A stretch of DNA of 64,000 bases from Noviherbaspirillum suwonense (GTDB lineage: Bacteria > Pseudomonadota > Gammaproteobacteria > Burkholderiales > Burkholderiaceae_D). Within the stretch, counting starts at the first letter, position 1, and each line of letters begins with the position of its first letter. Positions 1 to 64,000 of this stretch are shown piece by piece. The notes below the pieces were generated by a model. That model saw only the letters and a list, made by a program, of their open reading frames with translations. It searched no databases and had not been told where the DNA came from. Location of the stretch: assembly GCF_900182955.1 (NCBI RefSeq), contig NZ_FXUL01000001.1, positions 558,001 to 622,000 on the forward strand, written 5' to 3'. Both the position numbers and the translations under genes were made by a program.

Positions 1-783
1 GAGCTCAAGCTTATCCTGCGCAGCAGCCGCAGCAGCAGCAAGTTCAGCACCGACGAATGGAATGTGCTGGCGCAGACGCTGGATTTCGGCGAACTCGAAG
101 TGTCCGACCTGATGCGCCCGATCCATGAAATCGCCGCCCTCGAGCGCGGCCGCACGCTGGAGGAAAACCTGGCCACCGTGTACCGGACGCGCTACAGCCG
201 CTACCCGTATTTTGCCGAGGACGGCATCGAGGTGCTGGGCGTGATCCACCTGAAGGACCTGTTCCTGGCCGAGCAGAGCGGCAAGAAGATCACCGACCTG
301 GCGGCTTTCCTGAGGCCGGTTTCCCATGTATCGCCGCGCATGCCCGCAGTCGAGCTGATGCGGCGCTTTCGCACCGGCGCGCCGCATTTCGCCGTGGTCG
401 GCAAGAAGGGCCACAAGCCGATGGGCTTCCTGACGCTGGACAACCTGCTCGGCGCGCTGGTCGGCGAGATACGGGACGAATTCCGGCAGAGCGACAACGA
501 TTGGACCCGGCTCGACGACGGCACGCTGATGGGCAAGGGCAGCCTGCCGATCTTCACGCTCGAACGGGCGCTGGGCATCGACGTCGAGAACGAGGAAATG
601 GACCTGGAGGACGCCGAATCGGTCGGCGGCCTGGTGATGGAAAAGCTGGGCGAGATCCCGCACGAGGGCCAGAAGATCCCGTTCGCCCAGTTCGACGTGG
701 TGGTCAAGAAAATGAACGGGCCGCGCATCGTGCTGATACGGGTCTACCCGCGGCGGGTCGCGGTCGAGGAAACCGGCGTCTAG
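1..783 (+). CDS. HlyC/CorC family (CNNM-like) CBS-domain protein, 5' truncated
   Basis: The frame is open from base 1, so the gene starts before the window; about 260 C-terminal codons are present, where the family is usually about 420-440 residues. Visible parts are the linker after the DUF21 membrane domain, a tandem CBS pair beginning near VSDLMRPIHEI, and a C-terminal transporter-associated domain (DDGTLMGKGSLPIF onward). Family members are inner-membrane proteins linked to Mg2+/Co2+ resistance or efflux, with CBS domains facing the cytoplasm. An internal GTG at 64 is not a credible start because coding homology continues upstream of it. rpiA follows 50 bp downstream on the same strand. 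Family call is firm; the transported ion is inferred. Confidence 0.88.
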   Translation, partial: ELKLILRSSRSSSKFSTDEWNVLAQTLDFGELEVSDLMRPIHEIAALERGRTLEENLATVYRTRYSRYPYFAEDGIEVLGVIHLKDLFLAEQSGKKITDLAAFLRPVSHVSPRMPAVELMRRFRTGAPHFAVVGKKGHKPMGFLTLDNLLGALVGEIRDEFRQSDNDWTRLDDGTLMGKGSLPIFTLERALGIDVENEEMDLEDAESVGGLVMEKLGEIPHEGQKIPFAQFDVVVKKMNGPRIVLIRVYPRRVAVEETGV

Positions 784-833
784 GCGCCGACTCCGCGTAA
801 AATGCGGCTTTTCATTTTTCAGCCCGCATCATC

Positions 834-1505
834 ATGACCCAGGACGAACAAAAGCAGGCGGTAGCCCGCGCCGCGCTGCAATACGTGGTGGACGACGCGA
901 TCATCGGCGTCGGCACCGGTTCCACCGCCAATTTCTTCATCGACGAGCTGGCCGGCATCCGGGACCGGATACAGGGCGCGGTCGCCTCGTCTGACGCCAC
1001 GGCGGCGCGGCTGCGTTCGCATGGCATCAAGGTGGTCGACCTCAACGACGTGACCTCGCTGCCGGTATACATCGACGGCGCCGACGAGATCACACCGCAG
1101 GGCGCGATGATCAAGGGCGGCGGCGCCGCGCTGACGCGGGAAAAGATCGTCACGTCGGCCGCCGACAAATTCGTCTGCATCGCCGACGGCTCCAAGCTGG
1201 TCCAGACGCTGGGCCGCTTTCCGCTGCCGGTCGAAGTAATCCCGATGGCGCATGCGATCGTCAGCCGCAAGCTCGCGGCCCTGGGCGGCGAGCCGACGCT
1301 GCGCCTGAAGGACGGGCAGCCGCTGGTCACCGACAACGGCTGCTACATCCTCGACGTGGCTGGCCTGCAGATCGGCAACCCGGCGCAGTTCGAAGCCACG
1401 GTCAACAACATCGTCGGCGTGGTGACGGTGGGCCTGTTCGCCCAGCGCTGCGCCGACGTGGCGCTGCTGGGCAGCCCGGACGGCGTGAAGACGCTGGTGT
1501 TCTAG
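834..1505 (+). CDS. rpiA: Ribose-5-phosphate isomerase A
   Basis: Cytoplasmic isomerase interconverting ribose 5-phosphate and ribulose 5-phosphate in the non-oxidative pentose phosphate pathway. The 223 residues match the usual RpiA length (about 219). Substrate-loop motif GTGSTANF lies at residues 27-34, the conserved DGADEI and [11 protein letters not shown] motifs follow, and the C-terminal region with [13 protein letters not shown] is typical. The ATG at 834 is the only reasonable start, giving the family-typical N-terminus. It stands alone; the convergent gene pair downstream ends 61 bp away. Confidence 0.97.
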
Positions 1506-1513
1506 CAACCGGC

Positions 1514-1555
1514 GCTGCGGCGGCCGGCCTCGAATGCCGTCGGCCGCCGCGCAGC
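1514..1555. terminator. GC-rich hairpin between convergent rpiA and the toxin-antitoxin-like pair
   Basis: GCTGCG plus GCGGCCG pairs with CGGCCGC plus CGCAGC around an 11-base loop, with a two-base bulge. It sits exactly between two converging transcripts, which fits a bidirectional terminator, but no T-run follows on either strand, so intrinsic termination is only a guess. Confidence 0.35.
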
Positions 1556-1566
1556 ATGCCCGGACC

Positions 1567-2088
1567 TCAGGAAATCAGCGGCTTGATGCCTTGCAGCATT
1601 TCCGGCGACAGTTGCCCGGCATCCCGGGCCAGGTTCACCTGCCTGGCCGCGCCGGCGGCTTCGAGCAGCGCCGGTTGCAATGCATGGCCGCGCTCCGCAA
1701 ACCACGCCAGCAGGTCCGCCAGCCGCCAGATCGACGCGCTGCCTTCATGGACCGGCGGCGGAAAGCTGTCCGGGTGATTCAGCATCAGCTTGCGCAGGTT
1801 TTGCCGGCTCATGGCCAGCAGGTCAGCCACGTCCGTCAGGCCGACATAATCGGGTCCCGCCTCGGTCAGCCTGGCGCCCGGAAGCGCGCGCCTGACGTCG
1901 GCCAGCGCGCTGCGCAGCGCCGCGTCCGCGGTTTCCGCTTCGCGGGTGAACGCCAGCGCAATGCGCTGCGCGACGCCGGTGCCGACCAGCGCGTCGTCGC
2001 AGCCGGCGGCGCCCAGGCGCTCGACGATGGCGGCGGGGTCGCGGTCGTCGGCGGCAAGCTGGTACTTCAGCGTGAAGTCGTATTCCAT
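1567..2088 (-). CDS. Helix-turn-helix DNA-binding protein, antitoxin-like partner
   Basis: 173 residues with no signal peptide. The N-terminal half (about 1-90) is a small alpha/beta domain; residues 95-130 read as a helix-turn-helix of the AlpA/MerR-like kind (GLTDVADLLAMSRQNLRKLM followed by a W-containing wing-like segment SIWRLADLLAWF). It is translated from an ATG four bases after the stop of the upstream gene, with AGGAG inside that gene's end, so the two are co-translated. I recognise this pair as a recurrent two-gene unit in proteobacteria: a small basic dsRBD/HicA-like protein followed by this DNA-binding protein. By analogy it would be the antitoxin and autorepressor, possibly on the palindrome at 2384-2401. 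Function is inferred. Confidence 0.72.
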   Translation of the reverse strand: MEYDFTLKYQLAADDRDPAAIVERLGAAGCDDALVGTGVAQRIALAFTREAETADAALRSALADVRRALPGARLTEAGPDYVGLTDVADLLAMSRQNLRKLMLNHPDSFPPPVHEGSASIWRLADLLAWFAERGHALQPALLEAAGAARQVNLARDAGQLSPEMLQGIKPLIS

Positions 2089-2092
2089 TGCC

Positions 2093-2353
2093 TTACTCCT
2101 TTTCCATGATGCAATTGATCAGCGCGCATCTGTCCACGACGCGGATGACGGCTCGCGCATGGCTGAACGGGTTTTTCGGGGTGCTCCAGATACTGGTGAT
2201 GCAAAACTCGCCGCAACGGCAATCGGCGCTGTTGTGCGGACAATAGATACGGCCCCATGCGTGGCTGCCGCCCGGTTCGACACGCCATCCATGCCGTTCG
2301 GCATGTCTCAAGGCCTGTTCGATTTCCTTTTTCGGGTGGCTGGGTCTGGTCAT
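2093..2353 (-). CDS. Small HicA-like conserved protein, putative toxin of a two-gene unit
   Basis: 86 residues from the ATG at 2353. The N-terminus (SHPKKEIEQALRHAERHGW, then GGSHAWGRIYCP) looks like the helix-strand-strand start of HicA/dsRBD-like mRNA interferases, including a Gly-Ser-His where HicA carries its catalytic His; five cysteines follow (CPHNSADCRCGEFC), an odd zinc-site-like cluster absent from classical HicA. Alternative starts are the ATG at 2365 and a TTG at 2392, but both overlap the predicted -10 and -35 boxes, so 2353 is preferred; GGAG lies six bases upstream of it. It is first gene of the unit, four bases before the HTH gene. Toxin activity is an inference from fold-like pattern and context. 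Confidence 0.68.
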   Translation of the reverse strand: MTRPSHPKKEIEQALRHAERHGWRVEPGGSHAWGRIYCPHNSADCRCGEFCITSIWSTPKNPFSHARAVIRVVDRCALINCIMEKE

Positions 2354-2363
2354 CGGGTGCTCC

Positions 2364-2392
2364 ATCCTAGGTATACGGTTTATGGTTGTCAA
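2364..2392 (-). promoter_or_regulatory. Promoter of the toxin-antitoxin-like pair
   Basis: On the minus strand a perfect TTGACA (2392-2387) is followed after 17 bases by TAGGAT (2369-2364). The predicted start of transcription near 2357 is only about four bases before the ATG at 2353, so the message would be nearly leaderless. Confidence 0.6.
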
Positions 2393-2401
2393 GTGACAAC
2401 C
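2384..2401. promoter_or_regulatory. 18-bp perfect-arm palindrome over the -35 box (probable operator)
   Basis: GGTTGTCA-AG-TGACAACC has 8-bp arms and a 2-bp centre, and embeds the TTGACA -35 box of the divergent-facing promoter. This placement is typical of an autorepressor site; the downstream HTH protein is the natural candidate ligand. Confidence 0.6.
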
Positions 2402-2470
2402 GATAGAAATACGAAGATAAATGCACGCGATGATCCATCACGGTCGGTCACCGCCTAAACGCTTGAATAC

Positions 2471-2508
2471 AAAAGAAAAACGCCGTTCAGCGTGAGCCGA
2501 ACGGCGTT
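2471..2508 (-). terminator. Rho-independent terminator of argA-yggX
   Basis: On the minus strand a 10-bp perfect stem (AACGCCGTTC / GAACGGCGTT) with a 10-base loop is followed by TTTTTCTTTT. It lies 40 bp after the yggX stop. Confidence 0.88.
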
Positions 2509-2547
2509 CGTAACCGGAAGCAGCATTACATCGCTGCGGGCGTCGTT

Positions 2548-2820
2548 TTACTCAGTCGGCGGGACGTAGCCCATGGCTGCGTCGGCGCCTTCGCCGAAGA
2601 AATGCTTTTCCATCTGTGTCGCCAGGTATTTGCGGGCGCGGGTGTCGGCAAGGTTCAGCCGGTTTTCATTGACCAGCATGGTCTGGTGCTTGAGCCAGGC
2701 GGCCCAGGCTTCCTTGGACACGCTTTCCCAGAGTCGCTTGCCGAGTTCGCCCGGGTAGGGCGGGAAGTCCAGGCCTTCGGCTTCCTTGTTGAGTTTGATG
2801 CAGTGGACCATGCGGGCCAT
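2548..2820 (-). CDS. yggX: Probable Fe(2+)-trafficking protein YggX
   Basis: 90 residues, the usual YggX length. The N-terminal block around the conserved Cys7 ([20 protein letters not shown]), [16 protein letters not shown] and the W-x-x-W-L-K-H-Q segment with NENRLNL are diagnostic. YggX is a small cytoplasmic protein linked to iron trafficking and protection of Fe-S clusters from superoxide. Start at ATG 2820 with GGAG eight bases upstream. It lies 43 bp downstream of argA on the same strand, an arrangement common in Burkholderiales, and shares the terminator at 2471-2508. Confidence 0.96.
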
Positions 2821-2863
2821 AGTGTTTCTCCAGGTTGAATGTGGTTCGGTTCGAGTGACGGAA

Positions 2864-4174
2864 TCAGAGGGTTTTTACCAGCACCATCGATTTTCGCTGC
2901 CAGTTATACATGTGCTGCCTGTCCTTGGGCAGCGCGTCGACGGTGGCGGGCACGAAGCCGCGCTTGATGAACCAGTGCGCGGTGCGGGTGGTCAGCACGA
3001 AAAGTTTCTTGACGCCGGCCGCGCGCGCCCGGTTTTCCATGTGTTTCAGCAAGCGTTCGCCGTCGCCCTGCGCCTGCACCTCCGGGTTTACCGTCAGACA
3101 AGCCATTTCGGCCATCTGTTCCTCGGGGAACGGGTAGAGCGCGGCGCAGCCGAAGATCACGCCGTCATGCTCGATGACGGAAAAATAATCGATCTCGCGT
3201 TCGATCAGTTCGCGCCCGCGCTTGACCAGCGTGCCGTCGGCTTCCAGCGGTTCGATCAGCTTCAGAATGCCGCCGACGTCGTCGATCGACGCATCCCGCA
3301 GGCTTTCCAGGTTCTGCGACGAGATCATGGTGCCGACGCCATCGTGCGTGAACAGTTCCAGCAGCGCCGAGCCGTCGGTCGAGAACGGCACCACGTGGGC
3401 GCGCGGCACGCCGCCGGTGCAGGCCTGCATCGCATGCCGCAGGTAGAAGGCCGAGTCCGGCGGCAGGCAGCCGCTGTCGATGATGGCGCGCGCCTGGTGG
3501 CCCGACAGTTCGTGGATTTCCGCGCCGGTCATGTCGGTCATCATCGGCGTCTCGGTGATGAAGATGATCTTGTCGGCCCGCAGCGCGATCGAGGCGGCGA
3601 CGGCGACGTCTTCCATGGTCAGGTTGAACACCTCGCCGGTCGGGGAAAAGCCGAGCGGCGACAGCAGCACCAGGCCGCCGGCATTGAGAATCGGCTGTAT
3701 GGTCTCATATGCGATCTTCCGGGTCACGCCGGTCAGCTCCAGGTCGACGCCATCGATGATGCCGATCGGCCGGGCTGTCACGAAGTTGCCCGAGATGATG
3801 CGGATTTCGGCATGCGCCATCGGCGTGTTGGGAAGGCCCTGGCTGAACGCGGCCTCGATGTCCAGCCGGAGTTCGCCGGCGGCTTCCTTCGCGCATTCGA
3901 GCGCGGCGGTGTCGGTGATGCGCACGCCATTGTGGAATCGGGCCTCGACATTGCGCAATGCCAGCTGTTCCTCGACCTGGGGCCGCGAACCATGCACGAC
4001 CACGATCCGTATGCCCAGCGCATGCAGCAGCGACAGGTCCTGCGCCAGCACCGGCAGGGCGCCGGCCTTGACCAGTTCACCCGGAAAGGCGACCACGAAT
4101 GTTTTACCGCGAAAGGCATGAATGTATGGCGCGACAGAACGCAGCCACTGTACGAATTGAACGGGATTTTCCAT
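2864..4174 (-). CDS. argA: Amino-acid N-acetyltransferase (N-acetylglutamate synthase)
   Basis: 436 residues: an amino-acid-kinase-like domain (about 1-290; [29 protein letters not shown]) followed by a GNAT acetyltransferase domain (about 295-436; [21 protein letters not shown] with the acetyl-CoA loop). It makes N-acetylglutamate from acetyl-CoA and glutamate, first step of arginine synthesis, and the class is usually feedback-inhibited by arginine. The open frame extends far upstream (to 4723), but that part is antisense to hrpA and looks like shadow; the ATG at 4174 gives the family N-terminus [12 protein letters not shown]. An in-frame ATG at 4183 is the alternative. The gene starts only 25 bp from the divergent hrpA. 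Confidence 0.94.
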
Positions 4175-4183
4175 GAGCGGCAT

Positions 4184-4189
4184 TATAAT
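4184..4189 (+). promoter_or_regulatory. Candidate -10 box for hrpA
   Basis: A perfect TATAAT lies between the divergent argA and hrpA starts. No good -35 is found at 16-18 bp; TTGAAC at 4157-4162 is 21 bp away. If used, hrpA translation from 4200 would be nearly leaderless and from 4230 would have a short leader. Confidence 0.35.
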
Positions 4190-4199
4190 TCGGCCCGCC

Positions 4200-7100
4200 A
4201 TGTCTGCACCTGAACCTTCCCAAGAATCCATGCACAGCAACCAACAGGACCAGGCGCCGCAGACGCCGGCCGGGCGCAAGGCGCCGCCACCGCCGTTCCG
4301 CCACCCGCTGCCGGCCATCGTCTTTCCCGAAGAGCTGCCGGTGTCGGGCCGGCGCGACGAGATCGCCGCCGCGCTGCAGGCGCACCAGGTCATCATCGTC
4401 AGCGGCGAGACCGGTTCCGGCAAGACTACCCAGCTGCCCAAGATCTGCCTGGCGCTCGGCCGCGGCGAACGCGGGCTGATCGGCCACACGCAGCCGCGCC
4501 GCATCGCCGCCAGCTCGACCGCGCGCCGGATCGCGCAGGAGCTGGGCACGCCGCTGGGCGAGCATGTCGGCTTCAAGGTGCGCTTCAACGACAACCTGAC
4601 CAAGGGCGCCTGGGTCAAGCTGATGACCGACGGCATATTGCTGGCCGAGACCCAGACCGACCCGCTGCTGAAGCAGTACGACACCATCATCATCGACGAG
4701 GCGCATGAACGCAGCCTCAACATCGACTTCCTGCTCGGCTACCTGAAGCAGTTGCTGCCGCGCCGGCCCGACCTGAAGATCATCATCACGTCGGCCACCA
4801 TCGACGCCGACCGCTTTGCGCGCCACTTCGGCCGCGGCGACCGGCCGGCGCCGGTGATCGAGGTGTCGGGCCGGATGTATCCGGTCGAGGTCCGCTACCG
4901 GCCGGTGGAGCCGGGCGAGGGCGCGCCCAAGCCCGGCGCGGCGCCGACCGCCGCCCAGAAAGGGCGCGACAAGCGCGACCTGATGGACGCGGTGGCAGAC
5001 GCGGTCGACGAGCTTTGCAGCGTCGGCCAGGGCGACGTGCTGGTGTTCCTGCCGGGCGAGCGCGAGATCCGCGACGCGGCCGAGACGCTCCGGAAGCACC
5101 ATCCGCCGCATGTGGAGATATTGCCGCTGTTTGCGCGGCTGTCGGCGCAGGAGCAGGAGCGGGTGTTCAAGGCGTCGAACGCGCGCCGCATCGTGCTGGC
5201 GACCAACGTCGCCGAGACCTCGCTGACGGTGCCGGGCATACGCTACGTGGTCGACGCCGGCACCGCCAGGGTCAAGCGCTACAGCTACCGCAACAAGGTC
5301 GAGCAGCTGCAGATCGAGCCGATCGCGCAGTCCGCCGCGAACCAGCGCGCGGGCCGCTGCGGCCGGGTCGCGGCCGGCGTCTGCATCCGGCTGTACGAGG
5401 AACAGGACTTCCAGCAGCGGCCGAAATTCACCGAGCCGGAAATTTTGCGCTCGTCGCTGGCCGCCGTCATCCTGCGGATGAAGTCGCTGAAGCTGGCCGA
5501 TGTCGAGAGCTTCCCCTTCATCGAGCCGCCGCTGGGCCGCGCAATTGCCGACGGCTACCAGCTGCTGCAGGAACTGGGGGCGGTGGACGACGCCAATGCG
5601 CTGACGCCGCTGGGCCGCCAGCTCGCCAAGCTGCCGCTGGATCCGCGCGTGGGCCGGATGATCCTGGCCGCGCAGGCCAGCGGCTGCCTGAGCGAGATGC
5701 TGATCATCGCGTCGGCGCTGTCGGTGCAGGACCCGCGGGACCGGCCGCTGGAGGCGCAGGCCGCCGCCGACCAGGCGCACAAGAAATTCGCCGATGAAAA
5801 ATCGGAGTTCCTCAGCTATTTGAAAATCTGGAACTGGTTCGACGATGCGATCGAGCACAAGAAAACCAATCGCCAGCTGCAGGAAAACTGCCGCGCCAAC
5901 TTCCTGTCGCAGATGCGGCTGCGCGAATGGCGCGACGTCCATACCCAGCTGCTGACCGTGGTGCGCGAGCAGGGCTGGCGGCTCAATGACGCGCCGGCGA
6001 CCTACGAGCAGCTGCATTCGGCGCTGCTGACCGGCCTGCTGGGCAATATCGGCTTCAAGGGCGAGGAAGACGCGCAGTACCTCGGTGCGCGCGGCATCCG
6101 GTTCAACATCTGGCCCGGCTCCAGCCTGCAGAAGAAGGCCGGGCGCTGGGTGGTCGCGGCCGAGCTGGTCGACACGACGCGGCTGTATGCCCGCACCATT
6201 GCGCAGATCCAGCCGGAATGGCTGGAGCGGGTCGGCGCGCACCTGCTGAAGAAGTCCTATGGCGAACCGCGCTGGGAAAAGCGCGGCGCCCAGGTGGTGG
6301 CGTCCGAGCGGGCGACGCTGCATGGGCTGGTGGTCTACAGCCAGCGCCGCATCAGCTATGGCGCGATCAACCCGGTGGAGGCGCGCGAGATCTTCATACG
6401 CGACGCGCTGGTTGGTGGCGATTTCGACACCAGGGCGCCGTTCCTTGCGCACAACCAGAAGCTGGTGCGCGAGATCGAGAACCTGGAACACAAGTCGCGC
6501 CGGCTCGACGTGCTGGTCGACGACGAGCTGATCGCGGCCTTCTACGACGAGCAGGTGCCGGAAGACATCCACAACGGCGCGGCCTTCGAGAAGTGGTACC
6601 GCGGCGCGAGCGCGGACAATCCGAAGCTGCTGTTCCTGAACCGGGAAGACCTGATGCGGCACGAGGCCGCCGGCATCACCACCGACCTGTTCCCGAAGAC
6701 CACGCGCATTGCCGGCGTGGAGATGGGCCTGACCTATCACTTCGAGCCGGGCACGCCGCGCGACGGCGTCACGCTGGCGGTGCCGCTGTTTGCGCTGAAC
6801 CAGGTGTCGGCCGAGCGCGCCGAATGGCTGGTGCCCGGCATGCTGAAGGAAAAGGCGCATTTGCTGCTGAAATCGCTGCCGCAGAAGCTGCGCCGCCATT
6901 GCGTGCCGCTGCCGGACTATGCGGCGGGTTTCGTCGCCCGTGTCCATGAACGCAAGACCTATGGCCGCGGCAGTTTGCTCGACGCGCTGATCGCCGACGT
7001 GCGGGAGCAGGCCGGCATCGTGCCGCGCCTTGCCGACTTCAAGCCCGAGACGCTGCCGGCGCATCACTTCATGAACTTCAAGGTGATCGACGAGCATGGC

Positions 7101-8168
7101 CGCCAGCTCGACATGGGCCGCAACCTGGCCGCGCTGCAAGCCGAGCTGGGCGGCCAGGCGCGCGAGCAGTTCCAGAAGCTGGCCGAACAGACCGCGATCA
7201 CCGAGGAAGCCGCGCCCGCAGCCGGCACGGGCGCCGGCCGGCCCGCGGCGCAGCGGCAGCAGCCGGCGCAGGGAAGGCAGGACAAGCAGGATAAGGAGGA
7301 CAGGGCCGCCACGCCGGGCGCATACCAGAACCTGACGACCTGGTCCTTTGGCGAACTGCCGGAACTGCTGGAAATCCAGCAGGGCAAGCAGAAGCTGATC
7401 GGCTTCCCGGCGCTGGTGGACCGCGGCAGCCACTGCGACCTCGAAGTGTTCGACGACCCGGCGGAAGCGGCGCGCATGCACCGCAGCGGCATGCGCCGGC
7501 TGTTCGCGCTCCAGCTGAAGGAACAGATCAAGTTCCTGGAAAAGAATATCCCGGGCCTGCAGCAGATGGGCATGCAGTACATGGCGCTCGGCTCGCAGGA
7601 GGAGCTGCGGGACCAGATCATCGAGGCCGGACTCGACCGCGCCTGCCTGCAGGAGCCGCTGCCGCGCAATGCCGAGGAATTCAGCGCGCGGCGCGACCAG
7701 GGCAAGGCCAGGCTGGGGCTGTTGGTCAACGAACTCGCGCGGCTGGCCGGACAGGTGCTGGCCGAATTCCATGCCTTGCCCAAGAAGCTGCAGGGCGCCC
7801 GCGCGCATGCGCAGGCGGTGGCCGACATCCAGTCGCAGGTGCAGGCGCTGGTGGGCAAGCGCTTCATCGTCGACACCGACTATGCGCAGCTGAGCCATTA
7901 CCCGCGCTACCTGAAGGCCATCGGCGTGCGGCTCGACAAGCTGCGCACCGACCCGGCGCGCGACGCCAAGCTGATGGGCGAATGGCAGCAGGCGGCGGCG
8001 CCGTGGCAGCGCGCGCAGAAGGGACAGGCGGCGCGCGACCCGAAGATGCAGGAATACCGGTGGCTGCTGGAAGAGCTGCGGGTGTCGCTGTTCGCGCAGG
8101 AACTGAAGACGCCGATGCCGATCTCGGTCAAGCGCCTGCAGAAGGTCTGGGAAGCGCTGCAGCGCTAG
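4200..8168 (+). CDS. hrpA: ATP-dependent RNA helicase HrpA (DEAH box)
   Basis: 1322 residues, close to E. coli HrpA (1300). Motifs in order: Walker A GETGSGKTTQLPK, motif II DEAH within IIIDEAHERS, motif III TSATID, and motif VI QRAGRCGR, then the HA2 winged-helix region, OB-fold and the long HrpA-specific C-terminal DUF3418 region ending near the stop. HrpA is a cytoplasmic 3'-5' RNA helicase involved in rescue of stalled or colliding ribosomes and mRNA processing. A proline/alanine-rich low-complexity insert lies around 7205-7320. Starts at 4173, 4200 and 4230 are all in frame; 4173 would overlap the argA start codon, so 4200 is chosen. No gene follows on this strand before the convergent LacI gene. 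Confidence 0.95.
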   Translation: MSAPEPSQESMHSNQQDQAPQTPAGRKAPPPPFRHPLPAIVFPEELPVSGRRDEIAAALQAHQVIIVSGETGSGKTTQLPKICLALGRGERGLIGHTQPRRIAASSTARRIAQELGTPLGEHVGFKVRFNDNLTKGAWVKLMTDGILLAETQTDPLLKQYDTIIIDEAHERSLNIDFLLGYLKQLLPRRPDLKIIITSATIDADRFARHFGRGDRPAPVIEVSGRMYPVEVRYRPVEPGEGAPKPGAAPTAAQKGRDKRDLMDAVADAVDELCSVGQGDVLVFLPGEREIRDAAETLRKHHPPHVEILPLFARLSAQEQERVFKASNARRIVLATNVAETSLTVPGIRYVVDAGTARVKRYSYRNKVEQLQIEPIAQSAANQRAGRCGRVAAGVCIRLYEEQDFQQRPKFTEPEILRSSLAAVILRMKSLKLADVESFPFIEPPLGRAIADGYQLLQELGAVDDANALTPLGRQLAKLPLDPRVGRMILAAQASGCLSEMLIIASALSVQDPRDRPLEAQAAADQAHKKFADEKSEFLSYLKIWNWFDDAIEHKKTNRQLQENCRANFLSQMRLREWRDVHTQLLTVVREQGWRLNDAPATYEQLHSALLTGLLGNIGFKGEEDAQYLGARGIRFNIWPGSSLQKKAGRWVVAAELVDTTRLYARTIAQIQPEWLERVGAHLLKKSYGEPRWEKRGAQVVASERATLHGLVVYSQRRISYGAINPVEAREIFIRDALVGGDFDTRAPFLAHNQKLVREIENLEHKSRRLDVLVDDELIAAFYDEQVPEDIHNGAAFEKWYRGASADNPKLLFLNREDLMRHEAAGITTDLFPKTTRIAGVEMGLTYHFEPGTPRDGVTLAVPLFALNQVSAERAEWLVPGMLKEKAHLLLKSLPQKLRRHCVPLPDYAAGFVARVHERKTYGRGSLLDALIADVREQAGIVPRLADFKPETLPAHHFMNFKVIDEHGRQLDMGRNLAALQAELGGQAREQFQKLAEQTAITEEAAPAAGTGAGRPAAQRQQPAQGRQDKQDKEDRAATPGAYQNLTTWSFGELPELLEIQQGKQKLIGFPALVDRGSHCDLEVFDDPAEAARMHRSGMRRLFALQLKEQIKFLEKNIPGLQQMGMQYMALGSQEELRDQIIEAGLDRACLQEPLPRNAEEFSARRDQGKARLGLLVNELARLAGQVLAEFHALPKKLQGARAHAQAVADIQSQVQALVGKRFIVDTDYAQLSHYPRYLKAIGVRLDKLRTDPARDAKLMGEWQQAAAPWQRAQKGQAARDPKMQEYRWLLEELRVSLFAQELKTPMPISVKRLQKVWEALQR

Positions 8169-8222
8169 GGCGTTCTGCGGTGGCGCTGGGGCGCGCTGCG
8201 CCGCATCGCCTGCATGACGGCC

Positions 8223-9284
8223 TCAGCCGGCCGCAGGCTTGCCGGTGCTTCCCCGATGGATGATCTCGATCGGAAACGACTGGAAGTCCTGGTGCTCCCT
8301 GCCTTCCAGGCGCGCGATCAGCTGGTCGGCCGCGGCGACGCCGATCTCGATGATGGGCGTCCTGATGCTGGTCAGTCCCGGCGTCTGGGTTGCGCCGAGG
8401 TCGGTGTTGTCGACCCCGGTGATCGAGATGTCCTGCGGAATCCGCACCCCGGCCTGTCGGCAGGCCATCATCGCGCCGACCGCGAACACGTCGTTGGTCG
8501 CCACCAGCGCGGTCGGCGGCGAAGGCAGGGCCAGCAGCCTTTCCATCCCCGCCTGCGCCGCCGCAAGCGAGATCGGCGCATAGGCCACGCGCGATTCGTC
8601 GAGCTGCAGGCCGGCCTCGGCCAGCGCCGCGCGCATGCCGGCGCCGCGGGCGCGGGCGCGGTCGTTGCCGTCCACCGGCGCGCTGAGCAGGCCGAAGCGG
8701 GTATGGCCGAGCGCCAGCAGGTGCCGGGTCATTTCATAGGTCGCCGCATGGTTGTCGAAGCCGACGCTCGGGTGGCGGCGGTAGGGATCGACGCCCCAGG
8801 TCAGCACATAGGGCCGGCCATAATCGTCCAGCAGGCCGAACAGGTTGGGATCGTGGTCGAGGCCGACGAAGACCAGCGCGTCCACGCCATGCTCCATCAG
8901 CTGGCCGGCCACCCGCAGTTCCGCGCCCAGGTCGTAATGATGCTCGGCCAGCACCAGCGAATAGCCGCGCTCGTCCAGCCGCTGCTGCAGCGCGCTGGTG
9001 GTGCGCGCGTACAGCGCATAGTCGAACGAGGGAATCACCGCGCCTATCATCTTGCTGCGGTGGCTGCGCAGCGAGCGGGCCGCGCCATGCGGCACATAGC
9101 GCAGCCGGGCCGCCGCCTCGGTCACCCGGCGCCGGGTGTCGGGGTCGACCTGCTCGGGACTGTTCATCACCCGCGACACGGTCGCGGTGGAAACGCCGGC
9201 CAGGCGGGCAACGTCCTTGGCGCCGACGCGCATGCGGCTGTCTCCCGGCCTGGCGCGGTCGGTGCTAGTGGTTTTCAGGCTCAT
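8223..9284 (-). CDS. LacI-family transcriptional regulator
   Basis: 353 residues: N-terminal LacI helix-turn-helix (AKDVARLAGVSTATVSRVMN, about 22-41) with the hinge-helix region after it, then a periplasmic-binding-protein-like ligand domain (about 75-345). It is divergent from the importer-sulfatase operon, with 259 bp between, and the 34-bp palindrome at 9396-9429 carries a LacI-type core, so it most likely represses that operon until a sugar-like ligand binds. The start at 9284 gives a 20-residue tail before the HTH; an internal ATG at 9233 (MRVGAKDVARL) is an equally reasonable start. Confidence 0.93.
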   Translation of the reverse strand: MSLKTTSTDRARPGDSRMRVGAKDVARLAGVSTATVSRVMNSPEQVDPDTRRRVTEAAARLRYVPHGAARSLRSHRSKMIGAVIPSFDYALYARTTSALQQRLDERGYSLVLAEHHYDLGAELRVAGQLMEHGVDALVFVGLDHDPNLFGLLDDYGRPYVLTWGVDPYRRHPSVGFDNHAATYEMTRHLLALGHTRFGLLSAPVDGNDRARARGAGMRAALAEAGLQLDESRVAYAPISLAAAQAGMERLLALPSPPTALVATNDVFAVGAMMACRQAGVRIPQDISITGVDNTDLGATQTPGLTSIRTPIIEIGVAAADQLIARLEGREHQDFQSFPIEIIHRGSTGKPAAG

Positions 9285-9395
9285 GCGTTTTCCGGGTTGC
9301 CATGCTGCGACGCTGCAATCGTTTTCAAAATTGTTCTAATGAAATGCGTAAATATTCTAAATGCTCTCGTTGTGCGAGCCTGTTTTCGATGTTAC

Positions 9396-9429
9396 ATTAA
9401 ATCCATGTAATCGATTACATGGATTTAAT
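9396..9429. promoter_or_regulatory. 34-bp perfect palindrome, probable LacI-family operator
   Basis: Two 17-base arms are perfect reverse complements with no spacer. The centre, TGTAATCGATTACA at 9406-9419, has the central CG expected of LacI-family sites. It lies 115 bp before the substrate-binding protein start and overlaps a weak candidate promoter (TTGTGC 9370-9375, 17 bp, TACATT 9393-9398). Perfect symmetry over 34 bp is much longer than the usual 14-20 bp. Confidence 0.8.
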
Positions 9430-9543
9430 CGACGACACGGTTTCAAGGTCAACGCAGCACCGACATCCAGAAAACAGCGCGCCGACGCATGGGCAGCGGA
9501 CGACAGGACGCAGCCAGCCGCCGCACAAACAGGAGACGACATC

Positions 9544-10956
9544 ATGCATAAAAAGACAGTCCTCGGCGGCGTGCCGCAGCCCGGCAAACGCAAGCTGGTC
9601 GGCGCCGCCGCCGCGCTCGGCGCGCTGGCATTGACGCCGCCGCTGATGCGCGGCGCGCTGGCGCAGGGCGATGACCTGGCCCCGTACAAGAGCGCCAAGA
9701 TCAACTGGCGGCAGGTGGAAGGCGAATCGATCGCCGTGGCCGTCATTCCCGCCAGTTATTTCGACAACCTGGGCACGTTGCTGCCGCAGTTCGAGGCGCT
9801 GACCGGCATCAAGGTGCGCATGGAGAAAGTGCCGCCCGGGCAGATCCGCCAGAAGGCGACGCTGGACCTGTCGTCCAGGACCGCCACCTATGCGACCCAT
9901 GCGGCCGACCCGATGTATTACCCGCTCTATGTCGCCAACAAGTGGGTCGAGCCGCTGGACCGCTACCTGAACGACGCCAGCCTGACCGACCCGGCCTGGT
10001 TCAAGTACGAGGACATCCTGAAGGCCTGGCGCGACGCCGACTCGGTCGACGGCAAGCCTTACGGCATTCCCTACGACGGCGAAGTCACCGTGCAGGTCTA
10101 CCGCAAGGACCTGTACGCCGCAAAGGGCCTGAAGCCGGCCGAGACCTATGAAGAGCTGGTGTCCAACGCGCGCGCGCTGACCGACGCGCCGAACCGCGTC
10201 TACGGGCTGGCGCTGCGCGGCTTTGCCGGGGCCGGCCAGAACATGTATATCTACCCGTCGCTGCTGCGCGGCTTCGGCGGCAGCTGGTTCGACGGCAAGA
10301 ACGTCGTGGTCAATTCGCCGAAGGCAGTCGAGGCGCTGCAGTGGTATGTCGACACGCTGGCCGCGTACGCGTCGCCGGCGGTGCGCAACTGGAACTGGCC
10401 CGACATCGCCGACGCGTTCTCGCAGGGGAACCTGGCCTGCTATATCGACGCGCACTCGTCGGCGGCCGTCATCAACAACCCGGAAAAGTCCAAGGTGGTC
10501 GGCAAGGTCGCCTATGCGCGCTGGCCCAAGGGACCGGCCGGCAAGCGGGTGACGTCGATCTGGAACTGGGGCTTCCCTATCAACGCGGCGCTGAGCGACC
10601 GCGCCAAGAAGGCCACCTGGCTCTTCATCACCTGGGCATCGTCGTTCGAGACCCAGGCCCGCACCTCGTGGAAGTTCGCCGGCCCGGCCAAGCGCTCCGG
10701 CCTGAACCGCACGTCGCTGTGGCGCGCGCCCGAGTTCGCCGCCGCGATGCAGGGCATGGGCGACAACTTCATCCCGGCCGCGCTGGAGTCGCTGGAGCAG
10801 GACACCGACGTCGAATGGCGTCCGCGCGTGCCGCAGTGGCCGGCCATCGGCGACACCATGGCCACCGCGATACAGACTGCGCTGGTCGGGCAGAAGAAGC
10901 CGAAGGAAGCGCTGGACGAGGCGCAGGCCAGGATCCAGCAGATCCTGAAGGGCTGA
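9544..10956 (+). CDS. Sugar-type ABC transporter substrate-binding protein (family 1)
   Basis: 470 residues from ATG 9544, preceded by AGGAG. The N-terminus (KRKLVGAAAALGALALT, then ALAQ) is an export signal with a Tat-like KR pair; cleavage probably follows ALA near residue 40. The mature protein has the MalE/sorbitol-binding type features: EALTGIKVRMEKVP, a PYDGEVTVQVYRKDLYAAKG hinge region and the Trp-rich C-lobe. It would bind the cargo in the periplasm and deliver it to the two permeases immediately downstream. Cargo is unknown; the linked sulfatase suggests a sulfated carbohydrate or other sulfate ester. First gene of a six-gene operon reaching 16391. Confidence 0.9.
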   Translation: MHKKTVLGGVPQPGKRKLVGAAAALGALALTPPLMRGALAQGDDLAPYKSAKINWRQVEGESIAVAVIPASYFDNLGTLLPQFEALTGIKVRMEKVPPGQIRQKATLDLSSRTATYATHAADPMYYPLYVANKWVEPLDRYLNDASLTDPAWFKYEDILKAWRDADSVDGKPYGIPYDGEVTVQVYRKDLYAAKGLKPAETYEELVSNARALTDAPNRVYGLALRGFAGAGQNMYIYPSLLRGFGGSWFDGKNVVVNSPKAVEALQWYVDTLAAYASPAVRNWNWPDIADAFSQGNLACYIDAHSSAAVINNPEKSKVVGKVAYARWPKGPAGKRVTSIWNWGFPINAALSDRAKKATWLFITWASSFETQARTSWKFAGPAKRSGLNRTSLWRAPEFAAAMQGMGDNFIPAALESLEQDTDVEWRPRVPQWPAIGDTMATAIQTALVGQKKPKEALDEAQARIQQILKG

Positions 10957-10964
10957 GTCCGCGC

Positions 10965-11882
10965 ATGGCTATCTCGATCACGGCGCCGGCGGCAGGCCGG
11001 GCCGGGCCGGTGACGCTCGCGCGCCAGGAGCAGCGCTTCGCGATTGCGCTGCTGGCGCCGGCGCTGCTGCTGCTGCTCGTCACCACCACCATTCCGCTGG
11101 TCTACCTCGCGTGGAACAGCATGCAGCGCATCGACCTCGGCATGCCCTGGCTGTCGGGCTTCGCCGGGCTGGACAATTACACCAAGATGGGCGCCGACCC
11201 GCGCTTCTGGAATTCGCTGTGGCTCACGCTGGTGTACACCGCCAGCACGGTCGCGCTGCAGGTCGTCATCGGCCTGTCGCTGGCGCTGCTGGTGCTGCAG
11301 ATACCGAAGGGGCAGGGCGCGCTGCGCATCGCGGCGATTCTCCCCATCGTGCTCGCGCCGGTGGTGGTCGGCCTGTTCTGGCGCACGCTGGTGCTGGCGC
11401 CGGACTTCGGCCTGGTCGACCTGGTCACGCGCTCGGTCGGCCTGCCGAGCTACAACTGGCTGGGCGACCCGCAGCTGGCGCTGATCTCGGTCATCGCCAT
11501 CCACACCTGGCAGTGGACGCCGTTCGCCTTCCTGGTGATGCTGGCCACGCTGTCGACGCTGCCGCCCGATGTCTACGAGGCGGCCCGGCTGGACCGCGCG
11601 CGGCCATGGCAGCGCTTCGTCTACATCACGCTGCCGCTGATACGGCCGGCCATCGTGATGGTGGTGATCATGCGCATGATGACGGCGCTGTCGGCATTCG
11701 CCGCGATCTTCGCGGCCACCGGCGGCGGGCCGGGCACGTCCACCGAGATCCTGAACCTGTATGCGTACCGCACCTCGTTTTCGGAACTCAACGTGGGCTA
11801 CGGCGCGTCGCTGGCCATGGTGCTGATGGGGATCACGCTGGCGATCTCCTGGCTGATGTTCCGGCTGAGGAAGGCACGATGA
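10965..11882 (+). CDS. ABC sugar transporter permease (MalF type)
   Basis: 305 residues with about six hydrophobic segments; the first at about 25-50 (IALLAPALLLLLVTTTIPLV) and the inner-membrane permease signature YEAARLDRARPWQRFVYITLP, the EAA loop that docks on the ATPase. ATG at 10965 starts eight bases after the binding-protein stop. It overlaps the next permease by four bases (ATGA), so the two are translationally coupled and presumably form the membrane heterodimer. An open frame extends upstream inside the binding-protein gene but is shadow. Confidence 0.92.
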   Translation: MAISITAPAAGRAGPVTLARQEQRFAIALLAPALLLLLVTTTIPLVYLAWNSMQRIDLGMPWLSGFAGLDNYTKMGADPRFWNSLWLTLVYTASTVALQVVIGLSLALLVLQIPKGQGALRIAAILPIVLAPVVVGLFWRTLVLAPDFGLVDLVTRSVGLPSYNWLGDPQLALISVIAIHTWQWTPFAFLVMLATLSTLPPDVYEAARLDRARPWQRFVYITLPLIRPAIVMVVIMRMMTALSAFAAIFAATGGGPGTSTEILNLYAYRTSFSELNVGYGASLAMVLMGITLAISWLMFRLRKAR

Positions 11883-12718
11883 AGCCGCATCCGCTGCGCA
11901 ATGCGCTCCTGTGGCTGATGGCGGGCCTGCTGCTCGCGGTATGGGCATTCCCGGTGCTGTGGGCGCTGCTGACCTCCTTCAAGTCCGAGCGCGACGTGCT
12001 GGCCTACCCGCCGGTGTGGCGCTTCACGCCGACGCTCGACAACTACCGCGAGGTGCTCTTCGGCACCTCGTCCATCCTGCCCAACCTGTGGTCCAGCCTG
12101 GTCGTCTCGCTCAGCACCACGCTGCTGACCATGCTGTTCGCGATACCCGCGGCCTATGCGCTGGCGCGGCTGAACTACCCGGCCAAGCGGGCGTCCGGCT
12201 TCTACGTGCTGGCAACGCAGATGCTGCCGCCGATGGGGCTGATCATTCCCTACTACCTGGTGCTGCAGAAGATAGGCGGGCTGGACAGCTACAGCGGCCT
12301 CACCGCCATCTACCTGTCGTTCTCGCTGCCGTTCGCGATCTGGCTGATGGTGTCCTACTTCGAGGACATCCCGTTCGAGATGGAGGAAGCGGCGCTGCTG
12401 GACCGGGCAGGGCGCATGCGCACGCTGTGGTACGTGATCCTGCCGCAGGTGCGCGGCGGCATCGCGGTGACGACCATCTTCGTGTTCCTGAACGCATGGA
12501 ACGAGTTCCTGTTCGCCGTGGTCCTGGGCGGCAACAAGGTGCGGCCGGTGACGGTCGCGATGTTCAATTTCATTTCTGTCGAACAGACCCAGTGGGCGCG
12601 GCTGGCTGCCGGGGCCATGCTGGCGATGGCGCCGGTCATCCTGATCGGGCTGTTCGCGCAACGACATATCGTGAAGGGGTTGACCGTGGGCGCAGTCAAG
12701 GGCGGGGGACGTCGATGA
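11879..12718 (+). CDS. ABC sugar transporter permease (MalG type)
   Basis: 279 residues, six predicted membrane helices starting at about 9-30. The EAA loop reads EMEEAALLDRAGRMRTLWYVILP. Typical MalG features include SFKSERDVLAYPP after the first helix and the NAWNEFLFAVVLGG segment near the C-terminus. Starts within the ATGA overlap with the upstream permease and overlaps the ATPase gene by four bases in the same way. Partner subunit of the preceding permease in a CUT1-type importer. Confidence 0.93.
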   Translation: MKPHPLRNALLWLMAGLLLAVWAFPVLWALLTSFKSERDVLAYPPVWRFTPTLDNYREVLFGTSSILPNLWSSLVVSLSTTLLTMLFAIPAAYALARLNYPAKRASGFYVLATQMLPPMGLIIPYYLVLQKIGGLDSYSGLTAIYLSFSLPFAIWLMVSYFEDIPFEMEEAALLDRAGRMRTLWYVILPQVRGGIAVTTIFVFLNAWNEFLFAVVLGGNKVRPVTVAMFNFISVEQTQWARLAAGAMLAMAPVILIGLFAQRHIVKGLTVGAVKGGGRR

Positions 12719-13767
12719 GCCAGTCAGGCAGCGTACGTATCGAGGGCGTGGTCAAGAAGCATGGCAGCTTCACCGCCCTGCATGGGCTGGACCTGGACAT
12801 CCGGCCCGGCGAGTTCTTCGCGCTGCTCGGGCCGTCGGGTTCGGGCAAGACCACCACGCTGCGCATCCTGGCGGGCCTGGAGTCGGTGAGCGCCGGCCGC
12901 GTGATGCTGGACGATGCCGACGTCACCCATGCCGACCCGGGCGAGCGCGACGTGGCGATGGTGTTCCAGAGCTACGCGCTGTACCCGCACATGACGGTGG
13001 CCGAGAACATTGCCTTTCCGCTCAAGATGACAGGCGTGGCCGCCGCGCAGCGCGACGAGGCGGTGAAGGACGCCGCCGGCAAGGTGGGCATCGGCCACCT
13101 GCTGGCGCGCCGGCCCGGCCAGCTGTCGGGCGGCCAGCAGCAGCGCTGTGCGCTGGCGCGGGCCATCGTGCGCAAGCCGCGGCTGTTCCTGCTCGACGAA
13201 CCGCTGTCCAACCTCGACGCGAAGCTGCGCATCGAGACCCGGGCCGAGCTGCGGCGGCTGCAGCGCGAGCTGGGCGTGACCGTGGTCTATGTGACGCACG
13301 ACCAGGAGGAGGCGATGACGGTGGCCGACCGCATGGCGGTCTTCATGGAAGGCCGCGTGGTGCAGGTCGGCACGCCCAAGGGCATCTACCTGCGCCCGGC
13401 CAGCGCCGCGGTGGCGAGCTTCATCGGCACGCCGCCGATGAACCTGCTGCCGGCGGCGCTGGCGGACGGCCAGGTCGAACTGGCGGGCGCGCGCCTGCCG
13501 GTGGAAGGCGCGGCCGGGCGGCATGGCAATGTAACGCTGGGCGTGCGGCCGGGCGACCTGCGCATCGCGGCCGACGGCATGCCGGCGCAGATCGAGTTCA
13601 TCGAGGACCTGGGCGACAGCGCCATCGTGCTGCTGCGCCTCGCCGGCCAGCAAATCAAGATGAAGACCGAGCAGGCCCAGTCGCTGGCGGAAGGGCAGCA
13701 GGTGTTCCTGCGCTTCGACCCGGCCGCCGCGCACCTGTTCGACCAGGACAGCGGCATGCGGCTGTAG
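12715..13767 (+). CDS. ABC transporter ATP-binding protein (MalK/UgpC type)
   Basis: 350 residues. Walker A GPSGSGKTTT at about 41-50, Q-loop FQSYALYPHMTV, signature LSGGQQQR, Walker B FLLDEPLSNLDAKLR and the switch His in VTHDQEEAMT are all intact. Residues about 240-350 form the OB-fold regulatory domain (TOBE) of the MalK class. It powers the importer encoded just upstream. ATGA overlap with the second permease; the sulfatase follows after 36 bp with its own strong ribosome-binding site. Confidence 0.95.
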   Translation: MSQSGSVRIEGVVKKHGSFTALHGLDLDIRPGEFFALLGPSGSGKTTTLRILAGLESVSAGRVMLDDADVTHADPGERDVAMVFQSYALYPHMTVAENIAFPLKMTGVAAAQRDEAVKDAAGKVGIGHLLARRPGQLSGGQQQRCALARAIVRKPRLFLLDEPLSNLDAKLRIETRAELRRLQRELGVTVVYVTHDQEEAMTVADRMAVFMEGRVVQVGTPKGIYLRPASAAVASFIGTPPMNLLPAALADGQVELAGARLPVEGAAGRHGNVTLGVRPGDLRIAADGMPAQIEFIEDLGDSAIVLLRLAGQQIKMKTEQAQSLAEGQQVFLRFDPAAAHLFDQDSGMRL

Positions 13768-13803
13768 CGCCGCGATAAAAACCCAGACAAGGAGACCCGG
13801 TAA

Positions 13804-15423
13804 ATGAACAAGAAACCAAACATCGTGCTGATCCTGAATGACGACATGGGCTATTCCGACATCGGCTGCTACGGCGGCGAAGTGGAGACGCCCAACCTCG
13901 ACAGGCTGGCCGCCAACGGCCTGCGCTTCTCGCAGTTCTACAACACCGCCCGCTGCAGCCCGTCGCGCGCGTCGCTGCTGACCGGGCTGCATCCGCACCA
14001 GACCGGCATCGGCGTGCTGACCTACAGCTTCGGCCCGGAAGGCTATGCCGGCAACCTCAACGACCAGTGCGTGACGATACCGGAGGCGCTGAAGACCAAC
14101 GGCTACCGCAATTACATGAGCGGCAAGTGGCACGTGGCAGGCAACCTGACCGAGCCGACCGCAAGCTGGCCGCTGCAGCGCGGCTTCGACGAATTTTTCG
14201 GCACCATCATCGGCGCGGGCAGCTTCTACGACCCCAACACGCTGACCCGCGGCAACGAGAACATCGAGCATGAAGCGCAGCACGACAAAAGCTTCTTCTA
14301 CACCGACGCGATCAGCGACCAGGCCGCCGACTACATCCGGCAGCATGCGCAGCAGCACCCGGACCAGCCGTTCTTCGAGTACGTGGCCTATACCGCGCCG
14401 CACTGGCCGCTGCATGCGCATGACGAGGACATCGCCAGGTACAAGGGCCGCTTCGACGCCGGCTGGGACGCGCTGCGCGAGGCGCGGCTGCAGCGGCTGG
14501 TCGACGCCGGCATCCTCGACAAGGCCTGGGCGCTGACGGAGCGCGATCCGACGCAGCCGGCATGGACGCAGGCCGAGCACAAGGAATGGCTGCTGCGCTG
14601 CATGGAGGTGTATGCGGCGCAGATCGACCGCATGGACCAGGGCATCGGCCGCATCCTGGATGCGCTGGAAGAGACCGGGCAGCTCGACAACACGCTGGTC
14701 ATCTTCATGTCCGACAACGGCGCCTGCGCCGAGGACATACCGGTCGGCGTGCCGGTGGAGGAACTGGTCAACAACCTGATGATCGCCAGGTCGCATACCC
14801 GTGACGGCGCCGAGGTCCGCTTCGGCAACAAGCCCGACATCATGCCCGGCCCGGAAGACACCTACCAGAGCTACGGCACCGCCTGGGCCAACCTGTCGAA
14901 CACGCCGTTCCGGCTGTACAAGCACTGGATACACGAAGGCGGCATCTCGACGCCGCTGATCTTCCACTGGCCGCAGGGCATCGGCGAGAAGGGCGGCGTG
15001 CGCCACACGCCGGGCTACCTGCCGGACATCATGGCGACCATCCTGGACATCTCGGCGACCGCCTATCCGCAGCAGCGCGACGGCAAGGCGGTGCCGCCGC
15101 TTGAAGGCCAGGCGCTGACGGCGGTGTTCAACGGCGACATCGCCGAGCGCGCGCCGATGTTCTGGGAGCACGAGGGCAATGCCGCGGTCCGCATCGGCGA
15201 CTGGAAGCTGGTGCGCAAGTACCCGGACCCGTGGGAACTGTACGACATGGCGTCCGACCGCACCGAGACCCGCGACCTGGCGGCGCAATACCCGGAGCGG
15301 GTGGCCGACATGCGCGCCCGCTACGACGATTGGGCCGCGCGCTGCGGCGTCATCCCGCGCGAGAAGATCCTGGAACTGATGCGGGCGCAGCCGGCGGCAT
15401 TCTGGGAGGAAGAGGAAGCATGA
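13804..15423 (+). CDS. Arylsulfatase, type I (formylglycine-dependent), cytoplasmic
   Basis: 539 residues. The type I sulfatase signature CSPSRASLLTG begins at Cys51, the same residue number as the catalytic cysteine of the Pseudomonas arylsulfatase, and would be oxidised to formylglycine. Metal ligands are visible: Asp13-Asp14 near the N-terminus and the SDNG motif about residue 303. KWHVAG and the HWPLHAHD region provide further active-site residues. There is no signal peptide, so it acts on an imported sulfate ester rather than in the periplasm. AAGGAG precedes the ATG. The stop overlaps the start of the maturation enzyme by four bases. The exact substrate cannot be read from sequence. Confidence 0.94.
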   Translation: MNKKPNIVLILNDDMGYSDIGCYGGEVETPNLDRLAANGLRFSQFYNTARCSPSRASLLTGLHPHQTGIGVLTYSFGPEGYAGNLNDQCVTIPEALKTNGYRNYMSGKWHVAGNLTEPTASWPLQRGFDEFFGTIIGAGSFYDPNTLTRGNENIEHEAQHDKSFFYTDAISDQAADYIRQHAQQHPDQPFFEYVAYTAPHWPLHAHDEDIARYKGRFDAGWDALREARLQRLVDAGILDKAWALTERDPTQPAWTQAEHKEWLLRCMEVYAAQIDRMDQGIGRILDALEETGQLDNTLVIFMSDNGACAEDIPVGVPVEELVNNLMIARSHTRDGAEVRFGNKPDIMPGPEDTYQSYGTAWANLSNTPFRLYKHWIHEGGISTPLIFHWPQGIGEKGGVRHTPGYLPDIMATILDISATAYPQQRDGKAVPPLEGQALTAVFNGDIAERAPMFWEHEGNAAVRIGDWKLVRKYPDPWELYDMASDRTETRDLAAQYPERVADMRARYDDWAARCGVIPREKILELMRAQPAAFWEEEEA

Positions 15424-16391
15424 GCGCGGCGGCACGGCCCGGCGGCGTCAAGCCGTGCTGCGTGCCGTCGGCCAACGCAGCCCTGCCGCAGCCGCGGCCT
15501 GCCGCCGGCCCGCGCAGCCCCGACGCGCTGCGCGGCGCGCTGCTGGCCTTGCCCGGCGGGCGCTTCAGGATGGGCGCGGACGGCATCGAGGGCTACGCGG
15601 CCGACGGCGAAGGGCCGAGCATGGCGCTGGATGTCGCGCCGTTTCGCATTGCCGCAACGACCGTCACCAACCGGCAGTTCGCCGAGTTCGTCCGCGCCAC
15701 CCGGCATGTCACCGATGCCGAACGGCTGGGCACGTCCTTCGTGTTCTACCTGCAGGTGCCGGAAGCGCTGAGGCCGTCCGGGCGGCAGGCGCCGTCGGGC
15801 CTGCCGTGGTGGCTGGAGATCGAGCATGCAAGCTGGCAGCGTCCCGAGGGGCCGGGCTCGCATATCTATGCAAGGGCCGACCACCCGGTCGTTCACGTGT
15901 CGTGGCATGACGCGCAGGCTTACTGCGCCTGGAGCGGCACGCGCCTGCCGACAGAAGCCGAATGGGAGTACGCGGCGCGCGGCGGCCTGGTGGACAAGCG
16001 CTATGCATGGGGCGACGAGCTGGCGCCGGGCGGGGAAGCGCAGTGCAATATCTGGCAGGGTGAATTTCCGAACGCGCCGGCCGCCGGATGGCTGCCGGGA
16101 ACCGTGCCGGTACAGGCATTCGGGGCCAACGGCTATGGCCTGCACAATGTCGCCGGCAATGTCTGGGAATGGTGCGCGGACTGGTTCAGTCCCGACTACT
16201 TCCGCGATCCGGCTGCGCGCGACGCGGCGCATGCGGCCCCGACTGGCCGGCGCTCGATGCGCGGCGGCTCCTTCCTGTGCCACGAATCCTATTGCAACCG
16301 TTACCGGGTGGCGGCGAGGGGGTCGAACACGCCGGCGAGCGCGTCGTCGAACTGCGGCTTCCGGGTGGCGGGCGATGCGGTAGAGCGTTGA
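15420..16391 (+). CDS. Formylglycine-generating enzyme (SUMF1/FGE family)
   Basis: 323 residues. C-type FGE fold hallmarks: TNRQFAEFV, HPVVHVSWHDAQAYC, RLPTEAEWEYAARGG, NVWEWCADW, and the terminal RGGSFLCHESYCNRYR, where Cys287 and Cys292 are the copper-binding active-site pair of genuine aerobic FGEs; this separates it from EgtB/PvdO-like relatives that lack the pair. It would oxidise Cys51 of the co-encoded sulfatase to formylglycine. It overlaps the sulfatase stop (ATGA), so enzyme and activator are made together. The first 25 residues contain an extra Cys-Cys and a Pro-rich stretch of unknown purpose. Last gene of the operon. Confidence 0.93.
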   Translation: MSAAARPGGVKPCCVPSANAALPQPRPAAGPRSPDALRGALLALPGGRFRMGADGIEGYAADGEGPSMALDVAPFRIAATTVTNRQFAEFVRATRHVTDAERLGTSFVFYLQVPEALRPSGRQAPSGLPWWLEIEHASWQRPEGPGSHIYARADHPVVHVSWHDAQAYCAWSGTRLPTEAEWEYAARGGLVDKRYAWGDELAPGGEAQCNIWQGEFPNAPAAGWLPGTVPVQAFGANGYGLHNVAGNVWEWCADWFSPDYFRDPAARDAAHAAPTGRRSMRGGSFLCHESYCNRYRVAARGSNTPASASSNCGFRVAGDAVER

Positions 16392-16472
16392 GAAGCGCCG
16401 GGCTGGGCGGCCCGCGCCGTGCCCGGTGGGACCATGCGGTGCTGCGGTGTCTTATTGCGACGGAATGCCGTC

Positions 16473-16889
16473 CTAGTAGTCCCGCAGCTGCTGCGCGACG
16501 AATTCGATCAGCATGTCGGCGTCGAGGGGCTTGACCAGGTGGTAGTCGAATCCGGCCTCGCGCGCCTTTTTCTTGTCGCTGGCCAGGCCGTAGCCGGTGG
16601 CGGCGGCAAGGACCAGCTTGCGCTCGCCGGCAAGCCGGCGCAGTTCCGGCGCGAGCTGGTAGCCGTCCATGCCGGGCAGGCCGATATCGGACAGGATCAG
16701 GTGCGGCCGGAAACTGGCGGCGATGACCAGCGCGGATTCGGCGTCCTCGGCGGTGCGGACGTCATAGTCGAGCAGCGTCAGCAAGGAACCCATCGAGTCG
16801 ATGGCGTCGCAGTTGTCGTCGATGAGGAGAATGCGGAAATCGCTGTTTCCAGAAAAGACCGTGGTTGGCGGCGTCGATGAATCTGGCAT
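16473..16889 (-). CDS. Single-domain response regulator
   Basis: 138 residues: one receiver domain only. The acidic pocket IDDN, the phosphoacceptor in LILSDIGLPGMDGYQ and the Lys in HLVKPLDAD are present; no output domain. The C-terminal half (TGYGLASDKKKAREAGFDYHLVKP) resembles the receivers at the C-terminus of hybrid kinases, including the one encoded at 48805-50430. The ATG at 16889 has AAGGTG upstream; an in-frame extension to 16958 is possible but unlike the family. It could be a phosphotransfer intermediate for an orphan kinase. Convergent with the FGE gene, 81 bp apart. Confidence 0.88.
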   Translation of the reverse strand: MPDSSTPPTTVFSGNSDFRILLIDDNCDAIDSMGSLLTLLDYDVRTAEDAESALVIAASFRPHLILSDIGLPGMDGYQLAPELRRLAGERKLVLAAATGYGLASDKKKAREAGFDYHLVKPLDADMLIEFVAQQLRDY

Positions 16890-17033
16890 GCTGAACACCT
16901 TCGGTCCATGTATGTCATTTGAACCGGAAACGGCTGTGGATGTTGCTGGGTGTTGCACGATCTATCCTTGCTCGGTGCGCCAACAACATCGTCAGGCAGA
17001 TATGCTGCGCTCGTGGCGCAAAGCACAGAAAAG

Positions 17034-17065
17034 TGAAAAGGCGGCGGCAGTGCTTCCTGCCGCCG
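17034..17065 (-). terminator. Rho-independent terminator after the 25-residue membrane protein gene
   Basis: A 9-bp perfect stem CGGCGGCAG / CTGCCGCCG with a 6-base loop, followed on the minus strand by CCTTTTCACTTTTC. It lies 24 bp after the small-gene stop. Confidence 0.75.
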
Positions 17066-17088
17066 GGTGATTCAGGCCTGCACGGTGG

Positions 17089-17166
17089 TCAGTGCATGAA
17101 AAAGTAGATCAGCACCAGCACAATAGCCGGTACGCCCAACAGCCATGCCAGAAAATATTTACCCAT
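17089..17166 (-). CDS. 25-residue conserved membrane protein
   Basis: Start ATG at 17166 preceded by an excellent AGGAG at seven-base spacing; product MGKYFLAWLLGVPAIVLVLI followed by YFFMH. It is a single hydrophobic helix with a positive N-terminus. I have seen near-identical short proteins in other Burkholderiales, so it is probably real; function unknown. It has its own terminator at 17034-17065. The long open frame through it (to 18612) is shadow and should not be used. Confidence 0.7.
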   Translation of the reverse strand: MGKYFLAWLLGVPAIVLVLIYFFMH

Positions 17167-17370
17167 TGCGTTCTCCTCGTCGTTGTGACGCTCGTTGGTG
17201 TTGACCCCATTGCCGGTCAGGGGCAGGCCTGGCCTGCCGCGTTGCCGGATTTTCGTCAGGCTAGCACCGCGTGTTTCTTGGGCGAATCGGACATAGACTG
17301 AATCGCATGTAGGAAAACAGGTAAGTATTGCCGCGTTTATCCTTGCGCAACGCGCAGGCCGCGTGCACGA

Positions 17371-18180
17371 ATGCAACATACAGACTTTATTCCATGCTGC
17401 TTCCACGATATGCCCGACCTGTTTTCGCAAGCGTCGAAAGTGACGACGACCGCGCCGTCCGACATCCTCGTAGGCTGCGCCGGCTGGAGCCTGTCCAGCG
17501 CGGTCGCGCCGCAATTTCCGGGCGAGGGCAGCCATCTCGAACGATATGCCCGTGTGCTGCCGGCGGTGGAGATCAACTCCTCGTTCTACCGGCCGCACCG
17601 CCCGGCCACCTATGCGCGCTGGCGCGACAGCGTGCCGCCGGCCTTCCGCTTCTCGGTGAAACTGCCGAAGGAAATCACCCACGTCAGGCGGCTGCATGGC
17701 ATCGAGCAGGAAGTCGAGGATTTCCTCGATGGCGCGTCCAACCTGGGAGACCGTTTCGGCTGCCTGCTGGTGCAGTTGCCGCCCAGCCTGGCGCTGGATG
17801 CAACTGCCGCCAGTGCACTCTTTTCCCGCTTGCGCGAACGGCTGGACGTGGCGATCGCCTGCGAGGCGCGTCACCAGACCTGGTTCGGCAAGGAGGCCGC
17901 GGAATTGCTGGCGCGGCACAAGGTTGCACGGGTAGAGGCCGATCCGCAGGTCGCGGTCGAACCGGCGCCGGCGCTGTACGAGGACGTGGTCTACGTCAGG
18001 CTGCACGGCTCGCCGGTGATCTACCATTCCGACTATCCGCGCGATTACCTGGAAGAAAATGCCGCCCGGCTGATTGAACATCATCGGCTGGGGCGGCAGG
18101 TCTGGTGCATCTTCGATAACACCGCCAGCGGCGCGGCGGTGCCGAACGCGCTGGCGACGAAGGCGCTGGTCAGCGCCTAG
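17371..18180 (+). CDS. DUF72 domain protein (YecE-like)
   Basis: 269 residues if started at 17371; an in-frame ATG at 17410 (MPDLFSQ) would give 256 and neither has a clear Shine-Dalgarno. DUF72 features: ILVGCAGWSLSS, VEINSSFYRPHRPATYARWRD, FRFSVKLPKEITH, and near the end YVRLHGSPVIYHSDYP and WCIFDNTASGAA. The family forms a TIM barrel of unknown biochemical function. It converges with the glycine-zipper lipoprotein gene and overlaps its stop by four bases. Confidence 0.9.
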   Translation: MQHTDFIPCCFHDMPDLFSQASKVTTTAPSDILVGCAGWSLSSAVAPQFPGEGSHLERYARVLPAVEINSSFYRPHRPATYARWRDSVPPAFRFSVKLPKEITHVRRLHGIEQEVEDFLDGASNLGDRFGCLLVQLPPSLALDATAASALFSRLRERLDVAIACEARHQTWFGKEAAELLARHKVARVEADPQVAVEPAPALYEDVVYVRLHGSPVIYHSDYPRDYLEENAARLIEHHRLGRQVWCIFDNTASGAAVPNALATKALVSA

Positions 18181-18752
18181 CGCGGCGGCGGCGCCGGCGC
18201 CGGACCGGGTGGCGGCGGCGGCGGGCTGGGGTAGGACGGGTTCGCATACGACGGACTGACATACGACGGGTTCGAGTAGGCCGGCGACGCATAGCCCGAC
18301 GAAAAGCGGTTGTCGCTGGCATAGCCGCCTGCCGACGGCACCCGGTTGCCTTGCGCATACATGCATTGCATGTAGGCATAGTCGTAGCGGCGCTGCACGC
18401 CGTAACCGGACGCCTGGCCCGCCCCGGCGCCGGCGAGGCCGCCGAATGCCAGCCCGGTGCCGGCGCCGACCGCGGCGCCGCGGCCGCCGTTGACTGCCGC
18501 GCCCGCGGCGGCGCCCAGCAGGGTGCCCAGCGCGGCGCTGCGCACGCCGCTGTCTTCCATCGCGGTGGTAGGCGTGGCGCCGCCGAGCTGCGACTGCGCA
18601 TACTGGCGGCACTGGAAGTCATCATTGCGGAACTGCTCGAAGGTCTTGCCGTTGCCCGGCAGCGCCATCACGTTCGGGCCGCTGGGCATCGTGGTGCAGC
18701 CGGCGAGCGCGAGCAGGCCGATGCAGGAAACGATCTTGTAAATGAGGGACAT
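18177..18752 (-). CDS. Glycine-zipper lipoprotein
   Basis: 191 residues. Signal peptide with lipobox LALAGC (Cys at about 19). Residues 75-115 are an alternating small-residue stretch (GTLLGAAAGAAVNGGRGAAVGAG) typical of glycine-zipper domains that insert in or lie on the outer membrane. A middle region matches the YMQCMYAQG pattern common in such lipoproteins. The tail is a low-complexity run of Pro-Ser-Tyr repeats ending in a Pro/Ala-rich segment. No known partner; the neighbouring 18779-19141 gene also encodes a small envelope protein and may be co-transcribed (26 bp gap). Confidence 0.85.
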   Translation of the reverse strand: MSLIYKIVSCIGLLALAGCTTMPSGPNVMALPGNGKTFEQFRNDDFQCRQYAQSQLGGATPTTAMEDSGVRSAALGTLLGAAAGAAVNGGRGAAVGAGTGLAFGGLAGAGAGQASGYGVQRRYDYAYMQCMYAQGNRVPSAGGYASDNRFSSGYASPAYSNPSYVSPSYANPSYPSPPPPPPGPAPAPPPR

Positions 18753-18778
18753 GGTGATCTGCCTGACTGACTAGATGA

Positions 18779-19141
18779 CTAACGGTTCTGGGGCTGGGCC
18801 GGCACCTGCTGCCACGGCGTCGGACACTGCTGCACCTGCGGGTAATAACCCTGCGGGTCGCGGCAGTAGTACCAGTAGCCGTTCGGCGGCGGAGGCGGCG
18901 CTGCGGTGACATTGTCCTGCTGGATGTAGTAGGTCGGCGCCACGGCCAGCGGTTCGCGGTAATAGACCGGCGGGCCGTAATAGTAGGCCGGCGGATAGTA
19001 ATAGGGGACGGCCAGCGGCACGCCGAAGTAAAAGCCCAGCCTGGCGTGGCCGCCGCGATGTCCGTGCGCGGATGCGGGCGTCGCGGCGCATGCCAGCGCC
19101 GCAGCCAGCGCGCCGGAGAGCAGCAGACTCGGAATCTTCAC
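18779..19141 (-). CDS. Small exported Tyr/Pro-rich protein
   Basis: 120 residues from a GTG at 19141, chosen because GGAG lies six bases upstream and it gives a standard signal peptide (KIPSLLLSGALAAALACAATPASA, cleavage before HGHRGG). The mature part is rich in Tyr and Pro (PYYYPPAYYYGPPVYY) and ends with YWYYCRDPQGYYPQVQQCPTPW, a motif frequent in small periplasmic proteobacterial proteins of unknown role. The frame is open upstream to 19234 but that part lacks a start context. Probably in one transcript with the glycine-zipper lipoprotein. Confidence 0.78.
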   Translation of the reverse strand: MKIPSLLLSGALAAALACAATPASAHGHRGGHARLGFYFGVPLAVPYYYPPAYYYGPPVYYREPLAVAPTYYIQQDNVTAAPPPPPNGYWYYCRDPQGYYPQVQQCPTPWQQVPAQPQNR

Positions 19142-19289
19142 GATTTTCTCCAAAGGTGCAATAGCAAAATTGTAATTCGCCGGCGTTGCCGGAATCCGTT
19201 TGTTACGTCCGGATACAAACCTGACTGGCAGCACACAATCGATTTAAGTATGCACTAAAATCCGCGTTCGTTATTTACCGGGCAATGCG

Positions 19290-20540
19290 ATGACAAATGC
19301 TTGCGGTGTCGATTTCGGCACGTCCAATTCCACGATGGGCTGGCACCGGCCGGGCCTGTCCCCGCTGCTGCCGCTGGAGGATGGAAAGCCGACCCTGCCG
19401 TCGGTGGTGTTCTTCAACGCCGAGGAGGAGCGCGCCAGTTTCGGCCGCGAAGGGCTGGCGCAATACCTGGCCGGCTACGAGGGCCGGCTGATGCGCTCGC
19501 TCAAAAGCCTGCTGGGCACGCCGCTGATCGAGGGCCAGACCGAGGTGCTGGGCCAGGCGCTGCCGTTTCGCGGGCTGTTGACGCAGTTCATCGGCGAACT
19601 GCGGCGGCGCGGCGAGGCGGCGGCCGGTTGCCAGTTCGAGCATGCGGTGTTCGGCCGCCCGGTCCATTTCATCGACGGCGACCCGCAGGCCGACCGGCTG
19701 GCCGAGGACACCTTGCGCGAGATCGCGCTGGCGGTCGGCTTCCGCGATGTCGCCTTCCAGTACGAGCCGATCGCGGCCGCCTTCGACTACGAGGCAGGCA
19801 TCGCCCGCGAGGAACTGGTGCTGGTGGCGGACATCGGCGGCGGCACCTCGGACTTCTCGCTGGTCCGGCTGTCGCCGCAGCGCGCCGGCATCGCCGACCG
19901 CCGCAGCGACATCCTCGCGAACGGCGGCGTGCATATCGGCGGCACCGACTTCGACAAGTACCTGAGCCTGGCGGCAGTGATGCCGCTGCTGGGCCTGGGC
20001 AGCCGGCTGCGCAGCGGCAGCGAGGTTCCGTCCAGCTATTACTTCAACCTGGCGACCTGGCACACCATCAATTTTGCCTATACCCAGAAGGCGATGCTGC
20101 AGCTGAAGGACCTGTACCGGGACGCCTGCGACACCGTGGCGCTGGACCGGCTGCGCGGGCTGATCGAGGAACGCGCCGGCCACTGGCTGGCGCTGAAGGT
20201 GGAGGAGGGCAAGATCGCGCTGTCCGCCAGCCCCACGGCGCCGCTGAAGCTGGAACGGCTGGCGCCGCCGGTCGACCTGCTGCTCACGCGCGACGGTTTC
20301 GACGGCGCGGTGTCGCACCTGGTCGAGTCGGTCGAGCGCACGGTCGGCGCATTGCTGCGCGATGCCGGCGTCGGCGCAGGCGACATCGACACGGTGTTCT
20401 TCACCGGCGGCTCCAGCGGCGTCCAGCTGCTGCGCGAACGCATCGCCGCGCTGGCGCCGGATGCGCGCAAGGTCGAGGGCGACCTGTTCGGCAGCATAGG
20501 CAGCGGGCTGGCGCTCGATGCGGCGCGGCGCTTTCGCTGA
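19290..20540 (+). CDS. Hsp70-family protein, YegD-like
   Basis: 416 residues, far shorter than DnaK (about 640): it has the actin-like ATPase domain but no substrate-binding lid. Phosphate 1 motif VDFGTSNS near residue 7, phosphate 2 motif ADIGGGTSDFS, and adenosine motif FTGGSSGVQLLRE are present; GGTDFDKYL matches YegD. A cytoplasmic chaperone-like ATPase of unknown client. Start ATG 19290 without a strong Shine-Dalgarno. It ends three bases before the stop of the large convergent gene. Confidence 0.88.
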   Translation: MTNACGVDFGTSNSTMGWHRPGLSPLLPLEDGKPTLPSVVFFNAEEERASFGREGLAQYLAGYEGRLMRSLKSLLGTPLIEGQTEVLGQALPFRGLLTQFIGELRRRGEAAAGCQFEHAVFGRPVHFIDGDPQADRLAEDTLREIALAVGFRDVAFQYEPIAAAFDYEAGIAREELVLVADIGGGTSDFSLVRLSPQRAGIADRRSDILANGGVHIGGTDFDKYLSLAAVMPLLGLGSRLRSGSEVPSSYYFNLATWHTINFAYTQKAMLQLKDLYRDACDTVALDRLRGLIEERAGHWLALKVEEGKIALSASPTAPLKLERLAPPVDLLLTRDGFDGAVSHLVESVERTVGALLRDAGVGAGDIDTVFFTGGSSGVQLLRERIAALAPDARKVEGDLFGSIGSGLALDAARRFR

Positions 20541-20543
20541 GCC

Positions 20544-23471
20544 TCATGCCGGCGCCGGCGGCGCCCAGAAGCTGATCGACGGCTCGGTCAGGGTCGCCGG
20601 GATGCTGCCATCGGGCAGGCGCAGGACCTCGTAGTTGAGCGTATACAGATTGCACCAGAAGTCCACCGCGAGGCGGGCCGCGTTGATGCCGGTGGTCGAG
20701 CAGATCGGCGCCGCGCCGGCCTGCCCGGCGTGATAGATGTCGAGCCGGTGCGCGTCGCTGTCGCCGCTCGACAGCACGTACAGGTAGCCGCTGTATTCCA
20801 CCGCCAGGTCCAGGTAGAGCGCATCGCTGCTGTCCGGAAGCTGCAGAAAATAGGGCCGCGGCTGCTTGCTGAAATACGGAACGGGATTGCCGCCGGCGTC
20901 GAACGCCTGTATCCGGTTGTTGCCGTCGCTGCCTTCGAGCACCAGGATCACGCCGTCGGACGACACCGCGGCGGCGACCGGCGAGCGCATCAGCCCGGGC
21001 CGCGAGCCGGCGCCGGCATAGGTGCGCGCCAGGTGCAGCCGGCTCGCGCTTGCCTCGTCCACCGGCCTTGCCGGCAGGCGCAGCATCTCGAGTTTGCTGT
21101 GTTCATTGTTGATGCTGACGAGCTGGCCGGACGGATGCAGCAGCAGCGTGCTGGATGCCAGGTTCAGCTGCCCCAGCGCCAGGCCCGATGCGGGCGACGG
21201 GAAGGCGGATGCGTCGCCCAGCGTGACCGGGCGCAGGAAGAGCTGGTCCGGGTCCAGGTAGACATTGGCGGCGTCGGACAGCAGGCTGTAGCCGAGGGTC
21301 GAACCGCCGGCCAGGCCGCAGGCGATGCTGGCATAGCCCTGTTCCGCGTTGCCGGGGAAGGCGCCGACGTTGGCGGCGTAATCGAACTGGCCGGGCGCAT
21401 CCGACCCGCAGCCGCGGCGTGCGCCGCTGTAGGCTTTCCACGCGTAGCCGACGTAGCGGTCCTGCCTGACCGTGATGGCGCGCAGGCCGCCCAGGCTGGG
21501 CTGCTGGTCGCCGGGCGGCGGCAGGTAGGCGGGGGCGTGGCTGCCGTCGGGGTCGGGCAGCCACAGGTGGCGGCCGCTGGCATCGAGCGCCGTCTTGCCG
21601 GTATGGATATAGACGGTGCTGGCCTGAATGGGTTTCCTGACGTTCTGGACCTCGATGCCGGGCGCGGTCGCACCGTTGTTGTCGACCAGGCCGGTGCTGC
21701 CCTGCGCCGCGCACCAGTCGTTCTGGCCCGCCGGCGTGCCTGCCTTGCGGATGTAGAAGCCGACGACGATGTTCACCCGGCCGCCGAGCGGGATGCCGGA
21801 CAGCGTCACCGGGATCGGCGCGGCGGAGCCGCCGGCCACGTCCACCGGCTCCAGCAGGTGCGGCGTGCCGTTGTCGAACAGGTAGCTGACCCGGTAATAC
21901 AGGATCTCGCCGGCAGCGGTGGTCGGAAAACGCCCCGGGCCGTTGCCCAGCCGCTGCGGCTGGATCACGGTCGACAGTGTATGCGTCAGCACCAGGTTGA
22001 AACGGTACAGCGGCGGCGACAGCGCGATCTCGACCGTGGTTTCCGCGAGTTTGACCGCCCCGATCGTGACGCTGACCGCACGCGCTATCGTTCCCACGGC
22101 GGGCACCGAGTCGATGATCTCGGCGGATGCCAGTTCGGCCAGGACGAATTTCATGATTTGCCCGATCAGCGTCGATGCGCCGGTATCGAACACGGTCTTG
22201 CAGAAGGCCATCACCAGCGCCTCGGGCGATACCGGTTTATTGTTGCCGACTGCCGAGCGAATTACCTGGAGTTCGGCGAGGAGTCCCTTCAGGCACAGGT
22301 CGAAAAACTGGCTGCCCGCCGCGCTCAGCCCGCTCGCGCCGGCAACCATATATAGGCCGACGATGAAATAGTTGAAGAAGACCGTCGCATTCTCGCCGGC
22401 CATCCGCAGGTTTTCCGGGTCGTCCAGGCTGCCCGACTTTCCCAGCCCGCCGTACAGCACTTCCATCGACGCCGCCTGCGGCGGCTTCTTCACCTGCACA
22501 GTCAGGGTGCCCGGCGAGAACGGGATGCCGGCCACGGTGTCGACCGGCGGCAGCATGCCGGCGAACAGCGCGGTCACGGTGTCCGAGCCGGGCGGCCGCG
22601 CGCCCTGCGCATTGCCCAGCGTATCGGCCGGCAGCTGGCTGGCCGGAATCGCCCCGGTCGCGGGATCGGGGCCGTAGAAGCGCACCCACATGCCCAGCCA
22701 GCGCAGGAACCAGTTGTTCACGTTGCCCAGGCTGATGTCGATTGCGCCGCCGCCGCGATCGACCACGCCCGGCTGCGTCACATACAGCCCCGTTTCCGGC
22801 GTGGCCGCGGTGAAGGTCATCGCGACCGGCGCGTCGGCCGCGACGTTCGCAGCGCGTTCTATATGTCCGATGCCGTCGCGCCGGCTCCAGATGCGACCCC
22901 TGGCGTCCTCCGCCGACCGGGCGCCGACGCCGGTCAGCGGCGTGACGTCGCGTCCCAGCGTCTCATCGTCCCGCACCAGCGGATGCGTCGCCACCACCGC
23001 GCGTGCGACGCCGATATCGACATCCGGGTGCCAGTCCGGCAGGTAGACGTTGAGCTTGCCGTCGCTCTTGCGGTAGGGCGCGGGCGGCCTGGCGCCGTCA
23101 TTGATCAGCGGACGCAGCGTCGCCCAGCCTGACAGGTTGTGCTGCCCGGGCTGCTGTTCCACCGTGGCCATGCCGCGTGACTGCAGCGTGGCCGCGAGCT
23201 GCACCGTGGTCTGGTCCGGGCCGATGTAGCCGACATGGATGTAGGCGGCGCTTTCGGGATCGAGGCTGAGCAGCTCGACATGCGAGCCGATCAGTGCGCC
23301 TGCATGGTCGTGGCTGTCGACCAGCATCGCCTCCTCGTGCAGGTCGGCGGCGTCGAGCGCCGCCGGCAGGCCGTAATAGCGGCGCTTGGCCGAACGCTGC
23401 ATCCGCCCGCGCATGCGCGCGGCGGCGGCCCCGAGGGCGGAGCGCGGCAGGCTCAGGTAGAGCGAGGACAT
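20544..23471 (-). CDS. Large exported-type protein with C-terminal beta-propeller-like region (3' part of a probably split gene)
   Basis: 975 residues with no signal peptide of its own. The first codon lies in the same frame as, and one codon after, the TAG ending the upstream Tat-signal ORF (23475-23894), and no convincing ribosome-binding site precedes it, so this is probably the continuation of that protein. Residues about 1-330 look alpha/beta with several WATLRPLI, SDGKLN and WHPDVD motifs; 380-520 is hydrophobic and Ala-rich; about 600-975 contain repeated strands such as AVSSDGVILVLEGSDGNNRIQAF and YLYVLSSGDSDAHRLDIY, as in NHL/beta-propeller proteins. Function unknown. Last gene of the 27.4-20.5 kb operon. 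Confidence 0.7.
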   Translation of the reverse strand: MSSLYLSLPRSALGAAAARMRGRMQRSAKRRYYGLPAALDAADLHEEAMLVDSHDHAGALIGSHVELLSLDPESAAYIHVGYIGPDQTTVQLAATLQSRGMATVEQQPGQHNLSGWATLRPLINDGARPPAPYRKSDGKLNVYLPDWHPDVDIGVARAVVATHPLVRDDETLGRDVTPLTGVGARSAEDARGRIWSRRDGIGHIERAANVAADAPVAMTFTAATPETGLYVTQPGVVDRGGGAIDISLGNVNNWFLRWLGMWVRFYGPDPATGAIPASQLPADTLGNAQGARPPGSDTVTALFAGMLPPVDTVAGIPFSPGTLTVQVKKPPQAASMEVLYGGLGKSGSLDDPENLRMAGENATVFFNYFIVGLYMVAGASGLSAAGSQFFDLCLKGLLAELQVIRSAVGNNKPVSPEALVMAFCKTVFDTGASTLIGQIMKFVLAELASAEIIDSVPAVGTIARAVSVTIGAVKLAETTVEIALSPPLYRFNLVLTHTLSTVIQPQRLGNGPGRFPTTAAGEILYYRVSYLFDNGTPHLLEPVDVAGGSAAPIPVTLSGIPLGGRVNIVVGFYIRKAGTPAGQNDWCAAQGSTGLVDNNGATAPGIEVQNVRKPIQASTVYIHTGKTALDASGRHLWLPDPDGSHAPAYLPPPGDQQPSLGGLRAITVRQDRYVGYAWKAYSGARRGCGSDAPGQFDYAANVGAFPGNAEQGYASIACGLAGGSTLGYSLLSDAANVYLDPDQLFLRPVTLGDASAFPSPASGLALGQLNLASSTLLLHPSGQLVSINNEHSKLEMLRLPARPVDEASASRLHLARTYAGAGSRPGLMRSPVAAAVSSDGVILVLEGSDGNNRIQAFDAGGNPVPYFSKQPRPYFLQLPDSSDALYLDLAVEYSGYLYVLSSGDSDAHRLDIYHAGQAGAAPICSTTGINAARLAVDFWCNLYTLNYEVLRLPDGSIPATLTEPSISFWAPPAPA

Positions 23472-23474
23472 CGC

Positions 23475-23894
23475 CTAGGTGCCCGCCGCCGGATCTTCCA
23501 GGCAGCTGACATAGCCCAGCGCCACCGCGTTCGCCGGCAGGCCGGCCTCGACATGATGCGTGATGCTGGCGCCGGGCACGCCGCGCAGGAAGCCATTGCC
23601 CTGTCGCGCGAGGTCCAGCACATGCGGCGCCTCGTCCACCGGCGTGAGCCTGAGCCGTTGGCCGGCAATGTGCAGGTGATGCTCGGTCGCATTTTGCCGG
23701 CTGTGGGACAGGTTGAAGAACAGCAGCCGCGACTCGGTCGGCGACGGCGCCACGGCGGCGGTCGAGCCGCCGCCGCAGGACGCGAGCAGCGGCGGCAGGC
23801 CGGCGGCCAGGCCGGCTGCCGCTGCGCGCGACAGGAATTCGCGACGTGCAATGTCGATCGGCAGTTCCTTGCTGCCTGGCGCGGGTCTTTTCAT
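23475..23894 (-). CDS. Tat-signal lipoprotein-like N-terminal fragment
   Basis: 139 residues. A twin-arginine signal RREFLSRAAAAGLAAGL at about 18-34 leads into a lipobox-like LLASCGGG, so the product would be folded in the cytoplasm and exported by Tat, perhaps lipid-anchored. The mature part (LLFFNLSHSRQNATEHHLHI onward) stops abruptly after EDPAAGT at a TAG; the frame is open immediately after it for another 976 codons. A one-base change from TGG to TAG would account for the split. I recall related proteins continuing past this point, but that needs an alignment. Genuine readthrough or a separate short product remain possible. Confidence 0.7.
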   Translation of the reverse strand: MKRPAPGSKELPIDIARREFLSRAAAAGLAAGLPPLLASCGGGSTAAVAPSPTESRLLFFNLSHSRQNATEHHLHIAGQRLRLTPVDEAPHVLDLARQGNGFLRGVPGASITHHVEAGLPANAVALGYVSCLEDPAAGT

Positions 23895-23933
23895 CGCGTT
23901 CCTTCAGAATGGCTTGAGGGTGGGGTGGGCGCA

Positions 23934-25601
23934 TCACCAGTTGACGACGGCCGCGCCGGCGCCGCGCCCGTTGCATATCGATGCCGGCGGCGCCGCGCTC
24001 GCATAGCTTGCGGCGAGGGCGTACCAGCCCTGCGGCGCATTCATCGGCTGGCCGCTGTTCCAGTGCGGGTTGCCGCCGTCGGCGCGGGCGCGCCCGCATC
24101 CGCTGGCGCTGGAAAACCCGTCCGGGCAGATGACGCTGGCGTTGTCGGCCGGCGCCGTCGCCTGCCGGTAGTTCAGCCAGACGCAGACGTCGGCCAGGCT
24201 GGCCGGCGTGCAGCCGCCGGCGCCGCATGCATGGCGGTTATAGGTCCGGCCGGGCAGCATCAGGTAGAGCTGGTTGCCCTCGCGGCGGAAGTCGAAGTAG
24301 GCATTGCTGAGGTCGGCGTCCCGCAGCGACGCGGCGGCGTCCAGGTTGGTGCCCTGCAGCCAGGCGCCGTAGAAGGTGGTGGGCACGTTGTCCGAACTGG
24401 TGCCGATGACGGCGCCGCTGAAGTCGGCGGCCACCAGCACCGCGCCGGTGAAATTGGCGCCGGTGATGGCGGCGGCGCCGAAATCCACGCCGTACAGGTA
24501 GGCATTGGTCAACAGAGTGCCGGTCATCGTCGCGCCGTAGGCGCTGGCGCAAGCCCTGGTGTAGCCATTGTTGCCGTTTCCGGTGGTGTCGCAGGCGCCG
24601 GCATTGGTGCCGTAGAAGCTCGCGCCGCTGAAGTTCGCGCCGGTCAGTTGCGCCTGCGACAGGTTGACGTTGCGCAGGTGGGCGAACGAAAGGTTGGCGG
24701 CCGGCCTGCCGGCGACGCCCGACAGCACCGCCTGGTACAGGTTGGCGCCGCTCAGGTTGGCGGCGATCAGCGAAGCGCCCTGCAGGTTGGCGTTTTCCAG
24801 GTCCGCGCATTGCTGCGGCCCGCACTGCAGGCTGGCCCGGTCCAGCGTGGCGCCGCTCAGATTGGCGCCGGCCAGGCTGGCGCCGTCGAGATTGGCGCCG
24901 GCCAGGTTGACGCCGGCCAGGTTCGCGCCGTCGAAGCGCAGGCCGGCCATTTGTGCGCCGCAGGCGCTGAGGTTGGCGCCCGGGTTGCCGGCGCCCGCGC
25001 CGAAATCAAGCCTGGGCCAGTCGTCGACGAATTCACAATGCATGACCGTGCCCCGGAAAGCCGGCTTGCAGCCGGCCGCATCGATCCTGAGCGGGCTCGG
25101 ACCGAAGATCGCGTGCCCGCCGGACAGGTCGTTAAGGGAAAAGTCGGCGCAGCTGATGTCGGCGTAAGTGAAGTAGGTGCGTCCGGAAAAGCGCATGCCG
25201 GCAAGGCAGGCGCTGCTCAGCTTTGCGCCGGAGAAGTCGGTCGGATGCAGGTCCTCCCGCGCGCTGGCCAGCACCTGGGCGCCGCTGAAATTGGCCCCCG
25301 ACAGGTCCGCGCCGATGAACACCGTGCCTTTCAGCGTGCTGCCGCTGAAGTTGGCCATGCGCAGGTCGCGCCGGCTGAAGTTCAGGCCGGACAGGTCGCG
25401 GTTGCTGAAGTCCAGGCCCGGCGGATCGTGCGGCAGGTTCGGGCAGGCCGGCGGCGACTGGGCATGGGCGCTCGCCGCAAAGGGCAGCGGCGCATGCGTC
25501 AAGGCGGGCAGCAGGGCCAGCAATGCCAGCACCATCAGCAGGATCAGCACGGGTCGGCCTGCGCCTTTTTTTGCGCCAAGCATCGGTTGATGGTCTTGCA
25601 T
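23934..25601 (-). CDS. Exported pentapeptide-repeat protein
   Basis: 555 residues from ATG 25601, which overlaps the upstream stop (TGATG) and has AAGGAA upstream. A long signal sequence (LILLMVLALLALLPALTHA) is followed by cleavage near SAHAQ. About residues 50-400 are pentapeptide repeats A(N/D)LXX (GADLSGANFSGAQ, DGANLAGVNLAGANL), which form a square right-handed beta-helix. The last 150 residues are Cys-containing and non-repetitive (ACGAGGCTPASLADVC). Unlike Qnr-type cytoplasmic relatives it is exported, so a DNA-mimic role is unlikely; a structural or adhesive surface role is a guess. It lies in the middle of the four-gene operon. Confidence 0.85.
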   Translation of the reverse strand: MQDHQPMLGAKKGAGRPVLILLMVLALLALLPALTHAPLPFAASAHAQSPPACPNLPHDPPGLDFSNRDLSGLNFSRRDLRMANFSGSTLKGTVFIGADLSGANFSGAQVLASAREDLHPTDFSGAKLSSACLAGMRFSGRTYFTYADISCADFSLNDLSGGHAIFGPSPLRIDAAGCKPAFRGTVMHCEFVDDWPRLDFGAGAGNPGANLSACGAQMAGLRFDGANLAGVNLAGANLDGASLAGANLSGATLDRASLQCGPQQCADLENANLQGASLIAANLSGANLYQAVLSGVAGRPAANLSFAHLRNVNLSQAQLTGANFSGASFYGTNAGACDTTGNGNNGYTRACASAYGATMTGTLLTNAYLYGVDFGAAAITGANFTGAVLVAADFSGAVIGTSSDNVPTTFYGAWLQGTNLDAAASLRDADLSNAYFDFRREGNQLYLMLPGRTYNRHACGAGGCTPASLADVCVWLNYRQATAPADNASVICPDGFSSASGCGRARADGGNPHWNSGQPMNAPQGWYALAASYASAAPPASICNGRGAGAAVVNW

Positions 25602-27376
25602 CAGTTTCCTTCCCCGTAGCGGTGGGCGAAAGCGCTTGCGCCCTGCAGGCCGGCCTGCCCGTCGGCGCTGCGGCACTGGCTGTTGAGATTGCCGGCAAGC
25701 GCCGGGTTGGCGCTGCCCGCGCCCGGTTTCCCGGCCGCGCCCGGCGTGCCGGCGTAGACGCCGCCGGGCGCGGGATCCGGTGAATTGCCCAGCAGCGCGA
25801 TGCCGAACGACGGTCCGCCGTTGCCGCCGGCGCCGCCCGCGCCCGCGCCGCCGGGCCCGCCATCGCCGCCGCCGGCGCCGGCGCCGGGCATCGCCACATT
25901 GGGATAGAACACGTAAGGCCGGGACACCTTGCCGCCGTTGTAGCCGCTGCCGGCCATGCCGCCGGGTCCGCCGGCAGCGCCCGTGCCGCCGGTTCCGCCA
26001 TTGCCCCCCGGGCCGGGGATCAGGCTGGCGCCGTCGGACAGCCCGGCGATGCCGGCATCGACCAGCACCAGCGGAATCGATGCGCCGCCCTGCTGGCCGC
26101 CGCCACCGCCGCCGCCGCCGCAGCCGCCACCACCGCCACCGCCGCCCGGAAAGCCGAAATAGGATTCAGTTGCGCCGATAAACGGCACCCACGTGCTGTA
26201 GCCGCCAGCGCCGCCACCGCCGCCGCCGCTCCCTGCGCCGCCTGCGGCGCCGGCGCCGCCGCGTCCCGCGACCCAGCGGCCGCTTGCGAAGGCGCCGGCC
26301 GACGCCGCTACGGCGGCGCTTTGTCCGCCCAGCGCTGAGCAGTCGCCGATTTCGCCGGGCTGCCCGGCGCCGCCATCGCCAGGCGTGGGGTCGGCCGACG
26401 GATGGCCGGTGCAGTTGCCGCCGAATGCGCCGTTGCCGCCACCCGCGCCGCCCCTGGCCTTGCCGCTGGGCTGCCCGGCAAGCAGGCCGGCGGGCAGGGT
26501 GGAGCTTTCGGGCGCACAGGCGCAGTCGGGTCCGCAGCCGGCGCCCTGGATCGAAAAGCGGTTGGCGTCGCGGCCCGCGCCACCCTTGCCGCCGCCTGCG
26601 GGCGGGCCGGACGGGCAGGCCGCGCCGCCGTCGCCGTAATCGAAGAGGGTCGCCGGGTTGCCGCCGGCGCCGCCCGGGCCGCCTGGATTGCCGACGCCGG
26701 CGGCGCCGTCGCCGCCGCGGCCGGATGCGAGCGTCACCGCCGCCAGCGTCAGCCCGCGGCTCGCGCCGACCCGCATCGCAATGCTCGCCTCGCCAGGCGC
26801 GGTTGCGTCCCGGGCAATGACGACGATGCCGGTCAGCGCGGTGCCGGAGTTGATGCCGGCGGCGACGATCGCCGGTTCGCCGGCCGGCGGCGCCGCGTCG
26901 ATCACGGTGCGGTAGAAGCGTTCCGGTTCATCGCCGAAGCGGCAGCTGCCGTGGACGCTGACCGCGTCCCGCAGCACGATGGACGCGGTTGTCGGATAGA
27001 GGCCATGCCGCACGGCGACCGCACATCCGGCCACGCCGCAGCGCGCAATGCCGGCGGCTATGCTGGCGCAAGGCGCGGCCTGCCTGTCGCCGCAGCTGTC
27101 GCTGTCGACGCCGGTGGGCGCGACATGGATGACGGTGGTTTGCGACGCCAGGTTGGCATTGGGGCAGGAGGCCGGCGGCACTTCGCCGCGCAGCGCGGCG
27201 CGAGGCGCTGGCTGGCTGTCGCCGCCGCAGCCTTGCAGCGCAGCGGCGATGATGAAGAACAGGATCGCGGAAAACGGTGCGGACAGGAATTGCGAGGAGT
27301 ACGAGGTGCGCTGGAACGACAGGAATGGCGGGAACTGCAGAAATTGCGGAGGGCGAGGTGTTTGAAATGGGGGCAT
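25601..27376 (-). CDS. Glycine-rich lipoprotein (PE-PGRS-like composition)
   Basis: 591 residues. N-terminal hydrophobic segment with lipobox AALQGC near residue 50, after an unusually long n-region; AGGA precedes the ATG. Residues 80-220 resemble a right-handed beta-helix start (CGDRQAAPCASIAAGIARC, TTVIHVAPTGVDSDS). The remainder is dominated by GGAGG-type repeats with one stretch of 16 glycines interrupted by a single Cys, interspersed with Cys-containing patches. Such composition is typical of surface-exposed fibres rather than enzymes. First gene of an operon with the pentapeptide-repeat and Tat-signal proteins. Family name not recognised; function unknown. Confidence 0.78.
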   Translation of the reverse strand: MPPFQTPRPPQFLQFPPFLSFQRTSYSSQFLSAPFSAILFFIIAAALQGCGGDSQPAPRAALRGEVPPASCPNANLASQTTVIHVAPTGVDSDSCGDRQAAPCASIAAGIARCGVAGCAVAVRHGLYPTTASIVLRDAVSVHGSCRFGDEPERFYRTVIDAAPPAGEPAIVAAGINSGTALTGIVVIARDATAPGEASIAMRVGASRGLTLAAVTLASGRGGDGAAGVGNPGGPGGAGGNPATLFDYGDGGAACPSGPPAGGGKGGAGRDANRFSIQGAGCGPDCACAPESSTLPAGLLAGQPSGKARGGAGGGNGAFGGNCTGHPSADPTPGDGGAGQPGEIGDCSALGGQSAAVAASAGAFASGRWVAGRGGAGAAGGAGSGGGGGGAGGYSTWVPFIGATESYFGFPGGGGGGGGCGGGGGGGGQQGGASIPLVLVDAGIAGLSDGASLIPGPGGNGGTGGTGAAGGPGGMAGSGYNGGKVSRPYVFYPNVAMPGAGAGGGDGGPGGAGAGGAGGNGGPSFGIALLGNSPDPAPGGVYAGTPGAAGKPGAGSANPALAGNLNSQCRSADGQAGLQGASAFAHRYGEGN

Positions 27377-27495
27377 TGTCGATTCCTTCCGCAGATCAGT
27401 AACGCGAAAAGCCCGTGTGATGCATCGCGTGCCCGGTTTCCCGGCGCGCCAGGGGCTACTGCGTTAGTGCGGCATCGACAAATTTGTTCAGGGAG

Positions 27496-27526
27496 AAGTG
27501 CGATTAATGGGTAAAAGTGCGATTAA
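27496..27526. repeat. 12-bp direct repeat AAGTGCGATTAA upstream of the exported-protein operon
   Basis: Two exact copies at 27496-27507 and 27515-27526, 19 bp apart start to start, lie about 120 bp before the 27376 start codon. Two half-sites spaced by roughly two helical turns suggest a binding site, but no promoter could be assigned. Confidence 0.4.
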
Positions 27527-27619
27527 AGAGATGTACAGGGACAGAACTGAAGCACGAACAAGGCGCCGGGACGCAGCGCATGCGGCGATCCGGCAGCCCC
27601 GGCCCGGCGATGTGCCCGG

Positions 27620-28444
27620 TCAGTATCCGCCGGAATCCTGCATGGCCTTGACGGCCATGCCGATTGCCGCCAGCACCGGGATCGCGGTCAGCACCGCGGC
27701 GGGCAGGATGGCGGCCGGCCGCCGGCGCAGCGCCGTCAGCAGCGGCTCGGCCAGCAGCGCGGCGAGCAGCAGCGCCATCATCGGGATGCCGAAGCCGGCG
27801 TAGATGCGGGCATATCCCAGCAGCGCGCCGAGCAGCAGCACGCTGGCGCCGACCGCCGCAGCGCCGAAGCCGCCGCTGCCGCGCAGCCGCAGGATGCCGC
27901 ATGCGGCAATGGCCACGCCGAGTCCGCCGCACAGCTGGCCGAGCAGCTGGCTCGCATCTATCATCAGCGCCAGCCCGGCGCCGCCGGCGGCCAGGGTCAG
28001 CGCCAGCGGCGCGGCTGGCCGTTGCGCCGCCGGGGCCAGCGCGCTCCAGACGCCGGCCATCAGCAGCGCCATTACCGCGACCGTGATAATGGTGTTGGCC
28101 GCGCCGGCGCTGCCCAGCGCGGGCCAGGCCACCACGGCGGCGGTGAGCGCAGACAGCAGCAGCCTGCGCCACCATGCGGCGCGCCGCTCGACGACGATGG
28201 CGCAGAGCGCCAGCGCGATCACCAGCGGCATCCAGTCCAGTGCCTGGTGCGGCGGGAACGACCATTGCGCATGATAGGTCGCCGCCATCGAGGCCAGCAG
28301 GCCGCCGGCAATGGCGACGGGCGCGGACCAGTCGCTGCGCGCGCGGCCCAGCAACAGCAGCAGCGCCGCGCAGACGGCGGCCGGCACCAGCACGCTTTGC
28401 AGCAGCAGGGGAAGGACAAAGGACGGATCGGGCATGGATGGCAT
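27620..28444 (-). CDS. Multi-pass integral membrane protein of unknown function
   Basis: 274 residues with about eight or nine hydrophobic segments evenly spaced through the whole length (for example SVLVPAAVCAALLLLLG near residue 17 and TAIPVLAAIGMAV near the end). Highly Ala/Leu-rich; no catalytic motif recognised. The start at 28444 lacks a clear Shine-Dalgarno; MPDPS at 28435 is the alternative. It is followed upstream by yceI on the same strand (55 bp gap) and might be cotranscribed with it. Confidence 0.75.
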   Translation of the reverse strand: MPSMPDPSFVLPLLLQSVLVPAAVCAALLLLLGRARSDWSAPVAIAGGLLASMAATYHAQWSFPPHQALDWMPLVIALALCAIVVERRAAWWRRLLLSALTAAVVAWPALGSAGAANTIITVAVMALLMAGVWSALAPAAQRPAAPLALTLAAGGAGLALMIDASQLLGQLCGGLGVAIAACGILRLRGSGGFGAAAVGASVLLLGALLGYARIYAGFGIPMMALLLAALLAEPLLTALRRRPAAILPAAVLTAIPVLAAIGMAVKAMQDSGGY

Positions 28445-28499
28445 TCGGCGGAAACGAGGACCGGCCGCAATGCGGCCGGGGCAGGGCGTTGCGTGAAGC

Positions 28500-29087
28500 T
28501 TATTGCTTGATGGCTTCGATATTGATGCGCAGGTCGACGTCGTCGGTCGCCGCCTTCGGGATGCCGTAGGCGATGCCGAAGTCGCTGCGCTTGATGGTGG
28601 CGCTGGCGGTGTAGCCTACCCGCGCATCACCCCTCGGGCCGTTGCCGGAACCGATTTCCTTGAGCTTGAACGTGACCGGCTTGGTTACGCCGTGCAGCGT
28701 CAGGTTGCCGGCGACCGTGCCTTCGCCCGAGCCGTTGAGCGCGATCGCGGTCGAGGCGAAGCTCAGCATCGGGAACTGGACGGCGTTGAAGAAGTCCGGG
28801 CTTTTCAGGTGCTTGTCCAGCGCTTCGGTGCGGGTGTCGACGCTGTCGACCTTGACGTCGACCTTGATCTTGCTTTTTTCCGGCGTGTCGACCACCAGTT
28901 CGCCGGCGATGTCGTTGAAACGGCCCATGAAGCGGCTGATGCCGCCGGCATGGCCGACCTCGAAGTAGGCGACCGAGTGCGCCGGATCGATCTTGTAGGT
29001 GCCGGCCGGGGCTGCGGCAGCGGCGCCGGACAGGGCGGCGAGGGCGATGAAGGACAGCGAGAGGCGCGACAGCAAGGCTTTTTTCAT
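28500..29087 (-). CDS. YceI-family periplasmic protein
   Basis: 195 residues from ATG 29087. Signal peptide (KKALLSRLSLSFIALAALSG, cleavage near AAAAA). The YceI lipocalin-like fold is clear: TYKIDPAHSVAYFEVGH at the mature N-terminus, FDATIDTTS-equivalent KVDSVDTRTEALDKHLKSPDFF, then GNLTLHGVTKPVTFKL and KRSDFGIAYGIPKA. YceI proteins bind polyisoprenoid lipids in the periplasm. The gene diverges from a CusR-like regulator across 219 bp containing a CusR-type box, so it may be part of that regulon. Confidence 0.94.
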   Translation of the reverse strand: MKKALLSRLSLSFIALAALSGAAAAAPAGTYKIDPAHSVAYFEVGHAGGISRFMGRFNDIAGELVVDTPEKSKIKVDVKVDSVDTRTEALDKHLKSPDFFNAVQFPMLSFASTAIALNGSGEGTVAGNLTLHGVTKPVTFKLKEIGSGNGPRGDARVGYTASATIKRSDFGIAYGIPKAATDDVDLRINIEAIKQ

Positions 29088-29257
29088 GGATGTACCTGTT
29101 ATGGTTGGTGTTTGGGCGGATCGCGCCGGCCCGGCGACGCCAGGCCCGGCAAATGCGATCCGCCTTAAAATGCGGCTGCGGAAACCAGCGGTCGACGCCG
29201 CCCGATCGATGCCGCACAGTGTAGCCAGCGCATACCGACAACATCCTGTCTGCAATC

Positions 29258-29271
29258 TGACAATTTTGTAA
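29258..29271. promoter_or_regulatory. CusR/CopR-type box in the yceI / two-component intergenic region
   Basis: TGACAATTTTGTAA matches the inverted-repeat pattern TGACAA-N2-TTGTCA known for CusR/CopR-class regulators at all but one base. It lies 36 bp before the response-regulator start and about 170 bp before yceI, consistent with autoregulation and possible control of yceI. Confidence 0.55.
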
Positions 29272-29306
29272 TCCAGCAACAATCGCTTTCGCGCAATAAT
29301 CCCCTT

Positions 29307-29993
29307 ATGAAGATTTTGATCGTCGAGGACGAAACCAAGACCGCCGACTACCTGCACAAGGGCCTGACCGAGCACAGCTGCGTGGTCGATGTCGCCCGCA
29401 ACGGGCTCGACGGCCGCCACCTCGCCTGCGAAAACGACTATGACGCCATCGTGCTGGACGTGATGCTGCCGGGCGTGGACGGCTTCGGCGTGCTGGAAGC
29501 GCTGCGGCAGCGGCGGCAGACGCCGGTCATCATGCTGACGGCCCGCGACCGGGTCGAAGACCGGGTGCGCGGGCTGCAGGCCGGCGCCGACGATTACCTG
29601 GTCAAGCCGTTTTCCTTCCTGGAACTGCTGGCGCGGCTGCAGGCGCTGGTGCGTCGCGGCAAGCCGCAGGAAGCGTCGCAGCTGCAGGTCGCCGACCTGC
29701 ACGTGGACCTGATCGCCCGCAAGGCCTCCCGCAGCGGCACCCGGCTCGACCTGACCTCCAAGGAGTTCCTGCTGCTGACCACGCTGGGCCGGCGCCAGGG
29801 CCAGATCCTGTCCAAGACCGAGATCGCCGAACTGGTCTGGGACATGAATTTCGACAGCAACACCAACGTGGTCGAGGTCGCCATCAAGCGGCTGCGCACC
29901 AAGATCGACGGCCCGTTCGAGCGCAAGCTGCTGCACACGATACGCGGCATGGGCTACGTGCTGGAAGCCCGCCCCGCGCAGGACGCCGCATGA
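29307..29993 (+). CDS. OmpR-family response regulator, CusR/IrlR-like
   Basis: 228 residues: receiver domain (1-120) with IVEDE, phosphoacceptor Asp51 in DAIVLDVMLPG and Lys in YLVKPFSF; winged-helix DNA-binding domain (about 130-225; LDLTSKEFLLLTTLGRRQGQ, EVAIKRLRTKID, IRGMGYVLE). Closest in type to heavy-metal regulators such as CusR. The next gene, its kinase, starts four bases before this stop (ATGA), so they are coupled. No metal-efflux genes lie in the window, so metal sensing is inferred from type and the box at 29258-29271. Confidence 0.94.
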   Translation: MKILIVEDETKTADYLHKGLTEHSCVVDVARNGLDGRHLACENDYDAIVLDVMLPGVDGFGVLEALRQRRQTPVIMLTARDRVEDRVRGLQAGADDYLVKPFSFLELLARLQALVRRGKPQEASQLQVADLHVDLIARKASRSGTRLDLTSKEFLLLTTLGRRQGQILSKTEIAELVWDMNFDSNTNVVEVAIKRLRTKIDGPFERKLLHTIRGMGYVLEARPAQDAA

Positions 29994-31354
29994 TGCGCTC
30001 GATCGCCGTGCGGCTCGCGGTCACCTTCGCGCTGGTCGCCGCCGCGGTGTTCGCGCTGTCCGGCTTCGCCTTGTACCGGGCGCTGGCCACCACGCTGGAG
30101 CGGCAGCAGGAGGCCGACCTGCGCGGCAAGCTCGAAGTCGCCGCGCGGCTGGTGTCGGAAGTGCGCAGCGTCGAGCGCTGGGACGAACTGCGCAACACGC
30201 TGACGACCATCACCACCACCGACGGCAATACCCGGTTCTGGATCGCCTGCGAGAACACCGCGCTGAACTACGGCTTTTCGATTCCGGACATCGGCCACCC
30301 GGCGTTCGGCAAGTCGGTCAAGCTGCTGACCGTGAAGGACAGCGCCTATCCTTTGAAAACGCTGGGCGACACCCTGAAGCCGCTGCCCGACTACCCGGAA
30401 ATCTACCTGCTGGTCGGCATCAGCACCGAGCCCGAGGCGAAGACGCTGCATGCGTTCGTCATTGCGCTGACCGCGATTTCCGTCTGCGGCATCGCCTGCG
30501 TGGCCATGCTGGGCTACTGGGTGTCGCGCTTCGGCCTGCGGCCGCTGGCCCGGCTGTGCGCCGGCGCGCGGGACCTGAATGCCCGCAACCTGTCGCAGCG
30601 GCTGGCCACGCCCGGCGTGGCCGAGCTGGCGCCGCTGGCGGCATCGTTCAACGGCGCGCTGGACCGGCTGGAAACCGCGTATGCGCAGCTGGAAGGCTTC
30701 AATGCGGACGTTGCACATGAACTGCGCACGCCGATCGGCAACCTGATCGGCGCGACCCAGGTGGCGCTGACCCGCGAGCGCAGCCGCTGCGAGCTGGAGG
30801 AAACGCTGCAGTCCAACCTGGAGGAACTGGAGCGGCTGCGGGCCATCGTCAACGACATGCTGTTCCTGGCCCGCGCCGACCGCGGCGAGACGGCAGACGG
30901 CCTGGCGCAGGCGTCGCTGGCGGCCGAGGTGCACAAGACCATCGAGTTCCTGGAACCGCTGATCGAGGAAAAGTCGCTGGCGGTCGATACGCTGGGCGAC
31001 GCGGTGGCGTCGGTGGACCGGGCGCTGTTCCGGCGTGCGATGAGCAACCTGCTGCATAACGCGATCCAGCACAGTCCGCCCGGCAGCCGGCTGCAGGTCG
31101 CGCTGCGGGAACAGGAAAACGGGATCGAGGTCGCGGTATCCAACCCCGGCGCATCGATCCCCGGCGAACACCTGACGCGGCTGTTCGACCGCTTCTACCG
31201 GGCCGACCCGTCGCGTGCCTACAGCCAGGACAGCCACGGCCTGGGGCTGGCCATCGTGAAGGCGATCGCCAAGATGCATGGCGGCACCGTGTTTGCCCGC
31301 AGCGGCGGCGGGATCAACACGATAGGCCTGACGCTGGAAGGCGCGCCGGCCTGA
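29990..31354 (+). CDS. Sensor histidine kinase, CusS-like
   Basis: 454 residues. Membrane helices at about 8-30 and 155-180 flank a periplasmic sensor domain (about 31-154); then HAMP (about 180-232), HisKA with the phospho-His in DVAHELRTPIGNL (about 246), and an HATPase domain with the N box MSNLLHNAIQHS and G boxes HGLGLAIVKAIAKMHGG. It phosphorylates the regulator encoded upstream. The sensor domain lacks obvious His/Met clusters expected of Cu/Ag sensors, so the stimulus is uncertain. Last gene of its operon, convergent with the CesT-like gene. Confidence 0.93.
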   Translation: MMRSIAVRLAVTFALVAAAVFALSGFALYRALATTLERQQEADLRGKLEVAARLVSEVRSVERWDELRNTLTTITTTDGNTRFWIACENTALNYGFSIPDIGHPAFGKSVKLLTVKDSAYPLKTLGDTLKPLPDYPEIYLLVGISTEPEAKTLHAFVIALTAISVCGIACVAMLGYWVSRFGLRPLARLCAGARDLNARNLSQRLATPGVAELAPLAASFNGALDRLETAYAQLEGFNADVAHELRTPIGNLIGATQVALTRERSRCELEETLQSNLEELERLRAIVNDMLFLARADRGETADGLAQASLAAEVHKTIEFLEPLIEEKSLAVDTLGDAVASVDRALFRRAMSNLLHNAIQHSPPGSRLQVALREQENGIEVAVSNPGASIPGEHLTRLFDRFYRADPSRAYSQDSHGLGLAIVKAIAKMHGGTVFARSGGGINTIGLTLEGAPA

Positions 31355-31365
31355 CCGGCGGCGGT

Positions 31366-31818
31366 TCAGCCGCGCAGCGAGCCGAAGCGGATTTCGCCGG
31401 CATCCGGCGCAGGGGCCGCGATGGCGGCGTCCAGCGCGGCCAGGTCGGCGCGCAGGCGCTCGACCGCGTCGGCCATGCGTTCGACATGCCGGACCAGGTC
31501 GTCGGCGCCGAGCGTGTCGGGCTCCAGCCGGACGCAGCACATGAATTCGCCGGTCATGCCGTCGAGGGCGAGGGTGGTCCCCACGCTGCGGTCCAGGAAC
31601 AGGTTGGCTTCCATCAGCAGCCGAAGCTGGGCTTCGCAGTCGGCCGGCGCGGGTGCGATGGACGAATAGAGGTGCAGGACGTTGTTGGTGGCGTCGAATT
31701 CGAAGTCGATGACCAGGGTGCCGTCCAGCTGCAGCCTGGCCATGCCGCGGTCATCCAGCGCGAAGTCCGGAAGTTTGGCCGTCGCGCCGAAGTCGCGGAC
31801 GATGTCGTGTGCATGCAT
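31366..31818 (-). CDS. CesT-like (Tir chaperone family) protein, orphan
   Basis: 150 residues, small and acidic, as is usual for type III secretion chaperones. The order fits CesT: an N-terminal helix (DIVRDFGATAKLPDFALDD), strands GTLVIDFEFDATNNVLHLYSSI, an LLMEANLF helix, TLALDGMTGEFMCCVRL strands and a long C-terminal helix with DLVRHVERMADAVERLRADL. CesT dimers bind and deliver effectors to a type III apparatus. No secretion apparatus or effector is visible within the window, so it is an orphan here. GGAG is 10 bases upstream of ATG 31818. Fold-level call only. Confidence 0.68.
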   Translation of the reverse strand: MHAHDIVRDFGATAKLPDFALDDRGMARLQLDGTLVIDFEFDATNNVLHLYSSIAPAPADCEAQLRLLMEANLFLDRSVGTTLALDGMTGEFMCCVRLEPDTLGADDLVRHVERMADAVERLRADLAALDAAIAAPAPDAGEIRFGSLRG

Positions 31819-32380
31819 GAGAACGGGTCTCCAGGTGAATCAGTAGGAAGCCATCCCAGGAAGTCGCGGTCGGCGCAGTGCCTGCCCGATCGCCTGGATG
31901 GCTAGATGGATTGAGGGTGTAATGGATCGGCGGTTTAGTGCCTCGATGATTCAGGGGTCTTATGGCTCAAGGGACTAATGAATCAAGGATGAATGACCTG
32001 ATGCCTTGATGATTTAATGGCTTGGATAACCCAAGGCCTGAATGTCCGGACGCTGCTGAAAAGCCGGTGAACCAGTGCGTCCTGCGCCCAGGCCGCAGCT
32101 TGTGGCCACGCCTGGAGGAGGATTAAGCTCCCGGGTCTGGGTAGCGCTGTGTGGGTAGAAATACGCCAACAAAGGTTCCGCGCCCAAACATCTGTAGCGC
32201 TGATCGCCCAAATCGGGAAAGGCCGACGATGGGCGCAGTGATCCGAATGACGTCAGCGCCCGCGCGGCATGGCCAGGCTTCCGCATGCGCATCCGGCTGG
32301 GTCCGGCGGCCGGCGGCCGTCGTCCAGCCTCAGGTCAAGTCGCCGGCGGCCAGCCCGATGCGTGCCGATGCAGCCGCCAG
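31819..32380. other. 562-bp region without a convincing gene; degenerate short repeats
   Basis: Between the CesT-like gene and thyA. About 31895-32035 is visibly less GC-rich and repeats a loose motif around ATGATTCAAGG (variants ATGGATTGAGG, ATGATTCAGGG, ATGGCTCAAGG, ATGAATCAAGG) every 20-30 bp. The rest is ordinary sequence; a 92-codon minus frame at 32014-32292 has poor codon character and no ribosome-binding site. It may be decayed DNA. No RNA gene recognised. Confidence 0.5.
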
Positions 32381-33352
32381 TCAGACCGCCATCGGCGCGG
32401 TGATCGGCGCATGGTGCTGGTAATCAGCCAAAGAAAAATCGCCTGGCTCGACCTTCTCCAGCCATTCCGGCTCGTACTTCCCGGTCAGCGCAAAGTCGGG
32501 GATGCGGTCCGACAGCAGCAGCCGCGGCGCCGGGTAAGGCGTGCGCGTCAGCTGTTCCTCCAGCATGCCGAGGTGGTTTTCGTAGATGTGCGCGTCGCCG
32601 ATGAAATAGGTGAACCAGCGCGGCTTGTAGCCGGTCAGGCGGCCGATCAGGTGCAGCAGCGCGGCGCCCTCGGCCAGGTTGAACGGTGCGCCGAGGCCGA
32701 TGTCATTGCTGCGGATGTACAGGCACAGCGAGATCTCGCGGGTCGCGGCATTCGGGATCAGCTGGTACAGCAGGTGGCAGGCGGGCAGGGCGACGGCGTC
32801 GAGTTCGGCCGGGTTCCAGCCGTGGAACAGGATCCGGCGGCTGCCGGGGTTCTTCATGATGGTGTCGACGCAGTCGCGGATCTGGTCGATGGCCTTGTAC
32901 AGCATCACTTTCTCGCGGCCTTCGTCGGCCACGGTGGAGACGATGCGGAAGCCGCGCCGCTGGGCGTCGGCCAGCTGGGCGGCGGCGTCCCGGTCCAGCA
33001 GCTTGTAGGCCGGCCATTGCCGCCACTGGACGCCGTACACCGGGCCGAGGTCGTCCGGGCCTTCGCGGTACGGGTTGGCCAGCCAGTCGGCGTTCTCATT
33101 GGCATTCTGGTCCCAGACCTTGCAGCCCAGCGCGCGGAAGTCGGCGGCGCTGCGGGACGCCCGGAGGAAGCCGCACAGCTCGCCGACCACCGACTTGAAT
33201 GCGAGTTTCTTGGTGGTGACGGCGGGGAATCCCTCGGCCAGGTCGAAGCGCATCATCGCGCCCGGGATGCTGATGGTGCGGATGCCGGTGCGGTTGTCCG
33301 ACCAGCTTCCGGTGTCGAGTATGGTGCGTACGAGGTCGAGGTATTGTTTCAT
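32381..33352 (-). CDS. thyA: Thymidylate synthase
   Basis: 323 residues, the longer variety of ThyA (E. coli 264). Folate/dUMP motifs: [46 protein letters not shown], catalytic cysteine in [31 protein letters not shown] and [10 protein letters not shown]. It converts dUMP to dTMP using methylene-tetrahydrofolate, and is cytoplasmic. Start ATG at 33352 is fixed by [15 protein letters not shown]. Single gene; the DHFR gene that usually regenerates folate is not in the window. Confidence 0.97.
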
Positions 33353-33522
33353 GGCGCCGTTATTTTAACCGAGGTCCGCGAGCGGCTGCCTGGCCGGGCA
33401 TCCCGGCCAGGCAGGGCGAGGAGGCGCAATGCGGCGCCGCGCGCAATCCGGCCTGCATCGGCGAGCTGGGCAGGGCGAATAGGCTCTAGAATGCGCGTTG
33501 GCCGTTACACGGATTGCAAGAC

Positions 33523-34854
33523 ATGATCTTTTCCAGCCTTAACCACCCGCTGCGCGTGCCGCTCGCCGCCGAAGTGCATTCCCGGCCCTTCCTGCATCTG
33601 CACGGCCCGGAGGCAATCACGCACCTGGCGGTCTATGCCGGCAACGGCACGCCGGCCGGCGGCATCAACAGCGGCATACAGCATGCGATCCTGGCCGAAC
33701 TGTGCGGCCATTTCGGCGTGACCGCGCCGGCGGCCGAGGGCAAGTTCTTCTTCCACGATTTCGGACGGTTCCGCCTCAAGTGGGAATGCCATACCGAGTT
33801 CGCGACCTACACCTTTTCGCAGCGGCAGGACACGGCGCCGGAAATCGAGCATGCGTTCGAGCGGATGCCGCTGCAACAGGTGCCCCAGCAATGGCTGGCC
33901 GGCCTGGACGGCAAGATCATGGTCGCCACCCACGTGGTGCTGGACGGCTCGGACACGCCGGTGCAGGACTACGGCCGGCGCCTGCGCCGGGTGTTCGAGG
34001 GCAATACGCTGGTGGCCAGCCGGGTGCTGCATGACGCCGAGCTGTGGACCGATTTCCTGATCCAGGCCGACGGCTTCTCGCGGCTGGTCGTGCGCGACGT
34101 CGGCCTGATGGAGCAGCAGGCCGGCCGCCTGGTGCAGCGGGTGCTGGAGATCGAGACCTACCGGATGATGTGCCTGCTCGGCCTGCCGCATGCGCAGCAG
34201 GCCACGCCCGTGCTCAACGCGATCGAGGGCGAACTGGCGGCGCTGACCGCGGCCATGGTCGCCACCGACGACAGCCACGGCGAGAACAACCCGGACGACG
34301 AGCAGGCGCTGCTGGGCCAGATCACGCGGCTGGCGGCCCGTCTGGAAAAGCTGGCGGTCGACGACAGCTACCGCTTCTCGGCGTCGCAAGCCTATTTCCG
34401 GCTGGTGCGCTCGCGCATCGACGAATTGCGGGAAGAGCGGATGGAAGGCTTTCCGACGGTTGGCGAATTCATGGAGCGCAGGCTGACGCCGGCGGTCAAT
34501 ACCTGCGCGGCCATCGCCAGCCGCCAGGAAGCACTGGCGCGGCGGATCGCGCAGACCAACGACCTGCTGCGCACCCGCGTCGGCATCGTGCAGGAGCAGC
34601 AGAACCGCCAGATACTGCAGTCGATGAACCGGCGCGCGGCGCAGCAGCTGAAGCTGCAGCAGGCGGTGGAAGGGCTGTCGGTGGTGGCGATCTCGTATTA
34701 CATGGTCGGGCTGCTGGGCTACGCCGGCAAGGCGGCGAAGGCGGCCGGCCTGCCGCTGAACCCGGATATCGCGACCGGGCTGCTGGTGCCGCTGGTGCTG
34801 GGGGCGGTGTGGCTGGGGCTGCGCCGGATGCACCGGCGCATGCACAAGGGCTGA
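33523..34854 (+). CDS. DUF3422 family membrane protein
   Basis: 443 residues from ATG 33523 (a TTG at 33514 would add three residues). DUF3422 features: NHPLRVPLAAEVHSRPFLHL at the N-terminus, FHDFGRFRLKWECHTEFATYTF, then a long helical region (DDEQALLGQITRLAARLEKL) and two C-terminal membrane helices (about 385-405 and 417-435) followed by a basic tail. Widespread in Burkholderiales; function unknown, presumed inner membrane with a large cytoplasmic domain. Stands alone, convergent with the exporter gene. Confidence 0.92.
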   Translation: MIFSSLNHPLRVPLAAEVHSRPFLHLHGPEAITHLAVYAGNGTPAGGINSGIQHAILAELCGHFGVTAPAAEGKFFFHDFGRFRLKWECHTEFATYTFSQRQDTAPEIEHAFERMPLQQVPQQWLAGLDGKIMVATHVVLDGSDTPVQDYGRRLRRVFEGNTLVASRVLHDAELWTDFLIQADGFSRLVVRDVGLMEQQAGRLVQRVLEIETYRMMCLLGLPHAQQATPVLNAIEGELAALTAAMVATDDSHGENNPDDEQALLGQITRLAARLEKLAVDDSYRFSASQAYFRLVRSRIDELREERMEGFPTVGEFMERRLTPAVNTCAAIASRQEALARRIAQTNDLLRTRVGIVQEQQNRQILQSMNRRAAQQLKLQQAVEGLSVVAISYYMVGLLGYAGKAAKAAGLPLNPDIATGLLVPLVLGAVWLGLRRMHRRMHKG

Positions 34855-34932
34855 TCGGGGGCTGAAGCAAGGCCCAGGCAACACCGGCGCAAGGCCGGCA
34901 CGGCGGCCGATGAATCCTGCCGCCGCCTCGGA

Positions 34933-36717
<1,785 letters not shown>

Positions 36718-36780
36718 CGCATGCCCGCGGTCGCCGAAGTGCGGCCGGCAGGTGGAACAGGCGGAGCGTACGGAAAGCTG

Positions 36781-36811
36781 AAGTTGTTCAAGGCGTTCAA
36801 GTTGTTCAAGG
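36781..36811. repeat. 13-bp direct repeat AAGTTGTTCAAGG
   Basis: Exact copies at 36781-36793 and 36799-36811, 18 bp apart, in the gap between the exporter start and the stop of the AttH-like gene. Could be a regulator site for the exporter or chance; weak evidence. Confidence 0.3.
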
Positions 36812-36823
36812 TATCCAGGATGG

Positions 36824-37918
36824 TCAAAGTTTCAGGGCTTTCAGGTAGCCGGTCAGTTCAAGGTAGCCGCGGCCGGCGGCCTGGCCGTTGCGGCTGACCG
36901 CGACCGCGCCTTCCCAGTAGACCGAGCCGGTGGAGGTGCGCGAGTCGAGTTCCTGGTCGTCCTGCAGCGGCGTGAGCATCCAGCGGATGTCGCCGGTGCG
37001 GATTTCCATCTGCACCGGGTAGCTGGCATTGGTGCGCGGCGAGCGCCAGACGCGGGACGGCGCGAAGACGATCTGCTCCTGCGGGTACTGCGTCACGCGG
37101 CCGGCGGCGTCGCGCAGCGCGGCATGCGACCACAGCGTCTTGCCGTCCCGGCTGCGGATGCGGAAGGCCATCAGCGCCGAGCCGTCGTCGAGGTTCACGC
37201 CGGTCCAGTCCCAGCCCTGCGCGTCCTTGTCGAGGATGGTGCTGGACCATTCATGGTCGAGCCAGGCGCTGCCGGCGACCGCCGCCGGCTTGCCGCGCCG
37301 GGTCACGCTGCCGCTGACTTTCAGGTGCGGCTCGCTGTAGTAGTGGCTGGCCTGCCCGGGGTGGGGGCCCTTGCGGGAAAAGCCGCGCTCGCCCTGCAGC
37401 ATCAGCGGCTGGGTCGGCGTCAGCACCAGGTCGAGCGTGAACTCGGCGCCCTCGACGCGGGTCCGGTAGGCGCCGTCGGCGCCGCGCCGGAAATGCCAGC
37501 GCTCCAGCTTCACATCGGTGTCGCCGGTCTTCGCATGGGCCAGGCCGAAGCCGGCGCGGGACGCTTTCTGGTCATGCAGCAGCCGTCCGTCCGCCGGATC
37601 GGACAGCGCGGCATGCGCAATGATCAGCTGGTCTGGCGCGAACTTGCTGGGATTGGCCCGGTCATGCTCGGTCGCGGCGCGGAAAAACGTGACCTGGAAG
37701 CCAAGCGGCTTGCCGTCGGGCATGTCGAGCCAGCCGGTCGCGTACCACCACTCGGTCCGGTAGTCCGGGTGCGCGCCGAAGTCGCGCGGAAATTCCAGCG
37801 GCGCATCCGGGCTGACCGCGGCAAACGCCGGCGGCGCGGCCTGCGCCGCCGGAATCAGGCCCGTCGCCAGCGTTGTCGCCAGCATCGCCAGCAAGCCGTA
37901 CAACCATGATTTCCACAT
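36824..37918 (-). CDS. AttH/CrtC-like lipocalin-fold exported protein
   Basis: 364 residues. Signal peptide (LYGLLAMLATTLATGL, cleavage near AAQA). The family signature TEWWYATGWLDM with QVTFFRAA follows, then HLKVSGSVTRRGKP, WLDHEWSSTILDKDAQGWDWTGVNLDDGS and a second lipocalin-like half; this is the carotenoid hydratase/AttH family. ATG 37918 overlaps the permease stop (TGATG). In the known attEFGH arrangement an AttH-like protein accompanies an FtsX-type ABC unit; it probably binds a hydrophobic ligand in the periplasm. No carotenoid genes nearby, so hydratase activity is unlikely. Confidence 0.88.
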   Translation of the reverse strand: MWKSWLYGLLAMLATTLATGLIPAAQAAPPAFAAVSPDAPLEFPRDFGAHPDYRTEWWYATGWLDMPDGKPLGFQVTFFRAATEHDRANPSKFAPDQLIIAHAALSDPADGRLLHDQKASRAGFGLAHAKTGDTDVKLERWHFRRGADGAYRTRVEGAEFTLDLVLTPTQPLMLQGERGFSRKGPHPGQASHYYSEPHLKVSGSVTRRGKPAAVAGSAWLDHEWSSTILDKDAQGWDWTGVNLDDGSALMAFRIRSRDGKTLWSHAALRDAAGRVTQYPQEQIVFAPSRVWRSPRTNASYPVQMEIRTGDIRWMLTPLQDDQELDSRTSTGSVYWEGAVAVSRNGQAAGRGYLELTGYLKALKL

Positions 37919-40437
37919 CACCAGTCCTCCCTGACCGCGCGCACCGCATCGCCCGACACCGCCTGCCGGCCGGCCAGCAGCGCGGTCAGCGCGGCGGACG
38001 CCAGCAGCGCCGCCGCCACCGCGGCCAGCGTGCCCCAGGGCATGTGCAGCTCCATGGTCCAGTGGAAGGACTGCGGATTGACGATGAATACCAGGATCAG
38101 GCTGATGCACCAGCCGAGCAAAAAGCCGACCGCGATGCCGGCGGCGGTCAGCAGGCCGCCTTCGGCCGCCAGCATCGCCAGCACCTGGCGCCGGGTCACG
38201 CCGACATGGCGCAGCATGCCGAACTCGCGGGCCCGGGCCATGGTCTGGGCCGAGAAGGTCGCGGCAATGCCGAACAGGCCGATGATGATGGCCACCGCTT
38301 CGAGCAGGTAGGTGACCGCGAAGCTGCGGTCGAATATCTTCAGGCTGAGCGCCCGGATCTCGCCCGGCTCGGACAGCTCCAGCGACGGGCCGAACGGCAG
38401 CGCGCGCAATCCGGCGGCGGCCTGCGCCGGCGTCGTTCCCGGCCTCAGCCACAGCGCGGCGTCATTGACGCCGGTGTCGCCGGACAGCGCCTGGTAGTCT
38501 GCTAGCCGCATCTGGATCGCGCCGCTCTGGCGCGCATAGTCGCGCCAGACGCCGGCGACGACGAAGGGCTGGCGGCCCGCGCCCAGCGGCAGCATCACCG
38601 TCGCGCCGCGCCGGTAGCCGTAGAGGTCGACCATCGCCTCGGACACCCATACCGGGCGGCTGCCGGCCGGCAGGCGGGTGGCGTCGACCGTGTCGCCGGT
38701 GAGCGGCAGCATGCGGCCCGGGTCGGCGGCGTCGATCGGCCTGGCGATCAGCGCGACGCTGGGCTGGGCCGGGTCCAGCGTCAGCTGCGTGACCCGCTGG
38801 AAGTCGGCGCGCAGCACGCCCGGCACGGCGCCGATGCGGCGCTGCGCGTCCGGCCCGAGCGCGCCGGCGTCGCCGGCGCTGGCGCTGCGCAGGTAGAGGT
38901 CGGCCGGCAGCAGGTGGCGCAGCCAGTCGTCGACCGAGACGCGGAAGCTCGACACCATGATGGCCATCGCCACCATCAGCGCGAAGCTCGACAGCACGCC
39001 GCCCAGCGCGATCGACGCCTGGTTGGGCGCATTTGCGAGGCGGGCCAGCGCCAGCGTGCCGACCACGCCGCGTCCCAGCCCGGACGTGGCGCCGAACAGC
39101 AAGGCGGCGCAGCGCGGCATCAGCGCAATGCCGCCGATCAGCAGCAGCGCCACCGCGAGATAGCCGAAGATGGGCAGGCCGCCGACCGGCGGCAGCCGGG
39201 TCAGCAGCGCGCCCAGCCCGAGGCAGAGCAGCGCCGGCCAGGGCCGCGCCAGCCGCGACAGCGCGACATCCTCGCTGCCGGCCTTCAGCGCCGGCGCAGG
39301 GCGCGCGCGGGCCGCCTCCCATGCCGGGCTGGCGCTGCCCAGCACCGAGATGCCGGAGCCGGCCAGGAAGAACACCAGCGCGGCCAGCGGCTGGAACTGC
39401 ACGCTGGGCCGCACGCCGGGAAAATAGCCGCCGCCAAGGTCGCCGCCGAAGGCCCGCAGCGCCGCCGCCGCCATCCCGTAGCCCAGCAGCAGGCCGAGCA
39501 GCGATCCGGCCACGCCCAGCAGCGCGCCCTCGACCAGCACCTGCGCCAGCAGCTGGCCGCGGGTGCTGCCCATGACCCGCAGCAGCGCGAACTGCTGGCG
39601 GCGGCGGATCACCGACAGCGCCTGCGTCGAAAACACCAGGAAGGCGCCGGTAAACAGCGCCACCAGCGCCAGCACGTTCAGGTTGACCCGGTAGGCGCGG
39701 GACATGTTGTTGCTGCGGGCTTCCTGGTCCTCCGTCTCGGTGGCCAGCAGCGCGTCGCCGAATTCCTGCCGCAGCTGCGCGCGGAACGCCTCGCGGTCGA
39801 TGCCCGGCTCCAGCTTCAGCTCGATGCGCGAGATCCGGCCCAGCCGGTCGAAACGCCATTGCGCGGCGGCGATGTCCATCACCGCGATGCGCTGGCCGGG
39901 CCGCGCGCGGACCAGGCCGCCGGCCACGCGCAGCGTGACATTGCCGGCGCCGGCGCGCAGCGTCAGCCGGTCGCCCGCCCGCAGCTTCAGCCATTCCATC
40001 GCGGCGGGCGACAGGAAGATCGCATCATCCATCAGCGTGTCGTAGCCGCGGTCTTCGGAAGGCACGCCCAGCAGGTCCGGCGCGATGGCGCCGGCGCGGA
40101 AGGCGTCGATGCCCAGTATCTTCAGCACGCCGGCGCGGTCGGGCAGCGTTGCGTCGAGTTCGAGCACGGGGCTGGCCAGCGCGACGCCCGTGTGTTCGGC
40201 CAGCCTCGGGAACAGCGCCTCGTCCAGCGTCGCCTGCGGGCCGCGCACCTGCAGGTCCGAAAGGCCGGAGACGCTCTTGACGGCCGCGGTGAATTCGTTG
40301 AACGCGGCCGCGTTGATCAGGTGGATCGCGAAGCCGAGCGCCACGCCGAGCGCGATCGCGCCCATCGCCACCGCGGCGCGCACCGGGTGGATGCGCCATT
40401 CGCCGGCCAGCAGCCAGCGCGTCAGCAGGCCGTTCAT
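37918..40437 (-). CDS. FtsX/MacB-type ABC permease, fused two-unit (AttFG-like)
   Basis: 839 residues with an N-terminal helix (about 20-45), a large periplasmic domain, three helices at about 260-390, further helices, a second periplasmic domain (about 510-690) and three terminal helices; two FtsX domains therefore sit in one chain, replacing the separate AttF and AttG. GDALL, VIRRRQQFALLRVMGSTRGQL and REFGMLRHVGVTRRQVLAML are the coupling-helix motifs typical of lipoprotein/peptide mechanotransmission ABC proteins. It overlaps its ATPase by four bases (ATGA) and the AttH-like gene by one. Not an importer; likely moves energy or lipophilic cargo across the envelope. Confidence 0.9.
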   Translation of the reverse strand: MNGLLTRWLLAGEWRIHPVRAAVAMGAIALGVALGFAIHLINAAAFNEFTAAVKSVSGLSDLQVRGPQATLDEALFPRLAEHTGVALASPVLELDATLPDRAGVLKILGIDAFRAGAIAPDLLGVPSEDRGYDTLMDDAIFLSPAAMEWLKLRAGDRLTLRAGAGNVTLRVAGGLVRARPGQRIAVMDIAAAQWRFDRLGRISRIELKLEPGIDREAFRAQLRQEFGDALLATETEDQEARSNNMSRAYRVNLNVLALVALFTGAFLVFSTQALSVIRRRQQFALLRVMGSTRGQLLAQVLVEGALLGVAGSLLGLLLGYGMAAAALRAFGGDLGGGYFPGVRPSVQFQPLAALVFFLAGSGISVLGSASPAWEAARARPAPALKAGSEDVALSRLARPWPALLCLGLGALLTRLPPVGGLPIFGYLAVALLLIGGIALMPRCAALLFGATSGLGRGVVGTLALARLANAPNQASIALGGVLSSFALMVAMAIMVSSFRVSVDDWLRHLLPADLYLRSASAGDAGALGPDAQRRIGAVPGVLRADFQRVTQLTLDPAQPSVALIARPIDAADPGRMLPLTGDTVDATRLPAGSRPVWVSEAMVDLYGYRRGATVMLPLGAGRQPFVVAGVWRDYARQSGAIQMRLADYQALSGDTGVNDAALWLRPGTTPAQAAAGLRALPFGPSLELSEPGEIRALSLKIFDRSFAVTYLLEAVAIIIGLFGIAATFSAQTMARAREFGMLRHVGVTRRQVLAMLAAEGGLLTAAGIAVGFLLGWCISLILVFIVNPQSFHWTMELHMPWGTLAAVAAALLASAALTALLAGRQAVSGDAVRAVREDW

Positions 40438-41108
40438 GCCGGGTGCAACCCGTCCTGCGTCAGCACCAGGACGCGGTCGGCGCTGGCCGCGGCCGCGTGG
40501 GAGTGGGTGACCATGATGGCCGATGCGCCGCTGGCCTTGATTTCGTCGCGCAGCAGCTGCAGCACCTCGTGCGCGGTGTCCGGGTCGAGGTTGCCGGTCG
40601 GCTCGTCGGCCAGCAGCAGGCGCGGCCGGTGGACCAGCGCGCGTGCGATGGCGACCCGCTGCAGTTCGCCGCCCGACAGCTGGCGCGGAAAGTCCTGGCC
40701 TCGTCCCTGCAGACCGACCGCGTCCAGCAGCTCGGTCGCGCGCTGCAGCGGCAGCCGGTTCAGCAGAAGCGGCAGCGCCACGTTCTGCGCCAGCGTCAGG
40801 TGCGGCAGGATATGGAAGGCCTGGAAGATGAAGCCCAGCTTCTGCCGCCGCAGCAGCGTGGCGGCGTCGTCATCGAGGCCCGACATCGGCACGCCGTCGA
40901 TCAGCAGCGCGCCGCCGTCGGCCTGGTCGAGGCCGGCCACCAGGTTCAGCAGCGTCGACTTGCCCACGCCCGATTCGCCCATCACCGCGACGTACTCGCC
41001 CGGGGCGAGCGCGAAGTCCAGCCCCGACAGCACGACCCGCTTGCCATACTGCTTGCGCAGGCCGCGGCACTCCAGCGCCGGCGCCAGTTCCAGGCGGTTC
41101 ATTTCCAT
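40434..41108 (-). CDS. ABC ATP-binding protein, LolD/AttE-like
   Basis: 224 residues. Walker A GESGVGKST, Q-loop IFQAFHILPHLT, signature LSGGELQRVAIARAL, Walker B LLLADEPTGNLDP, switch His in VTHSH. The LolD/MacB/FtsE class pairs with FtsX-type permeases, and its partner is the next gene, overlapping by four bases. Another start three codons downstream (MNRLELAP) is possible. First gene of the three-gene AttEFGH-like operon. Confidence 0.93.
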   Translation of the reverse strand: MEMNRLELAPALECRGLRKQYGKRVVLSGLDFALAPGEYVAVMGESGVGKSTLLNLVAGLDQADGGALLIDGVPMSGLDDDAATLLRRQKLGFIFQAFHILPHLTLAQNVALPLLLNRLPLQRATELLDAVGLQGRGQDFPRQLSGGELQRVAIARALVHRPRLLLADEPTGNLDPDTAHEVLQLLRDEIKASGASAIMVTHSHAAAASADRVLVLTQDGLHPA

Positions 41109-41276
41109 TGGGTCGGTCCGGCGCGGCGGCGTGCAAGGGGGAGGGGTGTCATCGGCAGAGGTGTGGTGAATACGATAAACTCCGCCAGTCTAGTGGATGT
41201 GGCATCTTCCCGCTGACAGCATTCCGGCCGGCACCGGCCTTTCCCCTTTTTATTGAGCATGATTCCTGGAGATAGC

Positions 41277-42356
41277 ATGGACAGACGTTCCTTTTTGAAA
41301 ACCACCGCCGCCCTGTCGGCCGCCGGCATGGCGCCACTCGGTTTCGCCGCGGACGAAAAGGAGAAGTGGCGCACGTTCGAGGTCACGACCCGGGTTGAAT
41401 TGCTGGAGGGCGCGCCCGCGCGCATCTGGATCCCGGTGCCGACCGTCAACACCGATTACCAGAAGGTGATCAGCACCACGTTCAATGCGCCTTCCGGCCA
41501 GGCCCAGCTGGTGCAGGACCCGGTCTATGGCGCCGGCATCGTCGCCGCCGAATTCGGCAGCGGCCAGAAGCCGGTGGTCGAGGCGGTCACCCGCTTCGCC
41601 ACCCGCGACCGCGCCGCCGACCTGAGCGCGCCGTCCGACCGCGCGGTGCTGGCCGAGGCCGACCGCGCCAAATACCTCGCCGCCACCGAGCTGCTGCCGA
41701 CCGACGGCATCGTGCGGAAGACCGCGCAGGAAATCACCAGGGGTTCGCGCAACGACCTCGAACGCGCCCATGCGGTGTACGAATGGATCGTCGAGAACAC
41801 CCAGCGCGACCCCAAGGTGCGCGGCTGCGGCGTCGGCGACATCAAGACCATGCTGGAGACCAACAACCTCGGCGGCAAGTGCGGCGACCTCAATGCGCTG
41901 TTCGTCGGCCTGATGCGCTCGGTCGGCGTGCCGTCGCGCGACGTCTACGGCATCCGCGTGGCCGACTCGAAGCTGGGCTACAAGTCGCTCGGCAAGTCCG
42001 GCGACATCACCAAGGCCCAGCATTGCCGCGCCGAATTCTGGCTGGCGGGCTACGGCTGGGTGCCGGTCGACCCTGCCGACGTGCGCAAGGTGGTGCTGGA
42101 GGAGAGCGGCGGCCTGCCGCTGTCCGACGCCAAGGTCGAGGCGGCCCGCAAGCGCCTGTTCGGCTCGTGGGAAATGAACTGGCTGGCCTACAACTATGCG
42201 CATGACGTGAAGCTGCCGGGCGCCGCGCGCGGGCCGGTCGGCTTCTTCATGTACCCGAATGCCGAAGTGGTGGGCCAGGGCAAGGTGTCGCGCATCGACA
42301 GCCTCGACCCGGAAAATTTCCGCTACACCATCACGTCGCGTGAATTGCTTGTTTGA
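41277..42356 (+). CDS. Tat-exported transglutaminase-like protein
   Basis: 359 residues from ATG 41277 with GGAG upstream; an open frame begins at 41253 but lacks the family N-terminus. Twin-arginine signal RRSFLKTTAALSAAG. Transglutaminase-like core: the Cys in GGKCGDLNALFVGLMRSVGVPSR, the His in HCRAEFWLAGYGWVPVDPADV and a following Asp make the expected Cys-His-Asp triad. Such proteins are periplasmic cysteine proteases or acyltransferases of unknown substrate. It heads a run leading through a TlpA-like thioredoxin to egtD and egtB (24, 16 and 21 bp gaps), so may share a transcript. Confidence 0.9.
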   Translation: MDRRSFLKTTAALSAAGMAPLGFAADEKEKWRTFEVTTRVELLEGAPARIWIPVPTVNTDYQKVISTTFNAPSGQAQLVQDPVYGAGIVAAEFGSGQKPVVEAVTRFATRDRAADLSAPSDRAVLAEADRAKYLAATELLPTDGIVRKTAQEITRGSRNDLERAHAVYEWIVENTQRDPKVRGCGVGDIKTMLETNNLGGKCGDLNALFVGLMRSVGVPSRDVYGIRVADSKLGYKSLGKSGDITKAQHCRAEFWLAGYGWVPVDPADVRKVVLEESGGLPLSDAKVEAARKRLFGSWEMNWLAYNYAHDVKLPGAARGPVGFFMYPNAEVVGQGKVSRIDSLDPENFRYTITSRELLV

Positions 42357-42380
42357 CCGCATGCCGGGGCGAATTCAAAG

Positions 42381-42908
42381 ATGATGAAATACCATCCTTT
42401 GCCTGCTTTCCTGTCCGCGTGCGCGGTGTCGGCCTGCCTGTTCGGCGGCCATGCGCAGGCGGCCAGCTGGAAAGCCTTTTCGGCCGAGGGCGGCCAGGCG
42501 CCGGCGCCGCTGGTGCTGCCCGACCTGGCCGGCCGCGACGTCGACCTGTCCGCATTCAAGGGCGAGGTGGTGCTGGTGAATTTCTGGGCGACCTGGTGCG
42601 AGCCGTGTCGCGAGGAAATGCCGTCGCTGCAGCGCCTGCAGCAGAAGCTGGGCGGCAGGGGGCTGCGCGTGCTGGCGGTGAATGTCGGCGAAGGCGTGCC
42701 GCGCATAAAGCAGTTCCTGGAGCGCACCCCGGTGTCGCTGACCATGCTGCGCGACGCCGACTCGGACGTGATGAAGGCATGGCGGGTGCGCATGCTGCCG
42801 GCCAGTTTCCTGGTCGACCGCCACGGCATGCTGCGCTACCAGATCGTCGGCGAAGCCGACTACGACGACCCGGCGCAGCAGGCGCCGGTGCTTGAACTCT
42901 TGAAATAA
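42381..42908 (+). CDS. TlpA/ResA-like periplasmic thioredoxin
   Basis: 175 residues. Signal peptide to about residue 27 (GHAQA). Thioredoxin fold with redox pair Cys73-Cys76 in NFWATWCEPCREEMPSLQ and the cis-Pro in MLPASFLVDRHG. TlpA-like proteins reduce specific disulfides in the periplasm, often for cytochrome or copper-centre assembly. It sits between the transglutaminase-like gene and egtD, in a tight row, but a link to ergothioneine is not obvious, as EgtB/EgtD are cytoplasmic. Confidence 0.92.
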   Translation: MMKYHPLPAFLSACAVSACLFGGHAQAASWKAFSAEGGQAPAPLVLPDLAGRDVDLSAFKGEVVLVNFWATWCEPCREEMPSLQRLQQKLGGRGLRVLAVNVGEGVPRIKQFLERTPVSLTMLRDADSDVMKAWRVRMLPASFLVDRHGMLRYQIVGEADYDDPAQQAPVLELLK

Positions 42909-42924
42909 GAACGGAACCCCGACA

Positions 42925-43866
42925 TTGGCCGACAACCTCCAACGCAGCGACACCGAAACCAATGTCATCCGCGATGAACTGATCGCCGGCCTGACGGCGC
43001 CGCGCGCGACCACCTCGCCCAAATACCTGTACGACGCGCTCGGCTCCAAGCTGTTCGAAGCCATCTGCGAGCTGCCCGAGTACTACCCGACCCGCACCGA
43101 AGCGGCCATCTTCGAGCGCCACGGCGCCGAGATCGCATCGTCGGTCGGCGCCGGCGCCACGCTGATCGACCTCGGCGCCGGCAACTGCGCGAAGGCGGCG
43201 CGGCTGTTCCCGTCGCTGGCGCCGTCGCAATACGTGCCGATCGATATATCGGCGGATTTCCTGAAGGCGGCCGTGGCCCAGCTGGAGCGGCAGTTTCCGG
43301 ATATCCGCATGCTGGCGCTGGGCATGGACTTTTCATCGACGCTCGACCTGCCGCCGGCGGTGTCGGACGCGCGGCGGCTGTTCTTCTACCCGGGCTCGTC
43401 GATCGGCAATTTCCACCCGGGCGAGGCGCTGGCCTTCCTGCGCCGGTTGCGCCAGGCCGACGGCGACCTGCTGATCGGCGTCGACCTCGTCAAGGACCGC
43501 GCGGTGCTGGACGCCGCCTACGACGATGCGCTGGGCGTGACCGCGAGCTTCAACCTGAACCTGCTGCATCACCTGAACCGCCTGCTGGGCGCGGACTTCA
43601 ACCTGCGCGAGTGGAAGCACCGCGGCTTCTTCAACCCGGAACTGAGCCGGATCGAGATGCACTTGGAGGCGCGGCGCGACCTCACCGTGCGCTGGAACGG
43701 CGGCGTGCGGCGCTTCGGCGAAGGCGAGCGCATCCACACCGAAAACAGCTACAAGTACACCCCGGACAGCTTTGCCGGCCTGCTGCAGGAGGCCGGTTTT
43801 CACCTGGCGCAGCGATGGACCGACGAACGCGGCTGGTTCATGGTCTGCCATGCGCGGCGCGGCTGA
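42925..43866 (+). CDS. egtD: L-histidine N-alpha-methyltransferase
   Basis: 313 residues from a TTG at 42925. SAM-binding motif LIDLGAGNCAKAARLF and family motifs SPKYLYDALGSKLFEAICELPEYYPTRTE, FYPGSSIGNFHP, NLNLLHHLNRLLGADFN, and HTENSYKYTPDSF are diagnostic of EgtD. It trimethylates histidine to hercynine in ergothioneine synthesis. GGAA lies upstream at an acceptable distance. egtB follows 21 bp later, the reverse of the order often seen. Confidence 0.96.
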   Translation: MADNLQRSDTETNVIRDELIAGLTAPRATTSPKYLYDALGSKLFEAICELPEYYPTRTEAAIFERHGAEIASSVGAGATLIDLGAGNCAKAARLFPSLAPSQYVPIDISADFLKAAVAQLERQFPDIRMLALGMDFSSTLDLPPAVSDARRLFFYPGSSIGNFHPGEALAFLRRLRQADGDLLIGVDLVKDRAVLDAAYDDALGVTASFNLNLLHHLNRLLGADFNLREWKHRGFFNPELSRIEMHLEARRDLTVRWNGGVRRFGEGERIHTENSYKYTPDSFAGLLQEAGFHLAQRWTDERGWFMVCHARRG

Positions 43867-43887
43867 GGCCCTGGAAAGGAACACACG

Positions 43888-45141
43888 ATGAATGACAATG
43901 TCGCAGATGCAGCCATCGCAGGCGCCGCGCTGCAGCAGCGCTTCGACGCGGTGCGCCGGCGCTCGGTCAGCCTGGCCGAGCCGCTGTCGGAAGAAGACTG
44001 CTGCGTGCAGTCGATGCCGGACGCCAGCCCGGTCAAGTGGCACCTGGCGCACACGACCTGGTTTTTCGAGACCTTCATCCTGGAACGCCACGAGCCCGGC
44101 TTCGCGCCGCATCATCCGGCATTCCGGATGCTCTACAACTCCTATTACAACGGCGTCGGCGAGAAGCATGCGCGGGCGCAGCGCGGCCTGATCACGCGGC
44201 CCTCGTTCGATGAAGTGCTGTCCTACCGGCATGCGGTCGATGCCCGCATCGGCGCGCTGCTGCGGCAGGGCGACGAGGCGGTGGCGATGCTTGTGGACCT
44301 GGGCCTGCATCATGAACAGCAGCACCAGGAGCTGCTGCTGACCGACGTCAAGCACCTGCTGTCGATGAACCCGCTCTATCCGGCCTATGCCGCCGGCCCG
44401 CTGCCGGCCATGCCCGCCGCCAGGCCCCAGCGCTGGCAGGCTGTCGACGCCGGCGTGGTCGAGATCGGCCATGACGGCGACGGCTACAGCTTCGACAACG
44501 AGCTGCCGCGGCACCGCCAGTTCGTCGAGCCGTATGCGCTGGCGTCCCGCCTCTCGACCAACGGCGAGTACCTGGCCTTCGTGCAGGCCGGCGGCTACCG
44601 CGACCCGGCATACTGGCTCTCGGAGGGCTGGGACTGGGCACGCAACAACGGCCTTGCCAGTCCGCTGTACTGGCACGAGCAAGACGGCCAGTGGCACGAG
44701 TTCACGCTGCACGGCCTGCAGCCGCTCGACCTGAACCGCCCGGTCACCCACCTGTCGTATTTCGAAGCCGACGCCTTTGCCCGCTGGTCCGGCGCGCGGC
44801 TGCCGACCGAGGCGGAATGGGAACATGCAGCCGGCGACGCGCGCGACGACGCCGCGCGCAGCCTGCATCCGGGCGGCCATGCCGATGCCGACGGCCTGTG
44901 CCAGCTCTTCGGCGCCTGCTGGCAATGGACGTCGAGCAGCTATGCCCCTTACCCCGGTTATGCGCCGCAGCCGGGCGCGCTGGGCGAGTACAACGGCAAG
45001 TTCATGTCCAACCAGTACGTGCTGCGCGGTTCGTCCTGCGCGACCCCGGCCGGGCATGCGCGGCCGACCTACCGCAACTTCTTTCCCGCGTCTGCGCGGT
45101 GGCAGTTCAGTGGCGTGCGGCTGGCGCGTTCGCTGGGCTGA
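43888..45141 (+). CDS. egtB: Hercynine oxygenase (ergothioneine sulfoxide synthase)
   Basis: 417 residues. N-terminal DinB-like domain with iron ligands in WHLAHTTWFFETFIL and HHEQQHQELLLTDVKH, followed by the FGE-sulfatase-like domain (RLPTEAEWEHAAG, GACWQWTSSSY, VLRGSSCATPAGHARPTYRNFFPASARWQFSGVRLAR). It couples hercynine to a thiol donor with O2 on a mononuclear iron, after EgtD makes hercynine. AAGGA precedes the ATG. egtA, egtC and egtE are not in the window; some bacteria lack A and C and use cysteine directly, but which applies here cannot be told. Confidence 0.96.
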   Translation: MNDNVADAAIAGAALQQRFDAVRRRSVSLAEPLSEEDCCVQSMPDASPVKWHLAHTTWFFETFILERHEPGFAPHHPAFRMLYNSYYNGVGEKHARAQRGLITRPSFDEVLSYRHAVDARIGALLRQGDEAVAMLVDLGLHHEQQHQELLLTDVKHLLSMNPLYPAYAAGPLPAMPAARPQRWQAVDAGVVEIGHDGDGYSFDNELPRHRQFVEPYALASRLSTNGEYLAFVQAGGYRDPAYWLSEGWDWARNNGLASPLYWHEQDGQWHEFTLHGLQPLDLNRPVTHLSYFEADAFARWSGARLPTEAEWEHAAGDARDDAARSLHPGGHADADGLCQLFGACWQWTSSSYAPYPGYAPQPGALGEYNGKFMSNQYVLRGSSCATPAGHARPTYRNFFPASARWQFSGVRLARSLG

Positions 45142-45173
45142 ATGCGGCCTGAATCATCGATGGAGGTGGTGTG

Positions 45174-45539
45174 ATGCGCATGAGCGATGAGGAATATTTT
45201 CGCAGCTGTGTGGCGAGGGAGCGGCAGCTGGCGCACCTGCTGGGGCACAAGGTGGAGGAGTTCTACGAGGATGCGGGGACATTGTGGGATGGGACGGTTG
45301 CCATGCCCAAGTGGACGCGGAATTGGGCGGCTTGCGGGCCGTTGATCGCGGAGTATGAAATTGATGTGCGCTTTGAGCGCGAGGGGGGGGTGGGGCATGG
45401 ACATGGGCATGGGCATTGCATCCATGCGGGTGCTGTGACGGTGCAGGTTTCGGATCATCCGGATCGGCAGCATGCGTTGATGTATGCGGTGGTGAAGGCG
45501 GTGGTCCACTTGCTGGAGCATGGCGGGAAGAAGCGGTAA
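45174..45539 (+). CDS. Hypothetical protein with HGHGHGHC motif, DUF2591-like
   Basis: 121 residues; ATG 45174 has GGAGG at seven-base spacing. An acidic/aromatic start (SDEEYFRSCVARERQLAHLLGHKVEEFYED) is followed by WTRNWAACGPLIAEYEIDVRF, a pattern that resembles the W-x-GP-I-I-E motif of phage-type DUF2591 proteins. A run of four Gly-His pairs ending in Cys may bind metal. It follows egtB by 32 bp and directly precedes the palindromic element, so it may be a late addition to this operon. Function unknown. Confidence 0.65.
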   Translation: MRMSDEEYFRSCVARERQLAHLLGHKVEEFYEDAGTLWDGTVAMPKWTRNWAACGPLIAEYEIDVRFEREGGVGHGHGHGHCIHAGAVTVQVSDHPDRQHALMYAVVKAVVHLLEHGGKKR

Positions 45540-45552
45540 GGGGGTGCGGTGT

Positions 45553-45730
45553 GCCCCGCGCGGCGACCGTTGCGGTTGCAGTTAGCTCTGCGCAGCGACC
45601 GTTGCTGTTGACGTTCCGCGCAGCGACAGTTGCAGTGGCTTGTGAACTGGCGCCGTTGCAGCTGTGGCCGTTGCAGTTGCCGTTGCCGTTGCAGTTGCGG
45701 TTGCCTTTGAAGTGGCCGTTGCCGTTGTAG
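45553..45730 (-). repeat. Left GTTGCN hexamer tract of element A
   Basis: Degenerate tandem hexamers (GTTGCA, GTTGCC, GTTGCG) broken by a repeated block like CGCGCAGCGAC(C/A)GTTG that recurs at intervals. The tract is the mirror image of the right flank of element B. Its frames give Arg/Cys-rich nonsense proteins. Confidence 0.8.
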
Positions 45731-46333
45731 TGAATCCCCGTTAGATGGCGACGCGTCGCCAGTGCCTGAAACGGATAAAGAAGCGTCCGCTGTCTGAGCG
45801 AAGCGAGTTTCGGACGCTTCCCGTTTCAGGTGCTGGCGGCGCGTGCAGTCCGCGCAGCGGACCGCCATCGTAGGGGTCGCCTTTTTTGCCCCACTTTTTT
45901 GGCGAAGCAAAAAAGCGGGTCGGCTGCCGGGCCGAACACCCGGCTACTCCCCACGGCAGTGAAGCCTCAATGTTTCACCCGTCAGCAGACGCAGCATCGT
46001 CGCCTTGCGCTGTGGCGCGTTCTCGTAACGTGCAGCCGTCGCAAACTGCAAAAGCGGCTTCGCGACGGTACGCCTGCTGGCGGATGAAGCAATACCGTCT
46101 GTCCTGCCGGACGACCTAGCCGGGAGTCCGTCCCGGCGGCCGGGTCACTTCTTTTGCTTCGCCAAAAGAAGTAACCAAGAAAAGGCGACCCCGGAGATGC
46201 CGCCCCGCTGCGCGGGGTGCCCACGCCGCTGGCACCGAAATCGGGAAGCGTCCGAAACTCGCTTCGCTCAGACAGCGGACGCTTCTTTATCCGATTTCGG
46301 CACCAGCGACGTGGCGTCATCAACGGGGATTCA
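45731..46333. repeat. Palindromic hairpin-array core, element A (603 bp)
   Basis: Bounded by terminal inverted repeats TGAATCCCCGTT (45731-45742) and AACGGGGATTCA (46322-46333). Left arm hairpins: stem 1 CCTGAAACGG 45765-45774 with 45821-45830, stem 2 GAAGCGTCCG 45780-45789 with 45811-45820, stem 3 GTCCGC/GCGGAC 45848-45862, stem 4 CTTTTTTG/CAAAAAAG 45894-45915 around loop GCGAAG, stem 5 GCCGGG/CCCGGC 45926-45944. The right arm mirrors the order with different stem 1 (CCGAAATCGG), stem 3 (CCCCGC/GCGGGG) and stem 4 (ACTTCTTTTG/CAAAAGAAGT). About 150 bp in the centre are not palindromic. Reverse complement occurs at 62445-63045. No transposase; no coding frame is credible. Confidence 0.9.
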
Positions 46334-46493
46334 CTGCAACGGCCACTGCCAAGGCAACGGCCACTTCACAGACAACGGCAACGGCAACCGCAACGGCAAC
46401 GGCAACCGTCGCTGCGCGGAGCTAACTGCAACTGCAACAGTCGCTGCGCGGAGCTAACCGCAATCCCAACCGCAACCGTCGCTGCGCGGCGCC
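46334..46493 (+). repeat. Right hexamer tract of element A
   Basis: CAACGG/CAACCG-type hexamers, the reverse complement of GTTGCN, with interspersed GTCGCTGCGCGGAGCTAAC blocks. Matches the left flank of element B reversed. About 190 bp without recognisable features separate it from the asparaginase start. Confidence 0.8.
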
Positions 46494-46684
46494 ACGATCG
46501 CCCTGCGAAACGGATGACCTTACGATTGGTCATAAGACGTGATGAACGCGGCATTACACTGTCCGCTGCGCTGAACCCGTGCTGCCCGCTCCCGGCCCAA
46601 GCCATGCAATGGCATCCCTTTTCCGAACCGGGCACATTGTCAATGCGCGCACCATCCCCGCCACCTAACCAACCGGAGTCCGCC

Positions 46685-47770
46685 ATGTCGCCACATTTAT
46701 ATCGGCTACCAGCATTATTCCTCTACGCGCTGTTCCTAGCGCTAGCCCCCTTGGCCGCGGCCCAGCAAGCCGCCGCACCCCTCCCCAACGTACGGATCCT
46801 CGCCACCGGCGGCACCATCGCCGGCACCGGCGCAAGTTCCACCACCACGATCGGGTATACCGCAGCCAAGGTCGGCGTCGAGGCGCTGATTGCCGCGGTG
46901 CCGGAGCTGAAGAAAGTGGCGAACGTGAGCGGCGAGCAGGTGTTCCAGATCGCCAGCGAGAGCATGACCAATGCGCACTGGCTGACGCTGGCCAAGCGGG
47001 TCAATGCATTGCTGGCGCAGCCTGACGTGGACGGGATCGTCATTACCCATGGCACCGACACGATCGAGGAAACGGCGTATTTCCTGAACCTCGTGGTCAA
47101 GAGCAGGAAGCCGGTGGTGATCGTCGGTTCGATGCGGCCGTCGACGGCGATCAGCGCTGATGGGCCGATCAACCTGTATAACGCGGTCATCGTCGCCGGC
47201 AGCAAGGACGCGGTGGGCAAGGGCGTGCTGGTGGTGCTGAACGACCAGATCAACGGCGCGCGGGATGTGACGAAGGCCAACACGTCGACGCTGGACACGT
47301 TCCGTTCGCCGGAACTGGGGCTGCTAGGCTACATGCAGGACAACCGCGCGCACTTCTACCGGATGTCGACCCGCCGCCACACGCTGGAAACCGAGTTCGA
47401 TGTGAGCGCGCTGGAGCAGTTGCCGGCGGTGGACGTGGTCTACAGCCATGCCAATGTGAGCCGGGTGGGCATCGACGCCTTCGTCAATGCCGGCGACATC
47501 GGCCTGGTGTATGCGGGCGTCGGCGACGGCAGCCTTGCCGCGCAGGTGCGGCCGGCGCTGACCGAGGCGCGGCGCAAGGGCGTGGTGATCGTGCGGTCGA
47601 GCCGGGTCGGGCAGGGCATCGTGGCGCGCAATGGCGAAGCCAATGACGATGAACTGGACTTCGTGGTCTCCGACACGCTGAACCCGCAGAAGGCGCGCAT
47701 CCTGCTGATGCTGGCGCTGACCAAGACCCGCGATACCCGCGCGATACAGCAGATGTTCTATACCTATTGA
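46685..47770 (+). CDS. ansB: Type II (periplasmic) L-asparaginase
   Basis: 361 residues from ATG 46685, with GGAG at seven-base spacing. Signal peptide through about residue 26 (LFLALAPLAAA). The nucleophile Thr44 lies in ILATGGTIAGTG; the second catalytic Thr-Asp pair is in GIVITHGTDTIEETAYF. It hydrolyses asparagine to aspartate and ammonia in the periplasm, aiding nitrogen supply. The frame is open upstream to 46217 through the palindromic element, but this extension is low-complexity shadow. First gene inside the inverted pair. Confidence 0.93.
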   Translation: MSPHLYRLPALFLYALFLALAPLAAAQQAAAPLPNVRILATGGTIAGTGASSTTTIGYTAAKVGVEALIAAVPELKKVANVSGEQVFQIASESMTNAHWLTLAKRVNALLAQPDVDGIVITHGTDTIEETAYFLNLVVKSRKPVVIVGSMRPSTAISADGPINLYNAVIVAGSKDAVGKGVLVVLNDQINGARDVTKANTSTLDTFRSPELGLLGYMQDNRAHFYRMSTRRHTLETEFDVSALEQLPAVDVVYSHANVSRVGIDAFVNAGDIGLVYAGVGDGSLAAQVRPALTEARRKGVVIVRSSRVGQGIVARNGEANDDELDFVVSDTLNPQKARILLMLALTKTRDTRAIQQMFYTY

Positions 47771-47893
47771 ACGCCGCGCCTGCGCCTGGCGCTCCGACAG
47801 GCGGCGGGTTAAAGGGTCGAACAGCTGAAGGACGCCGCGGATTCGAGCAGCGGCACGCCGCCATGCCGCGCCGCGCCGCGCGCGGTCACGGCG

Positions 47894-48169
47894 TCAGTCG
47901 CGCCGGCGGTTCTTGTCGATGATCGCGTACAGGATCAGCGCATAGGCCAGCAGGCGCACCATGTAATAGGCCGGCAGGTCCTCGCGCCAGGCCGGCAGTA
48001 CGCCGAGCATTACCCGGTTGGCCGTCTCTATCCAGAAGGACAGGCCGAAGAGCAGGAAGAAACGGTCGCCGGTGACGCGCCAGAAGCGCATGAAGAAGCT
48101 GCCGATGACGAAGGACAGCGCCGCGATGGCGCCGATCACCAGGTGGCTCATGCCGTAGTAGTCAGTCAT
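47894..48169 (-). CDS. DUF5985-type small membrane protein
   Basis: 91 residues with three hydrophobic segments (about 9-28, 38-57 and 68-85) and a basic tail (DKNRRRD). Related in layout to the upstream 85-residue protein and recognisable as DUF5985. It starts eight bases before the upstream stop. The two may form a membrane complex. Last gene of the operon from the hybrid kinase. Confidence 0.82.
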   Translation of the reverse strand: MTDYYGMSHLVIGAIAALSFVIGSFFMRFWRVTGDRFFLLFGLSFWIETANRVMLGVLPAWREDLPAYYMVRLLAYALILYAIIDKNRRRD

Positions 48170-48419
48170 CTGTGATGAGTCCGTAGATCAGCGGCAGCAG
48201 CGCCACCAGCGAGGCGGCGAGGCGCAGCGGCAGCAGGTCGACATCCGGGAAGATCAGCTTGTCCAGCATCAGAAGCACATTCGACAGCGTGAGCCCGGTG
48301 AAGCACAGCGCGCTCCATAGCAGCAGCCGGTAGCGGCTGCGCAGGTAGCTGCGCCAGAGCAGCACCGCCGACAGCAGGGACGTCAGCGCGCACAGGCCGT
48401 AGATGACGGAAGCGATCAT
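48162..48419 (-). CDS. DUF5985-type small membrane protein
   Basis: 85 residues from ATG 48419, chosen because it overlaps the upstream stop as ATGA, with AGGA upstream; a longer start at 48437 is in frame. Three hydrophobic segments, RSYLRSRYRLLLWSALCFTGL between the first two. Paired DUF5985 genes after a winged-helix-like gene and a hybrid kinase recur in related genomes. Function unknown; membrane output or sensor of the kinase is a possibility. Confidence 0.82.
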   Translation of the reverse strand: MIASVIYGLCALTSLLSAVLLWRSYLRSRYRLLLWSALCFTGLTLSNVLLMLDKLIFPDVDLLPLRLAASLVALLPLIYGLITDD

Positions 48420-48808
48420 GGTTTTTTCCTGTCCCATTTGAACGCATCGGCGAATTCCCGGATGCGGGAATGCCGGCGCAGGCTTGCGTGAATCATGTTG
48501 GTCACTTCGATCAGGTTCTGGCTGTAGTAGCGCTCCAGGCTGCCGATCAGCGTGTCCAGCTCAGCAGTGGAGGGCGCGTAGCGGTGGGACGCGCCGGCCG
48601 CAGGCTCGACGGCGCAGATGCGCGCGACGGCCAGGTCGCCCAGGATGCCCGCGGTGCGCTCGACCGGCAGGTAGAGCCGCTGCGCAAGCCGCGGCGCGTC
48701 CCACGAGGCGCCGCTGCCGCGTATCAGCAGGATGGCTTCCAGGTGCGGAATCGATGGAATCGAGAAGATCAGCCGGCGCAGATCTTCTGTCAGAACCTCC
48801 GGCGTCAT
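48416..48808 (-). CDS. Winged-helix-like regulator in kinase/DUF5985 operon
   Basis: 130 residues. HLEAILLIRGSGASWDAPRLAQRLYLPVERTAGILGDL reads as a helix-turn-helix plus wing of the MarR/ArsR-like kind; a C-terminal helical region (YYSQNLIEVTNMIHASLRRH) could dimerise. No receiver or sensor domain. Four-base overlaps (ATGA) on both sides with the hybrid kinase and the first DUF5985 gene couple its synthesis to theirs, suggesting it is the transcriptional or protein partner of that system. Specific DNA target unknown. Confidence 0.65.
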   Translation of the reverse strand: MTPEVLTEDLRRLIFSIPSIPHLEAILLIRGSGASWDAPRLAQRLYLPVERTAGILGDLAVARICAVEPAAGASHRYAPSTAELDTLIGSLERYYSQNLIEVTNMIHASLRRHSRIREFADAFKWDRKKP

Positions 48809-50430
48809 CCAATGACGGGCGCCTTGCGGCAGGATGCAATGACTTCGCGCAGGCGTTCCGGCGGCACCGGCTTGACCAGGTGCAGGTCGAAGCCGGCCTG
48901 CAGCGCCCGCTGCTGGTCTTCATACAGGCCGTAGCCGGTCAGCGCGACCAGGCGCATGCCCCTGGTGGCCGGCGTGGCGCGCAGGCGCCGCGCGACTTCG
49001 TAGCCATCCATGCCGGGCAGGCCGAGGTCGACCAGCGCAATGTCGGGCAAGTGCGTGCAGGCAGCCTCCAGTCCCGCGGCGCCGTCGGCCGCCTGCAGCA
49101 CGCGGATACCGAAGGAGTCGAGCAGCATGACCATCATTTCCCGGCCGTCTTCATTGTCCTCGACGATCAGCGCGCAGCAGTCCGCCTGCGCTGCGTCGGC
49201 AAGGGCGGTCGAAGGCGCGGGCGCGGCGCTCGGCGCCCTGGCTTCGGGCAGGCGCAGCACGAAGCGGCTGCCCTTGCCGGCGCCGTCGCTGAACGCGGCG
49301 ATGCTGCCGTCGTGCAGGCCGACCAGCTGGTGCACCAGCGCCAGGCCGATGCCCATGCCGCCCTGCGCCCGGTCCAGCGAACTCTCGCCCTGGACGAACA
49401 CGTCGAACACGTGCGGCAGCAGTTCGGGCGCAATGCCGACGCCGCTGTCGCGCACTTCCAGCAGCGCGTCGCCGCCGTCGACGCCGGCGGCGATCTCGAC
49501 CACGCCGCCGGGCGCGGTGTACTTGAAGGCATTGTCGAGCAGGTTGATGATGATCTGTTCGACCCGCGTCGGGTCGGCGTCGACCCAGGCCGGCGCGCTT
49601 TCCAGGCGCACCGTGTAGTCGCGGGTGCGGCCGGTCGCGCTCAGGGTTTCCATGCAGGTCGCCAGCAGCGCCGACAGGTCGAAGCGCTTGCGTTCCAGCA
49701 GGATCTTGCCCGACATGACGCGGCCCAGGTCCAGCAGGTCGTCGACGATATGGCTCAGGTGCTGGCACTGGCGGCCGATGATGTGCTGGGCCCGCCGCGC
49801 GCTTTCCGGGCTGACGCCTTCCAGGCCGATCAGGGTGGCCGCGCTGCTGATGGCCGAAAGCGGGTTGCGCAATTCATGCCCCAGCATCGCCAGGAATTCA
49901 TCCTTGGCCCGGTTCTGCAGCACCGCCGCTTCCCTTTCGCGCTTTTCCTGCTCCAGCCGCTCGTTGAGCGCGGACAGTTCGAGGGTGCGGGTGCGCAGCG
50001 CTTCCGCATGGCTCTGCAGCTCCAGGGTCTTGCGGGCCATGGCGACGAACACGCCGACCTTGGCCTGCAGCATCTGCGGTATCACCGGCGTGAACAGGTA
50101 GTCGACCGCGCCTTTCTCATAGCCCTTCAGCCGGTGCATCTCGTCGGCCAGGTAAGCGGTGATGAAAATGATCGGGATGGCCGCCGAGCGCGGTCGCGAA
50201 TGGATCGCCTCGGCGGTCTCGAAGCCGTCCATGCCGGGCATGTTGACGTCCAGCAGAATCACCGCGAATTCATGCTGCAGCACCTGGCGCAGCGCTTCCT
50301 CGCCGGACCGGGCGGTCAGCACGGCGCAGCCGTTGTCCTCGGCCCAGCGCGACAGCAGGCTGGCGAGTGCGAACAGGCTCGCGGGGTCGTCATTGACGAT
50401 CAGGATCTTGGGCGTATCGGTTTTCTGCAC
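48805..50430 (-). CDS. Cytoplasmic hybrid histidine kinase (REC-HisKA-HATPase-REC)
   Basis: 541 residues from a GTG at 50430, which places the first receiver at residue 9 as expected. Receiver 1 (Asp61 in ILLDVNMPGMDG), a coiled-coil linker (about 140-180), HisKA with the phospho-His in MLGHELRNPLSAI, HATPase (NLLDNAFKYT, GMGIGLALVHQLV), then receiver 2 with IALVDLGLPGMDGYEV. No transmembrane helix, so it senses through receiver 1, probably phosphorylated by another kinase; the giant kinase at 50715-57530 diverging from it is an obvious candidate. It leads the operon ending in two DUF5985 proteins. Confidence 0.9.
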   Translation of the reverse strand: MQKTDTPKILIVNDDPASLFALASLLSRWAEDNGCAVLTARSGEEALRQVLQHEFAVILLDVNMPGMDGFETAEAIHSRPRSAAIPIIFITAYLADEMHRLKGYEKGAVDYLFTPVIPQMLQAKVGVFVAMARKTLELQSHAEALRTRTLELSALNERLEQEKREREAAVLQNRAKDEFLAMLGHELRNPLSAISSAATLIGLEGVSPESARRAQHIIGRQCQHLSHIVDDLLDLGRVMSGKILLERKRFDLSALLATCMETLSATGRTRDYTVRLESAPAWVDADPTRVEQIIINLLDNAFKYTAPGGVVEIAAGVDGGDALLEVRDSGVGIAPELLPHVFDVFVQGESSLDRAQGGMGIGLALVHQLVGLHDGSIAAFSDGAGKGSRFVLRLPEARAPSAAPAPSTALADAAQADCCALIVEDNEDGREMMVMLLDSFGIRVLQAADGAAGLEAACTHLPDIALVDLGLPGMDGYEVARRLRATPATRGMRLVALTGYGLYEDQQRALQAGFDLHLVKPVPPERLREVIASCRKAPVIG

Positions 50431-50714
50431 GTTTCTGCCATAAATAAGGTGCCGCGACCGCCGGAGGGCTGTCCCTCCGATGCCGCCGCGGCGCTGTTGC
50501 CCGAAGCAGTTAACTTGCGCTGGAAATTCCGCCGCGCTCCTGCGTTGCGGCGGACCGGATAGCAAACTTCTTGGATTTCTATTGAATTGCTATATAGAAA
50601 TTCGTGTGCGGTATTCGATATGTTTGAATCATAAGTTTTTTGGGGGCAACAAATCGCTTGCAAGGCTATCAGTGCCATTGGAGAATGTCAAAACCAATTG
50701 GAGACCAATCTGAC
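50431..50714. other. Divergent intergenic region between two hybrid kinases
   Basis: 284 bp. The half around 50560-50640 is AT-rich (TTGCTATATAGAAATTC, GTATTCGATATG), clearly promoter-like compared with the rest, but no -35/-10 pair with good spacing could be assigned on either strand. No operator palindrome seen. An ATG at 50685 is a possible alternative start of the right-hand gene. Confidence 0.5.
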
Positions 50715-57526
<6,812 letters not shown>

Positions 57527-57530
<4 letters not shown>

Positions 57531-58375
57531 GCCAGGGCGCAATCGCCCGCAGCGCAGTCGAGGAGATCGAGGCCGACCTTTTGCTGGAGGCGCTGCACCG
57601 GCGCTTCGACGCCGACCTGCGGGCGCTGGAGCGGGCGCCGCTGCGCGAGCGCCTGCTTGCCTTCATGCGCGCGCGCGACCTGCCGTCGCTGTCGGTGCTG
57701 CAGGCGCAGGCGCTGCATGACGAAGCGACCGGCCTGGCGCTGGTGCGCTGCCTGTCGGTACGGCCGGTTGCGCTGTTCGACGACCCGGCGCGCATCGCCA
57801 GCCTGCGCCAGGCGCTGGGGCCGTGGCTGCGGTCCTGCCCGATGGCGCGGGTATGGGTGTCCGAATGCAGCGGCGCGGAGGACGTGTACACGCTCGCCAT
57901 CCTGCTGCGCGAGGAAGGCTTCTACGACAAGACGCTGCTGTTCGCCACCTCGTCCAGCGAGGCGACGCTCGGCGCCGCCAGGCGCGGCCGCATCCCCGCC
58001 GCCGAGTTCGCGCGCTACCAGCAGAACTACCTGCGCTGCGGCGGCCGGCTGTCGCTGTCGGACTACCTCGAAGCCGAGCCGGATGAGGACGGCAACCTCG
58101 CCTTCCTGCCCGAACTGGGCCGCAACATCATCTGGGCGCAGTACAACCTCGCCACCGACGCCAGCTTCAACGAGTTCCAGCTCATCGTCTGCCGCGGCGC
58201 GCTGTCCGACCTGCGCCCGGCGCTCCGCCAGCGCGCGCTGGCGCTGTTCCACGAAAGCCTGGCCGTGTTCGGCTATCTCAGCATGCATCCCGGCGATGCG
58301 ATGGTGCAGTTGCCCAACGACGTGGACTTCAGGGCGGTGCATGCGGAGTCGGGGCTGTACAGGCGGGTGGCGTAG
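57527..58375 (+). CDS. CheR-like methyltransferase, degenerate
   Basis: 282 residues, ATGA overlap with the giant kinase. An N-terminal helical domain is followed by a CheR-like Rossmann domain: [18 protein letters not shown] corresponds to the CheR loop CSTGEEPYSLAML but lacks the conserved TGEEP, and [21 protein letters not shown] stands where CheR has the catalytic-region C-R-N-V-L-I-Y-F. Either it has altered chemistry or acts only as a binding partner. CheR proteins linked to hybrid kinases occur elsewhere, often with a CheB; none is seen here. 114 bp separate it from the following convergent lipoprotein gene. Confidence 0.8.
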
Positions 58376-58489
58376 GGCAGCAGGCAGGCCTGGCATGCAG
58401 TGCGCCTGGCGCATGCAAGCGCGTTGCATGCCAAGGTGTTGATGAAAGTGCCGCGGCGGCCCAGGAAGGCGTCGCCGGGTCGATGCATG

Positions 58490-59050
58490 CTACAGCGACT
58501 GCGCCGCGATCCTGGCCATGGCCGCGGCGATATTGTTCTTCGCCGCGCCTTCCGTTGCCAGCCGGACGCGCGTCACGCCGGCGAATGCTTCGCCGGGCGT
58601 GCTCGTGTGTTCCGACCGGATCCCTTCCTGCCAGACGACCTTGTCGGTCGCCATCCGTTTCAGCGTCCAGCCGACTTCCATGCTGACCGTCATCGCCATC
58701 CCGAACATCGGCTGGTGCAGCGCGAACACGTTTGCGGTCAGCAGGTAGTCGCCGCCATTGCCCTTGACGACCTGCGAGAACAGCCTGGACTCGCTGATCG
58801 CCTGGTTCAGCGCCGCTTCCAGCGCGGCATTGGAAATGCCCGGCCCATCCGCCGTCACGGCGCCGCCCGACACGTTCAGGCGCACGGTTTCCTGGAGTTT
58901 CCTGCTGACGGCGATGCCGGTCGGGACCATCCCTTCATGCGTCGGCGGCGACGCGCAGCCGCCAAGCAGGAACAGCGCCGCCAGCAGCGCGGCCACGCTC
59001 TTTTGCGCTGCGATGCGCGCGGCGAAGACGTGTGGCTTGATGATGTTCAT
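58490..59050 (-). CDS. Lipoprotein of unknown function
   Basis: 186 residues; lipobox FLLGGC at about 32 after a long n-region (an alternative shorter start may exist). The mature part has a compact alpha/beta pattern (RLNVSGGAVTADGPGISNAALEAALNQAI, MSMEVGWTLKRMATDKVVWQEG), a layout shared with other short proteobacterial lipoproteins sometimes mislabelled as acyltransferases; no catalytic motif visible. It starts eight bases after the stop of the next lipoprotein, so the two are co-transcribed. Confidence 0.85.
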   Translation of the reverse strand: MNIIKPHVFAARIAAQKSVAALLAALFLLGGCASPPTHEGMVPTGIAVSRKLQETVRLNVSGGAVTADGPGISNAALEAALNQAISESRLFSQVVKGNGGDYLLTANVFALHQPMFGMAMTVSMEVGWTLKRMATDKVVWQEGIRSEHTSTPGEAFAGVTRVRLATEGAAKNNIAAAMARIAAQSL

Positions 59051-59057
59051 GACGGCC

Positions 59058-59552
59058 TCAGCGCGCAGGTGCCGCTGATGCTGCTGCGGCCGCCGGCGCT
59101 TGCGCTGCGGCGGCCTTGGCCGGACTGAGCATGTTGCCCAGAACCTCGTCGACCATCTCGTCCGGCGACTTCCTGGTCAGGGACGTGTGGTAGGAATTCC
59201 CGACGGCCATCGGAAAGCTGGTGACCGGGTCGCGCAGGGTGACCGTGAGTTCGAGCATGTACATGGTGATGTCCCACATCCACCTGTCCACGTAGGACAG
59301 CGCTGCGTCGACCGGCTTGTCTGACTTGGGCGCGTCGCCTGTCGTCACGGTATAGCCGCGTTTTTCCAGGTTTGTCTTCAGGATCAGGTCGATCGCGCGA
59401 TCGTCGCCCTTTTCCTTTTCGATATAGATGGTGCGCACCTTGCCCAGGTCCGCGCCTGGAGTCAGGGTCGCGGTGGCGCGATTCACCGCGCAGCCGGTGC
59501 TGAGAAAAACAACTGCGGCGAGAGCGGCGATGCCGGGAATCCTCTTGATCAT
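59058..59552 (-). CDS. Lipoprotein of unknown function
   Basis: 164 residues; signal with lipobox FLSTGC at about 21. Mature part starts AVNRATATLTPGADLGKVRTIYIEKEKGDDR, has a YVDRWMWDITMYMLELTVTLRDP segment, then an Ala-rich tail. The pair with the preceding gene suggests an outer-membrane complex. A 195-bp gap with no recognised features precedes the upstream barrel gene. Confidence 0.86.
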   Translation of the reverse strand: MIKRIPGIAALAAVVFLSTGCAVNRATATLTPGADLGKVRTIYIEKEKGDDRAIDLILKTNLEKRGYTVTTGDAPKSDKPVDAALSYVDRWMWDITMYMLELTVTLRDPVTSFPMAVGNSYHTSLTRKSPDEMVDEVLGNMLSPAKAAAAQAPAAAAASAAPAR

Positions 59553-59747
59553 GAAATGTCCTTTTTATGGTGGAGTGGATCTGGGGTGGGTGCTTCGGGT
59601 AAATCGGCCTGCGGTGCTCTGCCGGCAGTGCGTCGCTGGACCGGCGCGTTGAGTAACCTGAATGGCTCTGGCTATCCGGACGGCTTGCGGCCCCGCGCAA
59701 CATTGACGGCATGTCCTGCATGCCTGGCGCCGGCTGCGGGGCTTCGG

Positions 59748-60557
59748 TCAGAAGCTGTACCGCACCGACAGCGTCAGGTTCTGCCGCACATGCTCGGGCT
59801 GCGTGACCTCGCCCGCGGCCCGCCCGTCCCGCGTGACCGGGTAGGCGGCGCTGCGCGGCACCCGCAGATAATCGAACTGGGCTGCGAAGACCAGCCTCGA
59901 CTGCGCCTCGGGCCGATAGCGCAGCGCCAGGGCGACGCCGTTCGCGGAGCGGGTGCGGATGGACACGTCGTCGAGCAGGCCGGAGAAACCGATGCGCAGG
60001 CGCTCCGGCGTCGCATGCACGAAGCTCGCTCCCGCGGTCAGCGTGCCGGGGCCGATCCCGGTCCCGGTCCCGGCGAAACGCCATGCCTGCTCGATGCCGA
60101 TCAGCAGGCGGCCGGATCGCGCATGTTCCTGCAAGCCGATTGCCTGGCCGCTGCCGCCGATATGCCGCCGCCAGGAATCGACGCCCAGTGCCGCGACGAT
60201 GTCGGTCGCATCCAGGATGCGGTACCGCAGCCCCAGTTGCGCCTCGGCCATCCGCGTGCCGGTCTCGCTGCGGTAGGGCCGGCCGTTCTGCAGCTGCCCG
60301 TCATAGTCGATATCGGCCTGGAACACCGCGGCCTCGCCAAACAGTTCCAGCGGCCCGGATCGATGCGCGAGCCTGCCGGCAATGCCGGGCAGCCAGCCGC
60401 TCTCGTGGACGATGCGGCTGCCGGCACGGTCATGTTCCGAAATGCTCGTATAGCGGACCGCGGGCGCCATCGATGCGTCGAACTGCGCATGTGCCGGCAG
60501 CGCTGCCGCCGCACCGGCGAACGCGAAGACAGCCAGCGTGATTTTTTCAGATTGCAT
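59748..60557 (-). CDS. Outer-membrane beta-barrel protein
   Basis: 269 residues. Signal peptide (LAVFAFAGAAAALPAHA, cleavage before QFDASM). The chain is an alternating pattern of amphipathic strands with aromatic residues and ends LSVRYSF, the terminal Phe typical for recognition by the BAM machinery. Length fits a barrel of about 12 strands. No substrate known. It lies 48 bp after the stop of the upstream lipoprotein gene and likely shares its transcript. Confidence 0.82.
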   Translation of the reverse strand: MQSEKITLAVFAFAGAAAALPAHAQFDASMAPAVRYTSISEHDRAGSRIVHESGWLPGIAGRLAHRSGPLELFGEAAVFQADIDYDGQLQNGRPYRSETGTRMAEAQLGLRYRILDATDIVAALGVDSWRRHIGGSGQAIGLQEHARSGRLLIGIEQAWRFAGTGTGIGPGTLTAGASFVHATPERLRIGFSGLLDDVSIRTRSANGVALALRYRPEAQSRLVFAAQFDYLRVPRSAAYPVTRDGRAAGEVTQPEHVRQNLTLSVRYSF

Positions 60558-60605
60558 GGGAGAAGGCAGCGCCGCCCGAAAGCGACGCCTGTTCCTGGAA
60601 CGGGA

Positions 60606-61655
60606 TCAGTTGAGCGCGTCGAACTGCGAGCGGGTGAGGGTGCTCGACGCCGAGACGACGCCATCGCCGTTGGCGCTGTATTCCACCAGCAGCGACGTGC
60701 CGTCGAGCGCCGTCACGGTGACCATCGCCGGCGAGCCGGTAATGCGCATCGCACCAGCGGAAACGAACGAACCGAAACCCGAGGTCACGACCGGACGCAC
60801 CGTCTCGACCCGGTAGACATAGGCGCCCAGCCTGGCCGAGGTGCCCGACAGCGTATAGCTGCCCGACAGCGATGTCGTGCTGCCGCTTTCCGTGCCGGTC
60901 AGGTTGAAATCGGCAAGGCTGTAGGCATTGGTCGCCATGCCCGACTGCGTGACGCTCAGGCCGAGGCGCTGGCCCGACAGGCCGACGCTGATGTCGCTGC
61001 TGCCGTTCTGGCTGGCCAGGATCTTCAGGGCGCCGTCGATCTGCACGCGCCGGTCGCCGTTGTTCATCAACAGGTTGCCGAACGTGGCTGTCAGGCCCAG
61101 GCTGTAGCGGTTGGTGTTGACCGGATCGCCGGACACCGAGTCGATCACGATCGACAGCGTGCCATTCAATGCCGGCAAATCGTCTTCGGCGCAGTTGTTG
61201 GCGGTGAGCGTCGCACGATCGCCGGCCGTGACCCTGTCGTCGCTGGCAGCCGATTCACTCACTGTCACGCTGCCGCCGCGGCTGCAGGCTTCGGTGTAGG
61301 TCGCGCCCGTCACGAACTGGCCCGTGGTCCGGGTAAAGCGCTTGTAGATCCGGGTCGATACCGAGGCCAGGCTGGACGCTGCCGCATTCGCATTCGCTTC
61401 GTTCACCTCGACGCCGGACGCGATCAGGCCGGTCGCGCTATTGAGGCTGGTCAGTTCGCCCAGTGGATCGAGCACCGTGGACGCGACGGTCTCGTAATTT
61501 GCCCTGGTGATCGCGGAGTAGGTCGCACCCGAATTCCCGGCGCTGCCGACGCTGGCCGCAACGCTGTCATTGCTGCCGCTCCCACCACCGCCGCATCCCA
61601 GCAGCGACGCATTGATCAGCACGGTGAGGCCGAGTTTCAGCTTGAAATTACGCAT
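60606..61655 (-). CDS. Exported lipoprotein, Gly/Ser/Thr-rich
   Basis: 349 residues from ATG 61655; an extension to 61712 is not supported. Lipobox NASLLGC at about 20 followed by GGGGSGS. The body is rich in Ser, Thr, Asn and small residues with repeated strand-like segments (SLSGSYTLSGTSARLGAYVYRVE), suggesting beta structure and surface exposure. Two Cys (EAC, NNC) may form a disulfide. Genes 61655 to 58490 are four in a row on the minus strand and look like one envelope locus of unknown function. Confidence 0.82.
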   Translation of the reverse strand: MRNFKLKLGLTVLINASLLGCGGGGSGSNDSVAASVGSAGNSGATYSAITRANYETVASTVLDPLGELTSLNSATGLIASGVEVNEANANAAASSLASVSTRIYKRFTRTTGQFVTGATYTEACSRGGSVTVSESAASDDRVTAGDRATLTANNCAEDDLPALNGTLSIVIDSVSGDPVNTNRYSLGLTATFGNLLMNNGDRRVQIDGALKILASQNGSSDISVGLSGQRLGLSVTQSGMATNAYSLADFNLTGTESGSTTSLSGSYTLSGTSARLGAYVYRVETVRPVVTSGFGSFVSAGAMRITGSPAMVTVTALDGTSLLVEYSANGDGVVSASSTLTRSQFDALN

Positions 61656-61907
61656 TCCTGTTTCCCTGTAAATTTTTGTTGTTCGAGTGTCGGGCGAGGC
61701 AAGGATTTTCACGGATGAAAGAACCTGGCTGACGCCGGCAGATTGCCGCCAGTCGGATGCAGGGCAATCGCGGACTGGATTATTGGCAATAAATTTCTTA
61801 TCGGCAATAACACGTTCAGGGGATATGGGATGCGGGCGCCTGGCTGGCGCGATGGACTTGCTGGAGGGAAGCTGCCGAGGCGCGGCACGACGCCGCGCCC
61901 TGGGGGA

Positions 61908-62222
61908 CTATCCGACGACGACTTCGCTGAACTGGATTACCGGCGTCTGGTCGGTGTAGTTGGGAATGTCGGCCATGATTTCGGGGGCATGCGGGCCGAA
62001 GCTTGCCTGGAAGGCTTCGACGGAATCGCAGAAGATATGGCACATGGCGACGTAGGTTGCGGGAGCGCCGGGGGCGCCGCCTGCGAGGCCCTTGTCGACG
62101 GTGTAGCTCTTGCAGCTGTCGCCCATTTTTTCCTTCACCATCGGCATGTGCTTGTCGCGGTAGTACTCATGGTTGAAGCGCGCGCCAGGGGTATTGGGGT
62201 ACATCACGCTGACTTTGATCAT
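61908..62222 (-). CDS. EthD-family protein
   Basis: 104 residues. The EthD pattern is clear: KVSVMYPNTPGARFNHEYYRDKHMPMVKEKMG, the middle APATYVAMCHIFCDSVEAFQASF and the end DIPNYTDQTPVIQFSEVV. EthD-like ferredoxin-fold proteins are small dimers, often associated with dioxygenase or ether-degradation pathways but with no fixed role. ATG 62222 follows a GGAGAC site. The gene stands between the envelope locus and element B; the open frame upstream is palindrome shadow. Confidence 0.9.
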   Translation of the reverse strand: MIKVSVMYPNTPGARFNHEYYRDKHMPMVKEKMGDSCKSYTVDKGLAGGAPGAPATYVAMCHIFCDSVEAFQASFGPHAPEIMADIPNYTDQTPVIQFSEVVVG

Positions 62223-62337
62223 GATCTGTCTCCGGGTTATTGAAGGGTTGTTGGGAGCATTGATCATGCAGAGAAAGCGGATTGCAGGCAAGGGGAGCAT
62301 TAAAGCCGATTGGCTTCCCGCAAGTGGTTTGGTTTGT

Positions 62338-62444
62338 TCCGCGCAGCGACCGTTGCGGTTGCAGTTAGCTCCGCGCAGCGACAGTTGCAGTTGCCGTTGT
62401 CTGTGAAGTGGCCGTGGCCGTTGCCTTGGCAGTGGCTGTTGCAG
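62338..62444 (-). repeat. Left hexamer tract of element B
   Basis: GTTGCN hexamers with CGCGCAGCGAC blocks, mirror of the right flank of element A. It starts directly after about 110 bp of unremarkable sequence following the EthD gene. Confidence 0.8.
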
Positions 62445-63045
62445 TGGGTCCCCGTTGATGACGCCACGCCGCTGGTGCCGAAATCGGATAAAGAAGCGTC
62501 CGCTGTCTGAGCGAAGCGAGTTTCGGACGCTTCCCGATTTCGGTGCCAGCGGCGTGGGCACCCCGCGTAGCGGGGCGGCATCTCCGGGGTCGCCTTCTCT
62601 TGCCTACTTCTCTTGGCGAAGCAAGAGAAGTAGGTCGGCTGCCGGGCCGAAACCCGGCTAGGTCGTCCGGCAGGACACACGTATTGCTTCATCCGCCAGC
62701 AGGCGTACCGTCGCGAAGCCGCTTTTGCAGTTTGCGACGGCTGCACGTTACGAGAACGCGCCACAGCGCAAGGCGACGATGCTGCGTCTGCTGACGGGTG
62801 GAACATTGAGGCTTCACTGCCGTGGGGAGTAGCCGGGTGTTCGGCCCGGCAGCCGACCCGCTTTTTTGCTTCGCCAAAAAAGTGGGGCAAAAAAGGCGAC
62901 CCCTACGATGGCGGTCCGCTGCGCGGACTGCACGCGCCGCCAGCACCTGAAACGGGAAGCGTCCGAAACTCGCTTCGCTCAGACAGCGGACGCTTCTTTA
63001 TCCGTTTCAGGCGCTGGCGACGCGTCGCCATCTAACGGGGATTCA
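62445..63045. repeat. Palindromic hairpin-array core, element B (601 bp)
   Basis: Reverse complement of element A core (45731-46333). Ends are TGGGTCCCCGTT and AACGGGGATTCA. Left arm hairpins: stem 1 CCGAAATCGG 62478-62487 with 62534-62543, stem 2 GAAGCGTCCG 62493-62502 with 62524-62533, stem 3 CCCCGC/GCGGGG 62561-62575, stem 4 CTACTTCTCTTG/CAAGAGAAGTAG 62604-62633 around loop GCGAAG. Right arm stem 1 is CCTGAAACGG 62946-62955 with 63002-63011. By eye the half from about 62680 to 63045 differs from element A at only three or so positions, the other half clearly more, mostly in stem 4 and its surroundings. Confidence 0.9.
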
Positions 63046-63206
63046 CTGCAACGGCAACGGCAACGGCAGCGGCAGCGGCAGCAGCAACCGCAACTGTCGA
63101 TGCGCGGGGCTAACTGCAACGGTCGCTACGCGGTCAACGTCAATGGCAACTGTCGCTACGCGGAACGTCAACAGCCATGGTCGCTGCGCGGCGCTAACGG
63201 CAACCC
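63046..63206 (+). repeat. Right hexamer tract of element B
   Basis: CAACGG/CAGCGG-type hexamers with GTCGCTACGCGG-like blocks, mirror of the left flank of element A. It ends about 50 bp before the azoR stop. Confidence 0.78.
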
Positions 63207-63258
63207 CGTTACCCAACGGCACGTACAGCCGCCGCCGCGCAGGCGCGCACTCTCGCCC

Positions 63259-63861
63259 TTATGCCGGCAGCACATCCTCAATCTGCTGCAGCGCCGACGC
63301 AATCGCCTTCTGCTCCGCCTCGGCACCCATCGCCATGCCCTCGGCATAAACGAATTCCACATCCGTCAGCCCCAGGAATCCCAGCACCATTTTCAGGTAA
63401 GGCACCTGGCTGTCCGCATCGGTATCGCGATAGAACCCGCCGCGGGTCAGCGCAACGAAGACCTTCTTGTTCTTCAGCAGGCCTTCCGGGCCGTTCGCGG
63501 TGTACTGGAACGTCACCTTCGCGCGGGCGATCGCGTCGATCCAGTTCTTGAGCTGCGTGGTCACGCCGAAGTTGTACATCGGCACGCCCATCACCAGCAC
63601 GTCGGCGTCCTGGATTTCAGCGATCAGCGCGTCGTCCAGCGCGACTCGCGCATTCTGTTCGGGGGTGCGCTGGTCGGCAGGCGTGAACAGGGCGCCGAGG
63701 GCGGCTTCGTCCAGCGCGGGGTGCGGGTTGCTGGCGAGGTCGCGGATCGTCAGACGGGTGTCCGGCTGGGTCGCTTTCAGGCGCTCGACGATGGTGTTGG
63801 CGAGGCGTGTCGATTGCGAGCCTTCGCTGCGGGCGCTGGAATTGATCTGAAGGATGTTCAT
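63259..63861 (-). CDS. azoR: FMN-dependent NADH-azoreductase
   Basis: 200 residues, the usual AzoR length. Flavodoxin-like fold with FMN-binding [16 protein letters not shown] at the N-terminus, [26 protein letters not shown], and TRGGFY; cytoplasmic quinone/azo reductase protecting from electrophilic quinones. ATG 63861 has GAGGA upstream. It diverges from the truncated gene at 63980, which fits a local regulator. Confidence 0.96.
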
Positions 63862-63979
63862 GGTGTTCCTCGGAAAGAGAAGTGGTATGACTTGCATTCT
63901 ACTGATCCAAAACCTATTACAGAAGCCACGGAAATGGGTTACATTGTGCCGTTAATGGGATAATTGCGAGGGTGGGGCC

Positions 63980-64000
63980 ATGCATATTGAACCGAACGAC
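63980..64000 (+). CDS. Start of a divergent gene, possibly a LysR-type regulator (truncated by window end)
   Basis: Seven codons, MHIEPND, from ATG 63980 after GAGGGTGGGG. LysR regulators commonly begin this way and commonly diverge from azoR, but seven residues cannot prove it. Confidence 0.35.

What the first reader, a model, noticed from the sequence alone, without database searches (positions are those of the whole stretch)
45553..63206. Pair of near-identical multi-hairpin palindromic elements in inverted orientation
Element A (45553-46493) and element B (62338-63206) share the same design: GTTGCN hexamer tracts flanking a 603/601-bp core with 12-bp terminal inverted repeats and mirrored arms of stacked hairpins. 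About half of each core is nearly identical between copies, implying recent copying or conversion. No transposase or credible ORF lies inside, so they would be non-autonomous or structural. I know no name for this family, though related short motifs (GGCGAAGC between T/A-runs, the GAAGCGTCCG hairpin) are familiar from other proteobacterial genomes.
Basis: partly seen in the sequence, partly recalled or inferred. Interest (0 to 1): 0.85.

Follow-up and report, generated by a model that had tools for sequence, protein, structure and literature searches.

The report
Scattered palindrome with a triple-helix signature
This is a scattered non-coding DNA repeat of a soil bacterium, built from two mirrored copies of a folded unit that recurs in many related bacteria and carries sequence evidence of a three-stranded helix; what copies it and what it does are unknown.

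Summary
Elements A and B are 2 of 27 full copies (91-100% identical; 13 partial ones also fetched) in a genome of the genus Noviherbaspirillum. Each is two inverted copies of a ~210-nt unit: a long bulged hairpin with a conserved apex (TGTYTGAG-CGNAGC-GAGTTT), a mini-hairpin and a T-rich hairpin; GTTGCN arms abut the long hairpin. The long hairpin, with unrelated stems, occurs in 29 of 60 family genomes and 14 class genomes outside the order. 42 of 55 predicted pairs show two-sided changes. G.T outnumbers A.C on one strand (119:7; later loci 60:7), naming the folded strand. At the T-rich hairpin a third tract obeys the pyrimidine-triplex rule in 43 of 54 contexts (shuffle maximum 17); among words that can tell, 18 obey, 0 are plain copies, 8 neither. 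Copies favour 3' gene ends, are homogenised within species even at shared sites, and lack REP tags, target duplications and a genomic Y1 transposase. Best reading: a REP/BIME-like non-autonomous repeat recognised as a folded single strand, kept uniform by gene conversion, mover unknown. A and B are not a special pair.

The parts
45553..45735 (+). Element A, left arm: GTTGCN hexamers mixed with CCGCGNAGCGAC mini-hairpin motifs
   Evidence: loop GNA in 141 of 145 such motifs of the 40 own loci
45736..45945 (+). Element A, left unit, forward on +
   Evidence: CM R1 hit G000:C1:603747-603867 +
45751..45844 (+). Hairpin I of the left unit of A; bulge ATAAA 45775-45779, apex TGTCTGAGCGAAGCGAGTTT 45791-45810
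   Evidence: inverted repeat I18, folds, covariation of the unit
45848..45862 (+). Hairpin II of the left unit of A, GTCCGC-GCA-GCGGAC
45882..45914 (+). Putative triplex module of the left unit of A: w1 45882-45887, w2 45895-45900, w3 45909-45914
   Evidence: read; three-strand rule (symmetric word here, so uninformative alone)
45946..46115 (.). Spacer between the two units of A (limits approximate)
46116..46333 (-). Element A, right unit, forward on - strand
   Evidence: CM R1 hit G000:C1:604197-604318 -
46149..46183 (-). Putative triplex module of the right unit of A: w3 46149-46155, loop 46156-46163, w2 46164-46170, w1 46177-46183 (words AAAAGAA / TTCTTTT / TTTTCTT on -)
   Evidence: read; an asymmetric word of the kind that obeys the third-strand rule
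46203..46217 (-). Hairpin II of the right unit of A
46221..46314 (-). Hairpin I of the right unit of A
   Evidence: inverted repeat I19, fold L062:2109-2318:-
46334..46493 (-). Element A, right arm, NGCAAC hexamers and inverted mini-hairpin motifs
62338..62449 (+). Element B, left arm
62450..62660 (+). Element B, left unit (the type that is on the right in A), hairpin I 62464-62557
   Evidence: CM R1 hit G000:C1:620460-620581 +
62595..62629 (+). Putative triplex module of the left unit of B: w1 62595-62601, w2 62608-62614, w3 62623-62629 (TTCTCTT / TTCTCTT / AAGAGAA)
   Evidence: read; symmetric word, four distinct contexts of this kind
62840..63040 (-). Element B, right unit, hairpin I 62932-63025
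   Evidence: CM R1 hit G000:C1:620909-621029 -
62862..62894 (-). Putative triplex module of the right unit of B (w3 62862-62867, w2 62876-62881, w1 62889-62894)
   Evidence: read
63041..63206 (-). Element B, right arm
58376..58489 (.). Gap without element here; beside the same gene G003 has a full element and N. soli a broken remnant (remnant judged by eye)

Best explanation
A and B are copies of a dispersed, non-coding, REP/BIME-like repeat. The basic part is a unit of about 210 nt that works as a folded single strand: a long bulged hairpin with a conserved apex, a small GNA-loop hairpin and a T-rich hairpin able to take up a third pyrimidine strand. In this genus two units face each other (hairpin I outside), flanked by GTTGCN arms. 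SHOWN: copy number, architecture, compensatory changes, which strand folds, three-strand covariation, preference for 3' ends, homogenisation within species, lack of REP tags, of detectable target duplications and of a Y1 transposase hit in this genome. INFERRED: that the copies spread rarely, as non-autonomous elements, through an enzyme acting in trans on the folded strand (unknown, not a RAYT here); that ectopic gene conversion between the copies, and between the two halves of one copy, keeps them alike; and that they settle where they disturb promoters least. Whether the folded strand is DNA at the fork or RNA is open.
For: 27 full copies at 91-100%; the same architecture with other stems, by eye, in 3 of 3 other genomes of the genus. 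55 predicted pairs over 43 units, 42 with two-sided changes. Strand: Watson-Crick-seeded distinct stems give G.T 59:A.C 3 (80 stems, genus relatives), 15:3 (13, own), 45:1 (36, other genera), with 57 other mismatches in all; 40 loci fetched later, 38 with a unit, 60:7 and 39 other mismatches. Third strand: w1 equals the parallel complement of w3 in 43 of 54 distinct contexts with a perfect hairpin, 2000 shuffles mean 7.2, maximum 17; 25 of the 43 are symmetric words that cannot tell mirror from copy; of the asymmetric ones 18 follow the rule, 0 are direct copies, 8 neither. Apex loop GNA in 52 of 55 parsed apexes of the later loci, two of the other three being misparses. Context by codon-model gene calls: convergent 39, tandem 44, divergent 4 of 87 in the genus; other genera convergent 19 of 25 and 15 of 31, divergent 3 of 31; window gene pairs with gaps of 30 or more, convergent 6 and divergent 7 of 29. 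Homogenisation: all 38 distinct own units form one clade (support 1.0); shared-site identity 0.63-0.70 against 0.995 to another own site. No Y1_Tnp match in the own genome; none of 24 Y1_Tnp loci has a unit. No exact apex in viral contigs, no match of the core in phages.
Against: No mover was found, so mobility rests on filled and empty sites: the gene left of A has no element beside it in 3 of 3 relatives. Target duplications: mean longest match 4.33 against 4.25 for mispaired flanks, 24 copies. Recent within-species changes show little strand asymmetry (27 towards G.T, up to 21 towards A.C). Single units in tandem context do not face one way relative to the genes: 8 along, 9 against. A simpler ORF caller gives weaker placement for the relatives in the genus (convergent 16, divergent 9 of 51) and, with close genes only, 15 of 19 and 13 of 27 convergent in the other genera. 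In the triplex module a lower stem (GTTAC/GTGAC) competes with the third strand. Contexts and stems are related by descent, so shuffles overstate significance. Outside the family the module was parsed in only two genomes, so the class-wide part is hairpin I alone.
Confidence: 0.55

Rival explanations
1. The unit is a functional RNA of 3' ends: transcribed read-through RNA folds into hairpins and a U.A-U / C.G-C triple helix that stops transcription or protects the RNA end, and the repeat is kept for that.
For: Preference for 3' ends; G.T >> A.C on one strand, which the REP literature reads as a sign of transcription (PMC3733652, passages); apex kept over the class; terminator-like sites 6 against 1.9 +/- 1.4 in shuffles for 45100-46900, 5 of them in the element.
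Against: Single units in tandem contexts face both ways (8 along, 9 against) and tend to oppose replication in 8 complete genomes (24 of 34). No Rfam family at gathering score. DNA-type C(GNA)G loops recur.
Confidence: 0.25
2. A chromosome-structure site: between convergent genes the cruciform/triplex DNA takes up supercoils or binds gyrase or a nucleoid protein, as proposed for BIMEs (recalled).
For: Convergent bias; large inverted repeats; the three-strand rule also fits H-DNA in duplex DNA.
Confidence: 0.12
3. A MITE of an ordinary (DDE-type) insertion sequence.
For: Inverted ends, no gene inside, many copies, filled and empty sites.
Against: No target duplication; arms differ in length and content from copy to copy, so no fixed terminus was seen; units also occur singly and mostly in the opposite pairing in other genera. 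A parent IS was not searched for systematically.
Confidence: 0.05
4. Coding repeat or artefact: the ORFs across the core encode a small protein family, or the repeat is an assembly product.
For: Long open frames run through the GC-rich core on both strands.
Against: Core length varies by single bases among copies and the T-run words vary from 5 to 8 letters, which shifts frames; copies have different flanks; found in independently assembled named genomes.
Confidence: 0.01

Closest known systems
REP / BIME / REPIN elements with RAYT transposases
   Same: Intergenic, high copy, palindromic, often inverted doublets, preferred between unidirectional and convergent genes, G.T pairs in stems (PMC3733652, PMC8266576, PMC3116915, abstracts and passages only)
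   Different: Unit ~210 nt instead of 20-50 nt; no GTAG or CGTC tag (3 and 0 of 43); no Y1_Tnp in this genome and no unit beside 24 Y1_Tnp loci; several hairpins and a triplex-type module per unit
Intrastrand triplex repeats TM_ECO / BoxC / PIT (PMC4666352; abstract, passages, sections 15 and 16 and part 1 of section 20 read)
   Same: Intergenic repeat predicted to form a triplex within one strand; also occurs as inverted pairs; found in many Proteobacteria
   Different: TM_ECO is a G/C-rich purine-motif triplex with consensus CCCTCNCCC...GGGNGAGGG...; here an A/T-rich pyrimidine-motif module (order Y-Y-R) embedded in a larger unit, supported by three-strand covariation
MITEs / IS200-IS605 ends
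   Same: Non-coding, hairpin ends, dispersed copies
   Different: No target duplication, no fixed ends seen, no matching transposase found in the searches made
Extra-stable d(GCGNAGC) mini-hairpins (recalled; only listings)
   Same: Hairpin tips are mostly GCGNAGC with N free
   Different: Known as a thermodynamic rule, not as a repeat family

Membership tests
REP/BIME/REPIN | short palindrome of 20-50 nt | tested here: not met
   hairpin I alone spans 94 nt (45751-45844); unit ~210 nt
REP/BIME/REPIN | unpaired GTAG (or CGTC) tag at one foot | tested here: not met
   GTAG within 12 nt of the foot in 3 of 43 units, CGTC in 0 of 43
REP/BIME/REPIN | associated RAYT (Y1_Tnp) gene in the genome | tested here: not met
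   0 matches of PF01797 in the own genome; 29 of the 40 genomes searched have one, the own not among them; none of 24 such loci has a unit (two anchors checked and false)
REP/BIME/REPIN | intergenic, at 3' ends, rare between divergent genes | tested here: met
   divergent 4 of 87, 3 of 31; weaker with a simpler caller, 9 of 51 in the genus
REP/BIME/REPIN | inverted doublets | tested here: met
   25 of 27 own sites paired; 26 inverted pairs among 61 sites in 8 complete genomes
Intrastrand triplex repeat (TM_ECO/BoxC) | G/C-rich consensus CCCTCNCCC-N3-6-GGGNGAGGG-N3-GGGNGAGGG | tested here: not met
   by eye only; the module is T-rich
Intrastrand triplex (pyrimidine motif) in general | third strand complementary by the T.A-T / C.G-C parallel rule | tested here: met
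   43 of 54 contexts, shuffles at most 17; asymmetric words 18 for, 8 neither, 0 direct copies
Intrastrand triplex (pyrimidine motif) in general | triplex forms physically | not testable with these tools
   needs CD, NMR or probing
MITE | target-site duplication | tested here: not met
   24 copies
MITE | parent insertion sequence with the same ends | not tested
   only PF01797 was searched
Known RNA family | match to an Rfam model at gathering score | tested here: not met
   0 in window 40000-64000, 0 in 10 loci; sub-threshold hits only

The most novel reading that the evidence does not exclude
The unit is an undescribed class of structured nucleic-acid element: its long hairpin with the tandem-GA/GNA apex reaches across the Gammaproteobacteria in the GTDB sense, and in the family it carries a built-in pyrimidine triple helix (seen outside the family in two genomes so far). 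It is recognised and copied by an unknown, non-RAYT machinery acting on one folded strand; in Noviherbaspirillum it has been turned inside-out into ~900-bp palindromes that evolve in concert.
Probability: 0.35. Interest if true: 0.85.

Novelty: new variant of a known kind. Interest (0 to 1): 0.72.

Why it matters
Bacterial palindromic repeats are usually filed as REPs driven by RAYTs. Here a far larger repeat persists at 27 or more near-identical copies in a genome without any Y1 transposase hit, and carries the sequence signature of a natural triple helix, something rarely supported by covariation in bacteria (recalled). The third-strand rule, the 119:7 strand test and the widely kept apex turn an old question, what keeps and moves such repeats, into concrete tests on one short sequence. 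It also warns that near-identical repeats need not be recent copies.

Tried and rejected
RAYT/Y1 link: rejected (two apparent anchors beside Y1 loci, L220 and L229, have only 10 and 8 of 17 stem pairs and are false). Rfam: nothing at gathering score; isrG, mir-1893 and symR hits were far below it. Phage, plasmid and viral origin: the core has no match in phages and one 75-base piece in a Variovorax replicon; 0 viral contigs with the exact apex. These searches used this genus's core or one exact apex, so distant units could be missed. Target duplications: none. Exact apex over the order: 3 of 300 genomes including the own, too strict; the covariance model did better. First loop tally with perfect stems of 7 or more (GNA in 7 of 13 distinct loop-3 hairpins; outside 11 of 192) missed the real hairpins. 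Hairpin II loops by automatic parsing are noisy: C(GNA)G in 20 of 56. Hairpin III loop GCGAAGC 50, GCGGAGC 8 of 73. Direct-copy relation of the T words: 66 of 118 against 27 expected, replaced by the mirror (third-strand) rule. One search counted 18 for the rule, 15 'direct copies' and 7 neither; the 15 are CTTTTTT (14) and CCTTTTT (1), whose leading C belongs to the flank; strips it. A kink-turn reading of the apex was considered and left open. Gene context (10 convergent, 14 tandem, 0 divergent, 3 incomplete) had spurious ORFs and was redone. Of the shared-flank matches several were dropped because the element in the relative lies 1 kb or more away (L003, L037, L043, L045 sites) or the match was only 64% identical (L010); L054 flank matches are its own repeat; kept: L006, L009, L031, L038. 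One further site (L048, upstream of an flgF-like gene, also in N. pedocola L030) was seen by eye only. Papers: searches gave no description of this unit in what I saw of them; absence from print is claimed only for those searches.
Full report
What was checked. The A core folds as single-stranded DNA far better than shuffles (z -19.6, 0 of 100). B, reversed, is 96.6% identical to A over 590 positions, so the likeness covers the whole core, not half.

Where it is. The window is part of a 6.45-Mb genome in 78 contigs (G000). A 941-base query gave 134 matches; the 591-base core gave 80. I fetched 40 places: 27 hold a full core (A and B among them), 13 are partial, 11 of these at contig ends, some perhaps two ends of one element. 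Three more genomes of the genus are held and by eye all three carry the same architecture with other stem sequences. A pattern of arm plus junction in named genomes returned 64 stretches, 61 from Noviherbaspirillum soli and N. pedocola and three others that do not carry the core.

The unit. Each element is two inverted copies of a unit of about 210 nt. I aligned 43 units from 28 of 30 loci (L067-L092 of the family search, of which L090 and L092 gave none, plus L012, L024, L026 and L062 of the genus). By eye the outer stem of hairpin I is in all 43 predicted folds: about 24 pairs with free sequence, an A-rich bulge of 4-5 nt, an inner stem of about 10 pairs with free sequence, and the apex TGTYTGAG-CGNAGC-GAGTTT, expanded by further GCGNA steps in much of the genus. 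The units were collected with an anchor on the apex, so its conservation there is partly by construction. Then come hairpin II, often CCCC-GNA-GGGG, the word GGTCGCC, and the T-rich hairpin III with loop mostly GGCGNAGC. RNAalifold predicts 55 pairs, 42 of them with a change on both sides. A core search scoring two candidates per genome had found 89 of 294 family genomes, 22 of 44 genera. A covariance model of hairpin I found 29 of 60 family genomes, the own and two of its genus included, and in a class sample of 229, 15 genomes: the own one and 14 outside the order, from 11 families. E-values of this model are rough. Nine class loci were printed and all show the apex, seven with a GNA loop, two with AGA or ATA, one with a changed letter before the loop. 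Hairpin III was parsed in only one of these nine (L253), and in a genome of another family of the order (L240/L243); so the class-wide part is hairpin I. Large searches scored only part of the candidates, so misses are not proof of absence.

Which strand folds. With stems registered on Watson-Crick pairs only, mismatches on the forward strand (the one with the GNA loops) are G.T 119, A.C 7 and 57 others in 129 distinct stems, and 60, 7 and 39 in 54 stems from 40 loci fetched later, of which 38 had a unit (these came from model R1 hits in twelve family genomes, some of genera already sampled). A G.T on this strand is an A.C on the other, so this names the folded strand. It does not tell RNA from single-stranded DNA. 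Young changes within species are less one-sided (27 towards G.T, up to 21 towards A.C, some of the latter perhaps restoring G-C; unpaired C>T 25 and G>A 18), which argues against a strong mutation bias and for a slow filter, but weakens the case for strong present-day selection.

Three strands. Hairpin III reads w1 - loop - w2 - GGCGNAGC - w3. w2 and w3 pair. w1 matches w3 in the parallel sense, T over A and C over G, in sequence and length: 43 of 54 distinct contexts with a perfect w2-w3 hairpin (2000 shuffles: mean 7.2, maximum 17). Of 69 distinct contexts 15 had an imperfect hairpin and were set aside. 25 of the 43 are symmetric words, in which a mirror and a plain copy are the same; 3 symmetric words disagree. 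For asymmetric words 18 follow the rule, none is a direct copy, 8 are neither. Examples are TTTTCTT / TTCTTTT / AAAAGAA and the swapped TTCTTTT / TTTTCTT / AAGAAAA. The two genomes outside the family in which the module was parsed follow it too, one with the 8-letter word TTTCTTTT / TTTTCTTT / AAAGAAAA. This is the rule of a pyrimidine-motif triple helix. A lower stem next to w2 and w3 competes for the loop, so the two forms may exclude each other. The closest precedent in print is the purine-motif intrastrand triplex TM_ECO/BoxC, for which triplexes were shown in vitro but not in vivo, and no promoter or terminator activity was found (PMC4666352). Its consensus is not met here.

Loops. Of 145 arm motifs in the 40 own loci the loop is GNA in 141 (GCA 107, GTA 32, GAA 2), and of 55 apexes parsed in the later loci 52. 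GNA loops are known to make very stable DNA mini-hairpins (recalled). This favours DNA, mildly.

Placement. With a codon-model gene caller, sites in the genus are convergent 39, tandem 44, divergent 4 of 87 (27 own, 28 G003, 32 N. soli and N. pedocola); one more G003 cluster was left unclassified. The 27 own sites are 25 full elements and two single units. In other genera 19 of 25 are convergent and 15 of 31 in the later loci, 3 divergent, 8 unclassified. The window's own gene pairs with a gap of 30 or more are 6 convergent and 7 divergent of 29. A cruder caller gave, for the relatives of the genus with L047 and L048, 16 convergent and 9 divergent of 51, and for the other genera 15 of 19 and 13 of 27 convergent. 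Single units in tandem context run along the genes in 8 and against in 9. In eight complete genomes single units oppose replication in 24 of 34 (p 0.024, origin assumed at dnaA, terminus opposite, genome lengths rounded). All 26 inverted pairs there have hairpin I inside, as do 9 of 10 in the first family loci, L076 being the exception, whereas the inverted pairs of the genus have it outside (25 own, 20 G003, 24 others). The pair, not only the unit, therefore seems to be inherited as a block within a clade.

History of sites. The gene left of A has no element beside it in N. pedocola, G003 or N. soli. At window 58376-58489 G003 has an element, the own genome none, and N. soli by eye a remnant. 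Flanks of the 27 full own copies were compared with 29 G003 and 61 N. soli or N. pedocola loci, plus 14 more loci of the relatives: four sites have an element beside the same gene in a relative (L006, L009, L031, L038); for L006 and L009 both flanks match. Yet all 38 distinct own units form one clade with support 1.0, and at shared sites the best identity is 0.63-0.70 to the relative's element and 0.995 to another own site. So either old copies are homogenised by conversion, or favoured sites are refilled. The two halves of a copy also share their inner stem within a species (by eye), which suggests conversion between halves.

What it is not. No Y1 transposase match in the own genome while 29 of the 40 genomes searched have one; none of 24 Y1 loci has a unit; no GTAG or CGTC tag; no target duplication; no Rfam match at gathering score; the core is not in phages and nearly absent from plasmids, the exact apex not in viral contigs; coding is unlikely (indels of one base).

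Verdict. Shown: a real, dispersed, structured, strand-specific repeat with three-strand covariation, kept uniform within species and placed mainly at gene ends. Inferred: spread in trans as a folded strand by an unknown enzyme. Open: DNA or RNA, and whether the host uses it.

Noticed in passing
L012, L016, L020, L028, L029, L142, L147, L197, L217 (genus relatives): A second repeat, an inverted pair around GTAGGGTGCAATACCC...GGGTATTGCACCCTAC, sits beside or inside the palindromes; in L020 and at the N. soli site matching window 58376-58489 it appears by eye to interrupt or replace part of an element.
   Followed up: partly
L070, L072, L075, L090: A C/G-rich repeat of the kind CCCTCCCCTTCAAGGGGAGGG..GGGGTAGGGATGGGG lies beside the units and by eye resembles the published triplex motif TM_ECO/BoxC.
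   Followed up: no
L047, L048 (G000:C16 and C4): Two own copies keep only the left unit and stop at nearly the same place in the spacer; L048 lies upstream of an flgF-like gene (named by eye) where N. pedocola (L030) has an element.
   Followed up: no
G000 contig ends (C1, C5, C6, C13, C14, C17, C23, C28, C29): Contigs of the own assembly end inside this repeat, so the true copy number is probably above 27 and the repeat limits the assembly.
   Followed up: no
window 45171-46697: Right of the gene that ends at 45539, N. pedocola, G003 and N. soli carry what looks like a small reverse-strand glycine-rich gene instead of element A (read by eye).
   Followed up: no
L240, L242 (other families of the order): Units with the same apex in two other families; in L240 hairpin I is duplicated in tandem.
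   Followed up: partly
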